From positions 670,501 through 734,500 of the forward strand of contig CP054689.1 in NCBI GenBank assembly GCA_013348725.1: 64,000 bases of DNA, written 5' to 3'. The position numbers were made by a program, and so were the translations under genes. Source of the stretch: Ectothiorhodospiraceae bacterium 2226. Its GTDB lineage: Bacteria; Pseudomonadota; Gammaproteobacteria; GCA-013348725. This document shows positions 1 through 64,000 of this stretch, in pieces. How positions within the stretch are numbered: the stretch's first letter is position 1; every line of letters begins with the position of its first letter. The notes under the pieces were generated by a model. That model was not told the origin of the DNA. It searched no databases and was given only the letters and a program-made list of their open reading frames with translations.

Positions 1-427
1 CCAATTCCTGCGCGGCCGCGTCCAACCGGCCCGCACGGACCAGCAGCACGCCGGCAACCTGGCGCGCGTCGAGGTTGTCCGGCTGCACCGAGACCCACAG
101 GCGGGCGGCCTCCAAGGCGCGCTCATCCTGGCCGGTGTACATCGCCAGCTGCACCGCGCGCTCGACCACGCGCGGATCGCGGGAGATGCGCGCCGCGCCG
201 AGGTAGGCGTCGAGCGCCATATCGGCGGCCCCGCGCTGCGCGGCGATCTCGCCGAACAGCAGGCGGAAGATAACCTCGGCCTCGCGCGGCGAGGTGGCGG
301 GCGTGCGCGTGGCGGTGAACGCAGCGGGCTCGGCCTGCGGCTCGGCCCGCTCGGCCTGGTCGACGGGTGCCGACTGACAACCGCCGACGGCGAGCAGACT
401 GACTAATACGGCAACGAAGGCGCGCAT
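1..427 (-). CDS. TPR-type lipoprotein, N-terminal part (gene runs off the left edge)
   Basis: The frame opens with ATG at 427 on the minus strand and stays open to the window edge, giving about 142 residues. The N-terminus is a short hydrophobic signal ending in a lipobox (VGGC, Cys17), so the product is probably an acylated envelope lipoprotein. After a low-complexity linker, helical repeats rich in Ala and Arg (DMALDAYLGAARISRDPRVV and following) look like tetratricopeptide units. A TPR lipoprotein divergent from hemA is a known arrangement in Pseudomonas and relatives, often just ahead of lolB. Its function is unknown. The C-terminal part is not visible. Confidence 0.8.
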   Translation of the reverse strand, partial: MRAFVAVLVSLLAVGGCQSAPVDQAERAEPQAEPAAFTATRTPATSPREAEVIFRLLFGEIAAQRGAADMALDAYLGAARISRDPRVVERAVQLAMYTGQDERALEAARLWVSVQPDNLDARQVAGVLLVRAGRLDAAAQEL

Positions 428-496
428 GACGGTTCTAATCCTGTGTGTGCGACGGTGCGGCGACAGGCGCCGAGTGTATATCCAATGCAGCATCTT

Positions 497-502
497 TATA
501 AT
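497..502 (+). promoter_or_regulatory. candidate -10 box upstream of hemA
   Basis: A perfect TATAAT lies about 63 bases before the hemA start, in the 137-base divergent gap between the TPR lipoprotein and hemA. No convincing -35 box is seen at 16-18 bases spacing, so the promoter call rests on the -10 alone. Confidence 0.4.
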
Positions 503-564
503 ATGCTACACGCCCGCAGGGCTGCCTGTCCCGGCGGGGTTCGGGCCCGACTCCTGGGAACACC

Positions 565-1824
565 ATGGCGCTTCTGACCCTCGGTATCAATCACAAGACA
601 GCACCGGTCGAGATCCGGGAGCGGCTGGCCTTCGCGCCGGACGCGCTCAAGGACGCTCTGCGTGACCTCGCGCGGCGCCAGCCGGTAGAGGAAGCGGCCA
701 TCCTGTCCACCTGCAATCGGACCGAGGTCTATTGTGGACTGGAACGACCCGATGCGCGCGCCGTAGTCGAGTGGCTGCGCGGCTACCACGGCCTGCAGCG
801 CAGCGACGTGGAGCCCTACCTTTATCTACATCCGAATCAAGACGCCGTGCGCCACATGCTGCGCGTGGCCAGCGGACTCGATTCGCTGGTGCTCGGCGAG
901 CCGCAGATCCTCGGCCAGATCAAGGGGGCCTACGGCACGGCGGCCGAAGCGGGCACCGTCGGCCGGCGCCTGGGCCGCCTGTTCCAGCACTCCTTCGCGG
1001 TCGCCAAGCGCGTGCGCACCGATACGGCCATCGGCTCGAGCCCGGTCTCGGTCGCCTTCGCTGCGGTGAGCCTGGCACGCCAGATATTCGGTGACCTGCG
1101 GGCGAACACGGCGCTGTTGATCGGCGCCGGCGAGACCGTGGAGCTGGTGGCGCGCCACCTCACCGAGAACGGCATCGCAAAGCTGTATATCGCCAACCGC
1201 ACCCTGGCCCACGCCCAGCTGCTCGCCCAACAGTTTCAAGGCGAGGCGCTACCGCTGGACCAAGTGCCCGAGCGCCTGGCGGCGGCGGATATCGTCATCT
1301 CCTCCACCGCCAGCCCGTTGCCGATCCTCGGCAAGGGCGCGGTAGAGAGCGCCCTGCGCCGCCGCAAGCACCGCCCCATGTTCATGGTCGACATCGCCGT
1401 GCCGCGCGACATCGAGGCCGAGGTGGGCGAACTGGACGACGTCTATCTGTACACGGTCGACGACCTCAAGGACCTCATCGACGAGAACCTCGCCTCGCGC
1501 CGCGAAGCGGCCGCCCAGGCCGAGGAGATGATCGACGTGCAGGTGGCGCACTTCATGGGCTGGCTGCGCTCGTTGGAGTCGGTCGACGTCATCCGCGAGT
1601 ACCGCGAACACAGCGAGGCGGTACGCGACAAGGTCGTCGCCGAGGCACAGCGCCAGATCGCGCGCGGCGTGGACCCGCAGTTGGTGGTTTCCGCCATGGG
1701 GCGGCTGCTGACCAACAAACTCATGCACCAGCCGAGCGCACAGCTGCGCCAGGCCGCGTACGACGACCGACGCGACGTCCTCGACGCCGCCCGTACCCTG
1801 CTACTCCCCAAGAACGACACCTGA
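565..1824 (+). CDS. hemA: glutamyl-tRNA reductase
   Basis: This enzyme reduces glutamyl-tRNA(Glu) with NADPH to glutamate-1-semialdehyde, the first step of C5-pathway tetrapyrrole synthesis, in the cytoplasm. The 419-residue length is normal for the family. The N-terminal catalytic domain shows [13 protein letters not shown] and the nucleophile in STCNRTE at Cys50. A Rossmann NADPH domain follows around residues 180-300 ([16 protein letters not shown]), then a helical dimerisation domain. It heads the hemA-prfA-prmC block, and only four bases separate it from prfA. The same order is found in E. coli and Pseudomonas. Family assignment is secure. Confidence 0.97.
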
Positions 1825-1828
1825 ATCC

Positions 1829-2914
1829 GTGAAACCGTCCATCCGCAGTAAGCTCGAGAATCTCTCCGAGCGCCTGCAGGAGCTTAGCGCCCTGTTGGCC
1901 GACCCGGAGACCCTCGCCCGCCAAGACCGCTTCCGGTCGCTGTCCAAGGAATACGCCGAGCTCGAGCCGGTGGTGAAGGCCTACGCCGACTTTCGCGCCG
2001 CCGCGGAAGACATCGAGCAGGCCCAGACCATGCTGCGCGACAGCGACAGCGCCATGCGCGAGCTGGCCGAAGAGGAGCTGGAGACCGCGCGTGCGCGCCA
2101 GGGCGCGCTCGAGCACCAGTTGCAGCGCCTGTTGCTGCCGCGCGACCCGCACGACGAGCGCAACATCTACCTCGAGATCCGCGCCGGCACCGGCGGCGAC
2201 GAGGCCGCCTTGTTCGCCGGGGACCTGTACCGCATGTACGCGCGCTACGCCGAGCAGCGCCGCTGGCAGGTCGAGATCATCAGCGAGAGCCCCGGCGAGC
2301 ACGGCGGCTACAAGGAACTGGTGCTGCGCGTGGCCGGCCAGGGCGCCTATTCGCGCCTCAAGTTCGAATCGGGCGGCCACCGGGTGCAACGCGTGCCGGC
2401 CACCGAGAGCCAGGGCCGCATCCACACCTCGGCCTGCACCGTGGCGGTACTGCCCGAGGTCGATGAAGTCGACCACATCGACATCAGCCCCGCCGAGCTG
2501 CGCATCGACACCTTCCGCGCCTCGGGCGCTGGCGGCCAGCACGTCAATAAGACCGACTCGGCCATCCGCATTACCCACCTGCCCACCGGCATGGTGGTGG
2601 AATGTCAGGACGAGCGCTCGCAGCACAAGAACCGGGCGCGCGCCATGGCGCTGCTGCAGTCGCGTCTGCTCGCCGAGCAGCAGGAGAAGCAGCAGGCCGA
2701 ACAGGACGCCACGCGCCGCCTGCTGGTCGGCAGCGGCGACCGCTCCGAGCGCATCCGCACCTACAACTTCCCGCAGGGACGGCTGACCGATCACCGCATC
2801 AACCTCACCGTGTACAAGCTGCAGGACATCCTGCAGGGCAACCTCGACGAGGTCATCAACCCATTGATCAACGAGTACCAGGCGGATCAACTCGCCGCAC
2901 TCGGCGAAGCCTGA
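1829..2914 (+). CDS. prfA: peptide chain release factor 1
   Basis: RF1 reads UAA and UAG stop codons and triggers hydrolysis of peptidyl-tRNA on the ribosome. The protein has 361 residues, the usual length. The catalytic GGQ is at residues 235-237 within [15 protein letters not shown], and the Gln is the target of PrmC. The start is GTG at 1829, four bases after the hemA stop; it gives the standard N-terminus [10 protein letters not shown]. The stop codon overlaps the prmC start by one base (TGATG), which suggests coupled translation. Confidence 0.97.
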
Positions 2915-3780
2915 TGGTCGCGCCCGCCGCGCAGGAGACCCTCGGCGCTCGGCTGCGGGCGGCCGCGGCGCGGCTCGAGGGGGTTTGCGCCACCGCCCGC
3001 CTCGACGCCGAGGTGCTGCTGGCCCACACGCTGCAGCGCGACCGCGCGTATCTACGGGCGCACCTGGACGACCCACTGCCGCCGCCGGCCGCTTCCGCAT
3101 ATGCGCAGCTCGTGGCGCGTCGTGCGCAAGGCGTGCCCGTCGCCTATCTCACGGGGGTGCAGGAGTTCTGGTCGCTGCCGCTGCGGGTCAGCGAGGCCGC
3201 GCTGGTGCCGCGCGCCGATACCGAGTTGCTGGTGGAGTTGGCCCTGCAGCTGCTGCCGCCTGAGCGCGAGGCGGCGGTCGCCGATCTCGGTACCGGCACC
3301 GGCGCGGTGGCGATCGCCCTGGCGCGCGAGCGCCCGCGCGCCCGCATGGTGGCAACCGAGGCCTGCGCGGCGGCCCGGGCCCTTGCGCAGTCCAACATCG
3401 AGCGCTGGGCGCCGGGTGGTGTCGACCTGCGCGCGGCGCGCAGCGGCTGGTTCGACGCCTTGCACGACGAACGCTACGATCTCATCCTCTCCAACCCGCC
3501 CTACATCGCGGCGCACGACCCGCACCTCGAGGCGGACGGCGTGCGCTACGAGCCGCGCCTCGCCCTGGTTTCCGGTCCCGACGGGCTCGACGCCCTGCGC
3601 GCGATCATCGCTGGGGCCGCCGCGCACCTGCACGGCGGCGGCTGGCTACTGCTGGAACACGGCTTCCAGCAGGGCGAGGCCGTGCGGGCACTGCTGTCGG
3701 CCCACGGTTACGTGGAGGTTGCCACCCATGCCGACCTCGCCGGCCAGCCGCGGGTGAGCGCCGGGCGCCGCGCCGGCTGA
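2914..3780 (+). CDS. prmC: release factor glutamine N5-methyltransferase
   Basis: PrmC (HemK) transfers a methyl group from S-adenosylmethionine to the Gln of the GGQ motif in RF1 and RF2. I chose the ATG that overlaps the prfA stop, giving 288 residues, which is normal. The SAM-binding motif DLGTGTGAVAIAL is near residue 125 and the substrate-clamping NPPY is at residues 194-197. The helical N-terminal RF-binding domain precedes them. The location directly after prfA matches its substrate. Confidence 0.95.
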   Translation: MVAPAAQETLGARLRAAAARLEGVCATARLDAEVLLAHTLQRDRAYLRAHLDDPLPPPAASAYAQLVARRAQGVPVAYLTGVQEFWSLPLRVSEAALVPRADTELLVELALQLLPPEREAAVADLGTGTGAVAIALARERPRARMVATEACAAARALAQSNIERWAPGGVDLRAARSGWFDALHDERYDLILSNPPYIAAHDPHLEADGVRYEPRLALVSGPDGLDALRAIIAGAAAHLHGGGWLLLEHGFQQGEAVRALLSAHGYVEVATHADLAGQPRVSAGRRAG

Positions 3781-3792
3781 GCGACCGCCGGC

Positions 3793-3820
3793 TTGAAAAT
3801 CGTCTCCGGCGCGGTAGCAT
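3793..3820 (+). promoter_or_regulatory. candidate sigma70-type promoter
   Basis: TTGAAA at 3793-3798 and TAGCAT at 3815-3820 are separated by 16 bases. The pair sits between the prmC stop and the small gene starting at 3879, so that gene (and perhaps moeB) may have its own promoter. Confidence 0.5.
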
Positions 3821-3878
3821 GGCTCGAAGCGGTCCCAGCTTGGGAGCAGCCCGCGAGTTGCTTCGAAACCCATACGCG

Positions 3879-4289
3879 ATGCGCGAGCCGGTGGTCATGG
3901 ACAGCGATACCCTCAGAGCACGGGAGCTGACGTTCTGCCCCCTGCACCCGGACGCCGATCAGGCGCACACCGCGGCGCAGCTGCTGGCGGCGCTCCCCGG
4001 TGTCCTCGCCGCCGAGGCGCAAGCGCCCACCCAGCTCGCCATCCGCTACGACCTGCGCGCCATCTGCCTGCTCGATCTGGAACATGTCCTCGATGACGCG
4101 GGACTGCACCTCGACAACAGCCTGCTGCAACGCCTCAAACGCGCGCTGATCCACTACACCGAAGAGACCCTGCGGGCCAACCTCGCCAGCGACGAGGACC
4201 CCACCCGCCAGGTGTTCGTGCATCGCTACCGCCGACTGCGCCATGGCTGCCGCGACCGACGGCCCGACCACTGGCGCCACTATCTTTGA
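3879..4289 (+). CDS. conserved hypothetical protein, possibly HMA-like fold
   Basis: The product is 136 residues from ATG 3879; ATG 3897 (MDSDTLRARE) is an equally possible start, since neither has a strong ribosome binding site. The pattern FCPLHPDADQAHTAAQLLAALPGVLAAEAQAP followed by a second beta-alpha unit resembles a ferredoxin-like heavy-metal-associated fold, but the CxxC metal site is absent. The C-terminus is basic and ends in HWRHYL. It lies between prmC and moeB, 11 bases before moeB, so it is probably cotranscribed with moeB. I do not recognise a function. The HMA comparison is a structural guess from the sequence pattern only. Confidence 0.7.
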   Translation: MREPVVMDSDTLRARELTFCPLHPDADQAHTAAQLLAALPGVLAAEAQAPTQLAIRYDLRAICLLDLEHVLDDAGLHLDNSLLQRLKRALIHYTEETLRANLASDEDPTRQVFVHRYRRLRHGCRDRRPDHWRHYL

Positions 4290-4300
4290 GAGCGCCTCCC

Positions 4301-5083
4301 ATGAACGATGAACAGCTGCTGCGCTATAGCCGGCAGATCCTGTTGCCCGAGGTAGGCGTCGAGGGTCAACAGCGCCTGCTCGAGGCGCGCGTGCTGGTGG
4401 TGGGCCTGGGCGGCCTCGGCTCGCCGGTCGCCATGTACCTCGCCGCGGCGGGCGTGGGGCACCTGGTGCTAGCCGATTTCGACCATGTCGATCTGTCCAA
4501 CCTGCAGCGTCAGATCATCCACACCACCGCCGAGGTGGGCCGCGCAAAGGTCGACTCGGCGCGCGCCCGCCTCGCCGCCTTGAATCCGGACGTGCGCATC
4601 GACACGCTGCCGGTCGTCCTGGAAGGCGAACAGCTCGCCCGCGAGGTGGCGGCGGCCGACGCGGTGGTCGACGCGACCGACAACTTCGCCATCCGTTTTG
4701 CGCTCAACGCCGCCTGCGTCGCGCACGGCACGCCGCTGATCTCAGGGGCGGCGATCCGCATGGAAGGTCAGGTCGCGGTGTTCGATCCGCGGCACGACGG
4801 CCCCTGCTATCGCTGTCTGTACAAAGAGGGCGAGGAACTGGGCGAGACCTGCTCACAGACGGGGGTACTCGCGCCGGTGGTCGGCATGATCGGGTCCGTG
4901 CAGGCCACCGAAACGTTGAAGGTGCTGATGGGGGTGGGCGAACCCCTGCGCGGCCGCCTGCTGATGCTCGATGCCTACCGCATGGAGTGGCGCAGCCTGC
5001 GTCTGCCGCGCGATCCGCACTGCCCGGTCTGTGCGAGCCCCGGCACGCGGCCACAGGCCGGCGCGGCTAGCCCAACTGGCTGA
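4301..5083 (+). CDS. moeB: molybdopterin-synthase adenylyltransferase (MoeB/ThiF family)
   Basis: The family adenylates the C-terminal Gly-Gly of the ubiquitin-like MoaD (or ThiS) so that sulfur can be loaded for molybdopterin or thiamine synthesis. The 260-residue protein shows the nucleotide loop GLGGLGS at 35-41, the ADFDHVDLSNLQRQ segment, the Arg-rich helix, a Cys-containing GETCSQTGVLAP loop, and two Cys pairs (CYRC and CPVC) that bind zinc. It ends 17 bases inside the 3' end of the convergent FimX-like gene. MoeB and ThiF cannot be separated by sequence alone. The prmC-moeB context favours MoeB. Confidence 0.88.
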   Translation: MNDEQLLRYSRQILLPEVGVEGQQRLLEARVLVVGLGGLGSPVAMYLAAAGVGHLVLADFDHVDLSNLQRQIIHTTAEVGRAKVDSARARLAALNPDVRIDTLPVVLEGEQLAREVAAADAVVDATDNFAIRFALNAACVAHGTPLISGAAIRMEGQVAVFDPRHDGPCYRCLYKEGEELGETCSQTGVLAPVVGMIGSVQATETLKVLMGVGEPLRGRLLMLDAYRMEWRSLRLPRDPHCPVCASPGTRPQAGAASPTG

Positions 5084-7220
5084 AGTCGTAGCCCATCACC
5101 GCCTGCGGTTCCTGCAGGAAATTACCCTGGATGTAGTCCATGCCGACCTGCCAGAGGTACGTGAGGCAGTTGGCATCCTCGACGTACACCGCGACACACT
5201 GCTTGTTCAGCCCGTGGATATGCTCCACCAGCTTGCTCAGGGTGGCCTGTTTCGCCTCGCTCTGCGTCAAGCCATTGATGATGCTCCCGTCCAGCTTCAG
5301 GAAGTCCACGTCCAGATGGTTAAGCGCGCCCCAGGTGTCGCGCTCGGTGCCGAAATGCGTCAGCGCCACGCGACAACGCACCTGATGCAGGGCGCCGACG
5401 AGCAATTTCGCCTGCTTCAGGTGCGTCAGCGCGACCGGCTCGCTGATCTCGAACACCAGGCTGTCGGCCTCCAGGCGTGCCAGCCGGATGCGCTCGACGA
5501 TCCACTGCAGCAGGCGCGGCTCGCTCAAGGAGGCGCCCGAGATCCTGATAAAGAAACTGCCCTGCTGACCCGCCGCGCGCCGCTGCGCCAGCACCTGGAG
5601 TGCATTGGCGATCACCCAGCGGTCGATGTAGGACATCAGGCCGGTGCGCTCGGCGAAAGGCATGAAGATGTCCGGCAGCACGTCGCCGCCCTCCTGATCG
5701 AGCATCCGTACCGCCACCTCGTACTTCTCGGCCGATTCCCCGCGCAGGCTGGCGATGGGCTGATACACCAACCGGAAGCGGTTGTTCTTGAGCGCGGTCT
5801 TGATGAGCGCGCTCCAGCGCACCACTTCTTCGCGGTCGCCCTGGACGTGCGCCGCGGCATGCACGAGATGGAAGCGGTTGCCGCCCTCGGCGTGGGCAAG
5901 ACCACAGCCCTTCTCCGCGGTCGCCAGCACGTCCTGCACGCTGGTCGTCGTCTCGTTCAGCAGGCTGATGCCGATGCTCGCAGTGGTGGTCACCGATTTG
6001 CCGCCGACCTCGGAGATATGCCCCGCGACTCGCGGTATTAGGCACTGGGCGAGCTTCTCCGCGGCCGCCGCGTCGGCGCCCGGCAGCAGGACGGTGTAGG
6101 CCTTGGCCTCGAAGCGCGCGAGCGTCGTCTTCCCGCCGCAGGCACCCTGCAGCAGGCGCGCGATGTCGGCCAGGACGACGTCACTACCCGCGATACCCAC
6201 TTCTTCCTTGATGGCCTTGAACTTGTCCAGCGTCAGGTACAAGACCGCGGCCCGTTGTGAACCGTCGCGCGCTTGGGCGATGGTCTCTTCCAGCAGATCG
6301 AGGAAATAGCGACGGTTATACAGACCGGTGAGCAGGTCCTGGGTGGTGAGCGAGGCGAGTTGCTGTTCCAGTTCCTTATCGCGTGACTGATCGCGAATGA
6401 TGATCTGCATGCACGGCTCGCCGTCCATGCGCGAGGGCTGAAACGCCATGCTCACGTCAAATGCTTTGCCGTCGGCGCGCTGGCCCCGCAAGGAAAGCGT
6501 CGCCTCCTTGACCTTGCCGCGGTCGTAGTCGCGCAGGAACTCTTTGAAGCGACCTTGATCCTCGCCGTCCACCATATCCATCACCGGCAGCGCCTCGAGG
6601 TCGTCGAAGCTTTCGTAGCCGAATAGCTTGAGGTAAGAGGGGTTGGCGTAGATGTGCATGCCGCCGTGTACGAATGCCACGGCATCGCGCGAACTGGCGA
6701 TGAACTCGCGCGCTTGGCGCTCGGTCTCCCACAGCAGCTTCTGGCATTGCCGATGGCGACGGCGCTCGAGCAGGTCTGCATACTCGCGCTCCACGGCGTG
6801 ACGAAAGCGCTCCGGGTCGAGTTCCCACACCGCATCGCGCGCCCCCGCGCGGAATGCCGCCGTAACCGCCTGGCTGGCCAGCGCCTCGTCCAGCCCGGGC
6901 GGCAACAACAGGACGAAGGGCGCATCCTTACCGAGGCGGCGTATGAGTTCCACCGCCGCGGGCGATGCGAGGCCGCCGACTTCGGGCCGGCCGAGCACTA
7001 GATCGATCACCTCGCTCTCGAGGATCGCCTGCGCCTCATCCGCCCGCTCGGCGCGCTGGGCGCGCAGCCGATGACCCGCCGAACGCAACACGTTCAGCAG
7101 CCGCTCCATGTCGTTGGAGGAAGGATGCAGGAACAGCAGGCGTAACTGCTCGTCGTCGGGCGCCAGCGCGCCCGCGACGGCGGCGGCCTGCGCGGCGGAG
7201 GAGTTCGTGTCGTGTGACAT
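5067..7220 (-). CDS. FimX-like regulator: receiver-like, PAS, degenerate GGDEF, degenerate EAL
   Basis: This 717-residue cytoplasmic protein has four regions: a receiver-like domain (about 25-135) without a clear phospho-acceptor Asp; a PAS domain (about 165-285, with DAVAFVHGGMHIYANPSY); a GGDEF-like domain (about 295-455) whose signature is EAKAY in place of GGDEF; and an EAL-like domain (about 470-715) with EVA in place of EAL and THFG in place of the catalytic DDFG. Synthesis and hydrolysis of cyclic di-GMP are therefore unlikely. The same domain order with degenerate sites is seen in FimX, a c-di-GMP-binding regulator of type IV pili. A role as a c-di-GMP effector is inferred. Substrate-pocket parts such as LKLD and DYIQGNFL remain. 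Confidence 0.85.
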   Translation of the reverse strand: MSHDTNSSAAQAAAVAGALAPDDEQLRLLFLHPSSNDMERLLNVLRSAGHRLRAQRAERADEAQAILESEVIDLVLGRPEVGGLASPAAVELIRRLGKDAPFVLLLPPGLDEALASQAVTAAFRAGARDAVWELDPERFRHAVEREYADLLERRRHRQCQKLLWETERQAREFIASSRDAVAFVHGGMHIYANPSYLKLFGYESFDDLEALPVMDMVDGEDQGRFKEFLRDYDRGKVKEATLSLRGQRADGKAFDVSMAFQPSRMDGEPCMQIIIRDQSRDKELEQQLASLTTQDLLTGLYNRRYFLDLLEETIAQARDGSQRAAVLYLTLDKFKAIKEEVGIAGSDVVLADIARLLQGACGGKTTLARFEAKAYTVLLPGADAAAAEKLAQCLIPRVAGHISEVGGKSVTTTASIGISLLNETTTSVQDVLATAEKGCGLAHAEGGNRFHLVHAAAHVQGDREEVVRWSALIKTALKNNRFRLVYQPIASLRGESAEKYEVAVRMLDQEGGDVLPDIFMPFAERTGLMSYIDRWVIANALQVLAQRRAAGQQGSFFIRISGASLSEPRLLQWIVERIRLARLEADSLVFEISEPVALTHLKQAKLLVGALHQVRCRVALTHFGTERDTWGALNHLDVDFLKLDGSIINGLTQSEAKQATLSKLVEHIHGLNKQCVAVYVEDANCLTYLWQVGMDYIQGNFLQEPQAVMGYDFSQLG

Positions 7221-7296
7221 GCGGGCGATTATTGTGATCGAGTCGTGGTTTGTGTCGTTTTACCGCATCGCATAGCGGACGCGCCAGCGCCCGCCA

Positions 7297-8307
7297 CTAG
7301 ATAAGCGGACGTTTATATTCCTCACCCGCCACTTCGCGCACCAGGCGCGGCACGAGGTAGCCGGGCAGCGCGGCGCGCAGCTCGTGCATAAGTGCCTGCG
7401 CCCGCGCCTCCTCCACCTCGAAGTGGGCGGCCCCTGCCACCCGGTCGAGCAGGTGCAGGTAGTAGGGCAGCACGCCCTGTGCGAACAGGCCCTCGCTGAG
7501 ATCGCGAAGCGCACCGGCGTCGTCGTTCACGCCGCGCAGCAAGACCGCTTGGTTGAGCAGCGTCGCGCCCGCTGTGCGCAAGGCGCCGAACCCAGCGGCC
7601 ACCTCGCCGTCGAGTTCCCGCGCATGGTTGCAGTGCACCACCACGACGGTTTGCCAAGGCAGGGCCTCCAGCCAGGCCAGCAGGCCCTCGTCCACCCGCT
7701 CGGGCAGCACGATGGGCAGCCGCGTGTGCAGACGCAGACGCCGCACGTGGCGGATGCCGCGCAAGGCGTCGGTGAATTCGTGCAGGCTGCGGTCGGCGAG
7801 CATCAGGGGGTCGCCGCCGCTCAGGATCACCTCTTCGATGGTGTCATCGCCGGCGATGTAGTCCAGCGCTCCGCGCCAGTTCGCGGCACGCGCGTTCGCC
7901 TCCTGATAGGGAAACGCGCGCCGGAAACAATAGCGGCAGTGCACGGCGCAGGCACCGGTCGCAACCAGCAACACGCGCCCGCGGTATTTGTGCAACACGC
8001 CGGGGGCGGCCACCGCGCCCAGATCGCCCACCGGGTCGAACCCGAAGCCCGGCACGGCGCGCCCCTCCTCGGCTACCGGCAGCACCTGCAGCAACAGGGG
8101 ATCGTGCCGATCGCCGGGGCGCATGCGCCGCATGAAGCCGCGCGGTACGCGCAGCGGAAACTGCGCCAGCCCTGCGCGCACGCCCGGACCGTCCTCGGGC
8201 GGCAAACCGAGCAGCGTCAGCAGTTCGGCGGGCGTGCGCACCGCGTCGGCCAGCGCCCGCTGCCACGAGGTCGGCCCCTGCCCCCGCGCCGTGCTTCGCG
8301 CTATCAT
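7297..8307 (-). CDS. epmB: EF-P beta-lysylation protein, lysine 2,3-aminomutase family
   Basis: EpmB is a radical-SAM, PLP-dependent enzyme that converts alpha-lysine to (R)-beta-lysine, the group placed on elongation factor P. The 336-residue protein carries the iron-sulfur ligand motif CAVHCRYC, followed by FRRAFPY and the SGGDPL motif typical of lysine aminomutases. It is divergent from efp with a 51-base gap, and epmA follows efp, so the whole pathway is local. It lacks the extended C-terminal domain of catabolic lysine 2,3-aminomutases, which fits EpmB. Confidence 0.95.
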
Positions 8308-8358
8308 AGGCGCCTTACTCCTGCCCCCGGCGGCACCTGCGCGAACGACGAGGAACCG

Positions 8359-8928
8359 ATGGCTTCATATGGAATGAACGACTTCAAAAACGGGCTCAAG
8401 GTCATGCTGGACGGCGATCCCGCCGTCGTGGTGGACACCGAGTTCGTCAAGCCCGGCAAGGGCCAGGCGTTCACGCGCGTCAAGATGCGCAACCTGAAGA
8501 CGCGGCGCATCATCGAGCGCACCTTCAAGTCGGGCGAGTCGCTGGACAGTGCCGACGTCATGGACACCGAGATGCAGTACCTGTATTCGGACGGCGAATA
8601 CTACCACTTTATGCACCCCGAGAGCTTCGAGCAGGTGGCGGCCGACGAGGCCGCGGTGGAAGACGCCAAGCAGTGGCTGAAGGAACAGGACTTCTGCACC
8701 GTGACGCTGTGGAACGGCGTCCCCATCGCGGTCACGCCGCCCAACTTCGTGGTCATGCGAATCGCCGAGACCGACCCCGGCGTGCGCGGCGACACCGCCA
8801 GCGGCGGCGGCAAGCCCGCCACGCTGGAGTCGGGCGCGGTGGTGAAGGTGCCCCTGTTTCTGGACGTCGGCGAACTCATCAAGGTGGATACCCGCACGGG
8901 CGAGTACGTCGGGCGCGCGAAGGAGTAG
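8359..8928 (+). CDS. efp: elongation factor P
   Basis: EF-P enters the ribosomal E site and relieves stalling at polyproline stretches. The 189-residue length and three-domain pattern are normal. The loop VKPGKGQAF places a lysine at residue 34, the position beta-lysylated by EpmA, so this EF-P belongs to the lysine-modified class and not the Arg32-rhamnosylated class. The start ATG follows an AGGA-containing site. Its transcript must begin within the 51-base gap from epmB or inside the 5' end of epmB, where TATCAT occurs at 8302-8307. Confidence 0.97.
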
Positions 8929-8934
8929 GTCGCC

Positions 8935-9909
8935 ATGACCGTCGGCGAGGACTGGCGCCCCAGCGCGCCGCTCGCCACGCTGCAGGCGCGGGCGCGGATG
9001 CTGGCCGGCATTCGCGCCTTTTTTGCGGCGCGCGACGTCCTGGAGGTGGAAACGCCCATCCTCGCGCGCACCGGCAGCCCCGACCTGCACCTTGCCTCGC
9101 TCTGCACCGACTACCACGGCCCGCACGGCGGGCGGCTGTACCTGCAGACCTCGCCCGAGTACCACATGAAGCGCCTGCTCGCCGCCGGCAGCGGACCCAT
9201 TTATCAGGTCTGCAAGGTGTTCCGCGACGGCGAGGCCGGGCGGCTGCACAATCCCGAGTTCACCCTGCTGGAGTGGTATCGCCCCGGTTTCGATCACCAC
9301 CGGCTGATGGACGAGGTGCGCGACCTGGTACGCGCCCTGCTCGGGCCGCTGGACGAAGAGCGCATGACCTACCGCGCGGCCTTCCAGCGGGCGCTCGACC
9401 TCGATCCCTTGCAAGCCCCTGCCGCCGAACTGGCCGCGACCGCCGCGGCGCAAGGCATACGGGTGCAGGGGCTCGAGCCGACCGAGACCGCGCGCGACGC
9501 CTGGCTCGACCTGCTGCTCACGCACTGCGTGGAACCCACCCTGGGCCGGGATACGCTGACCTTTCTGTATGAGTATCCCGCCAGCCAAGCGGCCTTGGCG
9601 CGCCTGGCACCGCACGATCCGCGCGTCGCCGAGCGCTTCGAGCTGTACCTGCACGGCGTGGAGCTCGCCAACGGCTTCCACGAACTCGCCGACGCCGAAG
9701 AGCAAGGCCGGCGCTTCGCCGCGGACAACGCCGCACGCGCAGCGGCAGGCCTACCCCGCGTCGAGCCTGACGAGCGCCTGCTCACCGCCCTGCGCGCCGG
9801 GCTGGGCGACTGCGCCGGGGTCGCCTTGGGTGTGGATCGATTATTGATGCTGGCCGTGGGTGCGCGGGCGCTGGAAGAGGTCGTCGCCTTCCCGGTGGCC
9901 CGCGCCTGA
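8935..9909 (+). CDS. epmA: EF-P--(R)-beta-lysine ligase
   Basis: EpmA (GenX/PoxA/YjeA) resembles the catalytic core of class II lysyl-tRNA synthetase without the anticodon-binding domain and attaches beta-lysine to EF-P Lys34. The 324-residue length matches that truncated form. Class II motif 2 is visible as FRDGEAGRLHNPEFTLLEWY and motif 3 as GVALGVDRLLML near the C-terminus. It lies 6 bases after efp and is very probably cotranscribed. It ends 2 bases before the convergent small zinc-ribbon-like gene. Confidence 0.96.
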   Translation: MTVGEDWRPSAPLATLQARARMLAGIRAFFAARDVLEVETPILARTGSPDLHLASLCTDYHGPHGGRLYLQTSPEYHMKRLLAAGSGPIYQVCKVFRDGEAGRLHNPEFTLLEWYRPGFDHHRLMDEVRDLVRALLGPLDEERMTYRAAFQRALDLDPLQAPAAELAATAAAQGIRVQGLEPTETARDAWLDLLLTHCVEPTLGRDTLTFLYEYPASQAALARLAPHDPRVAERFELYLHGVELANGFHELADAEEQGRRFAADNAARAAAGLPRVEPDERLLTALRAGLGDCAGVALGVDRLLMLAVGARALEEVVAFPVARA

Positions 9910-9911
9910 GG

Positions 9912-10094
9912 TCAACGCGGTGACTGCGGGTTCTTTTCCCGCTTCCACGCGTCCATGCACTCGACGCCGCAGAAGTGCAGCACGTACTCGCCGCCTTCCG
10001 AGGTGACGACGGTGGACGCGGGGATCTCCTTCTTGCATTGCGCGCAGCTCAGGTGTTCCGGTTCCTTGGGCTGCGGACGTGTCTCGGTACTCAT
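9912..10094 (-). CDS. small Cys-rich protein, DUF3330-like
   Basis: This 60-residue protein starts at ATG 10094, preceded on the minus strand by an AAGGAG site. It contains CAQCKKEIP near the start and [12 protein letters not shown] near the end, giving a CxxC and a CxxxC pair that could bind zinc. The pattern matches my memory of the DUF3330 family, small proteins of unknown role. It is convergent with epmA and divergent from pgpA, so it forms its own transcription unit. No function is assigned. Confidence 0.75.
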
Positions 10095-10186
10095 ACACAC
10101 TCCTTCTCGAATCGAACGCTTTCCCAAAGTCTAGCGTCCGCGCGGCGGCGGGTGGGTACAATGGCGGGCTCGCACCGGGAGACCTT

Positions 10187-10684
10187 ATGCGATCCAAACA
10201 CGAACAACCCCGCCGCGCGCCGCAGGTATGGCGCAAACCGAGCCATTTTCTGGCGTTCGGCTTCGGCAGCGGACTCGCGCGCTTCGCCCCCGGCACCTGG
10301 GGCACTGTGGCCGCCATCCCGCTCTATCTCGTCATGGCGCCCCTGACGTTCTGGGCCTACCTCGGTGTGACGGCGCTGCTGTTCGGCATCGGCGTATGGC
10401 TGTGCGAGGTGACCTCCCGCGACCTCGGGGTGCACGACCATCCGGGCATCGTGTGGGACGAGATCGTGGGTTACCTCATCGCGATGGCGGCCGCGCCGGT
10501 CGGCTGGGCCTGGATGTTGGCGGGCTTTGTCCTGTTCCGGCTGTTCGACATCTGGAAGCCGTGGCCCATCCGCCGGCTGGATCGGCAGGTGAGCGGCGGC
10601 TTCGGCATCATGGTGGACGACGTCCTGGCGGGAGTGTACGCGGCGGTGCTGCTCGCGCTAGCAGCTTGGCTGCTCGGCGCTTGA
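10187..10684 (+). CDS. pgpA: phosphatidylglycerophosphatase A
   Basis: PgpA is an inner-membrane phosphatase that removes phosphate from phosphatidylglycerophosphate to make phosphatidylglycerol. I chose ATG 10187, with GGGAG just upstream, giving 165 residues; a longer frame starts at 10079 but overlaps the divergent promoter gap. The family signatures are FGSGLARFAPGTWGT near the start, DHPGIVWDEIVGY in the middle and RLFDIWKPWPIRRLDR later. Several hydrophobic helices span the membrane. A TACAAT -10-like box lies at 10157-10162. The gene is convergent with hslO, 25 bases away. Confidence 0.95.
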   Translation: MRSKHEQPRRAPQVWRKPSHFLAFGFGSGLARFAPGTWGTVAAIPLYLVMAPLTFWAYLGVTALLFGIGVWLCEVTSRDLGVHDHPGIVWDEIVGYLIAMAAAPVGWAWMLAGFVLFRLFDIWKPWPIRRLDRQVSGGFGIMVDDVLAGVYAAVLLALAAWLLGA

Positions 10685-10709
10685 GCGAAGCGGCCTCGAA
10701 CGCGCGCGT

Positions 10710-11600
10710 TCAATGGCGGGTGGGCGGCACCGGCGGCGCGGAGGCGTCCGCAGCGAACAGCTGTTCGGCGTCCACCGGATCGAAGCGGTAAGTGGCACCG
10801 CAGAACTCGCAGGTGACTTCCACTTTGCTCTGCTCCTCGATGATGCTCTGCACCTCCTCGTGGCCGAGGCCGCGCAGCATGGCGCTGACCCGCTCGCGCG
10901 AGCACGAGCAGCGGAAACTCATCGGCTCGGGCTCGAACAGGCGCACGTCCTCTTCGTGAAACAGGCGCCGCACCAGTTGCAGGGGATGCAGCTCCAGCAG
11001 CTCTTCGCGTTTCACCGTCTCGGCGAGCATCTGCGCGCGGTTCCAGATGTCGGGGTCCTCGCCGCTGTGGTCCCGCGGTAGGCGCTGCAGCAACATGCCC
11101 GCCGCCCCTTGCGGGGTGGCCGTCAGCCACAGACGCGTGTCGAGCTGCTCGGAGCGCATCAAGTACTCCTGCAGCGCCTCGGCCAGGGTGTCGCCCTCCA
11201 GGCTGACGATGCCCTGATACCGCTCGGGGCTGTGACGCGGTTCGATGGTGATCGCGAGGCGACCCTCGCCGGTGGCCTGGCGTAGCGACCCGGCCGGCAC
11301 CTCGCCCGCCCAGCGCGCCAGCGCGCGGATGGTACGCTCGCTGGTGCATTCCACCACCATCATGTAGAGCGGCCCCTTACCCTCGATCTGCAGGGTCAGC
11401 GAGCCCTCGTACTTGAGCGTGGAGGACAACAGCGCCGCGGCGGCGGTCAGTTCACCGAGGAGGTCGCGTACCACGGTGGGATAGTCCTGGCGCCGCAGCA
11501 CCTCCTGCCAAGTGGCATCGAGATGCACCACCTCGCCGCGGATGGCGGCCTGCTCGAACAGGAAACGTTGCAGGGAGTCGTTGTGGCGTGTGAGATCCAT
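10710..11600 (-). CDS. hslO: redox-regulated chaperone Hsp33
   Basis: Hsp33 is a cytoplasmic holdase switched on by oxidation and unfolding, when zinc is released from four cysteines. The 296-residue protein begins at ATG 11600 (MDLTRHNDSLQRFLFE), preceded by AAGGA on the minus strand. The C-terminal redox switch is complete: FRCSCSRERV gives CxC and CEFCGATYRF gives CxxC. A longer in-frame extension upstream reads into the repeat element and is not used. It follows gatB in the same direction with that element between them. Confidence 0.96.
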   Translation of the reverse strand: MDLTRHNDSLQRFLFEQAAIRGEVVHLDATWQEVLRRQDYPTVVRDLLGELTAAAALLSSTLKYEGSLTLQIEGKGPLYMMVVECTSERTIRALARWAGEVPAGSLRQATGEGRLAITIEPRHSPERYQGIVSLEGDTLAEALQEYLMRSEQLDTRLWLTATPQGAAGMLLQRLPRDHSGEDPDIWNRAQMLAETVKREELLELHPLQLVRRLFHEEDVRLFEPEPMSFRCSCSRERVSAMLRGLGHEEVQSIIEEQSKVEVTCEFCGATYRFDPVDAEQLFAADASAPPVPPTRH

Positions 11601-11656
11601 CGCGGGTCCTTCCGTGATAGGGGCGCGCCGCAGGCGGCGGCGCGCCGGGCCGTTAG

Positions 11657-11808
11657 GGAAGGTCTGAAATAAATCCATCCTGGATTTCTCAGACCACGCA
11701 AAGCGAAAAGCGTGGTTTTCACTTTGCTTCGTGATCAACGGCTTGCAGCCGCTGATCACGGCGGCACCTCCCTGTGCCGCGGGAAGCTCTGAATAAATCA
11801 GAGCTTCC
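11657..11808. repeat. multi-hairpin intergenic repeat, copy A
   Basis: This 152-base element fills most of the gap between gatB and hslO. It reads as consecutive hairpins: GGTCTGA with TCAGACC (11661-11695), AAAGCGAAAA with TTTTCACTTT (centred near 11713), GTGATCA with TGATCAC (11731-11759), GCGGCAC with GTGCCGC (11761-11780), and a perfect 11-base stem GGAAGCTCTGA (11782-11808). The ends are near inverted repeats (GGAAGGTCTGA and, inverted, GGAAGCTCTGA). A second copy lies at 46283-46433 in the opposite orientation; 23 bases at 11728-11750 are identical to the inverse of 46342-46364. It contains no ORF of its own. Confidence 0.88.
11782..11808. terminator. perfect hairpin after gatB, possible terminator of gatCAB
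   Basis: An 11-base perfect stem with an ATAAA loop directly abuts the gatB stop codon. On the minus strand no long U-run follows, so a simple Rho-independent terminator is not certain. It could protect the gatCAB mRNA 3' end or end transcription together with the following hairpins. It forms the right end of repeat copy A. Confidence 0.5.
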
Positions 11809-13239
11809 TCAGGCGAGCTTGCGCTTGAGCAGCTCGTTCACCTGCGCGGGGTTCGCCTTGCCCTGCGTGGCCTTCATGACCTGGCCGACGAAGAAGCCGA
11901 ACAGCTTGTCCTTGCCCGCGCGGTACTGCTCGAGCTGCTGGGGATTGCCGGCGATCACCTCGTCGATCACCGTCTCGATCGCGCTGGTGTCGGTGATTTG
12001 TTTGAGGCCCTTCGCCTCGATCACCGCATCGGCGTCACCCTCGCCGTTCCACATCGCCTCGAAAACGTCCTTGGCGATCTTGCCGGAGATGGTGTTGTCG
12101 GTGATGCGCTGGAGCATGCCGCCCAGCATGGCGGGCGAGACCGGGCTTGCCGTAATCTCGATCCCATCCTTGTTGAGCGCGGCGGACAGCTCGCCCATCA
12201 CCCAGTTGGCGGCGAGACGCGCATCACCCGCGTCCTTGGCGACGGCCTCGTAGTAATCGGCCATCTCGCGCGAGGCGGTCAGCACGCCGGCCTCGTAGGC
12301 ACCGAGCTCGTACTCGTGCTGGAAACGCTCCTTCTTGGCGTCGGGCAACTCGGGCAGCTCGCCGCGCACCTCTTCGATGAAGGCCTCGCTCACCGCCAGC
12401 GGCAGCAGGTCGGGGTCGGGGAAGTAGCGGTAGTCGTGCGACTCCTCCTTGCCGCGCATGCCGCGCGTCTCACCCTTGTCCGAGTCGTACAGGCGTGTCT
12501 CCTGAATCACCTTGCCACCGGACTCGATGAGCGCGATCTGGCGCTCGATCTCATAGTTGATGGCGCGCTCGACGAAACGGAAGGAGTTGACGTTCTTGAT
12601 CTCGGCACGCGTGCCGAAGGCGCTCTGCCCTTTCGGGCGCACCGACACGTTGGCGTCGCAGCGGAACGAGCCCTCCTGCATGTTGCCGTCACAGATCTCG
12701 AGGTAGCGCACCAGCGAGTGCAGCTTCTTCATGTACGCCACGGCCTCCTTGGCCGAGCGCAGATCCGGCTCCGACACGATCTCGAGCAGCGGCGTACCGG
12801 CGCGGTTCAGGTCGATGCCCGTCATGCCGTGGTAGTCCTCGTGCAGGGACTTGCCGGCGTCCTCCTCGAGGTGCGCGCGGGTGATCCCCACGCGCTTGAC
12901 GCTGCCGTCCTCGAGCTCCACGTTCAGGTGGCCGAGCTCAACGATCGGCAGCTCGTACTGGCTGATCTGGTAGCCCTTGGGCAGATCAGGATAGAAGTAG
13001 TTCTTGCGCGCGAACACCGACTGCGGCGCGATGCGCGCCCCGACCGCCAGACCGAACTTGACCGCCATGCGCACCACGCCCTCGTTCAGCACGGGCAGTA
13101 CGCCGGGCAGGCCGAGATCGACCGCGCAGGCCTGGGTGTTCGGCGCCGCGCCGTAGGCGGTGGGCGCGCCGGAGAAGATTTTGCTCTTGGTGGCGAGCTG
13201 GGCGTGGACTTCCAGCCCGATGACCGCTTCCCATTCCAT
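11809..13239 (-). CDS. gatB: Asp-tRNA(Asn)/Glu-tRNA(Gln) amidotransferase subunit B
   Basis: GatB binds and activates misacylated tRNA (phosphorylating Glu or Asp) in the GatCAB transamidosome. The 476-residue length is normal. The N-terminal cradle begins [15 protein letters not shown] and contains GAPNTQ-type and [17 protein letters not shown] segments. The C-terminal helical and YqeY-like domains end in [10 protein letters not shown]. It is the last gene of gatC-gatA-gatB, 12 bases after gatA. The presence of GatCAB implies that this organism makes Gln-tRNA or Asn-tRNA by transamidation. Confidence 0.97.
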
Positions 13240-13251
13240 GACGTTGAACCC

Positions 13252-14706
13252 CTACTCGAAGCCCGGCGGGACGCGCCGGTGCCAGTCGGTGGCCTGCTGG
13301 TAACGATGCGCGACGTTCAACAGGCGCGCCTCGTCGAAGTGCTTGCCGATGAGCTGCAGCCCCACCGGCAGGTCGTCGGCGAAGCCGGCCGGGATGGACA
13401 TGCCCGGCAGACCGGCGAGATTCGCCGCGATGGTGTAGATGTCCGACAGGTACATGGACACCGGATCTTCGGTGCGCTCGCCGATGCGGAAGGCGACCGT
13501 CGGCGAGGTCGGCCCCATGATCACGTCCACCTGCTCGAAGGCGCGCGCGAAATCGTCGCGGATCAGGCGGCGCAGCTGCTGCGCCTTGTTGTAATAGGCG
13601 TCGTAATAGCCGGCCGAGAGCGCGTAGGTGCCGATCATGATGCGGCGCTTGACCTCGGCGCCGAAGCCCTCGCCGCGCGAGCGCTTGTAGAGGTCCTCGA
13701 GATCGCGCGGCTGCTCGCAGCGGTAGCCAAAGCGCACGCCGTCGTAGCGCGACAGGTTCGAAGAGGCCTCGGCCGGGGCGACCACGTAATAGGTGGGCAC
13801 CGACAGCCCGACGTTGGGCAGGTCGATCTCCACCAGCGTGGCGCCGAGTGCCTCGTACTCCTTCAGCGCCGTGTCCAGCGCGGCACGCACGCCGTCCTGC
13901 ATGCCCTCGCCGAAGAACTCGCGCGGCAGCCCGATGCGCAGGCCCTTCAGGTCCTGTTCCAGCCCCGCGCTGTAGTCGGGAACGGGCTGCTCCACGCTGG
14001 TGGAATCGAGCGGATCGAAACCGGCCATCGCCTGCAGCACCAGGGCCGCGTCGGCGGCGCTGGTCGTCATCGGCCCGGCCTGATCCAGGCTGGAGGCGAA
14101 GGCGATCATGCCGTAGCGCGACACCCGCCCGTAGGTCGGCTTGATGCCGGTGATGCCGCACAGCGCCGCCGGCTGCCGGATGGAGCCCCCCGTGTCGGTG
14201 CCGGTCGCCAGTGGCGCAAGACGCGCGGCGACCGCGGCCGCCGAGCCGCCCGAGGAGCCGCCCGGCACCGTGTCCGGGTTCCAGGGATTCTTGACCGCCC
14301 CGTAGTGACTGGTCTCGTTGGAGGAGCCCATGGCGAACTCGTCCATATTGGCCTTGCCGAGCATCACCATGCCGGCCTCGGCCAGACGCCGCACCACGGT
14401 CGCATCATAAGGCGCGACGAAGTTGTGCAGCATGCGCGAGCCGCAGGTGGTGAGCACGCCGTCGGTGCAGAAGATGTCCTTGTGCACCATGGGGACGCCG
14501 GTGAGCGGACCGCCCTCGCCGCGCGCCAGGCGCGCATCGGCCGCGCGCGCCTGCGCCAGCGCCTGCTCGGGCGTCAGCGTCACGCAGCAATTGAGCGCGG
14601 GGTTGGACTGCTCGAGGCGCGCAAGGTAGGCGCGCGTCAGCTCTTCGCTGGAGAACTCGCGCGCGGCCAGGCCGGCGGCGAGCTCCACGATGGTCTTGTC
14701 GTGCAT
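13252..14706 (-). CDS. gatA: Asp-tRNA(Asn)/Glu-tRNA(Gln) amidotransferase subunit A
   Basis: GatA releases ammonia from glutamine for GatB. It is an amidase-signature protein of 484 residues, the usual size. The catalytic Lys lies in [10 protein letters not shown] and the Ser-cisSer region in [16 protein letters not shown], followed by [15 protein letters not shown]. The gene sits between gatC and gatB with short spacings of 12 bases on each side. All key residues of the amidase triad appear present. Confidence 0.97.
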
Positions 14707-14718
14707 ATTTAGGGTGTC

Positions 14719-15006
14719 TTACTCGATGACCTTGGGGACCAGATAGAGGCCGTCCTCCACCTGGGGCGCGATCGCCTGAAAACGCTCGCGCTGGTCGGTC
14801 TCGCTTACCGCGTCCGGGCGCAGGCGCTGCACCGCGTCCAGCGGGTGCGCCATCGGCGTCACGCCCTGGGTGGCCACGGCATTCATTTGCTCGACCAAAT
14901 CGAGTATGCGCGAGAGATTGCGCGCATACTCCGGAACGTCCTCGTCCCGAATGGCCAGACGCGCCAGCTGCGCGATTTTTTCTACGTCCGCCTTCTCTAG
15001 TGACAT
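14719..15006 (-). CDS. gatC: Asp-tRNA(Asn)/Glu-tRNA(Gln) amidotransferase subunit C
   Basis: GatC is the small clamp that holds GatA and GatB together. The 95-residue protein begins [19 protein letters not shown] and ends with the usual [12 protein letters not shown] segment. It is the first gene of the gatCAB operon and is divergent from mreB across a 125-base gap, an arrangement found in many gammaproteobacteria. Confidence 0.96.
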
Positions 15007-15065
15007 GCTGGACCTGGTTTTGTGACAGGGGTTGGCAAACCACCGAAGTTACCACATCCGCCATC

Positions 15066-15094
15066 TTGCCCAAAGTCCCGGCAGTCATTAAAGT
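15066..15094 (+). promoter_or_regulatory. candidate promoter of mreB
   Basis: TTGCCC (15066-15071) and TAAAGT (15089-15094) are separated by 17 bases and point towards mreB, whose start is 38 bases downstream. This would be the head promoter of the mreBCD-mrdA-rodA run. Confidence 0.5.
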
Positions 15095-15131
15095 ACCCGC
15101 ACGCTTCAACCCTACGGACCCCGCGCTTCCC

Positions 15132-16178
15132 ATGCTAAAACGCCTACGAGGTATCTTCTCCAACGACATCTCTATCGATCTCGGAACCGCCAACACGTTG
15201 ATTTACGTGCGCGGGCAGGGGATCGTGCTGGATGAACCTTCGGTAGTGGCCATTCGTCAGGATCGTGGCCCCGGCGGACCAAAAAGCATCGCGGCGGTCG
15301 GGTTGGAAGCCAAGCGCATGCTGGGCCGCACGCCCGGCAACATCGTGGCCATCCGACCCATGAAAGACGGCGTAATTGCCGACTTCACGGTCACCGAGAA
15401 GATGCTGCAGCACTTTATCCATAAAGTGCATAAAACCCGCTTCCTGCACCCCAGCCCGCGGGTACTGATCTGCGTCCCCTGTGGATCCACCCAGGTGGAA
15501 CGCCGCGCGATCCGCGAGTCGGCCGCCGGCGCGGGCGCCCGCGAGGTCTACTTGATCGACGAGCCGCTCGCGGCCGCCATCGGCGCCGGCATGCCGATCA
15601 GCGAGGCGCACGGCTCCATGGTGCTCGATATCGGCGGCGGCACCAGCGAGGTGGCGATCATCTCGCTCTCGGGCGTGGTGTATGCCGCCTCGGTGCGCAT
15701 CGGCGGCGACCGCTTCGACGACGCCATCATCAACTACGTACGCCGCAACTATGGCATCCTGATCGGCGAGGCCACTGCCGAGCGCATCAAGCACACCATC
15801 GGCTCGGCCTATCCGGGCAGCGAAGTGCGCGAACTCGAGGTGCGCGGCCGCAACCTGGCCGAAGGCATCCCGCGCACCTTCACGCTGAACAGCAACGAGA
15901 TCCTGGAAGCCCTGCAGGAGCCGCTGTCCGGCATCGTCAGCGCGGTGCGCACGGCGCTGGAGCAGACGCCGCCGGAACTGGGCGCCGACATCGCCGAGCG
16001 CGGCCTGGTGCTCACCGGCGGCGGCGCGCTGCTGCGCGACCTCGACCGCCTGCTGATGGAAGAGACCAGCCTGCCGGTGCTGGTGGCCGATGAGCCGCTC
16101 ACCTGCGTCGCGCGCGGCGGCGGGCGGGCGCTCGAGATGATCGACGAGCACGGCGGAGACCTGCTCAGCACAGAATAA
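15132..16178 (+). CDS. mreB: rod shape-determining actin homologue MreB
   Basis: MreB polymerises on the inner face of the membrane and guides the elongation peptidoglycan machinery. Starting at ATG 15132 it has 348 residues, the E. coli length; longer upstream frames run into the divergent promoter region. The actin-type phosphate loops are clear: [13 protein letters not shown] near the N-terminus and [12 protein letters not shown] near residue 165. The N-terminal [12 protein letters not shown] is a likely membrane-binding amphipathic helix. The order mreB-mreC-mreD-mrdA-rodA places all core Rod components together. Confidence 0.98.
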
Positions 16179-16273
16179 GCGCCCACGCGCCGGCGGGGCG
16201 GTTCGATCCACGGACGGGGTATTCGCAATAATCCACTGCGGGGGCCAAGGCCGTCCTCCGCCTGTGAACATCC

Positions 16274-17203
16274 GTGGAGGTCGCCATCAAACGGCTGTTC
16301 ATCCAGGGTCCATCGCTCACCGCGCGGGTCGTCCTGCTGAGCCTGCTATCCGTGGTGCTGATGACGTTGGACCATCGGGAAGGACACTTGGACGCCGTGC
16401 GTGGCACCCTCGCCCTCGCGCTCGCCCCCCTGCAGTACGCGGTGGATCTGCCGGCGAGCGCGGGCGACTGGGCGGTGGAGGCCTTCAGCACCCAGCGCCA
16501 CCTGCGCGATGACAACGACCGTCTGCGCACCCAGAACCTGCTGCTCAAGGCGCAGATGCAGAAAATGGCTTCCCTGGAGTCCGAAAACCAGCGCCTGCGC
16601 GCCCTGCTGCACTCCTCAGAGCGTGTCGCGGAGCGCACCCTGATCGCCGAGCTACTGGCGGTGGATCTCGATCCGTACCGCCGCAAGGTCGTGCTCAATC
16701 GCGGCGGGCGCCATGGCGTGTTCGCCGGCCAGCCGCTGCTCGACGCCTACGGGGTCATGGGGCAGATCACCCACACCTCGGCATTGACCAGCACCGCCCT
16801 GCTCATCACCGACCCCGCGCACGCGGTCCCGGTGCAGGTCAATCGCAACGGCCTGCGCGCGCTGGCGGTCGGCACCGGCGCCGACAACCAGTTGGAATTG
16901 CCCCACTTGCCGAACAATGCCGACATCGTGCCCGGTGACCTGCTGGTCACCTCGGGCCTCGGGGGCCGGTTCCCCGCCGGCTACCCGGTCGGTACGGTGG
17001 TGCGCGTCGACTCCCAGCCGGGGCTGCCCTTCGCGCGCGTGGTCGCCGAGCCCACCGCCCAACTCGACCGCAGCCGCCAAGTCCTGCTGGTGTGGCTGGA
17101 GGAGCGCGCCACGCAGGCGGTGGCGGACGCAGCGCCCGAGCCGGCCGGGACCCTCCAGGACGCACCGCTCGCCGCGGAGCGGCTGGACGCCGACGCACCA
17201 TGA
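16274..17203 (+). CDS. mreC: rod shape-determining protein MreC
   Basis: MreC is a bitopic inner-membrane protein whose periplasmic beta-domain activates PBP2 in the Rod complex. The predicted 309 residues comprise a cytoplasmic stretch with FIQGPSLTARVV, one transmembrane helix (LLSLLSVVLMTL), a coiled coil (about 75-120) and beta-barrel domains. The start is uncertain: GTG 16274 lacks a good ribosome site, while a GGAGGT sequence (16277-16282) lies just before an in-frame ATC codon. The C-terminal tail is Ala/Asp rich. The stop overlaps the mreD start by four bases. Confidence 0.94.
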   Translation: MEVAIKRLFIQGPSLTARVVLLSLLSVVLMTLDHREGHLDAVRGTLALALAPLQYAVDLPASAGDWAVEAFSTQRHLRDDNDRLRTQNLLLKAQMQKMASLESENQRLRALLHSSERVAERTLIAELLAVDLDPYRRKVVLNRGGRHGVFAGQPLLDAYGVMGQITHTSALTSTALLITDPAHAVPVQVNRNGLRALAVGTGADNQLELPHLPNNADIVPGDLLVTSGLGGRFPAGYPVGTVVRVDSQPGLPFARVVAEPTAQLDRSRQVLLVWLEERATQAVADAAPEPAGTLQDAPLAAERLDADAP

Positions 17204-17688
17204 AGGGCGTCGGCGCCCAAGGCGTGCTGGTCATCGGCGCCTCCTTTGCCGTCGCCCTCGCGCTGACCGTGCTGCCGCTGCCCGGCTGGACCAGCGCCGC
17301 GCGGCCCGAATGGGTGGCGCTGGTGCTGATTTACTGGTGTATGGCGGTGCCCTCCCGCGTCGGCGTGGGGGTGGGCTGGGGCGTGGGCCTGCTGCTCGAC
17401 GTGATGCGCGGCGCCGTGCTCGGTCAGCATGCCCTGTCGCTGGCCATCGTGGCCTACCTCACCCTGAAGCTGCACCAGCGCGTGCGCGTCTACCCGCTCT
17501 GGCAGCAGGCGCTGAGCATCCTGGTGCTGATCGCATTGCACCAAATGATTCTGTTGTGGATTCGCGGCATCACCGGTCAAGCGCCCGCCGGCTGGGATTA
17601 CTGGACGCCCTCGCTCACCAGCATGCTGTTGTGGCCATGGCTGTTCCTCATCCTGCGCGACGTTCGGCGCCGCTTCCAGATCAGCTGA
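17200..17688 (+). CDS. mreD: rod shape-determining protein MreD
   Basis: MreD is a small polytopic inner-membrane protein of the Rod complex. The 162-residue product starts at the ATG inside the ATGA overlap with mreC. It is strongly hydrophobic, with about five helices and the typical WVALVLIYWCMAVPSRVGVG and GLLLDVMRGAVLGQHAL segments conserved in the family. Its level probably depends on translational coupling to mreC. Confidence 0.94.
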   Translation: MKGVGAQGVLVIGASFAVALALTVLPLPGWTSAARPEWVALVLIYWCMAVPSRVGVGVGWGVGLLLDVMRGAVLGQHALSLAIVAYLTLKLHQRVRVYPLWQQALSILVLIALHQMILLWIRGITGQAPAGWDYWTPSLTSMLLWPWLFLILRDVRRRFQIS

Positions 17689-17701
17689 GGGGCGGCTACC
17701 G

Positions 17702-19555
17702 ATGCCGAGAAGCCCCTATGCGCAACTCCAGGATGCCGGCGGCGAGGCCCGCCTGATCGGCACGCGCGCCTTGATTGCTGCCGTGCTGGTGGTGCTGGCG
17801 CTGCTGGGGCTGATCGCCCGGTTGAGCTTCCTGCAGATCGTCGACCATGGGCATTACACCACCCTGTCGCACAACAACCGCGTCAACATCCTGCCCGTGC
17901 CCCCCACGCGCGGCCTGATCTACGACCGCAACGGCGTGGTGCTGGCCGAGAACCTGCCGAGCTTTAGCCTGGAACTGGTCATCGAGCGCGTGCCCGACCT
18001 CGAGGCCACGCTCGCCGAGTTGGGCGAACTGATCGAGATCACCGAGGCGGACCTGCGCCGCTTTCGCAACCTCGCCCGCGCGCGCCGACCCTACGAAGGC
18101 GTACCGGTACGCACCCGCCTCAGCGAGGAGGAGACGGCGCGCTTCGCCATCAACCGGCACCGTTTTCCGGGTGTGGATATCGAAGCGCGGCTCACGCGTC
18201 ACTACCCGCTGGGGGCCCTCACCGCGCACGTGGTGGGCTACGTCGGACACATCAACGCGCAGGAACTCGCCCGCATCGACCGCTCCGCCTACCGTGGCAC
18301 TACCCACATCGGCAAGGTCGGCATCGAGCACCGCTACGAACAGGAGCTACTCGGCCAGGTCGGCCTGCAACAGGTCGAGACCAACGCCCTCGGGCGCATC
18401 TTGCGCGTACTCGAGCGCGTCGACCCCGTCCCCGGCAAGGACCTGCACCTGAACATCGACGTGCGTCTGCAGGTGGCCGCCGAACGCGCACTCGATGACC
18501 GCCGCGGCGCCGTGGTGGCCGTGGACGTGCACACCGGCGCCGTCAAGGCGTTGGTCAGCCTGCCGACCTACGACCCCAACCTGTTCGTGGACGGTATCGA
18601 CCGCGAGACGTACAACGCGCTGATGAACTCGCCCGGGCGGCCGCTGTTCAACCGCGCGTTGCGCGGCCAGTACCCGCCCGGCAGCACGGTGAAACCGTTC
18701 GTCGGCCTGGGCGGCATCGAACTCGGCCTCAACACGGCGTCCGAGGGGCTGCACTGTCGCGGCTGGTACACCCTGCCGAACGACGACCGGCGCTACCGCG
18801 ACTGGCGCCGGCAGGGACACGGCCACACCGACCTCGACAAGGCCATCGTCGAGTCCTGCGACATCTATTACTACGACCTCGCCCACCGCATGGGTATCGA
18901 CCGGCTGTCGGACTACATGCTGAGCTTCGGTTTCGGTAAGCACACCGGCATCGACATCAGCGGCGAGGCGCGCGGCCTGATGCCCACCCGCGACTGGAAG
19001 CGCGGCGCCCGCGGCCAGGCGTGGTTTCCGGGCGAGACCCTGATCGCCGGCATCGGCCAGGGCTACATGCTCTCCACACCGTTGCAGCTCGCGACGATCA
19101 CCGCCACCCTGGCCAACAATGGCCGGCGCCTGCGCCCGCAGGTAGTCAACAGCCTGTACAACCGCGCCAACGGCGAGATGCAGACCCGTCTGCCGGAGGT
19201 CACCGACACGATGACGCCGAGGAGCGCCGCCAACTGGCAGCAAGTGCAGCACTCGATGATGCGCGCCGTGCACAGCCCGCGCGCCACCGCCCGCAGTATC
19301 GCCAACGCCGAGTACCGCATCGCCGGCAAGACGGGCACTGCGCAGGTATTCGGGCTCGCCCAGGACGAGGAGTACGACGAAGAGAACGTGGCCAAGCACC
19401 TGCGCGACCACGCCCTATTCGTCGCCTACGCACCCGCCGAGGAGCCGCGCCTGGCGGTGTCGGTCATCGTGGAGAACGGCGGTAGCGGCGGCGCCGTGGC
19501 GGCGCCGGTCGCACGCCAGGTGCTGGACGCGTACTTTTTGGAGGCGCAGCCATGA
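17702..19555 (+). CDS. mrdA: penicillin-binding protein 2 (elongation transpeptidase)
   Basis: PBP2 is the class B transpeptidase that crosslinks peptidoglycan during elongation. The 617-residue protein has an N-terminal membrane anchor (about 20-45), a pedestal domain starting with PTRGLIYDRNGVVLAENLPS, and a transpeptidase domain with PPGSTVKPF (active Ser and Lys of SxxK), ESCDIYYY (SxD variant) and GKTGTAQVF (KTG). It partners with RodA, whose gene overlaps by four bases, and is activated by MreC, encoded just upstream. Confidence 0.97.
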   Translation: MPRSPYAQLQDAGGEARLIGTRALIAAVLVVLALLGLIARLSFLQIVDHGHYTTLSHNNRVNILPVPPTRGLIYDRNGVVLAENLPSFSLELVIERVPDLEATLAELGELIEITEADLRRFRNLARARRPYEGVPVRTRLSEEETARFAINRHRFPGVDIEARLTRHYPLGALTAHVVGYVGHINAQELARIDRSAYRGTTHIGKVGIEHRYEQELLGQVGLQQVETNALGRILRVLERVDPVPGKDLHLNIDVRLQVAAERALDDRRGAVVAVDVHTGAVKALVSLPTYDPNLFVDGIDRETYNALMNSPGRPLFNRALRGQYPPGSTVKPFVGLGGIELGLNTASEGLHCRGWYTLPNDDRRYRDWRRQGHGHTDLDKAIVESCDIYYYDLAHRMGIDRLSDYMLSFGFGKHTGIDISGEARGLMPTRDWKRGARGQAWFPGETLIAGIGQGYMLSTPLQLATITATLANNGRRLRPQVVNSLYNRANGEMQTRLPEVTDTMTPRSAANWQQVQHSMMRAVHSPRATARSIANAEYRIAGKTGTAQVFGLAQDEEYDEENVAKHLRDHALFVAYAPAEEPRLAVSVIVENGGSGGAVAAPVARQVLDAYFLEAQP

Positions 19556-20688
19556 GCCTGCTGTCCGTAGGCTACCGGCGGGGAGACGAAATGCGCCATG
19601 AGGCCGGCGTGTGGGCCCGCCTGCACATCGACCTGCCGCTGCTGGTCGGTCTGCTGCTGATCGCGGGCGCCGGGCTGGTAGTGCTGTACAGCGCGGGCGG
19701 CGAGGACATGGACCTGGTCTGGCGCCAAGTGGTGCGCCTGGGGCTCGGTTTCGCCGTACTGGTCGCACTGGCACAGGTACGTCCCACCACGCTGCGCGCG
19801 TGGTCGCCCTGGGTGTTCAGCGTCGGGCTGCTGTTGCTGCTCGCGGTGTTGTTCTTCGGCGAGGTCGGCAAGGGCGCGCAGCGCTGGCTGGACCTCGGCG
19901 TGGTCCGCTTCCAGCCCTCGGAGCTCATGAAGCTCGCCGTCCCCATGATGGTCGCCTGGTTCCTGGCCGAGCGCCCGCTGCCGCCCACCCTCGGACGCCT
20001 GCTCGGCGCGGCGCTGCTGATCGTGGTGCCGGTCGCGCTGGTGGTCAAGCAGCCCGACCTCGGCACCTCACTGCTGATTGCCGCCTCGGGGGCCTTCGTG
20101 CTGCTGTTGGCCGGCCTGCGCGCGCGCATCATCGGCATTTTGGCCGCTTTGGGAGCGGCGACCGCGCCGGTGGCCTGGCACTTCCTGCACGATTACCAGC
20201 GCCAGCGCGTGATGACGTTCCTGAATCCCGAGAACGACCCGCTGGGGGCCGGTTATCACATCATCCAATCGAAGATCGCGATCGGCTCGGGCGGGCTCTA
20301 CGGCAAGGGCTGGCTGAACGGCACGCAGTCGCACCTGGACTTCCTGCCGGAGCGCTCCACGGACTTCATATTCGCCGTATTCGGCGAGGAGTTCGGCTTC
20401 GTCGGGGTGGTGCTGCTGATTGCGCTATACCTGTTCGTGATCGGACGCGGGCTGTACATCGCGGTCCGGGCGCAGGACAACTTCGGGCGCCTGGTGGCCG
20501 GCAGCCTGACGCTGACGTTTTTTGTGTATCTGTTCGTGAACATCGGCATGGTCACGGGCCTGCTGCCGGTGGTCGGGGTCCCGCTACCGCTGATCAGCTA
20601 TGGGGGCACCTCCATGGTGACCCTGATGGCGGGGTTCGGTATCCTCATGTCGATTCAAACGCACCGCAAAATGCTCGCGGGCACGTGA
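19552..20688 (+). CDS. rodA: peptidoglycan glycosyltransferase RodA (SEDS family)
   Basis: RodA polymerises lipid II into glycan strands in partnership with PBP2. The 378-residue protein has about ten transmembrane helices and SEDS features, including KGAQRWLDLG, FQPSELMKLAVP, the ERSTDFIFAVFGEEFGF loop and the C-terminal PLPLISYGGTSM. The ATG lies in an ATGA overlap with mrdA, so the two partners are probably made in step. Confidence 0.97.
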   Translation: MSLLSVGYRRGDEMRHEAGVWARLHIDLPLLVGLLLIAGAGLVVLYSAGGEDMDLVWRQVVRLGLGFAVLVALAQVRPTTLRAWSPWVFSVGLLLLLAVLFFGEVGKGAQRWLDLGVVRFQPSELMKLAVPMMVAWFLAERPLPPTLGRLLGAALLIVVPVALVVKQPDLGTSLLIAASGAFVLLLAGLRARIIGILAALGAATAPVAWHFLHDYQRQRVMTFLNPENDPLGAGYHIIQSKIAIGSGGLYGKGWLNGTQSHLDFLPERSTDFIFAVFGEEFGFVGVVLLIALYLFVIGRGLYIAVRAQDNFGRLVAGSLTLTFFVYLFVNIGMVTGLLPVVGVPLPLISYGGTSMVTLMAGFGILMSIQTHRKMLAGT

Positions 20689-20713
20689 CGCGCCGCGACG
20701 CCAGGGGGAGAAC

Positions 20714-21688
20714 GTGAAGCACTACGGATTGATGGCTGGGTTGTTCCTCTTGTTCGGCTCCAGCGCCCACGCGGCGCTGCTCGAGCGCCCGGAGCTGCAA
20801 CGTTTCATCGACGACATGGTGGACCGCCACAGCTTCGAGCGGCCCGAACTCGAACGCGTCTTCAGCCAGACCGAGTTGCGTCCCGACATCATCCGCGCCA
20901 TGACGCGCCCCGCCGAGCGCCGCCCCTGGCACCAGTACCGCCCCATTTTCCTCACCGGCGACCGCATCAACGGCGGCGTCGCGTTCTGGAACGAGCACGC
21001 CGACACGCTGGCCCGCGCCGAGCAGACCTACGGCGTGCCCGCCGAGATCATCGTCGCCATCATCGGCGTGGAGAGCCGCTACGGACGGCACAAGGGCAGT
21101 CACCGCGTGATCGACGCGCTGGCGACCCTCGCGCTCGACTACCCGCGGCGCGCGCAGTTCTTCACCAGCGAGCTCGAAAACTACCTGCTCATGACGCGCA
21201 AGGAAGGCTACGACCCGCTGGACATGATGGGCTCCTACGCCGGTGCCATGGGCAAAGCACAGTTCATGCCCAGCAGCTTCCAGGCCTACGCGGTGGACTT
21301 CGACGGCGACGGGCGACGCGACCTGTGGAACAGCGCCGCCGACGCCATCGGCAGCGTCGCCAATTACCTGCGCGCCCATCAGTGGCAGCGCGGCGGGCCG
21401 ATCGTCAGCCGCGCCCAGCTGGACGGCAACGGCTATCGTGAAGTGCTCGAGCGCGGCATTCGGCCGCACTCCACCGCCGAGGAGCTGACGGCCCACGGCA
21501 TCCGTGTGGGGCAGGCCGTACCCGACAGCGTGCGCGGTGCGCTGATCGAGCTCGAGACCGAGAACGGCGTCGAGCATTGGGTCGGTTGGCAGAACTTCTT
21601 CGTCATCACGCGCTACAACCACAGTTCGCTGTACGCGATGGCGGTGCACGACCTCGCCCAGGCCATCCGCGCCGCGCGCGAGAAGTAA
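20714..21688 (+). CDS. mltB: membrane-bound lytic murein transglycosylase B
   Basis: MltB-type enzymes cleave glycan strands to 1,6-anhydro-MurNAc products. The 324-residue protein starts with GTG 20714, preceded by GGGGGAGA. It has a signal peptide ending near SAHA, but no obvious lipobox, so it may be a soluble (Slt35-like) form. The catalytic Glu is in [12 protein letters not shown] and the family motif [16 protein letters not shown] follows. It lies between rodA and rlpA, consistent with coordinated cell-wall turnover. Confidence 0.94.
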
Positions 21689-21692
21689 GCCG

Positions 21693-22616
21693 ATGAGCGG
21701 TCGCACTCTGCACGGCCTGTGGCCGTGGGCCGGGATGGCCGTGTTCTCGTTACTGCTCGCGGCGTGCAGCTCGCCGCGCGAGCCGGTGCAATCGGCCCAA
21801 CCCTCGCAGCCCGCGGAACCCGTCAAGCCGACCTCGGTCGCGCGGCCGATTCCGCCCTCCGGTCCCGACCCGGACGGCGCGCCGGCGGGCCGCGTGGACG
21901 TTACCCATGTGGCGAACGCGGTGCCCCGTCCGGAGCCGCGCGCCCGCTACGGCAATCCGGCCCGCTATACCGTGATGGGGCAGACCTACCACGTGCTGGA
22001 CACCGCCGAGGGCTACGCCGAACGCGGTCTGGCGTCCTGGTACGGCACCAAGTTCCACGGCCGGCGCACCTCCAGCGGCGAGATCTACGACATGTATCAG
22101 ATGACCGCCGCCCACAAGACCCTGCCCTTGCCGAGCTACGCCCGCGTCACGCATCTGCAGACGGGGCAGAGCATCGTGGTGCGCATCAACGACCGCGGTC
22201 CGTTCCACGAGGGACGCATCATCGATCTGTCCTACGTGGCCGCCAAGCGCCTGGGGATGATGCAGGCGGGCACCGCGCCGGTGGAGGTGGTGGCCATCGT
22301 ACCCACGGAGGCGCCGCTACAGGCCGAGGCACCGGGGCTGATCCGCCCGGTCGAGGCGCCGCCCGTGGAGGTGCGCCCCGGCGCGCGCCTGTACCTGCAG
22401 GTCGGCGCGTTCACGCGTCGCGAGCGGGCCGAGGCCCTGCGTCAGGACTTGGCGCAGCACCTCGAACGCGAGGTGGTGGTCACGCAGGGGGGCTCCCACG
22501 ACCAGCCGGTTTACCGGGTGCGCTTGGGGCCGCTGGCCGACACCACCGAGGCGGATGCGCTCACCCGCCGCGTCGGGCCGCTGGGTATCATCAGCCCGCA
22601 TCTGGTGATGGAGTAG
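21693..22616 (+). CDS. rlpA: RlpA-like septal-ring lipoprotein with SPOR domain
   Basis: RlpA is an outer-membrane lipoprotein; in Pseudomonas it is a lytic transglycosylase acting on denuded glycans at the septum. The 307-residue product has a signal with lipobox LLAAC, a Pro-rich linker, a double-psi beta-barrel domain ([19 protein letters not shown] through [17 protein letters not shown]) and a C-terminal SPOR domain ([17 protein letters not shown] onward). It begins 4 bases after mltB. All expected parts are present. Confidence 0.95.
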
Positions 22617-22737
22617 CGCTTTGCGAACCAGACCTATCCCCGGCCGCTCGGCGGGCCGTACAATTTCCGAGGCGGTGCCCCGGTCCGGCACCGCACCTTT
22701 CCGTTCATGCCGTAACAGCGCAGCGAGTCGACTCACC

Positions 22738-23874
22738 ATGACGTCAAGAATCCTACTCCTCGGTCTCCTCCTCGCCCTGCTCACCGCGCCGGTCGGCGCG
22801 AGCAGCATCATTCCGGCCGCACCGGCCATCGCCGCCAAGGGCTACCTGCTGATGGATTTCCACAGCGGCCAGGTGCTTGCCGAGGAGAACGCCGACGCGC
22901 CGCTCGAACCGGCGAGCCTCACCAAGATCATGACCGCCTACGTGGTATTCCACGAACTGGCGCAGGGGAACATCGCGCTCGACGACGAGGTGCTGGTGAG
23001 CGAGAAGGCCTGGCGCATGCCCGGCTCGCGCATGTTCATCGAGGTCAACAACCGCGTGTCCGTCGAGGACCTGCTGAAGGGCATGATCATCCAATCCGGC
23101 AACGACGCCAGCGTGGCGCTGGCCGAGCACGTGGCCGGCGGCGAGGACGCCTTTGCGCTGTTGATGAACAATCACGCGCGCCAACTCGGCATGAACCACT
23201 CCAACTTCCTCAACAGCACCGGCCTGCCGCAAGCCGATCACATCACCACGGCGCGCGACATGGCGCTGCTGGCCCGCGCCCTGATCGAGCGCTTCCCCGA
23301 ATACTACGGCTGGTATTCCGAGCGCAGCTTCACCTACAACGGCATCACGCAGCACAACCGCAACCGCCTGCTGTGGCGCGACGAGAGCGTGGACGGCTTC
23401 AAGACCGGCCACACCAACGCCGCCGGCTACTGCCTGGTGGCGTCGGGGCAGCGCGGCGACATGCGTCTGATCTCGGTGCTGCTCGGCGCGGCCAACGAAA
23501 ACGCGCGCGCGGCCGAATCGCACAAGCTGCTCAACTACGGTTTCCGCTTCTTCGAGACCCACCGCCTGTACGCCGCCAACGAGGCGCTGACCGACATCCG
23601 TATCTGGCGCGGTGCCGCCGAGACCTTGCCGGTCGGCCTGACGGAGCCGCTGTACATCACCGTGCCGCGCGGCCAGTACGACAACCTGAAGGCGACCATG
23701 GCCATCGACGGGCAGATCGTCGCGCCGACCGAGAAGGGTCGCGAGCACGGCTTTGTGCACGTGACGCTGGGCGATCGGGAACTGGCCAGCCGGCCGCTGG
23801 TGGCGCTGGACGACGTCGGCGAGGGCGGCCTCTGGCAGCGCCTGGTCGACAACGTCAAGCTGATGTTCCAGTAG
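22738..23874 (+). CDS. dacA: D-alanyl-D-alanine carboxypeptidase (PBP5/6 family)
   Basis: DacA removes the terminal D-Ala from pentapeptide stems in the periplasm. The 378-residue product starts at ATG 22738 with a signal peptide cleaved near VGA-SS. Catalytic motifs are SLTK (EPASLTKIM), SGN (IQSGNDASV) and KTG (FKTGHTNAAGY). A PBP5 C-terminal beta-domain ends in a likely membrane-associating amphipathic helix (LWQRLVDNVKLMFQ). It is followed by a D-amino-acid transaminase, which could use the released D-Ala. Confidence 0.96.
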   Translation: MTSRILLLGLLLALLTAPVGASSIIPAAPAIAAKGYLLMDFHSGQVLAEENADAPLEPASLTKIMTAYVVFHELAQGNIALDDEVLVSEKAWRMPGSRMFIEVNNRVSVEDLLKGMIIQSGNDASVALAEHVAGGEDAFALLMNNHARQLGMNHSNFLNSTGLPQADHITTARDMALLARALIERFPEYYGWYSERSFTYNGITQHNRNRLLWRDESVDGFKTGHTNAAGYCLVASGQRGDMRLISVLLGAANENARAAESHKLLNYGFRFFETHRLYAANEALTDIRIWRGAAETLPVGLTEPLYITVPRGQYDNLKATMAIDGQIVAPTEKGREHGFVHVTLGDRELASRPLVALDDVGEGGLWQRLVDNVKLMFQ

Positions 23875-23884
23875 GCGCGCACCC

Positions 23885-24760
23885 ATGGCGGAGCCGATGC
23901 ATCCCAGCAGCCTCGTCTACCTCAACGGCGCGTTCATGCCGGCCACCGAGGCCAAGGTCTCGGTGCTCGACCGCGGCTTTCTGTTCGCCGACGGCGTCTA
24001 TGAGGTCATCCCGGTGTACGGCGGCCACCTGTTCCGCCTGGAGCACCACCTGCAGCGCCTCGACGACAGCCTGGCGGGCATCCGCCTGGCCAACCCGCTG
24101 TCGCACGAGGCGTGGCGCACGCTGCTGGAGGAACTGGTGCGCCGCAACGGCGATGGCGACCAGTCGCTATACCTGCAGGTGACGCGCGGCGTGGCGAAGC
24201 GCGACCATGCCTTTCCGGCCGCTGTCGAACCGACCGTATTCGCGATGTCCTCGCCCCTGCTCGAACCCGCCGAGCAGGTGCGGCGCGAGGGCGTGGCCGC
24301 GATCACGGTGGAAGACATCCGCTGGAAGCTGTGCCATATCAAGTCCATCGCCCTGCTCCCCAACGTGCTGCTGCGCCAGCACGCCGTCGAGGCGGGCGCG
24401 GCCGAGGCCATTCTGGTGCGCGGCGAACAGGTTACCGAAGCGGCGGCCAGCAACGTGTTCGCGGTGCTGAACGGGATCATCGTCACGCCGCCCAAGAGCG
24501 CCTTGCTGCTGCCGGGCATTACCCGCGACCTAGTGGTGGAACTGGCGCGCGAGCACGACCTGCCGCTGCGCGAGGACATCCTCTTAGCGGACGATCTACC
24601 CGACGCGGACGAGATTTGGCTCACCAGTTCCACCCGCGAAGTGACCGCCGTCACGCGCCTCGACGGCCATCCGGTCGGCAGCGGCAAGCCCGGCCCCATG
24701 TGGGCCCGCATTACGGAACTCTACCGCGCCTACAAGGCGCGGCTGCGCGCCGGCGGCTGA
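23885..24760 (+). CDS. dat: D-amino-acid (D-alanine) aminotransferase, fold type IV PLP enzyme
   Basis: The 291-residue protein belongs to the class IV aminotransferase fold. The PLP lysine lies in CHIKSIALLPNVL, with the typical VLDRGFLFADGVYEVIPVY near the start and EAAASNVFAV later. Branched-chain transaminases and aminodeoxychorismate lyases share the fold. The IKSIALLPN wording and the position between dacA and ybeD-lipB favour a D-alanine transaminase. This is a known neighbourhood in Pseudomonas and its relatives. It would interconvert D-Ala and D-Glu for cell-wall precursors. Confidence 0.85.
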   Translation: MAEPMHPSSLVYLNGAFMPATEAKVSVLDRGFLFADGVYEVIPVYGGHLFRLEHHLQRLDDSLAGIRLANPLSHEAWRTLLEELVRRNGDGDQSLYLQVTRGVAKRDHAFPAAVEPTVFAMSSPLLEPAEQVRREGVAAITVEDIRWKLCHIKSIALLPNVLLRQHAVEAGAAEAILVRGEQVTEAAASNVFAVLNGIIVTPPKSALLLPGITRDLVVELAREHDLPLREDILLADDLPDADEIWLTSSTREVTAVTRLDGHPVGSGKPGPMWARITELYRAYKARLRAGG

Positions 24761-24787
24761 GCGTCGGCGCCGCACACAGGAGGTGAC

Positions 24788-25051
24788 ATGGGAGAGGACA
24801 GCCCCCTACAGTTTCCCTGCCGTTTCCCCATCAAGGTGATGGGGCCCACGCGGCCCGGCTTCAGCGAGGAGGTGTGCCGACTGGTGCGCGCCCAGGCGCC
24901 GGACCTCGGCGACGCCGACGTGCGCTGCCGCGCGAGCAGCGGTGGGCGCTACCTGTCTGTCACCGTCACCATCAATGCCCAGAGCCGCGCGCAACTCGAC
25001 GCCATCTACCAGGCACTCACCGCTTGGGAAGGCTCGAGTTTCGTGCTGTAG
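24788..25051 (+). CDS. ybeD: YbeD family protein (DUF493)
   Basis: This small cytoplasmic protein of 87 residues has an alpha/beta ACT-like fold in known homologues. The sequence [17 protein letters not shown] and the end [15 protein letters not shown] are family features. The start is well set by GGAGGTGAC directly upstream. It lies between the transaminase and lipB, as in E. coli dacA-ybeD-lipB. Its biochemical role is not settled. Confidence 0.92.
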
Positions 25052-25056
25052 ACGCG

Positions 25057-25710
25057 ATGCGGATGACAGCATCGGCGCCCAGGGCGGACGCCGTGCAGGT
25101 GCGCCGGCTCGGGCGGCGGGACTACCGTCCCGTGTGGCAGGCCATGCAGACCTATACGGACAGCCGCGGCCCGGACTCCCCGGACGAGCTGTGGGTCGTT
25201 GAACACCCGCCGGTGTATACCCTCGGCCTGAACGCCAAACCCGAACATGTGCTCGACCCGGGTGACATCCCGCTGGTCCCCGTGGACCGCGGCGGCCAAG
25301 TCACCTACCACGGCCCCGGCCAGGTGGTCGTGTACACGCTGCTGGACCTGCGCCGCCGCGGCCTGGGGGTCAGGGAGCTGGTCGACCGGCTGGAGCTGGC
25401 GGTGATCGACTTGCTGGCCGCCGAGGGCGTGACGGGTGAGCGCCGCCGCTCGGCACCGGGTGTGTATGTGGGCGGCGCCAAGATCGCCGCGCTCGGCCTG
25501 CGCGTACGCCGCGGCTGCGCCTATCACGGCCTGGCCTTGAACGTCGCCATGGACCTCGCGCCCTTCGCGCGCATCAACCCCTGCGGCTACCCCGGCCTGC
25601 CGGTTACCCAGCTGGCCGATCTGACCGCGCTGAACGACGTCGAAGCGGCCGCCGAGCGGCTGCTCGTGCATTTGCAGGCGCGCCTCGCGGAGGCCTCGCG
25701 CGCCGCGTGA
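25057..25710 (+). CDS. lipB: octanoyl-[acyl-carrier-protein]:protein octanoyltransferase
   Basis: LipB moves octanoyl from ACP to lipoyl domains, the first step of lipoate synthesis. From ATG 25057 the product has 217 residues, the usual size. Key features are [15 protein letters not shown], the catalytic Lys in [20 protein letters not shown] and the catalytic Cys in [13 protein letters not shown]. It starts 5 bases after ybeD and is followed by lipA, which inserts the sulfurs. Confidence 0.97.
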
Positions 25711-25744
25711 GCGCTCGGCGCGAGGCCGATCACGGCCCGCACGG

Positions 25745-25773
25745 TTTGTGCACGGCCCGACAGGGCCTACAAT
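25745..25773 (+). promoter_or_regulatory. candidate promoter of lipA
   Basis: TTTGTG (25745-25750) and TACAAT (25768-25773) are separated by 17 bases in the 96-base gap between lipB and lipA. The lipA start is 33 bases downstream of the -10 box. Confidence 0.5.
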
Positions 25774-25806
25774 AGCCCCCTTTGCCGCCACGGCCCGGAG
25801 CCGCGC

Positions 25807-26775
25807 ATGTCGGATCATCCCCTGGACGAGCTGCCCCCGGTAGCTCCCAATCCCCTAAAAGGGGCCTCGAAGACGGCCCGCATCCCCATCAAGGTGGTGC
25901 CGGCCGAGCGCCCGCTGCGCAAGCCGCACTGGATACGCGCGCGCTCGCCGAACAATCCCGAGGTGGTGCGGCTCAAGCAGGTCCTGCGCGAACATCGCCT
26001 GCACACCGTGTGCGAGGAGGCCTCCTGCCCCAATCTCGGCGAGTGCTTCGGTCACGGCACGGCGACGTTCATGATCCTCGGCGAGTTGTGCACGCGCCGC
26101 TGCCCGTTCTGCGACGTGGCCCATGGCCGCCCGCAGCCGCCCGACCCCGAAGAGCCCGCCAACCTCGCCCGCACCGTGGCGGCCATGGGGCTGCGCTACG
26201 TGGTCATCACCTCGGTGGACCGGGACGACCTGCGCGACGGCGGGGCGGCGCACTTCGCCGCCTGCATCCAGGCCGTGCGCGCGGCCAGCCCCCAGACCCG
26301 CATCGAGGTGCTGGTGCCGGACTTCCGCGGCCGCGAGGCGCGCGCGCTAGAGGCCTTGGCGGCCGCGCCGCCGGACGTCTTCAATCACAACCTGGAGACC
26401 GTTCCGCGCCTGTACAAGCAGGCCCGGCCCGGGGCGAGCTACGAGGGTTCGCTGCGCCTGCTGCAGGCCTTCAAGCAGCGATTCCCCGCTATCCCCACCA
26501 AATCGGGTCTGATGGTCGGTCTGGGCGAGAGCGACGCCGAAATCGAAGAGGTGCTGCGCGACCTGCGCGCCCACGGCTGCAATATGCTGACACTGGGCCA
26601 GTATCTGCAGCCGAGCCGGCACCACCTGCCGGTGGCCCGCTACCTGCCGCCCGAGGGCTTCGCCCGCCTCGGCGAGGCTGCGCGCGCGCTCGGCTTCGAC
26701 AACGTGGCCAGCGGTCCCATGGTGCGCTCCTCCTACCACGCCGATCTGCAGGCGGCGGGCGAGGCCGTGCGCTAA
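25807..26775 (+). CDS. lipA: lipoyl synthase
   Basis: LipA is a radical-SAM enzyme that inserts two sulfur atoms into the octanoyl chain on lipoyl domains. The 322-residue protein has both iron-sulfur ligand sets: the auxiliary-cluster motif in [12 protein letters not shown] and the SAM-cluster motif CTRRCPFC. The C-terminal [10 protein letters not shown] supplies the conserved Ser ligand. It starts at ATG 25807 after a likely own promoter. Confidence 0.97.
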
Positions 26776-26778
26776 GCC

Positions 26779-27585
26779 TTGTCGCTAGCCCTCACCCGCC
26801 TCGCCGAAGCGCTGGTCCTGCCGCCCGGCGGGCCGCTGCTGCTGGCTCTGATCGGGCTGTTGGCGCTGCGCAGGCGCCCGCGGCTCGGCGGCGCACTGCT
26901 GCTCACCGGCTGGTTCGCCCTGTATCTGCTCAGCCTGCCCCTGGTGGCGCAGGCCCTCGCCGCGCGCCTGGAAACCGCGCCCGCCGTGTCGGCACAGGCG
27001 GCACGCGCCAGCGACGCGGGTGCCGTGGTGGTCCTGGGCGGCGGACGCTACGTGGATGCGCCCGAGTATGGCGCCGATACCCTCTCGCGCTGGCCGCTTG
27101 AGCGGGTGCGCTATGCGGCCCACCTGGCGCGGGCGACAGGGCTGCCCGTGCTGGTGAGCGGGGGCGCGCCATTCGGCGGCGAGCCCGAAGCCGACCTGAT
27201 GGCGGCGGTGTTGCAGGAGTTCGGTGTGAGCGCGCGCTGGCTGGAGCGCGACAGCCGCACCACCTGGGAGAACGGCACCTACAGCGCCAGCCTGCTCGCC
27301 CCGCACGGCATCGAGCACGTGCTGCTGGTGACCTCCGCCTGGCACATGCCGCGCGCGCAGCGCGCCTTCGAGCGCGCCGGCCTGACGGTGGTGGCGGCGC
27401 CCACCGGCTACACGCGCTTACGCCATCCGGCCCGGCGCGGCGAGGACTTCCTGCCGAGCGCCGAGGCGCTGGACATCAGTCGGCGGGTGCTGCGCGAGGA
27501 GCTCGGCGCGCTGGTCTACCGCTTCAGGCCGTCTCCTGCAACGGCAGGCGCTCCATCAGGTAGCACAGACAGTCCTGGCGAATGA
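26779..27585 (+). CDS. ElyC/SanA/YdcF family envelope protein (DUF218)
   Basis: This 268-residue protein starts with TTG 26779, four bases after lipA. Two N-terminal transmembrane helices (about 10-60) are followed by a DUF218 domain: AVVVLGGGRYVDAPEYG, LPVLVSGGAPFGGEPEADLM, EFGVSARWLERDSRTTWENG and VTSAWHMPRAQRAF. This pattern is closest to ElyC (YcbC), which affects undecaprenyl-phosphate use and envelope integrity. No enzymatic activity is assigned. The gene overlaps the convergent hydrolase gene by 62 bases at its 3' end. Confidence 0.88.
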   Translation: MSLALTRLAEALVLPPGGPLLLALIGLLALRRRPRLGGALLLTGWFALYLLSLPLVAQALAARLETAPAVSAQAARASDAGAVVVLGGGRYVDAPEYGADTLSRWPLERVRYAAHLARATGLPVLVSGGAPFGGEPEADLMAAVLQEFGVSARWLERDSRTTWENGTYSASLLAPHGIEHVLLVTSAWHMPRAQRAFERAGLTVVAAPTGYTRLRHPARRGEDFLPSAEALDISRRVLREELGALVYRFRPSPATAGAPSGSTDSPGE

Positions 27586-28543
27586 TGTTCTCGTCGCGGG
27601 TCAGCATGGACGGCATCACCGGCAGGCGGGTACGCAAGGTGCCCTGCTCCACCGTGAAGTACCGCTCGCCCACGTCGGCGCCCTGCTCGTCCCACGCCTC
27701 CAGCCGAACATGGCACCCGTTGACGTATCCCAGCACGGTACCCTGCGGCAGTTCGTGGAAGTTGTAATGATCCAAGTCCTCGGCGAAACACAGACTGCAG
27801 TCCTCGGTGGGCTGCGCTCCGAAACCAAAGCGCGTGTGCGGGGGCACCTTTACCACCGCCACGGTGTGAAACAGCCCGATGTCCTGCGGCGCCACCGGAT
27901 GGCTCGGCAGCTCATTCAGATGCAGGCAGGCCTCCAGATAATCGAGCGCATGAGCCATGCTGCCCGCCTGACCCGGCTGGCCGCACTCCAGCGTGACCGC
28001 CGGACACAGCTCAGCGAAGGCCATGGACTGCACGCCGTCGGGCTTGCGGAAATACACGACCGTGCGGCTGAACAGCGTGGCCAGGTGCAGGTACGCGGGC
28101 ATGAGTCGGTTCACGCAGGCGTAGTGCGGATTGCGGCCGGTGTTGTTGTGCACGTCCACGCTGGCGAACACGCCGCGCGCGGCCATCGCCGCCACCACCT
28201 CGGCCATCAGCGCCCGTTCCGGGGCGAAGTCCTTCCCCGGCGTCCACACGCGGTTATAGTCCGGCTGTCCCGGCAGGCGGCGCACGCCGGCGCGCGCCGC
28301 CGCGACGTTGCCGACGAACAGCGACAGCGCGCGCGGCAACGCCCGCCCGGCGTAGCGCGCAAGCAGCGCACGCACGGCGTCCCACCCGGTGGTCTCGTTG
28401 CCGTGCAGCAGTACCGACACGAACAGCGGCGGCTCGCGCCGGCCCGGCAAGTGGATCAGCGTCGGCCCCCGCAGGAGCTCCCACACGCGCGCAGCATCCC
28501 GGGTCAGCAGTCCGTCAGGCAGCGCGTCCAGTACCGTCAACAT
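27524..28543 (-). CDS. succinylglutamate desuccinylase/aspartoacylase-like zinc hydrolase
   Basis: The 339-residue protein starts at ATG 28543 with AAGGGA upstream on the minus strand. The zinc site typical of the AstE/aspartoacylase branch of M14-like hydrolases is visible: LLHGNETTGWD (His and Glu ligands) and SVDVHNNTGRNPHYACVNRL (third His and substrate-binding residues). A catalytic Glu is likely in VTLECGQPGQAGS. A C-terminal beta domain includes CSLCFAEDLDHYNF. No arginine-degradation genes are nearby, so the substrate is unknown. It is convergent with the ElyC-like gene. Confidence 0.82.
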   Translation of the reverse strand: MLTVLDALPDGLLTRDAARVWELLRGPTLIHLPGRREPPLFVSVLLHGNETTGWDAVRALLARYAGRALPRALSLFVGNVAAARAGVRRLPGQPDYNRVWTPGKDFAPERALMAEVVAAMAARGVFASVDVHNNTGRNPHYACVNRLMPAYLHLATLFSRTVVYFRKPDGVQSMAFAELCPAVTLECGQPGQAGSMAHALDYLEACLHLNELPSHPVAPQDIGLFHTVAVVKVPPHTRFGFGAQPTEDCSLCFAEDLDHYNFHELPQGTVLGYVNGCHVRLEAWDEQGADVGERYFTVEQGTLRTRLPVMPSMLTRDENIIRQDCLCYLMERLPLQETA

Positions 28544-28656
28544 GCGTGTTCCCTTCTCCGTGTCGTGCCGCGTGCGCGGATCCCATTGCTCTCTCATTGT
28601 ATCCAACACACGCCGCGGCCCGGGCGTGTCGGCGTCACCGGAGCGCTACGCCGCGT

Positions 28657-29598
28657 ATGATCGATGTGCTGATACAAATGGGCGGCCTGATCCTGTGCGG
28701 CGTGCTGTGGCGCGCTTGGCAACCGGGAGGCCTGCAGGCCGACGCGGTGCGTCCGGCGCTCACCGCCCTGGTGTACTACATCTTGCTCCCGGCACTGATA
28801 CTCAGGGTGTTGTGGCAGGCGCCGCTTGGCGCCGACAGTCTGCGGCTGGCCCTGCTGGCCGCCGCGACCATACTACTGGCCCTGGCGACCGCCGCAGCGG
28901 TCTACCGCGTGGGCCGCACGCCGCCACGGCTCGCCGGCGCGCTGGTGCTGGCCGCGGCCTTCCCCAACGTCATCTACCTCGGTTTGCCGGTGGTGGGTCA
29001 GGCGCTGGGCACGTGGGCGCAAGCCATCATCATCCAGTACGATCTGTTCGCCGCCTTCCCGCTGCTGATGACCGTCGGGGTCTTGATCGCACAGCATTAT
29101 GGGCAACGCGCCGATGGCCGGCGCGGCACCACGCCGCTGACGCCGCGCCGGCTGCTGCGCGCCTTCGCTGCGGTGCCGCCCCTATGGGCCGGTATCGCCG
29201 CCGTCGGGCTCAACCTCGGCGGCGTGGGGCTGCCCGAGGGGTTGGACCGGTGGCTGGAGCTGTTGGGCAATGGCGTCGTCCCGCTGATGCTCATCGCGCT
29301 CGGGATGGCACTGCGCTGGGACGTGGTGCACTGGCGTCGTCTGCCGGTGCTGGCGCCCGCGCTGGTCATCCAGCTAGCACTGATGCCGCTGTTCGCCTGG
29401 TGGGCAGGCCCGGTGCTCGGCCTGCCATCCGCCACCCTGGCGGTGTTGGTCTTGGGCAGCGCGATGCCCAGCATGGTGATCGGTTTGGTTTTTTGTGATC
29501 GTCACGGGCTGGATACTGGGGCCTACGCCGCGGCGGTGACGCTGTCCACCGCATGCAGCGCACTCACGCTGCCCCTCTGGCACGCGCTGGTCGGCTGA
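28657..29598 (+). CDS. AEC-family membrane transporter
   Basis: The 313-residue hydrophobic protein has about ten predicted transmembrane helices in two halves, a short basic cytoplasmic loop (about residues 147-170), and family features such as LVYYILLPALILRVLW, AFPNVIYLGLPVVG and GNGVVPLMLIALGMAL. The AEC (auxin efflux carrier) family exports organic anions in bacteria; malate and related substrates are known, but nothing here fixes the substrate. It stands 113 bases downstream of the divergent hydrolase gene and 77 bases before the Rrf2 regulator. Confidence 0.88.
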   Translation: MIDVLIQMGGLILCGVLWRAWQPGGLQADAVRPALTALVYYILLPALILRVLWQAPLGADSLRLALLAAATILLALATAAAVYRVGRTPPRLAGALVLAAAFPNVIYLGLPVVGQALGTWAQAIIIQYDLFAAFPLLMTVGVLIAQHYGQRADGRRGTTPLTPRRLLRAFAAVPPLWAGIAAVGLNLGGVGLPEGLDRWLELLGNGVVPLMLIALGMALRWDVVHWRRLPVLAPALVIQLALMPLFAWWAGPVLGLPSATLAVLVLGSAMPSMVIGLVFCDRHGLDTGAYAAAVTLSTACSALTLPLWHALVG

Positions 29599-29606
29599 GC
29601 GGAACT

Positions 29607-29639
29607 AAAGTTGACCGCGTTAGTCAGGCTTACTATAGG
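29607..29639 (+). promoter_or_regulatory. promoter with IscR type-1-like box ahead of the Rrf2 gene
   Basis: TTGACC (29611-29616) and TATAGG (29634-29639) are spaced by 17 bases. Overlapping the -35 is the inverted repeat TGAC-N7-GTCA (29612-29626). The left half AAAGTTGAC matches the IscR type-1 half-site (ATASYYGAC) at 8 of 9 positions, and the right GTCAGG also fits. This suggests autoregulation by the Rrf2 protein encoded 37 bases downstream, or control by a separate IscR. Confidence 0.65.
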
Positions 29640-29675
29640 TACAATGTTTGTCTGCACCTGCAGGAAGGAATGAAC

Positions 29676-30134
29676 ATGCGTCTGTCCCCGAAAGGCCGTC
29701 ATGCGGTCACCGCTTTGCTCGATCTGGCCCTGCATCAGGACCAGAAGGCCGTCCCGCTGGCGGAGATCACCGCGCGGCAGAACATCTCCGGCTCTTACCT
29801 CGAGCAGCTGTTCCGCCACCTGCGCCAAGCCGGCGTGGTACATGGCACCCGGGGACCGGGCGGTGGCTACCGCCTGGCGCGCGTGGCCGATGAAATCACG
29901 GTCGGCGAGATCATTCGCGCCGTGGAGGGCGAAAGCGGCACGCCGCCGGCACACGCCCAGCCGGGCCAGAACCTTCCGCAACAGCTTTGGCAAGAGGTAA
30001 GCCAGTCCCTGTACGGCGTGCTGGACGGGATGACGCTGGGGCACCTGGTGCGTCGGCCCGCGCCGGGACGCCACAAGGCGGACCTGCGAACGCTCACCCG
30101 CGCCCACGAGGAGCGTACCCGCTCAGCCGCCTAG
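29676..30134 (+). CDS. Rrf2-family transcriptional regulator lacking all cysteines
   Basis: The 152-residue protein begins MRLSPKGRHAVTALLDLAL, very like IscR, from the ATG spaced best from AGGAAGGA; ATG 29670 is an in-frame alternative. The winged helix-turn-helix (ISGSYLEQLFRHLRQAGVVHGTRGPGGGYRLAR) is intact. IscR has three cysteines around 92-104 that hold a [2Fe-2S] cluster; here that segment reads VEGESGTPPAHAQPGQ, and the protein contains no cysteine at all. It is therefore probably not a classical cluster sensor. There are no isc genes next to it. Its DNA target may resemble the box in its own promoter. Confidence 0.88.
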   Translation: MRLSPKGRHAVTALLDLALHQDQKAVPLAEITARQNISGSYLEQLFRHLRQAGVVHGTRGPGGGYRLARVADEITVGEIIRAVEGESGTPPAHAQPGQNLPQQLWQEVSQSLYGVLDGMTLGHLVRRPAPGRHKADLRTLTRAHEERTRSAA

Positions 30135-30175
30135 AGGTCGGCCTAGATGTCGGCTGGAGCAGCCGTGATCTGACA

Positions 30176-30207
30176 GCGCTGCGCCCGGTTTGCGCCGGGC
30201 GCAGCGC
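30176..30207. terminator. strong hairpin between convergent Rrf2 and slyD genes
   Basis: A perfect 13-base stem (GCGCTGCGCCCGG at 30176-30188 with its complement at 30195-30207) has a six-base loop. On the plus strand it is followed by GTTTG, a short T-run. It lies between two convergent genes and may end transcription from both sides. Confidence 0.6.
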
Positions 30208-30229
30208 GTTTGAGTAGGGTCGATCGGCG

Positions 30230-30688
30230 TCAGTGGGCGTGGCCGTGAGCCAACTCTTCCTCGGTGGCGTCGCGTACGTCGATGATCTCGACGTCGAAGG
30301 TCAGATCCATGCCCGCCAGCGGGTGATTGGCATCGAGCACCACGCCGCCGTCCTTGACCTCCTTCACCGTCAGCACGATCGGCCCGTTGGGGCCCTCGGC
30401 TGCCACCTGCATACCCACCTGCGGCGTCATGTCCTCGGGAAACTTGTCCGGCGTGACCTCGAACTCGGCCTCGGGATTCTTCGGGCCGTAGGCCTCGTCG
30501 GCGGACACGTGAACCCGGGCCTTGTGTCCGACTTCCGCCCCATCCAGCGCCTTCTCCAACCCCGGCACGATATTGCCGAAGCCGTGCAGATAGGCCATGG
30601 GCTCGCCGTTGCTGGCGTCCAGCACCTGGCCGCTGCCGTCCGTGAGTGTGTATTCCATCGAAACCACTCGGCCATTCGCTGCCTTCAT
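30230..30688 (-). CDS. slyD: FKBP-type peptidyl-prolyl isomerase SlyD
   Basis: SlyD is a cytoplasmic prolyl isomerase and chaperone with an insert-in-flap domain. The 152-residue protein shows YTLTDGSGQVLDAS, YLHGFGNIVPGLEKALDG, an IF-domain region (AYGPKNPEAEFEVTPDKFPEDM) and HPLAGMDLTFDVEI. The C-terminal metal-binding tail, long and rich in His and Cys in E. coli, is reduced here to HGHAH, so nickel binding may be weak. It is divergent from the nfeD-like gene. Confidence 0.93.
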   Translation of the reverse strand: MKAANGRVVSMEYTLTDGSGQVLDASNGEPMAYLHGFGNIVPGLEKALDGAEVGHKARVHVSADEAYGPKNPEAEFEVTPDKFPEDMTPQVGMQVAAEGPNGPIVLTVKEVKDGGVVLDANHPLAGMDLTFDVEIIDVRDATEEELAHGHAH

Positions 30689-30862
30689 ACCCTAATCCTT
30701 CCTGTGTGCGTAAAAACCCACACTATAGCGAAGGGTGCCGGGCGTGTCGCCCCTCCCATGACGTGCCCCGCGTAGTGCGGCGTGACGCTCATTCGATCAG
30801 TGACTTGCGTCCGGCGGAGGGCATTGCCCGCACTCCCGAGGCTGGCTATGCTTGGGGAACGC

Positions 30863-32308
30863 ATGAATATCCCTTTGAACCGCCGTAGCTTCCGTCTGTT
30901 GGCGAGCACCCTGCTCCTGCTGCTCGCCGTGCCGTGGCTGATAGCGCAGGAGATCGCGCCCGGCCCCGGTCCGGCGGTGGTGCTCGACATCGAGGATGCC
31001 ATCGGTCCCGCGACCAGCGACTACGTGCAGCGCGGGCTGCGGGAGGCCGCCGAGCGCGGCGCGCCACTGGTAGTGCTACGCATGAACACCCCGGGAGGCC
31101 TGGACGCCTCCATGCGCTCCATCGTTCAGGAGATCCTGGGCTCCCCCATCCCCATCGCCACCTACATCGCCCCGACCGGCGCGCGCGGTGCCAGCGCCGG
31201 CACCTACATTACCTATGCCAGCCACATTGCCGCGATGGCGCCGGCCACCAGCATCGGCGCCGCCACGCCCGTGCAGATGGGCGGCGCGCCGGGGGCGCCG
31301 GAGCCCGAGCAGCCCCGCGAGCGGGAACGCGAAGAGGATGGGGATGCGCCCGAGGAGGAGCGCCAGGAACGGCCACGCGAAGGCACGCCGCAACCCGGTA
31401 CGGCCATGGAGCGCAAAATCATCAACGACGCCGTTTCCTACATCAAGGGGCTGGCCAACCTACGCGGCCGCAACGCGGAGTGGGCCGAGCGCGCGGTGCG
31501 CGAAGGCGTGACGCTAACCTCGGAGGAGGCGCTGGCCGAGGGCGTCATCGACGTATTGGCCAAGGATCTGCGCGATCTGCTGGAGCAAATCGACGGACGC
31601 ACGGTGGAGGTACAGGGTCAGGAGCGGCTGCTTGCCACGGCAGAGCTCGCCATCGAGCACATCGAGCCCGATTGGCGCACACGGCTGCTGGCGGTGATCA
31701 CCAATCCGAACGTGGCGTACATTTTGATGCTGATCGGCATCTACGGCCTGATCTTCGAGTTCGCCAATCCCGGCAGCATCGTACCCGGGGTTGCGGGCGC
31801 GGTGTCCCTGATCCTTGCGCTGTTCGCCTTCCAGGTGTTACCGCTCAACTACGCCGGTCTCGGGCTGATCATCCTAGGCATCGCCTTGATGGTAGCGGAG
31901 GCCTTCGTCCCCAGTTTCGGCGCCCTGGGTATCGGCGGCGTGATCGCGTTCGTCATCGGTTCGGTGATGTTGTTCGACACCGACGTGCCCGGCTTCGAAC
32001 TCGCGCTGCCGCTGATCGGCGCGGTAGCCCTGCTCAGCGCCGTCATGCTCACCGTCTTGCTCGGCATGGCGGTCCGGGCCCGGCGTCGCCCCGTGGTCTC
32101 GGGCGCCGAGTCGCTGGTCGGCGACCACGGCGTCGCGCTGGGTGATTTCGGCGCTGAACAGCCAGGTTACGTGCGCGTGCAGGGCGAGGCCTGGCACGCG
32201 CACAGCGCGCTGCCGGTACGGCGCGGGCAGGCGATCCGCGTCATCCGCATGGACGGCCTGTCGCTCGAAGTGGAACCCGCGGACTCGGCAAAGGAGAGAA
32301 CAACATGA
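30863..32308 (+). CDS. NfeD-family membrane serine protease (ClpP-like)
   Basis: Starting at ATG 30863 (GGGGAAC upstream; ATG 30848 possible) the protein has 481 residues. A signal or anchor precedes a ClpP-class protease domain with [16 protein letters not shown], the catalytic Ser in [14 protein letters not shown] and a candidate catalytic Lys in [10 protein letters not shown]. Between these two lies a charged low-complexity insert (about residues 138-178, rich in Glu, Arg and Pro). Four or five transmembrane helices and a C-terminal OB-like NfeD domain follow. Such proteins work with a stomatin partner, encoded next with a four-base overlap. Confidence 0.92.
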
Positions 32309-33093
32309 CCCTGTACTTCGTGTACCTGCTGATCGGCGCCGTCATCCTGATCCTGATGAGCGCATTCCGAATCCTCCGCGAATACGAGCGCGGCGTGATT
32401 TTCCAGCTCGGCCGGTTCTGGAAGATCAAAGGACCGGGGCTGATCGTCGTCATCCCCGGCATCCAGCAGATGGTGCGGGTGGATCTGCGCACCGTAGTGA
32501 TGGACGTGCCCAGTCAGGACGTGATCTCGCGCGACAACGTCTCCGTGAAGGTCAACGCGGTGATCTACTTCCGCGTAGTGGACTCCCAAAAGGCGATCAT
32601 CCAGGTGGAAAACTACTTCGACGCCACCAGCCAGCTCGCCCAGACCACGCTGCGCTCGGTGTTGGGACGCCACGACCTGGACGAGATGCTGGCCGAACGC
32701 GACAAGCTGAACAACGATATCCAAGACATACTGGATGCGCAGACCGATGCCTGGGGCGTGAAGGTGGCCAATGTGGAGATCAAGCACGTGGACATCGATC
32801 CCTCCATGGTGCGGGCCATCGCGCGCCAAGCGGAGGCGGAGCGCGAGAAGCGCGCCAAGATCATCCACGCGGCGGGCGAACTGGAAGCGTCTGAGAAGCT
32901 GCTGGAGGCGGCGCGCGTTCTCGCGCAGCAGCCCCAGGCGCTGACCCTGCGTTACCTGGAAACGCTCGGGGGGCTGGCCAGCGACAAGAGTTCGACCATC
33001 GTGTTCCCCTTGCCCATCGACCTACTGAACCGCTTGAGCGGCGGGCTCCTCGACGACCAGACCGGCGCCGGTCGCGAACGCGGAACTACTTGA
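32305..33093 (+). CDS. slipin (stomatin/SPFH family membrane protein)
   Basis: The 262-residue protein has an N-terminal membrane hairpin ([18 protein letters not shown]) and an SPFH/Band 7 domain ([29 protein letters not shown] onward), then a coiled coil ([23 protein letters not shown]). It is translationally coupled to the nfeD-like gene by ATGA. In characterised pairs the NfeD protease cleaves the C-terminal part of the stomatin. The gene overlaps the convergent sspB by eight bases. Confidence 0.94.
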
Positions 33094-33496
33094 CGACGCT
33101 GAGCTTGGGCCGGCCCCGTCCGGGGCCGGTGCCACCGCCGTCCGGACCGTCCGGGCCGTCGTCGCCGTCACCCTCGCCCTCGTCTTCCCCGTCGTTGGGA
33201 AACATCATGCCCCGACCGTTCTCGCGCGCGTAAATTGCCAGCGCCGCATCGGGAGGAAAACTCACCGTCACCGCCTTGCCGGAGAAGCGGGCACCGAACC
33301 GCACCTCGTCGTTACCGAGGTGCAAGCCGTGTACTGCGGCCGGCGCGAGATTGAGGACGATCTTGCCGTCACGCACGAACTGGGGCGGCACACTCACGCC
33401 GGTGGCGGCTGCGTCGACCAGCACGTAGGGCGTGAGGTCGTTGTCCACCAGCCATTCGTACATCGCGCGCAGCAGGTAAGGGCGCGTGGAAGTCAT
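33086..33496 (-). CDS. sspB: ClpXP protease specificity-enhancing factor SspB
   Basis: SspB brings ssrA-tagged proteins to ClpXP. The 136-residue protein has the globular domain ([21 protein letters not shown] through [19 protein letters not shown]) and an acidic Gly/Pro-rich linker ending in GRPKLSVVK, which matches the ClpX-binding tail of E. coli SspB. The ATG overlaps the sspA stop by one base (TGATG), as in the usual sspA-sspB operon. Confidence 0.96.
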
Positions 33497-34137
33497 CAGA
33501 ACTGCAGATCGCTCTCGCGCGGGCTGAGGCTTTGGCGAAAGGCCTCGCGTTCGAACAGGCGCTGGGCATACTCGCCCACCGACTTGGCCGCCGATCCCGG
33601 CAGCTCGATCCCGAAGCTCGGCAACCGCCACAGCAAGGGCGCGATTGCACAATCCACCAGGCTCAGCTCGTCGCTGAGGAAAAAGGGTTTCTGCTTCAGC
33701 ACCGGACCGAGCATGGTCAGCCCGTCGCGCAACTCCTGGCGCGCCGCCGCGCTCGCCTTGGTCTCGCGCCCCGCGAGTTGTGCGGCGAGCGGATACCAGT
33801 CGCGGTCGATGCGGTAAAGCATGAGACGATTGCGCGCACGCGACACCGGATCGACCGGCATCAGCGGGGGGTGCGGGAAGCGCTCGTCGAGGTACTCCAT
33901 GATGACGCGGGAGTCGTACAACACCAGATCCCGGTCAACCAGCGTGGGGACTTCGTTGTAGGGATTCAGGTCGGCCAGATCTTCGGGCTTGCGCTCGGCG
34001 TCGACGTTGTGGACTTGCGCGCTAACGCCCTTCTCTGCCATCACCAGGCGCACGCGATGGCTGTGCAGACAGTTATCACCTGAATAGAGGATCATGTCGC
34101 TCACAACCGTATTGATCCAGGGGGGCGAACCTTCCAC
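33496..34137 (-). CDS. sspA: stringent starvation protein A
   Basis: SspA is a glutathione S-transferase-fold protein that binds RNA polymerase and alters promoter choice under starvation. The thioredoxin-like half begins MILYSGDNCLHSHRVRLVMAEKGV, and ERKPEDLADLNPYNEVPTLVD and LYDSRVIMEYLDERFPHPPL are family motifs. I used GTG 34137 (213 residues) because GAGGA precedes it and E. coli SspA also has about 11 residues before this motif; GTG 34104 or ATG 34095 are alternatives. It sits downstream of the petABC terminator. Confidence 0.93.
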   Translation of the reverse strand: MEGSPPWINTVVSDMILYSGDNCLHSHRVRLVMAEKGVSAQVHNVDAERKPEDLADLNPYNEVPTLVDRDLVLYDSRVIMEYLDERFPHPPLMPVDPVSRARNRLMLYRIDRDWYPLAAQLAGRETKASAAARQELRDGLTMLGPVLKQKPFFLSDELSLVDCAIAPLLWRLPSFGIELPGSAAKSVGEYAQRLFEREAFRQSLSPRESDLQF

Positions 34138-34180
34138 GGCCGTCCTCGCCCCGGCGCGACGCGCCTCCTGGTACTGAATA

Positions 34181-34207
34181 AAACTGCGGGGGCATCCCTG
34201 CCCCCGC
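34181..34207 (-). terminator. intrinsic terminator of the petABC operon
   Basis: Read on the minus strand, a perfect nine-base stem GCGGGGGCA with a four-base loop (34186-34207) is followed by AGTTTTATT (U-rich RNA). It lies 21 bases after the petC stop and before sspA, so it should end the bc1 operon transcript. Confidence 0.85.
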
Positions 34208-34228
34208 GGCTTGCGGGTTCAATCCGCG

Positions 34229-34969
34229 TTAGTGCACATCCTTCCAGTACTCTTTCTTGAGAGCGTAGGCGAGCACCGTAAAGATCGCCAGGAACAGCAG
34301 CACCCACAGACCCAAGCGCTGGCGGTCGAGGGCCATCGGTTCACCCATGTAGACCATGAAGTTTACCAGGTCGTTGACCGCCACGTCGTATTCGGCAGGC
34401 GTGAGCGATCCGCGGCGCGCCATCTGGTAGCCTTCCAGGACCTGGGCCTCATCGCCATTCGCATCGGTCTCGGTGCGATAGACCGGTGCTTTCAGGCCCT
34501 CGAGTTCCCAAAGCACGTGCGGCATGCCGACATCAGGGAAGGCCGCGTTGTTGACGCCGAAGGGCCGGTCCTCGTCCACGTAGAAGGTACGCAGGAAGGT
34601 GTACAGCCAATCGGCCCCGCGCGCGCGGGCGATCACGCTGAGGTCGGGCGGCGCCTTGCCGAACCACTCGGCCGCCTCAGCGCGCGGCATGGCCACGCTC
34701 ATGGTGTCGCCGATGCGCTCGGTCGTGAACATCAGGTTCTCGGTCACCTGGCTTTCGGTGAGCGCAAGGTCCTCACCCATGCGGTTGTAACGCATGTAGT
34801 TGGCCGAGTGACACGACAGGCAGTAGTTCACGAACAGGCGTGCCCCGCGCTGCAGGGAGGCCGTGTCCTCCAGATTGACGTTGGCGCGGTCCAGCGGGAC
34901 GGCAGGTCCCGCGGCGGCGGCCCATCCGGGGAGGACCGCCAGGATCAAGGCGATGACGAATTTCTTCAT
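34229..34969 (-). CDS. petC: ubiquinol-cytochrome c reductase, cytochrome c1
   Basis: Cytochrome c1 carries electrons from the Rieske protein to soluble c-type cytochromes. The 246-residue precursor has a signal peptide (MKKFVIALILAVLPGWAAAA), a heme attachment site CLSCH at 50-54, a probable axial Met in the SVAMPRAEA region, and one C-terminal anchor helix (LGLWVLLFLAIFTVLAYAL). Its ATG lies in an ATGA overlap with petB. It is the third gene of petA-petB-petC. Confidence 0.96.
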   Translation of the reverse strand: MKKFVIALILAVLPGWAAAAGPAVPLDRANVNLEDTASLQRGARLFVNYCLSCHSANYMRYNRMGEDLALTESQVTENLMFTTERIGDTMSVAMPRAEAAEWFGKAPPDLSVIARARGADWLYTFLRTFYVDEDRPFGVNNAAFPDVGMPHVLWELEGLKAPVYRTETDANGDEAQVLEGYQMARRGSLTPAEYDVAVNDLVNFMVYMGEPMALDRQRLGLWVLLFLAIFTVLAYALKKEYWKDVH

Positions 34970-36189
34970 TGGGTCACCCTCTCCGGAACGGGCTTGTTCT
35001 TCTCCATGCGGGTGTAGATCGGCATGAACAGGAAGAACGCGAAGTACAGGACGCTGAAGATCTGCGCGAACAGCGTGTAGGTCGGGGTCGCCGGCTGCGT
35101 ACCGAGGAAGCCCAGCACCAGGAAGCTGACCACGAAGATGGCGAGCGCCCACTTGAACTGCCAACCGCGGTAGCGGATGGAGCGCACCGGGTTACGGTCC
35201 AGCCACGGCAGCACGAACAGCACCGCGATCGCCGCGCCCATGGCCACCACGCCCCAGAACTTGTCCGGCACCGCACGCAGGATCGCGTAGTACGGGGTGA
35301 AGTACCACAGCGGCACGATGTGCTCCGGCGTCACCAGCGGGTCGGCGGGCACGAAGTTGTCGCGCTCGAGAATCCAACCGCCACCGTCCGGGAAGAAGAA
35401 CACCACCACCGCGAACACAATCAGGAACACGCCGACGCCGACGATGTCCTTGACGCTGTAGTACGGGTGGAACGGGATGCCGTCGCGCGGAATGCCGTTC
35501 TCGTCCTTGTGCGCCTTGATCTCCACGCCGTCGGGGTTGTTCGACCCCACCTCGTGCAGCGCGATGATGTGCGCGACGATCAGCGCGAGCAGCACCAGCG
35601 GCAGCGCGATCACATGGAAGGCGAAGAAGCGGTTCAGCGTCGCGTCGGACACCACGTAGTCACCGCGCACCCACAGGGCCAGCGGCTCACCCACATAGGG
35701 AATGGCACCGAACAGCGAGATGATCACCTGCGCGCCCCAGTAGGACATCTGGCCCCAGGGCAGCAGGTAGCCCATGAAGGCCTCGGCCATCAGGACGAGG
35801 TAGATCAGCATGCCGAAGATCCACACCAATTCGCGCGGATGCTTGTACGAGCCGTACATCATGCCGCGGAACATGTGCAGATACACCACCACGAAGAACG
35901 CCGAGGCGCCCACCGCATGCATGTAGCGGATCAGCCAGCCCCACGGCACGTCGCGCATGATGTACTCGACGGACCCGAACGCGAGGGCCGCGTCGGGCTT
36001 GTAGTGCATGGTGAGGAAGATGCCGGTGACGATCTGGAGAACCAGAATAAGCATCGCCAGCGAGCCGAAGTAATACCAGAAGTTGAAGTTCTTGGGTGCG
36101 TAGTACTGCGCCAGGTGCTCGTTCCACATCTTGGAGACGGGGAAACGCGCATCCAGCCAGCCGAGCAGGCCACTATTGTATTTTTCCAT
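34966..36189 (-). CDS. petB: ubiquinol-cytochrome c reductase, cytochrome b
   Basis: Cytochrome b holds the two b hemes and the Qo and Qi quinone sites. The 407-residue protein has eight or so transmembrane helices. Heme regions include LIRYMHAVGASAFFVVVYLHMFRG and FFAFHVIALPLVLLALIVAHIIALH. The Qo-site tetrapeptide at 293-296 reads PLWY, not the common PEWY or the PVWY found in related bacteria. It overlaps petA by one base (TAATG) and petC by four. Confidence 0.97.
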   Translation of the reverse strand: MEKYNSGLLGWLDARFPVSKMWNEHLAQYYAPKNFNFWYYFGSLAMLILVLQIVTGIFLTMHYKPDAALAFGSVEYIMRDVPWGWLIRYMHAVGASAFFVVVYLHMFRGMMYGSYKHPRELVWIFGMLIYLVLMAEAFMGYLLPWGQMSYWGAQVIISLFGAIPYVGEPLALWVRGDYVVSDATLNRFFAFHVIALPLVLLALIVAHIIALHEVGSNNPDGVEIKAHKDENGIPRDGIPFHPYYSVKDIVGVGVFLIVFAVVVFFFPDGGGWILERDNFVPADPLVTPEHIVPLWYFTPYYAILRAVPDKFWGVVAMGAAIAVLFVLPWLDRNPVRSIRYRGWQFKWALAIFVVSFLVLGFLGTQPATPTYTLFAQIFSVLYFAFFLFMPIYTRMEKNKPVPERVTQ

Positions 36190-36788
36190 TAGGCGGCTCC
36201 TTCCTCGTCTTCACCGATCACGAGCAACGTGTCGGACAGGTAACGATGCGGCGGCACCTCGAGGTTGGTGGGCGCGGGGACGTTCTGATAAACGCGGCCG
36301 GCCAGATCGAAGCGCGAACCGTGGCAGGGGCAGAAGAACCCGCCGCGCCAATCGGCGCCGAGATCGGCGGGGCCAATGTCGGGGCGGTAGGTCGGCGCGC
36401 AGCCCAGGTGGGTGCAGATACCGATCACGACCAGGTACTCGGGGCGGATGGAACGGGTGACGTTCTGCGCGTAGGCCGGCTGCTGGTCTTCGTTCTGCGA
36501 CTCGGGGTCACGCATGCGCTCGCTCAGCTGCGGCAGGTCGTCGAGGTTGCGCTCGGTGCGGTGCACGATCCACACCGGCCGCCCGCGCCACTCGACGGTC
36601 ATCATCTGGCCGGGGGTCAGTTTGCCCACGTCCACTTCGACCGGGGCACCGGCCGCCTGCGCCCGGGCGCTGGGCTGCATGGACACGATGAAAGGCACGG
36701 CAACGTAACCGACCCCGACGGCGCCCACCACTGTGGTGGCCGCAGTAAGGAACCGGCGCCGCCTTACGTCTACGCCTTCTTTGCTCAT
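36189..36788 (-). CDS. petA: ubiquinol-cytochrome c reductase, Rieske iron-sulfur subunit
   Basis: The Rieske subunit oxidises ubiquinol at the Qo site. The 199-residue protein starts with a Tat-type RRRRFL motif and a membrane anchor. The [2Fe-2S] ligand loops are CTHLGC and CPCHGSRFD, both complete. It is the first gene of petABC. The upstream gap contains a perfect AGAATATTCT palindrome. Confidence 0.97.
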   Translation of the reverse strand: MSKEGVDVRRRRFLTAATTVVGAVGVGYVAVPFIVSMQPSARAQAAGAPVEVDVGKLTPGQMMTVEWRGRPVWIVHRTERNLDDLPQLSERMRDPESQNEDQQPAYAQNVTRSIRPEYLVVIGICTHLGCAPTYRPDIGPADLGADWRGGFFCPCHGSRFDLAGRVYQNVPAPTNLEVPPHRYLSDTLLVIGEDEEGAA

Positions 36789-36860
36789 TACTGCTCTCCC
36801 AAAGGCTGCGCGAAAGTCGCTAGGATGCTAAAAATCCGGGAAGGGGCGCGTTAGAGATTC

Positions 36861-36894
36861 AGAATATTCTAAGGGTCGCGCCCAAAACTGGGCG
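36861..36894. promoter_or_regulatory. palindrome and hairpin upstream of petA
   Basis: The 159-base gap between the Nif3-like gene and petA, both on the minus strand, holds a perfect 10-base palindrome AGAATATTCT (36861-36870) and a six-base stem hairpin CGCCCA-AAAC-TGGGCG (36879-36894). The palindrome could be an operator or part of the petA promoter (TAGAAT on the minus strand). The hairpin lacks a U-run, so it is a weak terminator candidate for the Nif3-like gene. Confidence 0.4.
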
Positions 36895-36947
36895 GTAGTT
36901 TCGTACAGTTACCCTTTTGAGGTCAAGTTGGACGCAGAAGGCGGCGA

Positions 36948-37706
36948 CTACGCCGGATTTTCGACGTCGATGAAGCGGTGCTCGATGCCAAAGTGCTCGG
37001 CCAGGTGCCTCCCCAGCGCCTGCACCCCATAGCGTTCGGTGGCGTGATGCCCGGCGGCGAAGAAATCGATGCCCTCCTCGCGCGCCACATGGACCGTCTG
37101 CTCGGACACTTCGCCCGTAATGTACGCATCCACCCCCGCCGCCACCGCCTCCTCGATATAGCCTTGCGCTCCGCCGGTGCACAGCGCCACCCGCTGCACC
37201 GGGCCGGCGCGTCCCGCGACGTGCAGCGGCACACGTCCGAGCGCCTGGGCGATCCGCTCGGCAACGAGTTGCCCTTCGATCGGGGCTTCCAACTCACCGC
37301 GCCAGACCAGCGCAGTCCCGTCGCGCCCGTCGAGCGGTTGTGCATTTACCAGGCCGAGCCGCGACGCGAGCTGAGCGTTGTTGCCCAATTGGGGATGAGC
37401 ATCGAGGGGTAGGTGATAGGCGAGCAGACTCATGTCGTTAGCGAGCAGGCGCTGCAGGCGCCGCCGCTTCATGCCGACCACACGCGGGTCCTCGCCACGC
37501 CAGAAATAGCCGTGATGGACCAACACCGCATCCGCCTGCGCCTCCACCGCGGCCTCGATCAGCGCGAGACTGGCGGTGACTCCGCTGACCACCCGTTGCA
37601 CCTCTCCGCGCCCCTCGACCTGCAGGCCGTTGGGCGCGTAGTCCTGGAAGCGCTCGACGGCCAACAGGCGCGCCAGGTAGTCGGTCAGCGTGCGTAACTC
37701 TACCAT
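36948..37706 (-). CDS. Nif3-like dinuclear metal-centre protein (YbgI family)
   Basis: The 252-residue protein begins MVELRTLTDYLARLLAV at ATG 37706, well placed after GGAGGTG. Family motifs are YAPNGLQVEG, AVLVHHGYFWRGEDPR, LLAYHLPLDAHPQLGNNA and the C-terminal GEVSEQTVHVAREEGIDFFAAGHHATERYG, whose His and Glu residues bind two metals. Homologues form hexameric rings. The exact activity is unsettled; some are annotated as GTP cyclohydrolase type 2. It is divergent from the DegS-like gene and located near petA, as in several other gammaproteobacteria. Confidence 0.92.
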   Translation of the reverse strand: MVELRTLTDYLARLLAVERFQDYAPNGLQVEGRGEVQRVVSGVTASLALIEAAVEAQADAVLVHHGYFWRGEDPRVVGMKRRRLQRLLANDMSLLAYHLPLDAHPQLGNNAQLASRLGLVNAQPLDGRDGTALVWRGELEAPIEGQLVAERIAQALGRVPLHVAGRAGPVQRVALCTGGAQGYIEEAVAAGVDAYITGEVSEQTVHVAREEGIDFFAAGHHATERYGVQALGRHLAEHFGIEHRFIDVENPA

Positions 37707-37737
37707 GTCAAAGGCACCTCCATGGTTTACTATTTCT

Positions 37738-37767
37738 TTGGGACGCATGTCTCGTCGCGAGTATAAA
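37738..37767. promoter_or_regulatory. bidirectional promoter candidate, nif3-like/degS-like gap
   Basis: On the plus strand TTGGGA (37738-37743) and TATAAA (37762-37767) are spaced by 18 bases. On the minus strand the same AT-rich patch gives TATACT. The plus-strand -10 lies only seven bases before the ATG at 37775, so transcription from it would begin close to the start codon. Confidence 0.4.
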
Positions 37768-37774
37768 TCCCACT

Positions 37775-38938
<1,164 letters not shown>

Positions 38939-38960
38939 CGGCGGTCACCCTGCTCGCTTA

Positions 38961-38993
38961 AAGAAAAGGCCGCGCGGTGCGCGGCCTTTTCTT
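38961..38993. terminator. bidirectional intrinsic terminator between degS and hisC
   Basis: A perfect 15-base stem (AAGAAAAGGCCGCGC at 38961-38975 with its complement at 38979-38993) and a three-base loop. Each strand has a run of T after the GC-rich stem, so it can end transcription from degS on one side and hisC on the other. Confidence 0.95.
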
Positions 38994-39019
38994 ATCCGGC
39001 GAGTGCCCGCCGCGCGCCG

Positions 39020-40099
39020 CTACGCCGCCAGGACCTCCTTGAGCCCATCGAGGAAACAGCGGTTCTCCTCGGGCGTCCCCACCGTCACGCGCAGGCAGTC
39101 GGCCAGCACCCCGCCGGCCCCCGCCAGGTTCTTGATCAGCACCTTGCGCTGCAGCAGCCCCTGGAACACCGCGTCGGCCCGCCCCGGCGGCACCCGGAAC
39201 AACACGAAGTTCGCGCGACTGGGATAGACCTGGACGCCCGGCAGGCGCGCCAGCCCCTCCAGCAGCGCGGCCCGCTCACGCACGATGGCGGCCGCCTGTT
39301 GCTCCAGCATGGGCCACTGCTCCAGCGCGAACAGCGCGCTTGCCTGCGTGAGACTATTGACGTTGTAGGGCAGGCGCAGCTTGTCGAACTCCTCGAGCCA
39401 AGCCGGCGGCCCCGCCAGCAATCCCAGGCGCAGCCCCGCCAAGGCGACCTTGGACAAGGTGCGCATCACCAGCAGGTTCGGCCAGCGACCCAGATCGCCC
39501 ATGAAGCTGTCGTCGGCGAAGGCGTGGTAGGCCTCGTCGAGCACCACCAGGCCGGGGGCGGCGTCCAACACTGCCTCCACGTCGGCGCGCGCAAACAGAT
39601 TGCCGGTGGGATTGTTCGGGTAGGCGAGAAAAATGACGGCAGGACGGTGCTCCTCGATGGCCGCCAGCATCGCCGCGCGGTCCAGCGCGAAGTCGGCGGC
39701 CAACGGCACGCCGACATAGCGCATGCCGGTGAAGCTCGCGATCATGCGGTACATCACGAAGCCCGGCTCGGGGCTGAGCAACACCCGCTCGGGGCCGCTC
39801 ACCGCCTGCGCGATGATCTGGATCAGTTCGTCGGAGCCGTTGCCGAGCATCAAGGCCATGTCGGCCGGTACAGCCATGACCCCGCGCAACGCCTCCTTCA
39901 GCGCGCCGCCGGCGGGATCGGGGTAGCGATTGAGCGGCACGGCGCGCAGGCGCTCCAACCACGCGTCCACGACCTCGGGCGGCCAGCCGTAGGGATTCTC
40001 CATCGCATCCAGCTTAACAAGGCCCTGTGCGGGCGGGACGTGGTAGGCGGACAGCGCCCGGATCTCGGGCCGCACCCAGCGGGCGACGTCAGGCTTCAT
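39020..40099 (-). CDS. hisC: histidinol-phosphate aminotransferase
   Basis: HisC is a PLP aminotransferase that makes histidinol phosphate from imidazole-acetol phosphate. From ATG 40099 it has 359 residues. Motifs include [38 protein letters not shown] and the PLP lysine in [14 protein letters not shown]. Its start lies inside the last 11 bases of hisD. It is the last gene of the murA-hisG-hisD-hisC run. Confidence 0.96.
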
Positions 40100-41407
40100 C
40101 ACCGCCCTCGCCCGCCTCCACGCGCAGCTCGGCCGAGCGCGCGTGCGCGGTGAGCCCCTCCCCGCGCGCCAACACCGAGGCGACCCGTCCGAGCGCGGCG
40201 GCACCCGCCGGCGAGCACTGGATCAGGCTGGAACGCTTCTGGAAGTCGTACACGCCGAGCGGCGAACTGAAACGCGCCGTGCGCGAGGTCGGCAGCACGT
40301 GGTTGGGGCCCGCGCAATAATCGCCCACCGCCTCGGCTGTATAACGCCCCATGAAGATGGCGCCGGCGTGGCGCACGCGGGCGGCCATCGCCTGCGGCTC
40401 GGTGACCGACAGCTCCAGATGTTCGGGGGCGACGTGGTTGACCACCGCCACGGCCTCGTCGAGGTCGCGCACCTGCACCAGCGCACCGCGCGCCGCCAGC
40501 GAGGCGCGAGCAATGCTCTCGCGCTCGAGTGTCGGCAGCAGGCGCGCCATGGCCTCGGCGACGCGCTCCAGGAAGTCCGCGTCGGGCGACACCAGAATGG
40601 CCTGCGCGTCCTCGTCGTGCTCAGCCTGCGAAAACAGGTCCATGGCGATCCATTCGGGATCGGTGCCGCCATCACACACGATCAGAATCTCCGAAGGGCC
40701 GGCGATCATGTCGATGCCGACGGTGCCGAACACCATGCCCTTGGCAGTCGCCACATAGATGTTGCCCGGACCGACGACCTTGTCCACCCGCGGCACCGTC
40801 TCCGTGCCGTAGGCGAGCGCCGCCACCGCCTGCGCCCCGCCCACCGCGAACACCCGATCGACGCCGGCCACCGCCGCGGCGGCCAGCACCAACTCGTTCA
40901 CCGCGCCGTCCGGGGTCGGCACCACCATGATGAGCTCGCGCACCCCGGCGACCTTGGCCGGAATGGCGTTCATCAGCACCGAGGAGGGATAGGCGGCCTT
41001 GCCGCCCGGCACGTACAGCCCCACCCGGTCGAGCGGCGTCACCTGCTGCCCGAGCAGCGTGCCGTCGTCCTCGGTGTACGACCAGGACTCCTGCTTCTGG
41101 TGCACGTGATAGGCGCGCAGGCGCTCGGCGGCCAGCTCCAGCGCCTCGCGCTGCGCCGCCGGGATCTGCGCCAGCGCCGCCGTCAGCCGCTCGGCCGGGA
41201 TCTCGAGCTGCGCGGCCTCGGTCACCTCGTAGCGGTCGAAGCGCCGGGTATAGTCGAGCAGCGCGGCGTCGCCGCGGCGGCGCACCTCGCGCAACACCTC
41301 GCGCACGGTGGCCTCCACCTGCGGATCGCTCACGCTCTCCCAGGCCAACAAGGCGTCCAGCTTGGGCCAGAAATCGTCGGCGCGGGTATCCAGCCGGGTG
41401 ATCTCGA

Positions 41408-41411
<4 letters not shown>
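40089..41411 (-). CDS. hisD: histidinol dehydrogenase
   Basis: HisD oxidises histidinol to histidine in two NAD-dependent steps and needs zinc. The 440-residue protein shows [50 protein letters not shown], and [10 protein letters not shown] with the catalytic His and Glu region. It overlaps hisG by four bases (ATGA) and hisC by 11. Confidence 0.97.
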
Positions 41412-43380
<1,969 letters not shown>

Positions 43381-43384
43381 TCAT

Positions 43385-43636
43385 TCAGGCGCCCGGCTTG
43401 CCGGCCTGCGCCCACTCCTCGGGGGTGTAGCACTTGATGCTGAGCGCGTGCAGTTCGCCGCTGGTGATGCGGTCGTTGACGGTGGCATTCACCAAGCGCT
43501 GCTTCTGCAACAGCGATTTGTCGCGAAACATCTCGCCCACGACGACCGCGTCGAAGTGGCTGCCGTCGCCGGACACATACGCCTGGGCGCCGTCCAGGCC
43601 CTGCTCGATAAGCTGTTTGATCTCGTTGGGCTGCAT
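43385..43636 (-). CDS. ibaG: BolA-family protein IbaG
   Basis: The 83-residue protein begins MQPNEIKQLIEQGLDGAQAYV at ATG 43636. The BolA fold is shown by VSGDGSHFDAVVVGEMFRDKSLLQKQRLVNATV and ends HALSIKCYTPEEW. BolA proteins bind monothiol glutaredoxins and share [2Fe-2S] clusters. Its place between mlaB and murA is the classic ibaG (yrbA) position. Confidence 0.94.
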   Translation of the reverse strand: MQPNEIKQLIEQGLDGAQAYVSGDGSHFDAVVVGEMFRDKSLLQKQRLVNATVNDRITSGELHALSIKCYTPEEWAQAGKPGA

Positions 43637-43791
43637 GCCTGACTCTCTAGAACTGGCAAGACCGCTTAGGATAACCGATCGCGCTGGATCGATGTAAGCG
43701 GCGGATGGCGCCGCGGTTGCAGACTGCGCGCCAGACGACATAACGGGCGCTGGAGGACCGGTGCTGGCGGCCCGGAGGACGATGCGCGCCG

Positions 43792-44094
43792 TCAGGCCTC
43801 GCCCAGAAGTTCCTCGAGGCCGCTCGCCGCGGCGATGGCACGCATCTGGGGGGGCATGTTCTCGTACCGCGCGCGGGTGCCGGCCGCGGCCGCACGGCGC
43901 ATCCAGCGCAACAGCAGCGCCAGCCCGGCGCTGTCGGCCTGCGCCACGCCGGCCAAGTCGATACGCCAGGGTCCGGCGCCGCTCAGCACCGGCTCGCTGG
44001 CCTGCAGCAAGGCGGGCACGGTGTCGAAGGCGAGCGCTCCCGTCACACGGAAACGCCCCTCGCCGAGCGCCTCGATGCGCGCCGGCTGGGTCAC
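43792..44094 (-). CDS. mlaB: MlaB-like STAS-domain protein
   Basis: MlaB is a cytoplasmic STAS protein that stabilises the MlaFEDB phospholipid transporter. The 100-residue product starts with GTG 44094 overlapping the mlaD stop by four bases. The STAS core is visible as WRIDLAGVAQADSAGLALLLRWMRRA, with the conserved Ser. In E. coli mlaC lies between mlaD and mlaB; here they are directly joined. Confidence 0.9.
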   Translation of the reverse strand: MTQPARIEALGEGRFRVTGALAFDTVPALLQASEPVLSGAGPWRIDLAGVAQADSAGLALLLRWMRRAAAAGTRARYENMPPQMRAIAAASGLEELLGEA

Positions 44095-44615
44095 GGGGCC
44101 CAGCCCGGCGGCAGCCCGTCGTCGCCAAAGGGATCGGCCTCGCCCGCGCCGCCGCCATCGCCGTCGGGCCGATTGAAGATGAACTGGCCGATCAACTGCT
44201 CAAGCACCACCGCCGACTGGGTCAGCTGGATGCGCCCGCCGTCGGCCAAGTCCTCGTCCGCACCGCCGGGCTCGAGCGCGATGTACTTCTCGCCCAGCAG
44301 GCCGGCGGTGTAGACGCTGGCGAGGGTGTCCTCCGGCAGCTTGTAGCGCTCCCCAATGCGCATGGTCACCACGGCCTCGAAGGTGCGCGGGTCGAACTCG
44401 ATCGCGGTGACGCGCCCCACCCGCACGCCGGCCACCGTCACCGGGGCGCGCTCGCGCAGCCCGGCCACGCTGGCGAAGCTCGCGCTCACGTGGTAGCCGT
44501 CGTCGTTCACATAGGCGGTAATGTTGGCGACCCGCAGGGCGAGCATCAGCAATGCCGCCAGCCCCAGGGCGACGAACACGCCCACCGCAATTTCCACCGC
44601 TCGCGACTGCCTCAT
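44091..44615 (-). CDS. mlaD: MlaD, MCE-domain phospholipid transport subunit
   Basis: MlaD forms a hexameric periplasmic ring anchored to the inner membrane. The 174-residue protein starts at ATG 44615 with one anchor helix (VEIAVGVFVALGLAALLMLAL) and a single MCE domain (SFASVAGLRERAPVTVAGVRVGRV through GLLGEKYIALEPGG). A Gly/Asp-rich tail follows the last helix. It is one base from mlaE. Confidence 0.94.
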   Translation of the reverse strand: MRQSRAVEIAVGVFVALGLAALLMLALRVANITAYVNDDGYHVSASFASVAGLRERAPVTVAGVRVGRVTAIEFDPRTFEAVVTMRIGERYKLPEDTLASVYTAGLLGEKYIALEPGGADEDLADGGRIQLTQSAVVLEQLIGQFIFNRPDGDGGGAGEADPFGDDGLPPGWAP

Positions 44616-44616
44616 C

Positions 44617-45399
44617 TCAATAGTCTCCAAACATCAGGGCGGTCAATACGAAGTCGAGCGCCAGGACCGCCAGGGCCGAATGCACCACCGTGCGCGTGGT
44701 GGCGCGGCTGACGCCCTCGGAGGTCGGCACGGCGTCGATGCCCTCGAACAGGGCGATCCAAGCCAGCACGAAACCGAACGCGACGCTCTTGATTACGCCG
44801 TTCAGGATGTCGTCGTACAGATCGACACTGGCCTGCATCTGCGACCAGTAGGCGCCGTGGTCGACGCCCAGCATGCCTACCCCCACGAACCAGCCGCCCA
44901 ACACGCCGATGGCGCTGAACAGGGCGGCGAGCAACGGCACGGCGAGGAACACGGCCACGAAGCGCGGCGCCAACACCCGCTTGAGCGGGTCCACCGCCAT
45001 CATCTCCATGCCCGAGAGCTGCTCGGTCGCCTTCATCAGGCCGATCTCGGCGGTCAGCGCCGAGCCGGCGCGCCCCGCGAACAGCAGCGCGGTGACCACC
45101 GGCCCGAGTTCGCGCACCAACGACAGCGCGACCATCACGCCCAGCGACTCGGCGGCGCCGAAGTTCACCAGGGTGTTGTAGCCCTGCAGCCCCAGCACCA
45201 TGCCCACGAACAGGCCGGACACCAGGATGATGACCAACGACAGCACGCCGACGCTGAATACTTGCTGTACCACCAGCGAGAAGCGTGGCAGCGCGCCCGG
45301 GATGCGCACCAGCACCTCGAACAGCAGCATGGTGGCGCGGCCGAGGCGCTGGAAGTAGGTCAGGCCGAAGCGGCCGAGTGCCTGCAATGCGCTCAGCAT
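44617..45399 (-). CDS. mlaE: MlaE, phospholipid ABC transporter permease
   Basis: MlaE is the permease dimer of the MlaFEDB complex. The 260-residue hydrophobic protein shows the family features [38 protein letters not shown] and [29 protein letters not shown]. It lies between mlaF (3-base gap) and mlaD. Confidence 0.96.
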
Positions 45400-45402
45400 G
45401 GC

Positions 45403-46230
45403 TCAGTGCACCTCGGGGCGCTCGCCGCCCGCCAGCAGATCGCTCTCCAGCGGCGCGGCCGGATAGTGGAACGGCACCGGGCCGTCCGGCAGCCCCTGCA
45501 GGAACTGCTGCGCCCAGGGCGAGTCGGACTCACGCAGCGCCTGGGGCGTGCCATGCCCGACGACCTTGCCGGCGGAGATGAGATAGATGTAATCGGCAAT
45601 GCTGGCCGCCTCGGCGACGTCGTGCGAGACCACGATGCTGGTCATGCCGAGCGCATCGTTCAGGCGCCGGATCAGCTGCACCAGCACGCCCATGGAGATC
45701 GGGTCCTGCCCGGTGAAGGGCTCGTCGTACATAATCATCATCGGGTCCAGGGCGATCGCGCGCGCCAGCGCGACGCGGCGTGCCATACCGCCGGAGAGCT
45801 CGTTGGCCATGAGGTTCCGCGCCCCGCGCAGCCCCACCGCCTCGAGCTTGATCAGCACCAAGTCGCGGATCAGATCTTCGGGCAGGCGCGTGTGCTCGCG
45901 AATGGGGAAGGCGACGTTCTCGAACACGTTCAGGTCGGTCAGCAGTGCGCCGTTCTGGAACAGCATGCCCATGCGCTTGCGCAGCTCGAACAGCGCGCGG
46001 TGGCGCAGGCGCGGCACCTCCTGCCCGTCCACGCGCACGGTACCGGCGTCGGGGCGAAGCTGCCCGCCGATCAGGCGCAGCAAAGTCGTCTTGCCGGTGC
46101 CGCTCGGCCCCATGATCGCGGTCACCTTGCCGCGCGGGATATCGATATCGACGCCGTCGAAGATCCCGCGTGCGCCGCGTGCAAAGCGCAGCCCGCGAAT
46201 CTCGACCAGCGGCGCCTGTGCGCCTGCCAT
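45403..46230 (-). CDS. mlaF: MlaF, phospholipid ABC transporter ATPase
   Basis: MlaF is the ATPase of the Mla transporter, which moves glycerophospholipids between the membranes. The 275-residue protein has Walker A GPSGTGKTTLL, signature LSGGMARRVALARAI, Walker B MIMYDEPFTGQDP and the switch His in VVSHD. AAGGAG precedes the ATG on the minus strand. Repeat copy B lies 53 bases upstream. Confidence 0.96.
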   Translation of the reverse strand: MAGAQAPLVEIRGLRFARGARGIFDGVDIDIPRGKVTAIMGPSGTGKTTLLRLIGGQLRPDAGTVRVDGQEVPRLRHRALFELRKRMGMLFQNGALLTDLNVFENVAFPIREHTRLPEDLIRDLVLIKLEAVGLRGARNLMANELSGGMARRVALARAIALDPMMIMYDEPFTGQDPISMGVLVQLIRRLNDALGMTSIVVSHDVAEAASIADYIYLISAGKVVGHGTPQALRESDSPWAQQFLQGLPDGPVPFHYPAAPLESDLLAGGERPEVH

Positions 46231-46282
46231 GCCGGCTCCTTGGAATCGTTGTTATTCGGTGCGCGGACCGTAGGTCTCGTTC

Positions 46283-46433
46283 GGAATCGCTCCGAACACT
46301 TCAGAGCGACCGACGGCACAGGGATGTGCCGCCGTGATCGAGGCTGCAAGCCGTTGATCACGAAGTAAAGCGACAGCCGCACCACTCGCTTTGCGTAGCC
46401 TGAGAAATCTAGAAGGATTGATGCAGACCTTCC
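46283..46433. repeat. multi-hairpin intergenic repeat, copy B (inverted relative to copy A)
   Basis: This 151-base element between mlaF and the DUF72-like gene is the inverse of copy A at 11657-11808. Read on the minus strand it begins GGAAGGTCTGC, carries AAAGCGA with TCGCTTT, GTGATC with GATCAC, and GGCAC with GTGCC stems, and ends with TCGCTCTGA paired to TCGGAGCGA. That last stem differs from copy A on both sides but still pairs. The first hairpin is more degraded than in copy A. Confidence 0.88.
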
Positions 46434-46480
46434 TTATGAAGTCAGCGCGGCAGCCAGTCTCGGCGACGCGCCGCGCAAGG

Positions 46481-47137
46481 TCAAGTCACACCTAGCAATT
46501 GGGCGATGATGCCGAGTTCGCGCAGGCGCTCGGTGGCGGGGGCCTGCCCGGCCGCGGCCGGGGCCTCCTCCACCAGCAACACGGCGGGCCGCTCGCCCGC
46601 CGCCGCCAGCACCTGCTCCACCACACCGCGCACGGTCGCCAGGTCGGGCAGCGCCGCGATCGGCACCCGCGCGACCAGCACTGCCCCGACCGCCTCGCAC
46701 GGCGCCTCCGGACGCCACACGCCGGGCAGCCCATCGACCGGGGCCGCCGCCAAGGCGGGCGCCAGCGTGCCGGCCCAATCGAGCGCGGCGCGGCGAGCCG
46801 GCCCGTGGGTGTGCTCGACCGGCACCAGCACCGCCGCCAGGTGCTCGCCGAGGCCATCGGCCAGCGCGCGCAGCGCCTCCCGCGCCGGCCCCGCCGCCTC
46901 CAGGCCGGGCGGCGCCTCCACCACACAGCGAAACCCGGCCACCGCCGCCTCGCGCAAGACCTGCGCACCCGCCACCGCGTCGGGATACCAAGCATCGAGC
47001 GGCACGCCCAGGCAGGCGAAGTCGTTGGCGTAGTACGCCAGGCGCCAGTCCTGAGGTAGATCGTCCGGGTAGTAGCGCCCCTGCCACGACGCATGACGCC
47101 AATCCCACGCCCCCCAACACAGCCGCTGCCCGTCCAC
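46481..47137 (-). CDS. hypothetical protein, DUF72-like
   Basis: I chose GTG 47137 because GGAGAG precedes it; the product is then 218 residues. A longer reading from 47266 overlaps the divergent LLM gene start. The N-terminal pattern WGAWDWRHASWQGRYYPDDLPQDWRLAYYANDF resembles the opening of DUF72 (YecE-like) TIM-barrel proteins. The rest is Ala-rich and ends AQLLGVT. It is shorter than the usual 240-300 residues. No function is known. It is divergent from the LLM oxidoreductase. Confidence 0.65.
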   Translation of the reverse strand: MDGQRLCWGAWDWRHASWQGRYYPDDLPQDWRLAYYANDFACLGVPLDAWYPDAVAGAQVLREAAVAGFRCVVEAPPGLEAAGPAREALRALADGLGEHLAAVLVPVEHTHGPARRAALDWAGTLAPALAAAPVDGLPGVWRPEAPCEAVGAVLVARVPIAALPDLATVRGVVEQVLAAAGERPAVLLVEEAPAAAGQAPATERLRELGIIAQLLGVT

Positions 47138-47264
47138 TACCCTCTCCTCGCTCGCTTCACACGCCGCGCATCCCGCCCGCACCAACCGCGGCGCTGTGGG
47201 ATAGCGGGGCTGTGGGATAATAGCCGCGGCCGACGCCCTTCCGACAGCCTCCAGGAGTCTATGC

Positions 47265-48353
47265 ATGCGCTTCGACGTATTCTACGAGCTTTCCGTGCCC
47301 CCCTTCGGCGGCCGCAGCGAACGGGACGTCTACGCGCAGACCCTGAACGAGCTGGAGGCCGCCGAGCGGCACGGCTTCAGCACCGCCTGGCTGGTCGAGC
47401 ACCACTTCATGCGCGAGTATTCGCACAGCTCCTCGCCCGACCTGTTCCTCGCCGCCGCCAGTCAGCGCACCCGGCACCTGCGCCTCGGCCACGCCATCAT
47501 TCCGCTGCCCTACGCGCATCCGGTGCGCACCGCCGAGCGGCTGGCCACGCTGGACGTACTGAGCGGCGGGCGCGTGGAGTTCGGCTTCGGGCGCGGCTTC
47601 TCGCCCGCCGAGTACGCCGCATTCGGGGTGGCCATGGCCGACAGCCGCAGCGTCACGCAGGAGGCGCTGGAGATCATCCAACAGTCCTTCAGCGGCGAGC
47701 CGCTGCACTACCGGGGGCGCCACTTCCAGCTCGACGGCGTGGAGGTGCTCCCCAAAGTGGTGCAACACCCGCACCCGCCGATCTGGACCGCGGCGGTGAG
47801 TCCGGACAGCTTCGAGATGGCCGCGCGCCTCGGGATCGGCGCGTTGGTCGGCCCCTTCAAGCCGTGGTTCATGGTCAAGGAGGACATCAAGCGCTACCGC
47901 CGCGCCTGGCGGGAGCACCACGGCGCGGGCGCGCCGTCCCCGCACCAGAACCCGCGCGTCGGCATGACCCTGGGCGTGCTGTGCCTGGAGGACGGCGCGC
48001 GCGCGCGCGAACTCGCCGCGCCGGGGCTCACCTGGTTCTACCGCCAACTGCTCGGGCAGACCTATCCGGTGCTCGAGCAGCTCTACGAGAGCTACGAGTA
48101 CTACCGCAAGATGGGCCATCTGCGCAGCCTGCTCGGCAAGGCGGTGAACCTCACCGTGCTGGAGACGCTGGGCATGGCGGTGGTCGGCGATCCCGCCCAC
48201 TGCCGCAAGCGCTTCGAGGCGCTGGCGCGCGCGGGCGTCGACCACGTGCTGTGCGCGGTGGGCGCCGGCGCTCTGCCCACCGAGGTGGTGCAGGAGTCGA
48301 TGGCGGTGCTGGCCAGCGAGGTGATGCCCCACCTCGGCGCCGCCCCGCCATGA
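47265..48353 (+). CDS. LLM-class flavin-dependent oxidoreductase
   Basis: The 362-residue protein belongs to the bacterial luciferase-like monooxygenase family. Signs are the start MRFDVFYELS, AAERHGFSTAWLVEHHF, LRLGHAIIPLPYAHPVRTAERLATLDVLSGGRVEFGFGRG and IGALVGPFKPW. These proteins use reduced F420 or FMNH2; which one is not clear. The AGGAG ribosome site is well spaced. It is coupled by ATGA to the following epimerase, so the two may act on the same compound, but no substrate can be named. Confidence 0.9.
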   Translation: MRFDVFYELSVPPFGGRSERDVYAQTLNELEAAERHGFSTAWLVEHHFMREYSHSSSPDLFLAAASQRTRHLRLGHAIIPLPYAHPVRTAERLATLDVLSGGRVEFGFGRGFSPAEYAAFGVAMADSRSVTQEALEIIQQSFSGEPLHYRGRHFQLDGVEVLPKVVQHPHPPIWTAAVSPDSFEMAARLGIGALVGPFKPWFMVKEDIKRYRRAWREHHGAGAPSPHQNPRVGMTLGVLCLEDGARARELAAPGLTWFYRQLLGQTYPVLEQLYESYEYYRKMGHLRSLLGKAVNLTVLETLGMAVVGDPAHCRKRFEALARAGVDHVLCAVGAGALPTEVVQESMAVLASEVMPHLGAAPP

Positions 48354-49282
48354 AGGTGCTGGTCACCGGCAGCGGCGGGCACCTCGCACGCGTGGTGCTC
48401 GCCCGCCTGCTGGCCGCCCCCGAGATCACGCGCCTGGTGGGCGTGGACCGGCGCCCCGGCGGCCTGCGCCACCCCAAGCTGCGCGAGCACGCGCTGGACG
48501 TGCGCGCACCCGAGCTCGCCCGCTTGATGGCGGGGGTCGACGCCGTGGTGCACATGGCCTTCGTGTTGCTGCCCGCGCGCGGCCGCCGCGAGGAGGCCCG
48601 CGCCATCAATGTGGGCGGCACCCAGAACGTCGCTGCGCTGGCTCGCGCCCACGGCGTCGGCACCCTGGTGCACCTCTCCAGCGCGGCGGTGTACGGCGCC
48701 TGGGCCGACCAGCCGCCGCGCCTGGCCGAGGACGCCCCGCTGCGCCCCCTGCCCGGCTTCGCCTATGCGGAGGACAAGGCGGCGGTGGAACAATGGCTGG
48801 ATACCTACGAGCAGCGGCGCGACAGCCCGCGCCTGGTGCGCCTGCGCCCGCACGTGATTCTGGGGCCCAACGCCCTTGCGCTGCTGCGTCTGCTGCTGCG
48901 CCAGCCCTGCTACCCCATCCTGGCCGACCCGCAGCCGCTCACCCAATGCGTCTGGGAGGATGACGTGGCCGAGGCCGTACACCTCGCGCTCACGCGCCCC
49001 GTGTGCGGCGCCTACAATCTGGCGGCCGGCCCGGAGCTGTCGTTTCGCGACATGCAGCGGCTGCTGCACCGCCTGCCGATACCCGTGCCGCTGGGGCTGA
49101 TGCGGGCCGCCCATCAACTGGCGTGGCGCTTCACCCCCGCCTGCGGCGAGCCGGCGTGGAGCGCCGGCCTGCGTCACTCGCTGGTGCTGGACACGCGCCG
49201 TGCCGAGCGCGAGCTCGGTTGGACGGGGCGCGTCACCACCTACGAGTGCCTGCAGCGCTTGTTCGACCGGCCCCGCGCCTAG
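48350..49282 (+). CDS. NAD-dependent epimerase/dehydratase family protein
   Basis: The 310-residue extended short-chain dehydrogenase has an N-terminal NAD-binding site (LVTGSGGHLARVVLARLL), the conserved Asp-Val after the second strand (HALDVRAPEL) and NVGGTQNVAALA. The usual catalytic YxxxK is present as YAEDKAAVE, with SSAAVYG supplying the Ser. The start overlaps the LLM gene by four bases. The substrate is unknown; candidates are a nucleotide sugar or a hydroxy acid derivative. Confidence 0.88.
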   Translation: MKVLVTGSGGHLARVVLARLLAAPEITRLVGVDRRPGGLRHPKLREHALDVRAPELARLMAGVDAVVHMAFVLLPARGRREEARAINVGGTQNVAALARAHGVGTLVHLSSAAVYGAWADQPPRLAEDAPLRPLPGFAYAEDKAAVEQWLDTYEQRRDSPRLVRLRPHVILGPNALALLRLLLRQPCYPILADPQPLTQCVWEDDVAEAVHLALTRPVCGAYNLAAGPELSFRDMQRLLHRLPIPVPLGLMRAAHQLAWRFTPACGEPAWSAGLRHSLVLDTRRAERELGWTGRVTTYECLQRLFDRPRA

Positions 49283-49355
49283 CGCGGGGAGGCGCCGTGC
49301 GCGACACATCTGTACACTGCGGCGCCCAACGGACCCTGGAAAGAGGAACGGTTGC

Positions 49356-50204
49356 ATGGCTTTTGCCCACCGCGGGCTGCTCGGCCTGATCGTACTGCTG
49401 CTCGCAAGCGGCTGCGCCAGCACGCCGCCGGCCGCCGAACGCGACCCGCGCGACCCGTTCGAGCGCTACAACCGCGCCGTGTTCCAGTTCAACGATACGC
49501 TGGACAGTACAGTGGTGCAGCCGCTGGCCGAGCAATACGTGCGCGTGGTGCCCTCGCCCGCACGCAGCGCGGTATCCAACTTCTTCGGCAACTTGGGCGA
49601 TGTGGTGATCTTCGCCAACAACGTGCTGCAACTGAAGGGCGAGCAGGCCACCAACGATTTCGTGCGCATCATGGTCAACTCGACCTTCGGCCTGTTCGGC
49701 TTGATCGACATCGCGAGCGAGATGGGCATCGAGAAGAACAACGAGGACTTCGGCCAGACCCTGGGCTACTGGGGGGTGCCGCCCGGCCCCTATTTGATGC
49801 TGCCGGTGCTCGGCCCGAGCACGGTGCGCGACGGCATCGGTGTGGGCGTGGATGCCTGGACGCTCGATCCGGTGTATTACGCCGACCCACGCGTGGTGCG
49901 CTACTCGGCGGCCGGCATCCGCGGGGTGGACACCCGCGCCGAGCTGCTCGGCGCCTCGCGCATCCTGGAGGAGATGGCGCTGGACCGCTACGCCTTCCTG
50001 CGCGATGCCTACCTGCAGCGGCGCCTGAGCCTGGTGTACGACGGGGAGCCGCCCGAGGAGGCATTCGAGTGGGACGATGCCCCCTGGCCCGACGACCCGG
50101 CCGGCTGGCCCGGGGACGAGCCGAACGGCTGGCCGGATGACCCGGCCTGGCCCCCGGCCGAGCCGGACGGCGCGCCCGACGCCGCGCCCCTGCCCGCACT
50201 CTGA
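49356..50204 (+). CDS. mlaA: MlaA (VacJ) outer-membrane lipoprotein
   Basis: MlaA sits in the outer membrane with porins and extracts misplaced phospholipids from the outer leaflet. The 282-residue precursor has a lipobox (LLASGC), the NRAVFQFNDTLDSTVVQPLAEQYV signature and YWGVPPGPYLMLPVLGPSTVRDGIG. After residue about 235 it has an unusual acidic tail of repeated Trp-Pro-Asp units (WDDAPWPDDPAGWPGDEP and on). An AAGAGGAAC site fixes the start. MlaF, E, D and B are encoded 3-6 kb away on the other strand. Confidence 0.93.
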   Translation: MAFAHRGLLGLIVLLLASGCASTPPAAERDPRDPFERYNRAVFQFNDTLDSTVVQPLAEQYVRVVPSPARSAVSNFFGNLGDVVIFANNVLQLKGEQATNDFVRIMVNSTFGLFGLIDIASEMGIEKNNEDFGQTLGYWGVPPGPYLMLPVLGPSTVRDGIGVGVDAWTLDPVYYADPRVVRYSAAGIRGVDTRAELLGASRILEEMALDRYAFLRDAYLQRRLSLVYDGEPPEEAFEWDDAPWPDDPAGWPGDEPNGWPDDPAWPPAEPDGAPDAAPLPAL

Positions 50205-50209
50205 CCGCC

Positions 50210-51166
50210 ATGCTGGCGTACATCGCCGCGATCGGGGTCGGTTTCGCACTGCTGCTGTGGGGCGCGGACCGCTTCGTCACCGGGGCTTCGGCACTGGCGC
50301 GCACGCTCGGGGTCTCGCCGCTGGTGATCGGGCTGACCGTGGTCGGCTTCGGCACCTCCGCGCCGGAGATGCTGGTCTCCGCCGTCGCGGCCTGGCAGGG
50401 CAGCCCGGGCATCGCGGTGGGGAACGCGCTGGGCTCCAACATCACCAACGTGGGACTGGTGCTCGGCCTGACCGCACTGGTAACCCCCTTGGCCGTACGC
50501 TCGGAGACCCTGCGCCGCGAATTCCCCATCTTGCTGGCGATCATGCTGGTGGTGCTGCTGTTGCTGCTGGACGGCGAGATGGCGCGCTGGAACGGCCTCG
50601 TGCTGCTGGCCGGCATGGGGTGGGTGGCCTATTGGATGGTGAGCCTGGGCCTGCGCGAGGCGGCCGACCCCATGGCCGGCGAGTACGAACAGGAGCTGCC
50701 GCCGCCGATGCCGCTGGCGCGCGCCCTGCTATGGCTGGCGCTCGGTCTCGCGCTGCTGCTGGTCAGCTCACGCATGCTGGTGTGGGGCGCGGTGGGAATC
50801 GCCGAGGCGCTGGGGGTCAGCGATCTGGTGATCGGCCTGACGGTGGTGGCGATCGGCACCAGTCTCCCGGAGCTGGCCGCTTCGCTGGTGGGCGCGCTCA
50901 AGGGCGAACATGACATCGCCATCGGTAACGTGCTCGGTTCCAATATGTTCAACCTGCTGGCCGTGCTCGGGATCGCGGGCGCCCTTGCGCCGCACACCCT
51001 CGACCCCCAAGTCCTGACCAGGGATTTCGCCGTCATGGCCGGCTTCACGCTGGCGCTGTTCGCGATGGCCTTCGGCTTCCGTCGTCAGGGGCGCATCAAC
51101 CGCCTGGAAGGCGCGCTGCTGTTTGCGGCCTACGGGGTCTACGTCGGCGTGCTGTACCAGAGTTGA
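50210..51166 (+). CDS. yrbG: calcium/sodium antiporter (YrbG/CaCA family)
   Basis: The 318-residue protein has about ten transmembrane helices in two inverted halves. Each half carries the alpha-repeat cation site: VVGFGTSAPEMLVSAVAA near residue 45 and VVAIGTSLPELAASLVGA near 215, plus GNALGSNITNVGLVLG and GNVLGSNMFNLLAVLG. It stands ahead of kdsD as in E. coli, though a small HMA gene lies in between. It starts 5 bases after the mlaA stop. Confidence 0.94.
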   Translation: MLAYIAAIGVGFALLLWGADRFVTGASALARTLGVSPLVIGLTVVGFGTSAPEMLVSAVAAWQGSPGIAVGNALGSNITNVGLVLGLTALVTPLAVRSETLRREFPILLAIMLVVLLLLLDGEMARWNGLVLLAGMGWVAYWMVSLGLREAADPMAGEYEQELPPPMPLARALLWLALGLALLLVSSRMLVWGAVGIAEALGVSDLVIGLTVVAIGTSLPELAASLVGALKGEHDIAIGNVLGSNMFNLLAVLGIAGALAPHTLDPQVLTRDFAVMAGFTLALFAMAFGFRRQGRINRLEGALLFAAYGVYVGVLYQS

Positions 51167-51219
51167 AGCGGGACCGCCCGCGTGGTTGGATGAACGACGA
51201 ACGTTACAAGGAGTGGGCT

Positions 51220-51417
51220 ATGCAAACCGAAGAGTTCAGCGTCCAGAACATCAAGTGCGGCGGCTGTGTGGCGACCGTCACCGAAGGTCTGCGCGAGGTG
51301 CCGGGCGTGCAGGAGGTCAAGGCGACCGTCGAGGGCGCCGTGCGGGTGCAGGGCGAGCAGCTGGACCGGGCGGCACTGGCTGCGCGGCTGCGCGAGCTCG
51401 GCTACCCCGAACGCTAG
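51220..51417 (+). CDS. heavy-metal-associated (HMA) domain protein
   Basis: The 65-residue protein starts MQTEEFSVQNIKCGGCVATV, with the metal-binding CxxC (CGGC). The rest (VPGVQEVKATVEGAVRVQGEQLDRAALAARLRELGYPER) is a complete ferredoxin-like HMA domain. AAGGAG at 51208-51213 fixes the start. It may be a copper or other soft-metal chaperone. No metal ATPase or CueR-like regulator is nearby. It separates yrbG and kdsD, which are adjacent in E. coli. Confidence 0.92.
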   Translation: MQTEEFSVQNIKCGGCVATVTEGLREVPGVQEVKATVEGAVRVQGEQLDRAALAARLRELGYPER

Positions 51418-51437
51418 TCGGGAGACCCGCCGGTGTC

Positions 51438-51446
51438 TGATATACT
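51438..51446 (+). promoter_or_regulatory. extended -10 promoter element ahead of kdsD
   Basis: TG at 51438-51439, one base, then TATACT (51441-51446) form an extended -10 element. It supports a kdsD start at ATG 51475 or 51481, not the earlier GTG at 51433 which would overlap the promoter. Confidence 0.55.
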
Positions 51447-51474
51447 CGCGGCCCACGCCGCCAGCCCCACCCCA

Positions 51475-52455
51475 ATGAGCATGAACGAACCCGATTTTCG
51501 CGCGCTCGCCCTTGCCGTCATCGACACCGAGGCCGCCACCGTGTCGGCCCTGGCGGGGCGCATCGACGGCAACTTCAGCGAGGCCTGCCGCCTCATGCTG
51601 GCCTGCGAGGGCCGGATCGTGGTGCTGGGCATGGGCAAGTCCGGCCACATCGGCGGCAAGATCGCCGCCACCCTCGCCAGCACCGGCAGTCCCGCCTTTT
51701 TCGTGCATCCCGGCGAAGCGAGTCACGGCGACCTCGGCATGATCACCGCCAAGGACGTGGTGCTCGCCCTGTCCAATTCGGGTGAAACCGAGGAAATCCT
51801 GCTCATCGTCCCGCTCATCAAGCGCCTGGGCGTGCCGCTGGTGGCCATGACCGGCAATCCGCGTTCGCGCCTGGCCCGCCAAGCCAGCGTGCACCTGGAC
51901 ATCAGCGTGGAGCGCGAGGCCTGTCCGCTCGGCCTCGCGCCGACCTCCAGCACCACCGCCACGTTGGTGATGGGCGACGCCCTCGCCGTTTCGCTGCTGC
52001 AGGCGCGCGGCTTCACCGCCGACGACTTCGCCCGCTCGCATCCGGGCGGGCGCCTCGGCCGGCGCCTGCTGCTGCACGTCAGCGAGATCATGCACACCGG
52101 CGATCAGGTGCCGCGCATCGCGGCGGAGGAGAGCGTGAGCGCGGCCCTGCTGGAGATGACCCGCAAGGGACTCGGCATGACCACGGTGGTCGACGCGCAG
52201 GGCGCGCTGAGCGGCATCTTCACCGACGGCGACCTGCGCCGCCTGCTCGACCACGGCTCGGTCGACCTGCGTGCGCTGCCCATCAGCGAGGTGATGACCC
52301 GCGGCTGCCGCACCATCGGTCCGGACCGGCTGGCGGCCGAGGCGCTGCGCATCATGGAGCAGCAACGCGTGAACGCGCTGCCCGTGGTCGACGACACGGG
52401 CGCCCTGGTGGGCGCGCTCAACATGCACGACCTGCTGCGCGCCGGGGTCGTTTAA
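51475..52455 (+). CDS. kdsD: D-arabinose 5-phosphate isomerase
   Basis: KdsD makes arabinose 5-phosphate from ribulose 5-phosphate for Kdo synthesis. The 326-residue protein has a SIS domain ([54 protein letters not shown]) and two CBS domains (about 205-320). A GTG at 51433 would add 14 residues but overlaps a likely promoter. kdsC follows after 79 bases. Confidence 0.95.
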
Positions 52456-52534
52456 CCACCCGCGCCGCGGGCGAAAGAACCACAAGTACGCCGCGGACGC
52501 ATCGGGGCCGCGGCGATCAACGAGGAACGAGGTC

Positions 52535-53056
52535 ATGCAGGACATCCACGCCAAGGCGGCGCAGATCAAGCTCGTGGTCTTCGACGTCGACGGCGTCCTC
52601 ACCGACGGCAGTCTGTTTCTGGGCGACGACGGCCAGGAGTACAAGGCCTTCTACTCGCGCGACGGCCACGGCATGAAGCTGCTGCAGGCCAGCGGGGTGG
52701 AGATCGGCATCATCACCGGACGCAGCTCCAACGTGGTCAAGCTGCGCATGGAGGGCCTCGGTGTGCGCCACGTCTACCAGGGGCGCCTGGACAAGCTGCC
52801 CGCCTTCGAGCACCTGCTGGCGGCGACCGGTTACACCGCGGACGCGGTGGCCTACGTGGGCGACGACGTAATGGACATTCCGGTGCTGCGCCATGCGGGT
52901 TTGGCCGTGGCCGTGCAGGACGCCCATCCCGAGGTGAAGAACCACGCGCACTGGATCACGCCTTCCCCCGGCGGGCGCGGCGCGGCGCGCGATGTGTGCG
53001 AGCTGCTCATGCAGGCGCAGGGGACCTGGGAGGCGCAGCTCGGTCAGTACCTGTGA
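52535..53056 (+). CDS. kdsC: 3-deoxy-D-manno-octulosonate 8-phosphate phosphatase
   Basis: KdsC removes phosphate from Kdo-8-phosphate. The 173-residue HAD phosphatase has the nucleophile motif VFDVDGVLTDG, motif II IITGRSS and GDDVMDIPVL. It lacks a large cap, as expected of the tetrameric KdsC type. The stop overlaps the GTG start of lptC (GTGA). Confidence 0.96.
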   Translation: MQDIHAKAAQIKLVVFDVDGVLTDGSLFLGDDGQEYKAFYSRDGHGMKLLQASGVEIGIITGRSSNVVKLRMEGLGVRHVYQGRLDKLPAFEHLLAATGYTADAVAYVGDDVMDIPVLRHAGLAVAVQDAHPEVKNHAHWITPSPGGRGAARDVCELLMQAQGTWEAQLGQYL

Positions 53057-53619
53057 GCCGTCGCCTCCTACTGCTCGGGGTGGTCGCCGCCGGCGCACTG
53101 CTGACCGGGCTGTGGCTGTGGTTCGACCAGCGGGGGCCCGCGCCGACGGGACCGCGGGACGGGCCCGAGGGGCCGGCCTACACGGTGGAGAATTTTTCGG
53201 CGGTAAGCCTCGACGCCAGCGGGCGCGCGGACTACCGCCTGGAGGCGGAGCACATGGCACATTATCGCGCGCAGAACGCCCTGGACCTCACCCAGCCTTC
53301 GGTACTGGTGTATCGGGAGCACGGGGCGCCGTGGCACCTGCGTGCCGAACGCGGTTGGGTGCTGGAGGACGAGGATCGGGTCTATCTGCACGGGCGGGTG
53401 ACCCTGCACCGCGCGGCCTTCGACCAGGAACCGGCGGTGGACCTGGAGACGCACGAGGTGGTGCTGCAGCCCAGGGCTCGCCTGGCCGCTACGGACGAGG
53501 CGCTGGACATGCGCCGTGGTGAGGAGCGCGTGCAGGCGGTGGGCATGCGCGCCGACCTCGAGTCCGGACGGCTGGAGCTGTTGCACGAGGTTCGGGGGGT
53601 TTACCATGCCGCACCCTAG
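53053..53619 (+). CDS. lptC: LPS export protein LptC
   Basis: LptC is a bitopic inner-membrane protein that passes LPS from LptBFG to LptA. The 188-residue product starts with GTG in the GTGA overlap with kdsC. One N-terminal anchor (LLLLGVVAAGALLTGLWLW) is followed by a beta-jellyroll with YTVENFSAVSLDASGRADYRL and LETHEVVLQPRARLAATDEAL. Its 3' end overlaps lptA by 14 bases. Confidence 0.93.
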   Translation: MSRRLLLLGVVAAGALLTGLWLWFDQRGPAPTGPRDGPEGPAYTVENFSAVSLDASGRADYRLEAEHMAHYRAQNALDLTQPSVLVYREHGAPWHLRAERGWVLEDEDRVYLHGRVTLHRAAFDQEPAVDLETHEVVLQPRARLAATDEALDMRRGEERVQAVGMRADLESGRLELLHEVRGVYHAAP

Positions 53620-54118
53620 CCGCCCGACACTCGGGGTCCTCGGCCTCGCCCTAGCATTGGGCGTCGCGCCGGCCCTCGCGCAATCACCGGCGCGTGACGC
53701 CCCGATCCACCTGCAGGCGGACCAGGTCACGCTGGACGAGCGCGCCGGCGTGAGTACCTACCAGGGCAACGTGGTCCTCACGCAGGCCACCCTGCGCATC
53801 GAGGCGGACGAGGTGCGCGTGGAGAGCGAGGGGCGCGAGGTGATCCGCATGGTCGCCCGCGGAGCACCGGCGCGTTTTCAGGAGAATCCGCCCGACCAAC
53901 CGGCGCTGCATGCCGAGGCGGCGAGCGTGGAGTACCGGGCGCGCGAAGGCGTGGTGGTGCTGCTCGGGGACGCGCAGCTACGCCAGGGCGAGGACACGGT
54001 CACCGGTCACCGCATCGAGTACGACAGCCAGGACGCCGTGGTGCGCGCCAGCGGCGAGGGTCGCGAGCCCGTGCGTGCCGTGCTGCATCCCCGTCAGGCG
54101 GGCGACGCCGACCAATGA
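53606..54118 (+). CDS. lptA: LPS periplasmic bridge protein LptA
   Basis: LptA polymerises into the periplasmic bridge for LPS. The 170-residue precursor has a signal peptide cleaved near ALA-QS, then an OstA domain: [54 protein letters not shown]. It is translationally coupled on both sides (14-base overlap with lptC, ATGA with lptB). Confidence 0.95.
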
Positions 54119-54852
54119 GCCGTTCGCCGGTCCGCCTCACCGCGCAAGGCCTGGCCAAGCGCTATCAGGGACGCGATGTGGTGCGGGACGTCTCGGTGCA
54201 CGTCAGCGAGGGCGAGATCGTCGGCCTGCTCGGTCCCAACGGGGCCGGCAAGACGACCTCGTTCTACATGATCGTGGGACTCATCCCGGCCGATCGCGGC
54301 TCCATCACCCTCGATGGGCAGGACATCACCGACGCGCCCATGCACAAGCGCGCGCAGCTCGGCGTAGGCTATCTTCCACAGGAAGCCTCGGTGTTCCGCA
54401 AGCTCAGCGTGGCGCAGAACGTCCAAGCTATTCTTGAGACGCGGCGCGACGTCCCACCCGAGCGGCGTGCCCAAATGCTGGAGGCGCTGCTCGAGGAGTT
54501 ACACATCGGCCATATCCGCGACAGCCGCGGCATGAGCCTGTCGGGCGGCGAGCGGCGGCGCGTGGAGATCGCGCGGGCGCTCGCGATGGAGCCGCGTTTC
54601 ATACTGCTGGACGAGCCGTTCGCGGGGGTGGACCCCCTTTCGGTCCTGGATATTCAAGGTATCATTCGCCACCTGCGCGAGCGCGGCATCGGGATCCTGA
54701 TCACCGACCATAATGTGCGAGAAACCTTACGCATTTGCGAGCGCGGGTACATCATGAGCGAAGGACGCGTCATCGCCACCGGCACGCCGGAGGATTTACT
54801 GAACGATCAACAGGTAAGAAAGGTCTACCTAGGCGAGGAGTTTCGCCTGTGA
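54115..54852 (+). CDS. lptB: LPS export ABC transporter ATPase LptB
   Basis: LptB powers LPS extraction with LptF and LptG (encoded elsewhere). The 245-residue ATPase has Walker [16 protein letters not shown]-loop [13 protein letters not shown], signature [15 protein letters not shown], Walker [14 protein letters not shown] and switch His in [10 protein letters not shown] terminator-like hairpin follows directly. Confidence 0.97.
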
Positions 54853-54854
54853 GG

Positions 54855-54884
54855 ACGCCCGCGATCGGCGTCGCGGCGTTTTTT
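54855..54884 (+). terminator. intrinsic terminator between lptB and rpoN
   Basis: A nine-base-pair stem with one bulged C (ACGCCCGCGA at 54855-54864 with TCGCGGCGT at 54871-54879) closes a six-base loop and runs into six T. It starts three bases after the lptB stop and would separate the Lpt genes from rpoN, or act as a partial attenuator. Confidence 0.75.
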
Positions 54885-54928
54885 CGGACAGCTGCGCGGT
54901 GGCTTTCGCCAGGCGTGCGACGTGAACA

Positions 54929-56392
54929 ATGAGACAGTCCCTACAACTTAAGCTCGGTCAACAGCTCACCATGACTCCCCAGCTGCAGCAGGCCATCCGC
55001 CTGCTGCAACTGGCGACCGTGGACCTGCAGCTCGAGGTGCAGCAGGCGCTGGAGTCCAACCTGATGCTGGAGCTCGACGAGGGGGCCGAAGAAGGCGGCG
55101 AGCGCGAAGCGTCGCAGGAGGAGCTGAACGGCACGGCCTCCTCCACCGCAGACAGGGAACTGGACCTCGATCACGTGGCGCAATTGCCCGAAGAGCTGCC
55201 GGTGGACAGCGCCTGGGACGACATCTACGAGCCGGCAGTGAGCAGCGGCCCGCCACCCGACGACGATAACGGCGACCTGGCCGCGCGCCGCGGCACGAGC
55301 GAAAGCCTGCGCGACCACTTGCTCTGGCAGCTGGGGTTCACGCCGTTCAGCGAGACCGACCAGGTGATCGCCAGCACGCTGATCGACAGCATCGACGAAG
55401 ACGGGTACTTGGGCGCCCAGCTCGAGGATATCCACCAGGGGCTGGTGGACGACGGACTCGAGATCGAGTTGGACGAGGTCGTGGCGGTCCTGCACCAGAT
55501 CCAGAACTTCGACCCCGCCGGCGTCGGCGCGCGCGACCTGCGCGAGAGCCTGCTCATTCAGCTGCGCCAGGGCGAGGGCGAGGCCCCCGAGACGGTGCGC
55601 GCGCAGGCGCTGCATCTGCTCGAGCACCACTTCCAGCTGCTCGCCGGGCGCGACTACAACCAGCTCATGCGGCGCATGAAGCTCGACGAGGAGGCGCTGC
55701 AGCGGGTACTCGGCCTGATCCGCACCCTCAACCCGCGTCCGGGCGGACAGGTCGCCAGCGAGGAAACGGACTACATCATCCCCGACGTCATCGTGACGCG
55801 CGACCGCGACGCCTGGCGCGTCGAGCTCAACGCCGAGGCCGCGCCGCGTGTGCGCATCAACAGCTACTACGCCGGCATGGCGCGCGAGGCCAGCGGCCAG
55901 GACGCAAGCTACCTCAAGACCCAGCTGCAGGAGGCGCGCTGGTTCATCAAGAGCCTGCAGAGCCGCAACGAGACCCTGCTCAAGGTCGCCACCTGCATCG
56001 TGGAGCGCCAGCGCGCCTTCCTGCAGCATGGCGAGGAGGCGATGCAAGCGCTGGTGCTGGCCGATGTGGCGCAGGAGGTCGGCATGCACGAGTCCACCAT
56101 CTCGCGGGTGACCACCAAGAAATACATGCGCACCCCCCGCGGCGTGTTCGAGTTGAAGTACTTCTTCTCCAGCCACGTCAGCACCGCGTCCGGCGGCGAG
56201 TGCTCCGCCACCGCGATTCGCGCCCTGATCAAGAAGCTGGTGGCCGCCGAGAACCCGCGTAAGCCGCTGAGCGACAGCCAGATCGCCAAGATCCTCGCCG
56301 AGCAGGGCATCAACGTGGCGCGACGCACGGTGGCCAAGTACCGGGAAGGCATGGCCATCGCCCCATCCAACGAGCGCAAACGCCTCGCCTGA
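54929..56392 (+). CDS. rpoN: RNA polymerase sigma-54 factor
   Basis: Sigma-54 directs polymerase to -24/-12 promoters under control of AAA+ activators. The 487-residue protein has the Gln/Leu-rich region I ([21 protein letters not shown]), an acidic region II, the core-binding domain and the C-terminal RpoN box with [12 protein letters not shown]. It follows lptB as in E. coli and Pseudomonas and heads the hpf-ptsN-hprK-rapZ-PTS run. Confidence 0.97.
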
Positions 56393-56415
56393 GGCATAAC
56401 GACCAGGAGTAAGGT

Positions 56416-56745
56416 ATGCATATCGACATCACCGGCCAGCACGTGGACATCACCGAGCCGCTGCGCGCCTATGTCGCGTCCAAGCTGGAGCGGCTGGAGC
56501 GTCACTTCGACCACGTGATCAACGTGCACGTGGTGCTGAGCGTGGAGAAGCTGCGCCACGCGGCCGAGGCGACCGTCAACGTAGACGGCAATACGCTGCA
56601 TGCCAACGACGAGCAGGAGGATATGTACGCCGCCATCGACGGCTTGGCCGACAAGCTGGACCGGCAGATCAAGAAGCACAAGGAGAAGGTGACCGACCAC
56701 CGACGCTCCGAGAGCCTCAAGACGGCGCCGCGCGAAGAAGAGTAG
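56416..56745 (+). CDS. hpf: ribosome hibernation promoting factor, short form
   Basis: HPF binds the 30S decoding region and promotes 100S ribosome dimers in stationary phase. The 109-residue size indicates the short type that works with RMF in gammaproteobacteria. Motifs: DITGQHVDITEPLRAYVASKLERLERHF and LHANDEQEDMYAAIDGLADKLDRQI. It lies 23 bases after rpoN with an AGGAGTAAGG site. Confidence 0.95.
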   Translation: MHIDITGQHVDITEPLRAYVASKLERLERHFDHVINVHVVLSVEKLRHAAEATVNVDGNTLHANDEQEDMYAAIDGLADKLDRQIKKHKEKVTDHRRSESLKTAPREEE

Positions 56746-56757
56746 CCAGAGGTAGCC

Positions 56758-57225
56758 ATGCGAGTAGGCGATCTGATCACCATCGAGCGCGTCGCAGCCA
56801 ACGCTGAGGACGTCACGAGCAAGAAGAAGGCGCTCGAGCGACTCAGCGAGCTGCTCGCGCAGGGTGAGGACGACATCAGCCGCACCGAGGTGTTCGACAG
56901 CCTGATCGCCCGTGAACGCCTCGGCGGCACCGGCCTCGGCCACGGCGTTGCCCTGCCGCACGGACGGGTGAAGAATAACCGCAAGACCCGCGGTGCCTTC
57001 ATTCAGCTGATCGAGGGCGTCGACTTCGACGCCATCGATCAGCAGCCGGTGGATCTGCTGTTCGCGCTGCTGGTGCCCGAGGAATCCACCGAGGAGCACC
57101 TGCGGGTGCTCGCGCAGCTCGCCGAGATGTTCTCCAGCCGCGAGTTCCGCGAGCGCCTGCGCGAGGCGCGCACCAGCGAGGCGCTGTACCGCTTGTTGGC
57201 CGAGTGGCAGGAGCCGTCACATTGA
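56758..57225 (+). CDS. ptsN: nitrogen-regulatory PTS enzyme IIA (EIIA-Ntr)
   Basis: PtsN receives phosphate from NPr and regulates potassium transport, nitrogen and stress genes by direct binding. The 155-residue protein carries the active His in GLGHGVALPHGRVKN. It follows hpf by 12 bases. In this window its partners NPr and enzyme I are encoded 2-4 kb downstream. Confidence 0.95.
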   Translation: MRVGDLITIERVAANAEDVTSKKKALERLSELLAQGEDDISRTEVFDSLIARERLGGTGLGHGVALPHGRVKNNRKTRGAFIQLIEGVDFDAIDQQPVDLLFALLVPEESTEEHLRVLAQLAEMFSSREFRERLREARTSEALYRLLAEWQEPSH

Positions 57226-57305
57226 CCGGCGGCCGGGCCGGCGGCCACGCGCGGTGACACTGGGTTGCGTCGACCACGCTTGCGACTAGCGACGAGGAGC
57301 CGAGC

Positions 57306-58256
57306 ATGAGCACCCTCACGGTACGCGCCTTGTTCGAGGCGCATCGCCAGCGGCTACGCCTGACCTGGGAGGCCGGCCAGGCCGGCGGCGACCTGGCGGT
57401 GGCCGGACCGGCCGAACGCGGCGCGCCGCCCGATTCGCTGGTCGGACACCTCACCCTCATTCGCCCCAACCGCATCCAGGTCCTCGGCAGTTCGGAACTG
57501 CGCTACCTCGACGGGCTGGGCAAGAACTCCTACGATGATGCACTCACCCGCCTGTTTGGCGAACGTCCGGCGGCCATCATCGTGTGTGACGGGCGCCGCG
57601 TGAATGAGGACATCATTGCGCGCGCGGAGGCGGCCGAAGTGCCGGTGTTGCGCTCGGGCGTGCAGAGTCTCAAGCTGATCAGCTACCTGCAGCACTACTT
57701 GATCACCGCCCTGGCCGAGAAGACCACCTTGCACGGGGTCTTCATGTCCGTGAGCGGCATCGGCGTGCTGATCACCGGCTCCAGCGGCGTGGGCAAGAGC
57801 GAGCTGGCGCTGGAGTTGCTCAGCCGCGGGCATCAACTGGTGGCGGACGACGCCCCCGAACTGGCGCGCATCTCGCCGGACACGCTGTGCGGCACCTGTC
57901 CCGAGTTGTTGCGCGGCTTCCTGGAGGTCCGCGGCCTGGGCATCCTGGACGTGCGCGCCATCTTCGGCGACAACGCCGTGAAGCAGAGCAAAAACCTTCG
58001 TCTCATCATAAACTTGGAGAGGCACGCGCAGGACGTTCCGGTGCATTTGGACCGTCTGCGCGGCACACAGCGCAACCGCACGCTGCTGGAGGTGGACGTG
58101 CCCGAGATCCTGTTGCCGGTCACCCCCGGCAGCAATCTGGCGGTGCTGGCCGAGACCGCCGTGCGCGACCACATTCTGCGGTTCCACGGCCATGACGCCA
58201 CCGAGGAGTTCATCGCACGCCAGCGGCGCCTGATGCAGCGGGACAACCCGGCATGA
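57306..58256 (+). CDS. hprK: HPr kinase/phosphorylase
   Basis: HprK phosphorylates HPr-type proteins on Ser46 and can reverse this. The 316-residue protein has an N-terminal domain and a kinase domain with Walker A GSSGVGKSELALELL, followed by the family loop LVADDAPELARISPDTL and ILDVRAIFGDNAVKQSKNLRLIINLE. Its likely target NPr, encoded at 59510, retains Ser46. The rapZ start overlaps by four bases. Confidence 0.96.
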   Translation: MSTLTVRALFEAHRQRLRLTWEAGQAGGDLAVAGPAERGAPPDSLVGHLTLIRPNRIQVLGSSELRYLDGLGKNSYDDALTRLFGERPAAIIVCDGRRVNEDIIARAEAAEVPVLRSGVQSLKLISYLQHYLITALAEKTTLHGVFMSVSGIGVLITGSSGVGKSELALELLSRGHQLVADDAPELARISPDTLCGTCPELLRGFLEVRGLGILDVRAIFGDNAVKQSKNLRLIINLERHAQDVPVHLDRLRGTQRNRTLLEVDVPEILLPVTPGSNLAVLAETAVRDHILRFHGHDATEEFIARQRRLMQRDNPA

Positions 58257-59107
58257 AGCTATACATCGTCAGCGGGCTCTCGGGAGCCGGCAAGAGCGTG
58301 GCCCTGCACGTGCTCGAGGACCTCAACGTCTATTGCATCGACAACCTGCCGGTGGGGCTGCTGCCCGCCTTCGCCCAGCAGATCACAGGCGGCCTGCTGC
58401 AGGCGCACCAGCGCGCGGCGGTGGGCATCGACGCCCGCGCACTGCCCGAGGACCTGCGCCATTTCCCGGCGATGCTCGAGCAACTCGAGGCCCAGGGACT
58501 GGAGATCGAAATCTTCTTCCTGGAGGCGGACGAGCCCACCCTGCTCAAGCGATTTTCCGAGACACGGCGCAAGCACCCACTCACCAACGAGCGCATACCG
58601 CTGGCCGAGGCCATCCGCGACGAGCGGCGTGTGCTGGAGCCCATCTCCTCACGCGCCGACCTGCGCCTGGATACCAGCCGCACCACCGTACACCAGTTGC
58701 GCGACCTGATCCGCGAGCGGGTGACCGACGAGGACGGCACGATGTCGCTGCTGTTTCAGTCGTTCGGCTACAAGCACGGCATCCCGGCCGACGTCGACTT
58801 CGTGTTCGACGTGCGCTGCATACCCAACCCGCACTGGGAGCCGCAGCTGCGCTCCCTCACGGGATTGGCGCCGGAGGTCGTGGAGTTTCTCGAGCGCGAC
58901 CCGCGCGTGACCCGCATGTACGAGGACTTACGCGGCTTCCTGGAGCGGTGGATCCCCCAGTTCGAGGACGACAACCGCAGTTACATGACGGTTGCCGTCG
59001 GCTGCACCGGCGGGCAGCACCGTTCCGTCTATCTCATCGAGCGCCTCGCGCGGCACTTTCGCACCACGCGCAAGCGCGTCCTCACCCGTCATCGAGAGTT
59101 GTCATGA
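58253..59107 (+). CDS. rapZ: RNase adapter RapZ
   Basis: RapZ binds small RNAs and guides RNase E in the enteric GlmZ pathway controlling GlmS; it also senses glucosamine-6-phosphate. The 284-residue protein has Walker A GLSGAGKSVALHVLED, Walker B-like CIDNLPVGLLP and the C-terminal domain MTVAVGCTGGQHRSVYLIERLA with its substrate-binding His and Arg. No GlmZ-like RNA was recognised here. The position after hprK is common in non-enteric proteobacteria. Confidence 0.96.
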   Translation: MKLYIVSGLSGAGKSVALHVLEDLNVYCIDNLPVGLLPAFAQQITGGLLQAHQRAAVGIDARALPEDLRHFPAMLEQLEAQGLEIEIFFLEADEPTLLKRFSETRRKHPLTNERIPLAEAIRDERRVLEPISSRADLRLDTSRTTVHQLRDLIRERVTDEDGTMSLLFQSFGYKHGIPADVDFVFDVRCIPNPHWEPQLRSLTGLAPEVVEFLERDPRVTRMYEDLRGFLERWIPQFEDDNRSYMTVAVGCTGGQHRSVYLIERLARHFRTTRKRVLTRHRELS

Positions 59108-59508
59108 GTGTCGGCATCCTGGTCATCACCCACAGCCAGATCGGACAGGCGATCATGGACACGGCCTGTTCCATGCTCACCCAGTGCCCGCTGGACGTAG
59201 AGATCCTGCCCATTCCACAGGACAGCGATCCCGAGCGGCAGGCAGCGCGCGCGCACGACTTGGTGCACAAGCTCAACCGCGGCGACGGTGTTCTGGTGCT
59301 GACCGACATGTACGGTTCCACGCCGAGCAACATCGCCAGCCGCCTGCTGGATCCGGAGGGCCGGGTGCAGGTGGTGGCGGGCGTCAACTTACCGATGTTC
59401 ATCCGGGTGATGAACTACCCCCACCTGAACCTGGAAGAACTCACCGCCAAGGCGCTGTCCGGGGGCCACGACGGCATCATGGCATGCCGCCCCAGCGTGG
59501 AGGGCTGA
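59104..59508 (+). CDS. PTS EIIA component, mannose family (regulatory)
   Basis: The 134-residue protein has the EIIA-Man fold: VGILVITHSQIGQAIMDTA with the phosphorylated His10, then GDGVLVLTDMYGSTPSNIA and VVAGVNLPMFIRVMNY. No EIIB, EIIC or EIID is encoded nearby, so it is probably a regulatory acceptor of the relay and not part of a sugar permease. It is coupled to rapZ by ATGA. Confidence 0.93.
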   Translation: MSVGILVITHSQIGQAIMDTACSMLTQCPLDVEILPIPQDSDPERQAARAHDLVHKLNRGDGVLVLTDMYGSTPSNIASRLLDPEGRVQVVAGVNLPMFIRVMNYPHLNLEELTAKALSGGHDGIMACRPSVEG

Positions 59509-59509
59509 G

Positions 59510-59779
59510 GTGGTGCGGCGTCGGGTCGAGGTCGTCAACAAGCTGGGGCTGCACGCACGCGCAGCCGCGAAGTTCGTCACGCTGGCGTCCCGCTTTCAGT
59601 CGGAGGTTCAACTCGGCCGCGGGGACAAGGTCGTCAACGGCAAGAGCATCATGGGGGTGATGATGCTGGCCGCGGGACGGGGCACGGAGTTGGAGCTGAT
59701 CATTTCAGGGACCGATGAACGGCAAGCCGCACAGGAACTCGAGGCGCTCATCAGCGACCGCTTCGGCGAACAGGAGTAG
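59510..59779 (+). CDS. ptsO: phosphocarrier protein NPr (HPr family)
   Basis: The 89-residue protein starts with GTG. It has the His15 phosphorylation site in NKLGLHARAAAKFV and the regulatory Ser46 in NGKSIMGVMML. It passes phosphate from enzyme I to PtsN and perhaps the EIIA-Man. Because HprK is encoded in the same run, Ser46 phosphorylation is likely to operate. It starts two bases after the preceding stop. Confidence 0.95.
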   Translation: MVRRRVEVVNKLGLHARAAAKFVTLASRFQSEVQLGRGDKVVNGKSIMGVMMLAAGRGTELELIISGTDERQAAQELEALISDRFGEQE

Positions 59780-59800
59780 GCCCGTCGGCGCGGGGGCGAC

Positions 59801-61534
59801 ATGACCCTCGTGCTGCACGGACTCGGCGTGTCGCCCGGCGTAGTGATGGGCCGGGCGTACATCCTGCACCCCGGCATGCCCGAGATCGCCGAGCGGCCGG
59901 TGGCCGAACACGAGGTCGACGCCGAGCTCGAGCGCCTGCAGCGGGCGCTTGACACGGCTGCCGCGCAGCTCGAAGCGGTGCGCGCCGGCCTCCCCCTCGA
60001 CGCCGCCGAAGTGGCCGCCTTCATCGAGATGGACCTGCTCATGCTGCGCGACGAGGTCCTGGTGCACGGGCCCGCCGAACTCATCCGCCAGTGCCGGTGC
60101 AACGCCGAATGGGCCCTCAAGCAGCAGGGTATCTCCCTGATGCAGATGTTCGACGCCATGGAGGACGACTACATACGCAGTCGCCGCGTGGACGTCGAGC
60201 AGCTGGTACGGCGTGTGCAGCGGATATTGCTGCAGGAGCCGGGCGCGGCCGACGCTGACCACCACCGACTGCTGGCCGGGCGGGTAGTGGTCGCCGAAGA
60301 GCTCATCCCGGGCGACGCCATCCTGCTGCACCAACAAGGCGCGGCGGCCTTCGTGACCGCCTTCGGCGGCCCGACCTCCCACACCGCCATCCTCGCCCAC
60401 ACCCTGGGCGTGCCGGCGGTATCGGGGCTGCATCACGCTGCCGCCCTGCTACGCAACGACGAACCCCTTATCGTCGACGGCGCCGAGGGGGTGGTACTGG
60501 CCAGCGCCGACGAAATCACCCTGCGCCACTACCGGCGGCGCCGGCGCGACGAGCGCCGGCGCCGCGCGGCACTGGGGGCGATACGCGATACGCCCGCGGT
60601 CACGCGGGACGGGGTGTCGGTCGACCTGCAGGCCAACATCGAGTTTCCCGAGGACGTGACGGTGATGCGCCGCAGCGGCGCGACCGCGGTGGGCCTCTAC
60701 CGCACCGAGTTCCTGTTCATGAACCGCCCCGCCCCGCCGAGCGAGGAGGAGCAGTTTCGGGTGTTTGTGCGCGTACTGCGCGCACTGCGCGGTGCGCCGC
60801 TTACCATTCGCACCCTGGACCTTGGCGCCGACAAGCCCCTGCCGTGGGACGGTGAAGAGCGTCTCGGCCCCAACCCGGCGCTAGGCTTGCGCGCTATCCG
60901 CCTGTGTCTCAAGCGGCCGGAGCTGTTTCGGCCGCAACTGCGCGCCGTGCTGCGCGCCTCGGCACACGGCCCGGTGCGGCTGATGATCCCGATGATGACC
61001 TCGTGTCAGGAGATCCTGCAGGTACATGCGCTGCTCGACGAGGTGCGGGCGGAGCTGCGCGCCGAGGGGCACGCCTTCGACCCGCGCCTGCCCGTTGGCG
61101 CCATGATCGAAGTGCCGGCGGCGGCGCTGGCGGCCGATCTGTTCGCGCGGCACATGGATTTTCTGTCCATCGGCACCAACGACCTGATCCAGTACACGTT
61201 GGCGGCGGATCGGGTCGACGACGCCGTCAGTTACCTCTACGATCCCCTGCACCCCGGCGTGCTGCAACTCATACAGCGCACGCTGGAGGCGGCCGCGCGT
61301 GCCAAGGTACCGGTGGCCATGTGCGGCGAGATGGCCGGCGATCCGCGCTACACCCGCCTGCTGCTCGGCATGGGGCTGCGGGCCTTTTCGGTGCATCCCT
61401 GCGCGCTGCCCGAGGTCAAACACGCCATTCGCCACGCCGACATCGGCCGCGTACGCCGTCTGACCCGCCGCCTACTGCGGGCCGACTTCCCGGAGGACAT
61501 GCAAGCGCTGCTCGGGCGCATCAACGCCCTCTGA
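59801..61534 (+). CDS. ptsP: phosphoenolpyruvate-protein phosphotransferase (enzyme I)
   Basis: Enzyme I takes phosphate from PEP and gives it to HPr-type proteins. The 577-residue protein has the active His in GGPTSHTAILAHTLGVP, the PEP-binding TEFLFMNRPAPPSEEEQF and LDLGADKPLPW, and the catalytic Cys region in PVAMCGEMAGD. It lacks the N-terminal GAF domain of enteric PtsP, so it is like PtsI in layout although it sits in a regulatory cluster. Confidence 0.95.
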   Translation: MTLVLHGLGVSPGVVMGRAYILHPGMPEIAERPVAEHEVDAELERLQRALDTAAAQLEAVRAGLPLDAAEVAAFIEMDLLMLRDEVLVHGPAELIRQCRCNAEWALKQQGISLMQMFDAMEDDYIRSRRVDVEQLVRRVQRILLQEPGAADADHHRLLAGRVVVAEELIPGDAILLHQQGAAAFVTAFGGPTSHTAILAHTLGVPAVSGLHHAAALLRNDEPLIVDGAEGVVLASADEITLRHYRRRRRDERRRRAALGAIRDTPAVTRDGVSVDLQANIEFPEDVTVMRRSGATAVGLYRTEFLFMNRPAPPSEEEQFRVFVRVLRALRGAPLTIRTLDLGADKPLPWDGEERLGPNPALGLRAIRLCLKRPELFRPQLRAVLRASAHGPVRLMIPMMTSCQEILQVHALLDEVRAELRAEGHAFDPRLPVGAMIEVPAAALAADLFARHMDFLSIGTNDLIQYTLAADRVDDAVSYLYDPLHPGVLQLIQRTLEAAARAKVPVAMCGEMAGDPRYTRLLLGMGLRAFSVHPCALPEVKHAIRHADIGRVRRLTRRLLRADFPEDMQALLGRINAL

Positions 61535-61751
61535 GGCTGGTTCGAAAGGGCCAGCCGGGGCTCTAAAGGGGCCACGCGCGACGGCGCCCCGCTGCTCGCT
61601 CGTTCAGTGGCTGGCCGTCGTTCAGCGCGGCACCTACGGCAGATCGCAGGCCCGATGTCCTTTCCCGGGATGCGGGCCCGTTTTGCAATCGCCGGAACGC
61701 ACACCGATAATGCCGCTCCTCGCTTCCGGCAACCCATTGAGAGTTTCGCTT

Positions 61752-63152
61752 ATGGATCGCTACGACCTCATCGTCATCGGCTCGGGCCCGGGCGGCTACC
61801 GCGCGGCCGTCCTGGGCGCCCTGCGCGGCCTCAAGGTCGCCATCATCGAGCGACGCGACTGGGGCGGTTGCTGCCTGAACCGTGGCTGCGTACCCAAGAA
61901 GGCCTGGCACCACAGCGCCAAGTGGATCGCGCAGAGCCGCGCGCTGGCGAGCCGCGGCCTGCGGGCGAAGGTGACCGCCGATCTCGGCGTTGCCTGGGAG
62001 CACCAACGCGAGGTCGTCGCCACGGTGCGCGACAGCTACGAGAGCTACATGAAGCGCCTGGGCATCACCGCGCTGCGCGGCCACGGCCGACTGCTCGACG
62101 CGCAGCGCGTCGAACTGAGCGCCGGCGACACCGTGCAGACGATCGAGGGCGCCCATATCATCCTCGCCACCGGCTCCTCGCCCCGCCTACCGAGCTGGAG
62201 CGGCGAGGTGCCGGGGCGGGTCCTGACCACCGACACGCTGTTCGACGAGCCGCCGCCGGCAGGCAAGCGCGTGGCGCTGATCGGCAGTGGCGTGATCGGC
62301 ACCGAATTCGCCTTCATCCTCACCCTGCTCGGCAAGGAGGTGGTGTGGATCTGCGGCGGCGAGCCGCTCGCGCGCAGCCTGTTCAGCAATCAGGCCCGGC
62401 GCACGCTGCGTGAGGCGATGGCCAACTACGACATCGCGCCGCGCACCGGCGCGCGGGTGCAGTCCGCGCGCGTCGGCGACGACGGCGTCGCGCTGACGTT
62501 GGAGGACGGCGGCGAAGAGACGGTCGACTGGGTCTGCCTCGGCACGGGACGCGTGCCCCATACCGAGGGCCTGGGGCTTGAGGCAGCGGGCATCGAGACG
62601 GACGCCGCCGGCTTCGTGGTACGCAACGCCCACCTGCAGACCGCGGCCGCCAATGTGTATGCCATCGGCGACTGCACCTCCCCGGCGATGACCGCCAATC
62701 AGGCGCTCGCCGATGCCACGCTGGCGATCGACAACATCCTCGGCGACACGCCGCGCGCCCAGGACCCCTTGTGGGTGCCGGAGGCGATCTACAGCGCGGT
62801 GGAGATGGCCCGCATCGGCATGGACGAGGATACCGCCGAGGACGAGGACCTCGAGCCGGCGGTGGGCTTCGCCGCCTTCGAGACCTCGCCGCGCGCGCTC
62901 GGCCAGGGCGACACCGCCGGCTTCGTGCGCCTGCTCGGCGACATGGACAGCGGCGCGCTGCTCGGCGGCGAGATCGTGGGCAGCGAGGCCGCGGAACTGA
63001 TTCACCTGCTCGCCCTGGCGCCCGACCGTGACACCGCATTGCGCTGGCTCGCGCGCGGCGCCTACAACCACCCCACCCGCGCCGAGGAGTTGCTGAACGC
63101 GGCCGAGACCATGGCCAGCAAGTGGGGGCTACGCGACCACATCTTCGGCTAA
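61752..63152 (+). CDS. dihydrolipoamide dehydrogenase-like flavoprotein
   Basis: From ATG 61752 the 466-residue protein has the FAD site DLIVIGSGPGGYRAAV, a redox-active disulfide in GGCCLNRGC (Cys41 and Cys46), an NAD(P) site (VALIGSGVIGTEFAFIL) and the second FAD motif NVYAIGDCT. The C-terminal active-site segment YNHPTRAEEL has the His and Glu of the family. Cys40, beside the disulfide, is unusual. No 2-oxo acid dehydrogenase subunit is nearby, so the partner substrate is unknown. Confidence 0.9.
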   Translation: MDRYDLIVIGSGPGGYRAAVLGALRGLKVAIIERRDWGGCCLNRGCVPKKAWHHSAKWIAQSRALASRGLRAKVTADLGVAWEHQREVVATVRDSYESYMKRLGITALRGHGRLLDAQRVELSAGDTVQTIEGAHIILATGSSPRLPSWSGEVPGRVLTTDTLFDEPPPAGKRVALIGSGVIGTEFAFILTLLGKEVVWICGGEPLARSLFSNQARRTLREAMANYDIAPRTGARVQSARVGDDGVALTLEDGGEETVDWVCLGTGRVPHTEGLGLEAAGIETDAAGFVVRNAHLQTAAANVYAIGDCTSPAMTANQALADATLAIDNILGDTPRAQDPLWVPEAIYSAVEMARIGMDEDTAEDEDLEPAVGFAAFETSPRALGQGDTAGFVRLLGDMDSGALLGGEIVGSEAAELIHLLALAPDRDTALRWLARGAYNHPTRAEELLNAAETMASKWGLRDHIFG

Positions 63153-63230
63153 GTGGAACGGCCCGCGTGTTGCACGGGGCCTCCGGCTCTGCTACACCGC
63201 AAGGGACGCCACAACGACGACGGAGGGTGT

Positions 63231-63494
63231 ATGACCGATGATGTGCTCGAACGTGAGCGCCCCTTGCCGGATGGCACGGGTGCCGACGGCGTGGTGCACT
63301 GGCGGGTGTTTCGCCACCGCGAAGCCGCGCGGGACTACCTGCCGGCCATCCAACTGGGCACGGGCCAGCGCATCGTTGGAGGTTACAGCCGCGACAGCGT
63401 CGGCGCGCTCTGGTGGATCGGCGTGCAGGTGGACAACGTGCACGCCTGGGGCAACTTGAGCGCCATCAACAAGCACGCCAAGACGGACACCTGA
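63231..63494 (+). CDS. small hypothetical protein
   Basis: The 87-residue protein is preceded by GGAGGGTGT. It is mostly polar with a hydrophobic, Trp-rich centre (SVGALWWIGVQVDNVHAWGN) and an acidic N-terminus. No signal peptide or known domain is recognised. It lies 78 bases after the flavoprotein gene and is convergent with darP. It is a reasonable gene by ribosome site and base composition, but its function is unknown. Confidence 0.6.
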   Translation: MTDDVLERERPLPDGTGADGVVHWRVFRHREAARDYLPAIQLGTGQRIVGGYSRDSVGALWWIGVQVDNVHAWGNLSAINKHAKTDT

Positions 63495-63572
63495 GGCCCG
63501 CCCCCTTCCGTCGCCTCGCAGGACGCGCCGCGGCGCCTCGCTACGCTGAGTAGCCGCGGCGAGGTTACCGCG

Positions 63573-64000
63573 TCACTCCTCCACCAGTTCGCGCAACGCG
63601 CGAAACAGCTCCCGAAAGGCGCGCGGTGGTTTGTCGGCCTGCTGCTCGGCCTGGATGCTGCGCACCAGTTGGCGCAGGCGTTGCGGGTCGGCCTGCGGGT
63701 ACTTCTCCACCAGGGCCGCCAGAGCCGCATCGCCCTCCGCCAACAGGCGCTCACGCCAGCGCTCGGCCGCATGATGCAGCGCCACCGCGCGCTGGTCGCG
63801 CCCCTGCAAGGCCTCGAGCTGCGCACGAATCGGCGCGGCGTCCAATTCCCGCATCAGACGTCCGATGTACTGAAGCTGGCGCTTGCGTCCGCCCCGCTGT
63901 CGGATGGCGCGCGCCAGGCGCACCGCCTCGTCCAACTCCTCGGGTAGCGTCAGGCCCAGGTACTGGGCTGCCGGCAGCTCCACCAACTCCTCGCCCAGCG
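63573..64000 (-). CDS. darP: ribosome-associated protein DarP (YjgA, DUF615), C-terminal part; start beyond window
   Basis: The frame is open to the right edge; about 142 residues are visible. ALGEELVELPAAQYLGLTLPEELDEAVRLARAIR and RRQLQYIGRLMRE-type wording (here RKRQLQYIGRLMRELD) are family features. DarP helps 50S ribosome assembly in E. coli. The N-terminus lies past position 64000, so the gene is partial here only because of the window edge. Confidence 0.88.
   Translation of the reverse strand, partial: LGEELVELPAAQYLGLTLPEELDEAVRLARAIRQRGGRKRQLQYIGRLMRELDAAPIRAQLEALQGRDQRAVALHHAAERWRERLLAEGDAALAALVEKYPQADPQRLRQLVRSIQAEQQADKPPRAFRELFRALRELVEE

Follow-up and report, generated by a model that had tools for sequence, protein, structure and literature searches.

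What does a regulator do that has the DNA-binding domain of IscR and none of its cluster ligands, and which protein reads the IscR-type box in its promoter? In IscR, the textbook example, an iron-sulfur (Fe-S) cluster switches a single protein between two ways of binding DNA: type-1 sites are bound with the [2Fe-2S] cluster in place, type-2 sites with it or without it. In the window (the whole 64-kb stretch of DNA that we analyzed), a standalone gene encodes an IscR-like Rrf2 regulator that contains no cysteine, and an IscR type-1-like box lies just upstream of it.

An IscR-like regulator that has lost its cluster ligands

The Cys-free regulator is encoded on the + strand at 29676-30134, with an ATG at 29676, a stop at 30134 and 152 aa between them. 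A Shine-Dalgarno-like AGGAAGGA (29662-29669, + strand), read directly from the sequence, lies 6 nt before this ATG. Another in-frame ATG, at 29670, could also serve as a start, but its spacing from AGGAAGGA is poor, and we thus preferred the one at 29676. In the window the gene has no isc or suf neighbors, in which it departs from IscR. Its upstream neighbor on the same strand is a Mem_trans (AEC-type) transporter (28546-29598, assigned by Pfam), and an FKBP-type (SlyD-like) isomerase gene lies convergently downstream. By eye, a similar Mem_trans (AEC-type) transporter is found near an IscR-like regulator with an incomplete cysteine triad in another genome (G295; L114 4337-5272), which may be chance.

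Family models placed the protein in the Rrf2 superfamily, with 111.5 bits against Pfam PF02082 (cut-off 30) and 115.3 bits against NCBIfam TIGR00738 (cut-off 73.3). Its best NCBIfam equivalog was IscR (TIGR02010), although its 122.8 bits fell far short of the 207.55 required (the intact IscR of the same genome scored 213.8 bits). The models for CymR (98.9 bits, cut-off 195), NsrR (41 bits, cut-off 182) and RirA (39 bits, cut-off 193) all fell below their cut-offs, and the RsrR model was absent from the NCBIfam output for this protein. The comparison with Rrf2 families that an earlier, sequence-only reading of this locus had proposed thus leaves IscR as the nearest of the named subfamilies, yet below IscR's own cut-off, with CymR, NsrR and RirA lower.

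That reading had also described a DNA-binding domain like that of IscR in a protein without the three cluster cysteines or any other cysteine, and this description holds in full. The positions of the IscR ligands C92, C98, C104 and H107 are occupied by A, A, N and Q. Zero cysteines in 152 aa would arise by chance about 22% of the time at an assumed 1% Cys, so it is the loss at the ligand positions that matters. The winged helix-turn-helix domain (wHTH; residues 1-84, 29676-29927, + strand) keeps S38, S40, Y41, E43, Q44, R50 and R59, and hence the recognition-helix and wing residues S40, E43, Q44 and R59 of IscR, and the former cluster loop (about residues 86-103, 29931-29984, + strand) has lost all ligands. 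Identity to the intact IscR of the host genome is 49/84 in positions 1-84 and 10/27 among aligned positions in 109-135. The best PDB matches by sequence were E. coli IscR 4hf0 and 4hf1 (4e-31), and an AlphaFold model of the protein (mean pLDDT 81.8) had apo-IscR 4hf0 as its top fold match (TM 0.71/0.88). Of these structures, 4hf1 is the cluster-free C-to-A form of E. coli IscR (PMC8593673).

The promoter box and the probable IscR regulon of the host

The promoter of the Cys-free gene carries TGAC-N7-GTCA at 29612-29626. In the 2.96-Mb genome we counted 12 copies of the bare pattern TTGAC-N7-GTCA, and the reversed control gave 12 as well, so the pattern by itself is no evidence of a site. Because the bare pattern was no better than chance, we trained a 25-position weight matrix (PWM) on the 250 bp before each of 106 IscR-like genes that encode all three cysteines. 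Apart from the host's own iscR, these came from other genomes. With a threshold of 8, the matrix was built from 95 of the regions; that of the host iscR, whose last 250 bp gave -16.7 at best, was not among them. The site AAAGTTGACCGCGTTAGTCAGGCTT (29607-29631, + strand), which was outside the training set, scored 17.0, the best in the window on both strands, with the next independent site in the 64 kb at 0.9. In random order-3 Markov sequence derived from the window, 1 of 79.16 million positions reached 17 and 5 reached 14. R1, a covariance model without structure that was built from 45 sites and is stricter than the PWM, gave the site a modest 5.9 bits (E 2.7 for the whole window), yet this was its sole match there. 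Judged by these scores, 29607-29631 is a genuine but divergent IscR type-1-like box, clear by PWM and weaker by R1, and the claim that such a box lies in this promoter is borne out. A tentative sigma70-like promoter (29611-29639, + strand) overlaps it: by direct reading, the -35 element TTGACC (29611-29616) sits within the box, followed by a 17-bp spacer and a candidate -10 element TATAGG (29634-29639) that matches at 4/6 positions. A survey of -10 spacing downstream of boxes gave no sharp peak.

A Pfam search returned four Rrf2 matches in the host genome, including the Cys-free protein. One is an intact IscR with the full C-x5-C-x5-C...H motif, at C1:499513; another, at C1:382251, resembles NsrR by eye; and the fourth is weak, below the Pfam cut-off. 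Over the whole host genome R1 found six matches at five places, a list that contains neither the box of the Cys-free gene nor the cysE box. One R1 match (PWM 30.9) lies upstream of sufB, the first gene of a suf cluster in which we also identified, from the translations, sufC, sufD, sufS, a U-type scaffold and other genes. Another (PWM 30.0) lies upstream of erpA, whose score as NCBIfam equivalog is 200.5 bits (cut-off 117). The PWM also placed a box of 18.6 directly upstream of cysE in a cysE-iscR-iscA cluster. The scan of the genome for the box that the sequence-only reading had suggested worked with the PWM and R1, which find boxes of a regulon, and not with the bare pattern. The box of the Cys-free gene has the lowest PWM score of the seven host-genome boxes scored.

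In E. coli, type-1 sites precede isc, erpA and nfuA (PMC8593673), so the host boxes look like an ordinary IscR regulon, of which the Cys-free gene looks like one more member. A separate IscR that could account for the box, raised earlier as the counter-explanation, is thus present and fully liganded, and together with the like boxes before sufB, erpA and cysE-iscR-iscA it explains the box at 29607 without the Cys-free protein. With the type-2 pattern of PMC4055776, the host genome gave no exact match; two palindromes came within one mismatch of it (0 in the reversed control), and neither is located at an evident Fe-S assembly gene.

Three further boxes matched by R1 lie before genes of other kinds. 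The strongest box in the host genome (PWM 32.5; C1:982542, L204 1502-1526) is upstream of a 148-aa ORF (1579-2025, + strand) that had no Pfam or NCBIfam match and whose position makes it a candidate new Fe-S-regulon protein. A box of 24.3 stands directly before a gene for an HdrB-like Fe-S protein of 463 aa (C1:400315, L207), and a third, scoring 21.0, separates a Sfum_1244-family gene from a divergent ORF of 205 aa that has no family match (C1:1955181, L208).

Triad-deficient relatives and the reader of type-1 boxes

Relatives were collected by a class-level search of 369 genomes and a profile version of it. Among the matches listed, we catalogued at least 129 distinct IscR-like proteins, 23 of them without the full cysteine triad; 20 regions were hand-picked, several for their short alignments, so 23/129 is not a frequency. 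Thirteen of these 23 triad-deficient proteins have no cysteine at all, and in L040 and L203 one or two triad cysteines remain. With two later finds, L248 (G086) and L254 (G295), the count rises to at least 25 triad-deficient proteins in 24 gammaproteobacterial genomes and 16 families. Searches at genus, family and order level matched the host genome alone, so no close orthologue of the Cys-free gene was available for comparison or dN/dS. A scan of named genomes gave a single distant match, in Clostridium, and all 121 tblastn matches in plasmid records were below 60% identity. Most, but not all, of 641 Rrf2 proteins carry the three cysteines according to PMC9973013, and cysteine-poor Rrf2 proteins as such are therefore already known; for triad-less IscR paralogues we found no description in the open-licence PMC literature.

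In a tree built without the loop columns, a canonical branch of 48 proteins (SH-aLRT 86) consisted entirely of proteins with the triad, whose genes typically lie beside cysE and iscS/iscU/iscA. The 23 catalogued triad-deficient proteins fell outside this branch, among 58 triad-bearing paralogues, with the Cys-free protein itself on a long branch (1.4). Position 57 follows the same division: it is Ser in 48/48 canonical proteins and Gly in 51/58 sister paralogues and 23/23 triad-deficient proteins. Position 34, beside the recognition helix, is Arg in 48/48 canonical proteins, and an extra Cys occupies it in 35/58 triad-bearing paralogues. We do not claim multiple independent losses of the triad: parsimony required 7 changes, yet a single clade of 18 triad-deficient rows was not rejected by an AU test (p 0.71; 111 columns), which left out the Cys-free protein and four long or partial rows. 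Directly downstream of 5/23 triad-deficient genes lies what we take to be iscU, and near 8/23 what is presumably a DUF1249-like gene; both counts are based on motifs and on flanks of unequal length. In L053, L116, L117, L128 and L040 the triad-deficient gene is followed by iscU with no iscS between them.

Across the 23 triad-deficient proteins, S38, S40, Y41, E43, Q44, R50 and R59 are identical in every one, and the columns that set them apart most strongly from the triad-bearing sisters fall, with few exceptions, in the loop (86-108) or the C-terminal tail. Of the 106 triad proteins, 102 have a loop of 20 residues; its length ranges from 10 to 24 in the triad-deficient ones, and we found no newly conserved residue in it across the 23 rows. 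In the wHTH, dN/dS was 0.00-0.10 in 4/4 triad-deficient pairs and 0.00-0.02 in nine triad pairs. Outside it, the triad-deficient pairs gave 0.009, 0.116, 0.273 and one saturated value, and the nine triad pairs 0.008-0.083 with two saturated. Such a pattern would be expected of proteins that were freed from binding a cluster but went on binding DNA. Most of the variation among these aligned relatives lies in the loop that once held the cluster. With at least 25 such proteins collected, the Cys-free gene is not a lone oddity.

The distribution of boxes across genomes bears on which protein reads them. We surveyed 35 chosen genomes with R1 (E<=0.1, at most 150 candidates scored per genome, kinship ignored). 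At least one box was found in each of the 25/25 genomes with a triad IscR and in 0/8 genomes without an IscR-like protein among the profile-search matches listed. In G084, a single genome that is 99% complete and whose sole IscR-like protein is Cys-free, no R1 box was found among the 150 of 240 candidates scored. G210, a genome 86% complete, carries five boxes although we found no triad IscR in it; G086, of the same genus, has an intact IscR and an orthologous triad-deficient gene. Among the triad-deficient genes, 13/23 have a box that scores above 15 in the 250 bp before the gene, compared with 50/58 sister paralogues and 41/48 canonical genes. The box was thus absent from 10/23 triad-deficient genes versus 8/58 triad sisters (Fisher 0.007, with kinship ignored and a PWM trained on triad rows), and since 10/23 have no upstream box, control of triad-deficient genes by the box is not general. 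The lower box frequency, given by a matrix trained on the triad groups, fits an operator that would be less needed once its product had stopped reading the box. Half-box retention before the box-less genes was weak (right-half p 0.02 to 0.86 over 10 rows).

In E. coli, Glu43 keeps apo-IscR off type-1 sites and the E43A substitution admits it (PMC5411485). Because boxes track triad IscR across genomes and Glu43 is kept in 23/23 triad-deficient proteins, intact IscR, and not the Cys-free protein, most likely reads the box at 29607. The proposal that this regulator lost Fe-S sensing and kept its site is therefore split: the protein is, by its sequence, an IscR derivative whose ligands are gone, and the part in which it would read its own box without a cluster does not agree with the retained Glu43 or with G084, where no box was found among the candidates scored.

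A proposed clusterless paralogue under IscR control, and its alternatives

We favor, with moderate confidence, the explanation that the Cys-free protein is a clusterless IscR paralogue, permanently apo-like, whose amount is controlled by holo-IscR through the type-1-like box. The protein keeps the IscR winged-helix domain and, with all Fe-S ligands lost, would be incapable of IscR-style cluster sensing. We therefore expect it to stay fixed in a state like that of apo-IscR, in effect a standing apo-IscR. Its promoter box would be an operator for the cluster-bearing IscR of the host. In cells well supplied with Fe-S clusters, holo-IscR would occupy the box and, because the likely -35 element lies within it, block the promoter and keep expression of the gene low. 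When clusters are scarce, IscR would leave, and the paralogue would rise alongside sufBCDS, erpA and cysE-iscR-iscA. How active the paralogue is would then depend on how much of it is made and not on a cluster. It would probably act on type-2-like, cluster-independent sites or on sites that have diverged in another way, and not on the type-1 box.

If the Cys-free protein instead bound the box itself, it would be a cluster-blind autorepressor of its own gene, and perhaps of suf and erpA, whatever the Fe-S status. Its unchanged recognition-helix and wing residues would allow this, as would the 13/23 triad-deficient genes whose 250-bp upstream region holds a box above 15. We nevertheless consider it unlikely: the 23/23 conserved Glu43 is the residue that in E. 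coli excludes apo-IscR from type-1 sites (PMC5411485), boxes track the presence of triad IscR, and they are missing more often from triad-deficient genes than from triad sisters (the comparison above, with kinship ignored). Quite unlikely, in our judgment, is a heterodimer of the paralogue and intact IscR that carries one cluster per dimer and alters occupancy of an asymmetric type-1 box. In its favor, the fold and the helices of the dimer region appear to be kept in the predicted model, both genes would be co-induced, and the two halves of type-1 sites are described as asymmetric (PMC5411485); the drop in identity to the host IscR from 49/84 in 1-84 to 10/27 in 109-135 argues against it.

Rrf2 proteins with other inputs do exist, among them CymR and the quinone sensor SifR (PMC9973013), and the regulator could in principle have become a sensor of another signal (redox, a metal or a small molecule) through other residues in the host lineage. 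With no cysteine for thiol chemistry, no newly conserved residue across the 23 rows and a loop free to vary in length, we regard this as very improbable. Least probable, to the point of being nearly discounted, is a decaying duplicate without function. The long branch and the lost sensor would suit such a fate, but the open frame, the unchanged DNA-contact residues, the plausible start site and the purifying selection on the wHTH in 4/4 related pairs do not.

The closest counterpart of the clusterless paralogue that we favor is a laboratory protein, E. coli IscR C92A/C98A/C104A (4hf0, 4hf1), which has the same DNA-contact residues and likewise lacks the ligand cysteines. Unlike that variant, the Cys-free protein is natural, has also lost H107 and is encoded by a second gene beside an intact IscR; in contrast to the E. 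coli IscR gene, this gene is not in an isc operon in the window. CymR of Bacillus and Staphylococcus, which is not known to carry an Fe-S cluster and works with CysK in cysteine control, has the Rrf2 fold in common with the Cys-free protein, and we saw no sign of CysK-type cysteine control here. NsrR, RirA and RsrR have the superfamily fold in common with it but carry cysteine ligands (those of RsrR include cysteine), of which it has none. For the behavior of a permanently apo IscR, the apo-locked 3CA allele of Yersinia pseudotuberculosis may serve as a model by analogy. According to PMC4055776, this protein acts only on type-2 motifs and, with holo-IscR gone from the cell, expression of iscR is derepressed about 30-fold. 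That allele is a mutant of the sole iscR, whereas the host here keeps an intact IscR as well.

More broadly, we tentatively suggest, as a possibility that we hold with less than even confidence, that the two jobs of IscR are split over two genes across Gammaproteobacteria. Type-1 sites would be served by the cluster-bearing IscR and type-2-like sites by a clusterless, often type-1-boxed paralogue, whose dose, set by holo-IscR, would replace cluster loss as the signal; in a variant of this, mixed dimers of both proteins may tune type-1 boxes. Natural paralogues with the DNA-binding half and without the sensor would offer ready-made apo-locked IscRs for studying the purpose of the apo mode and for testing, in species other than E. 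coli, if Glu43 truly keeps the two modes apart. In annotation, naming such genes iscR, or crediting their box to them, is best avoided. In G295, two distinct triad-deficient IscR-like genes (L254 on C29 and L114 on C50) occur beside an intact IscR, and one of the two has two adjacent box matches upstream.
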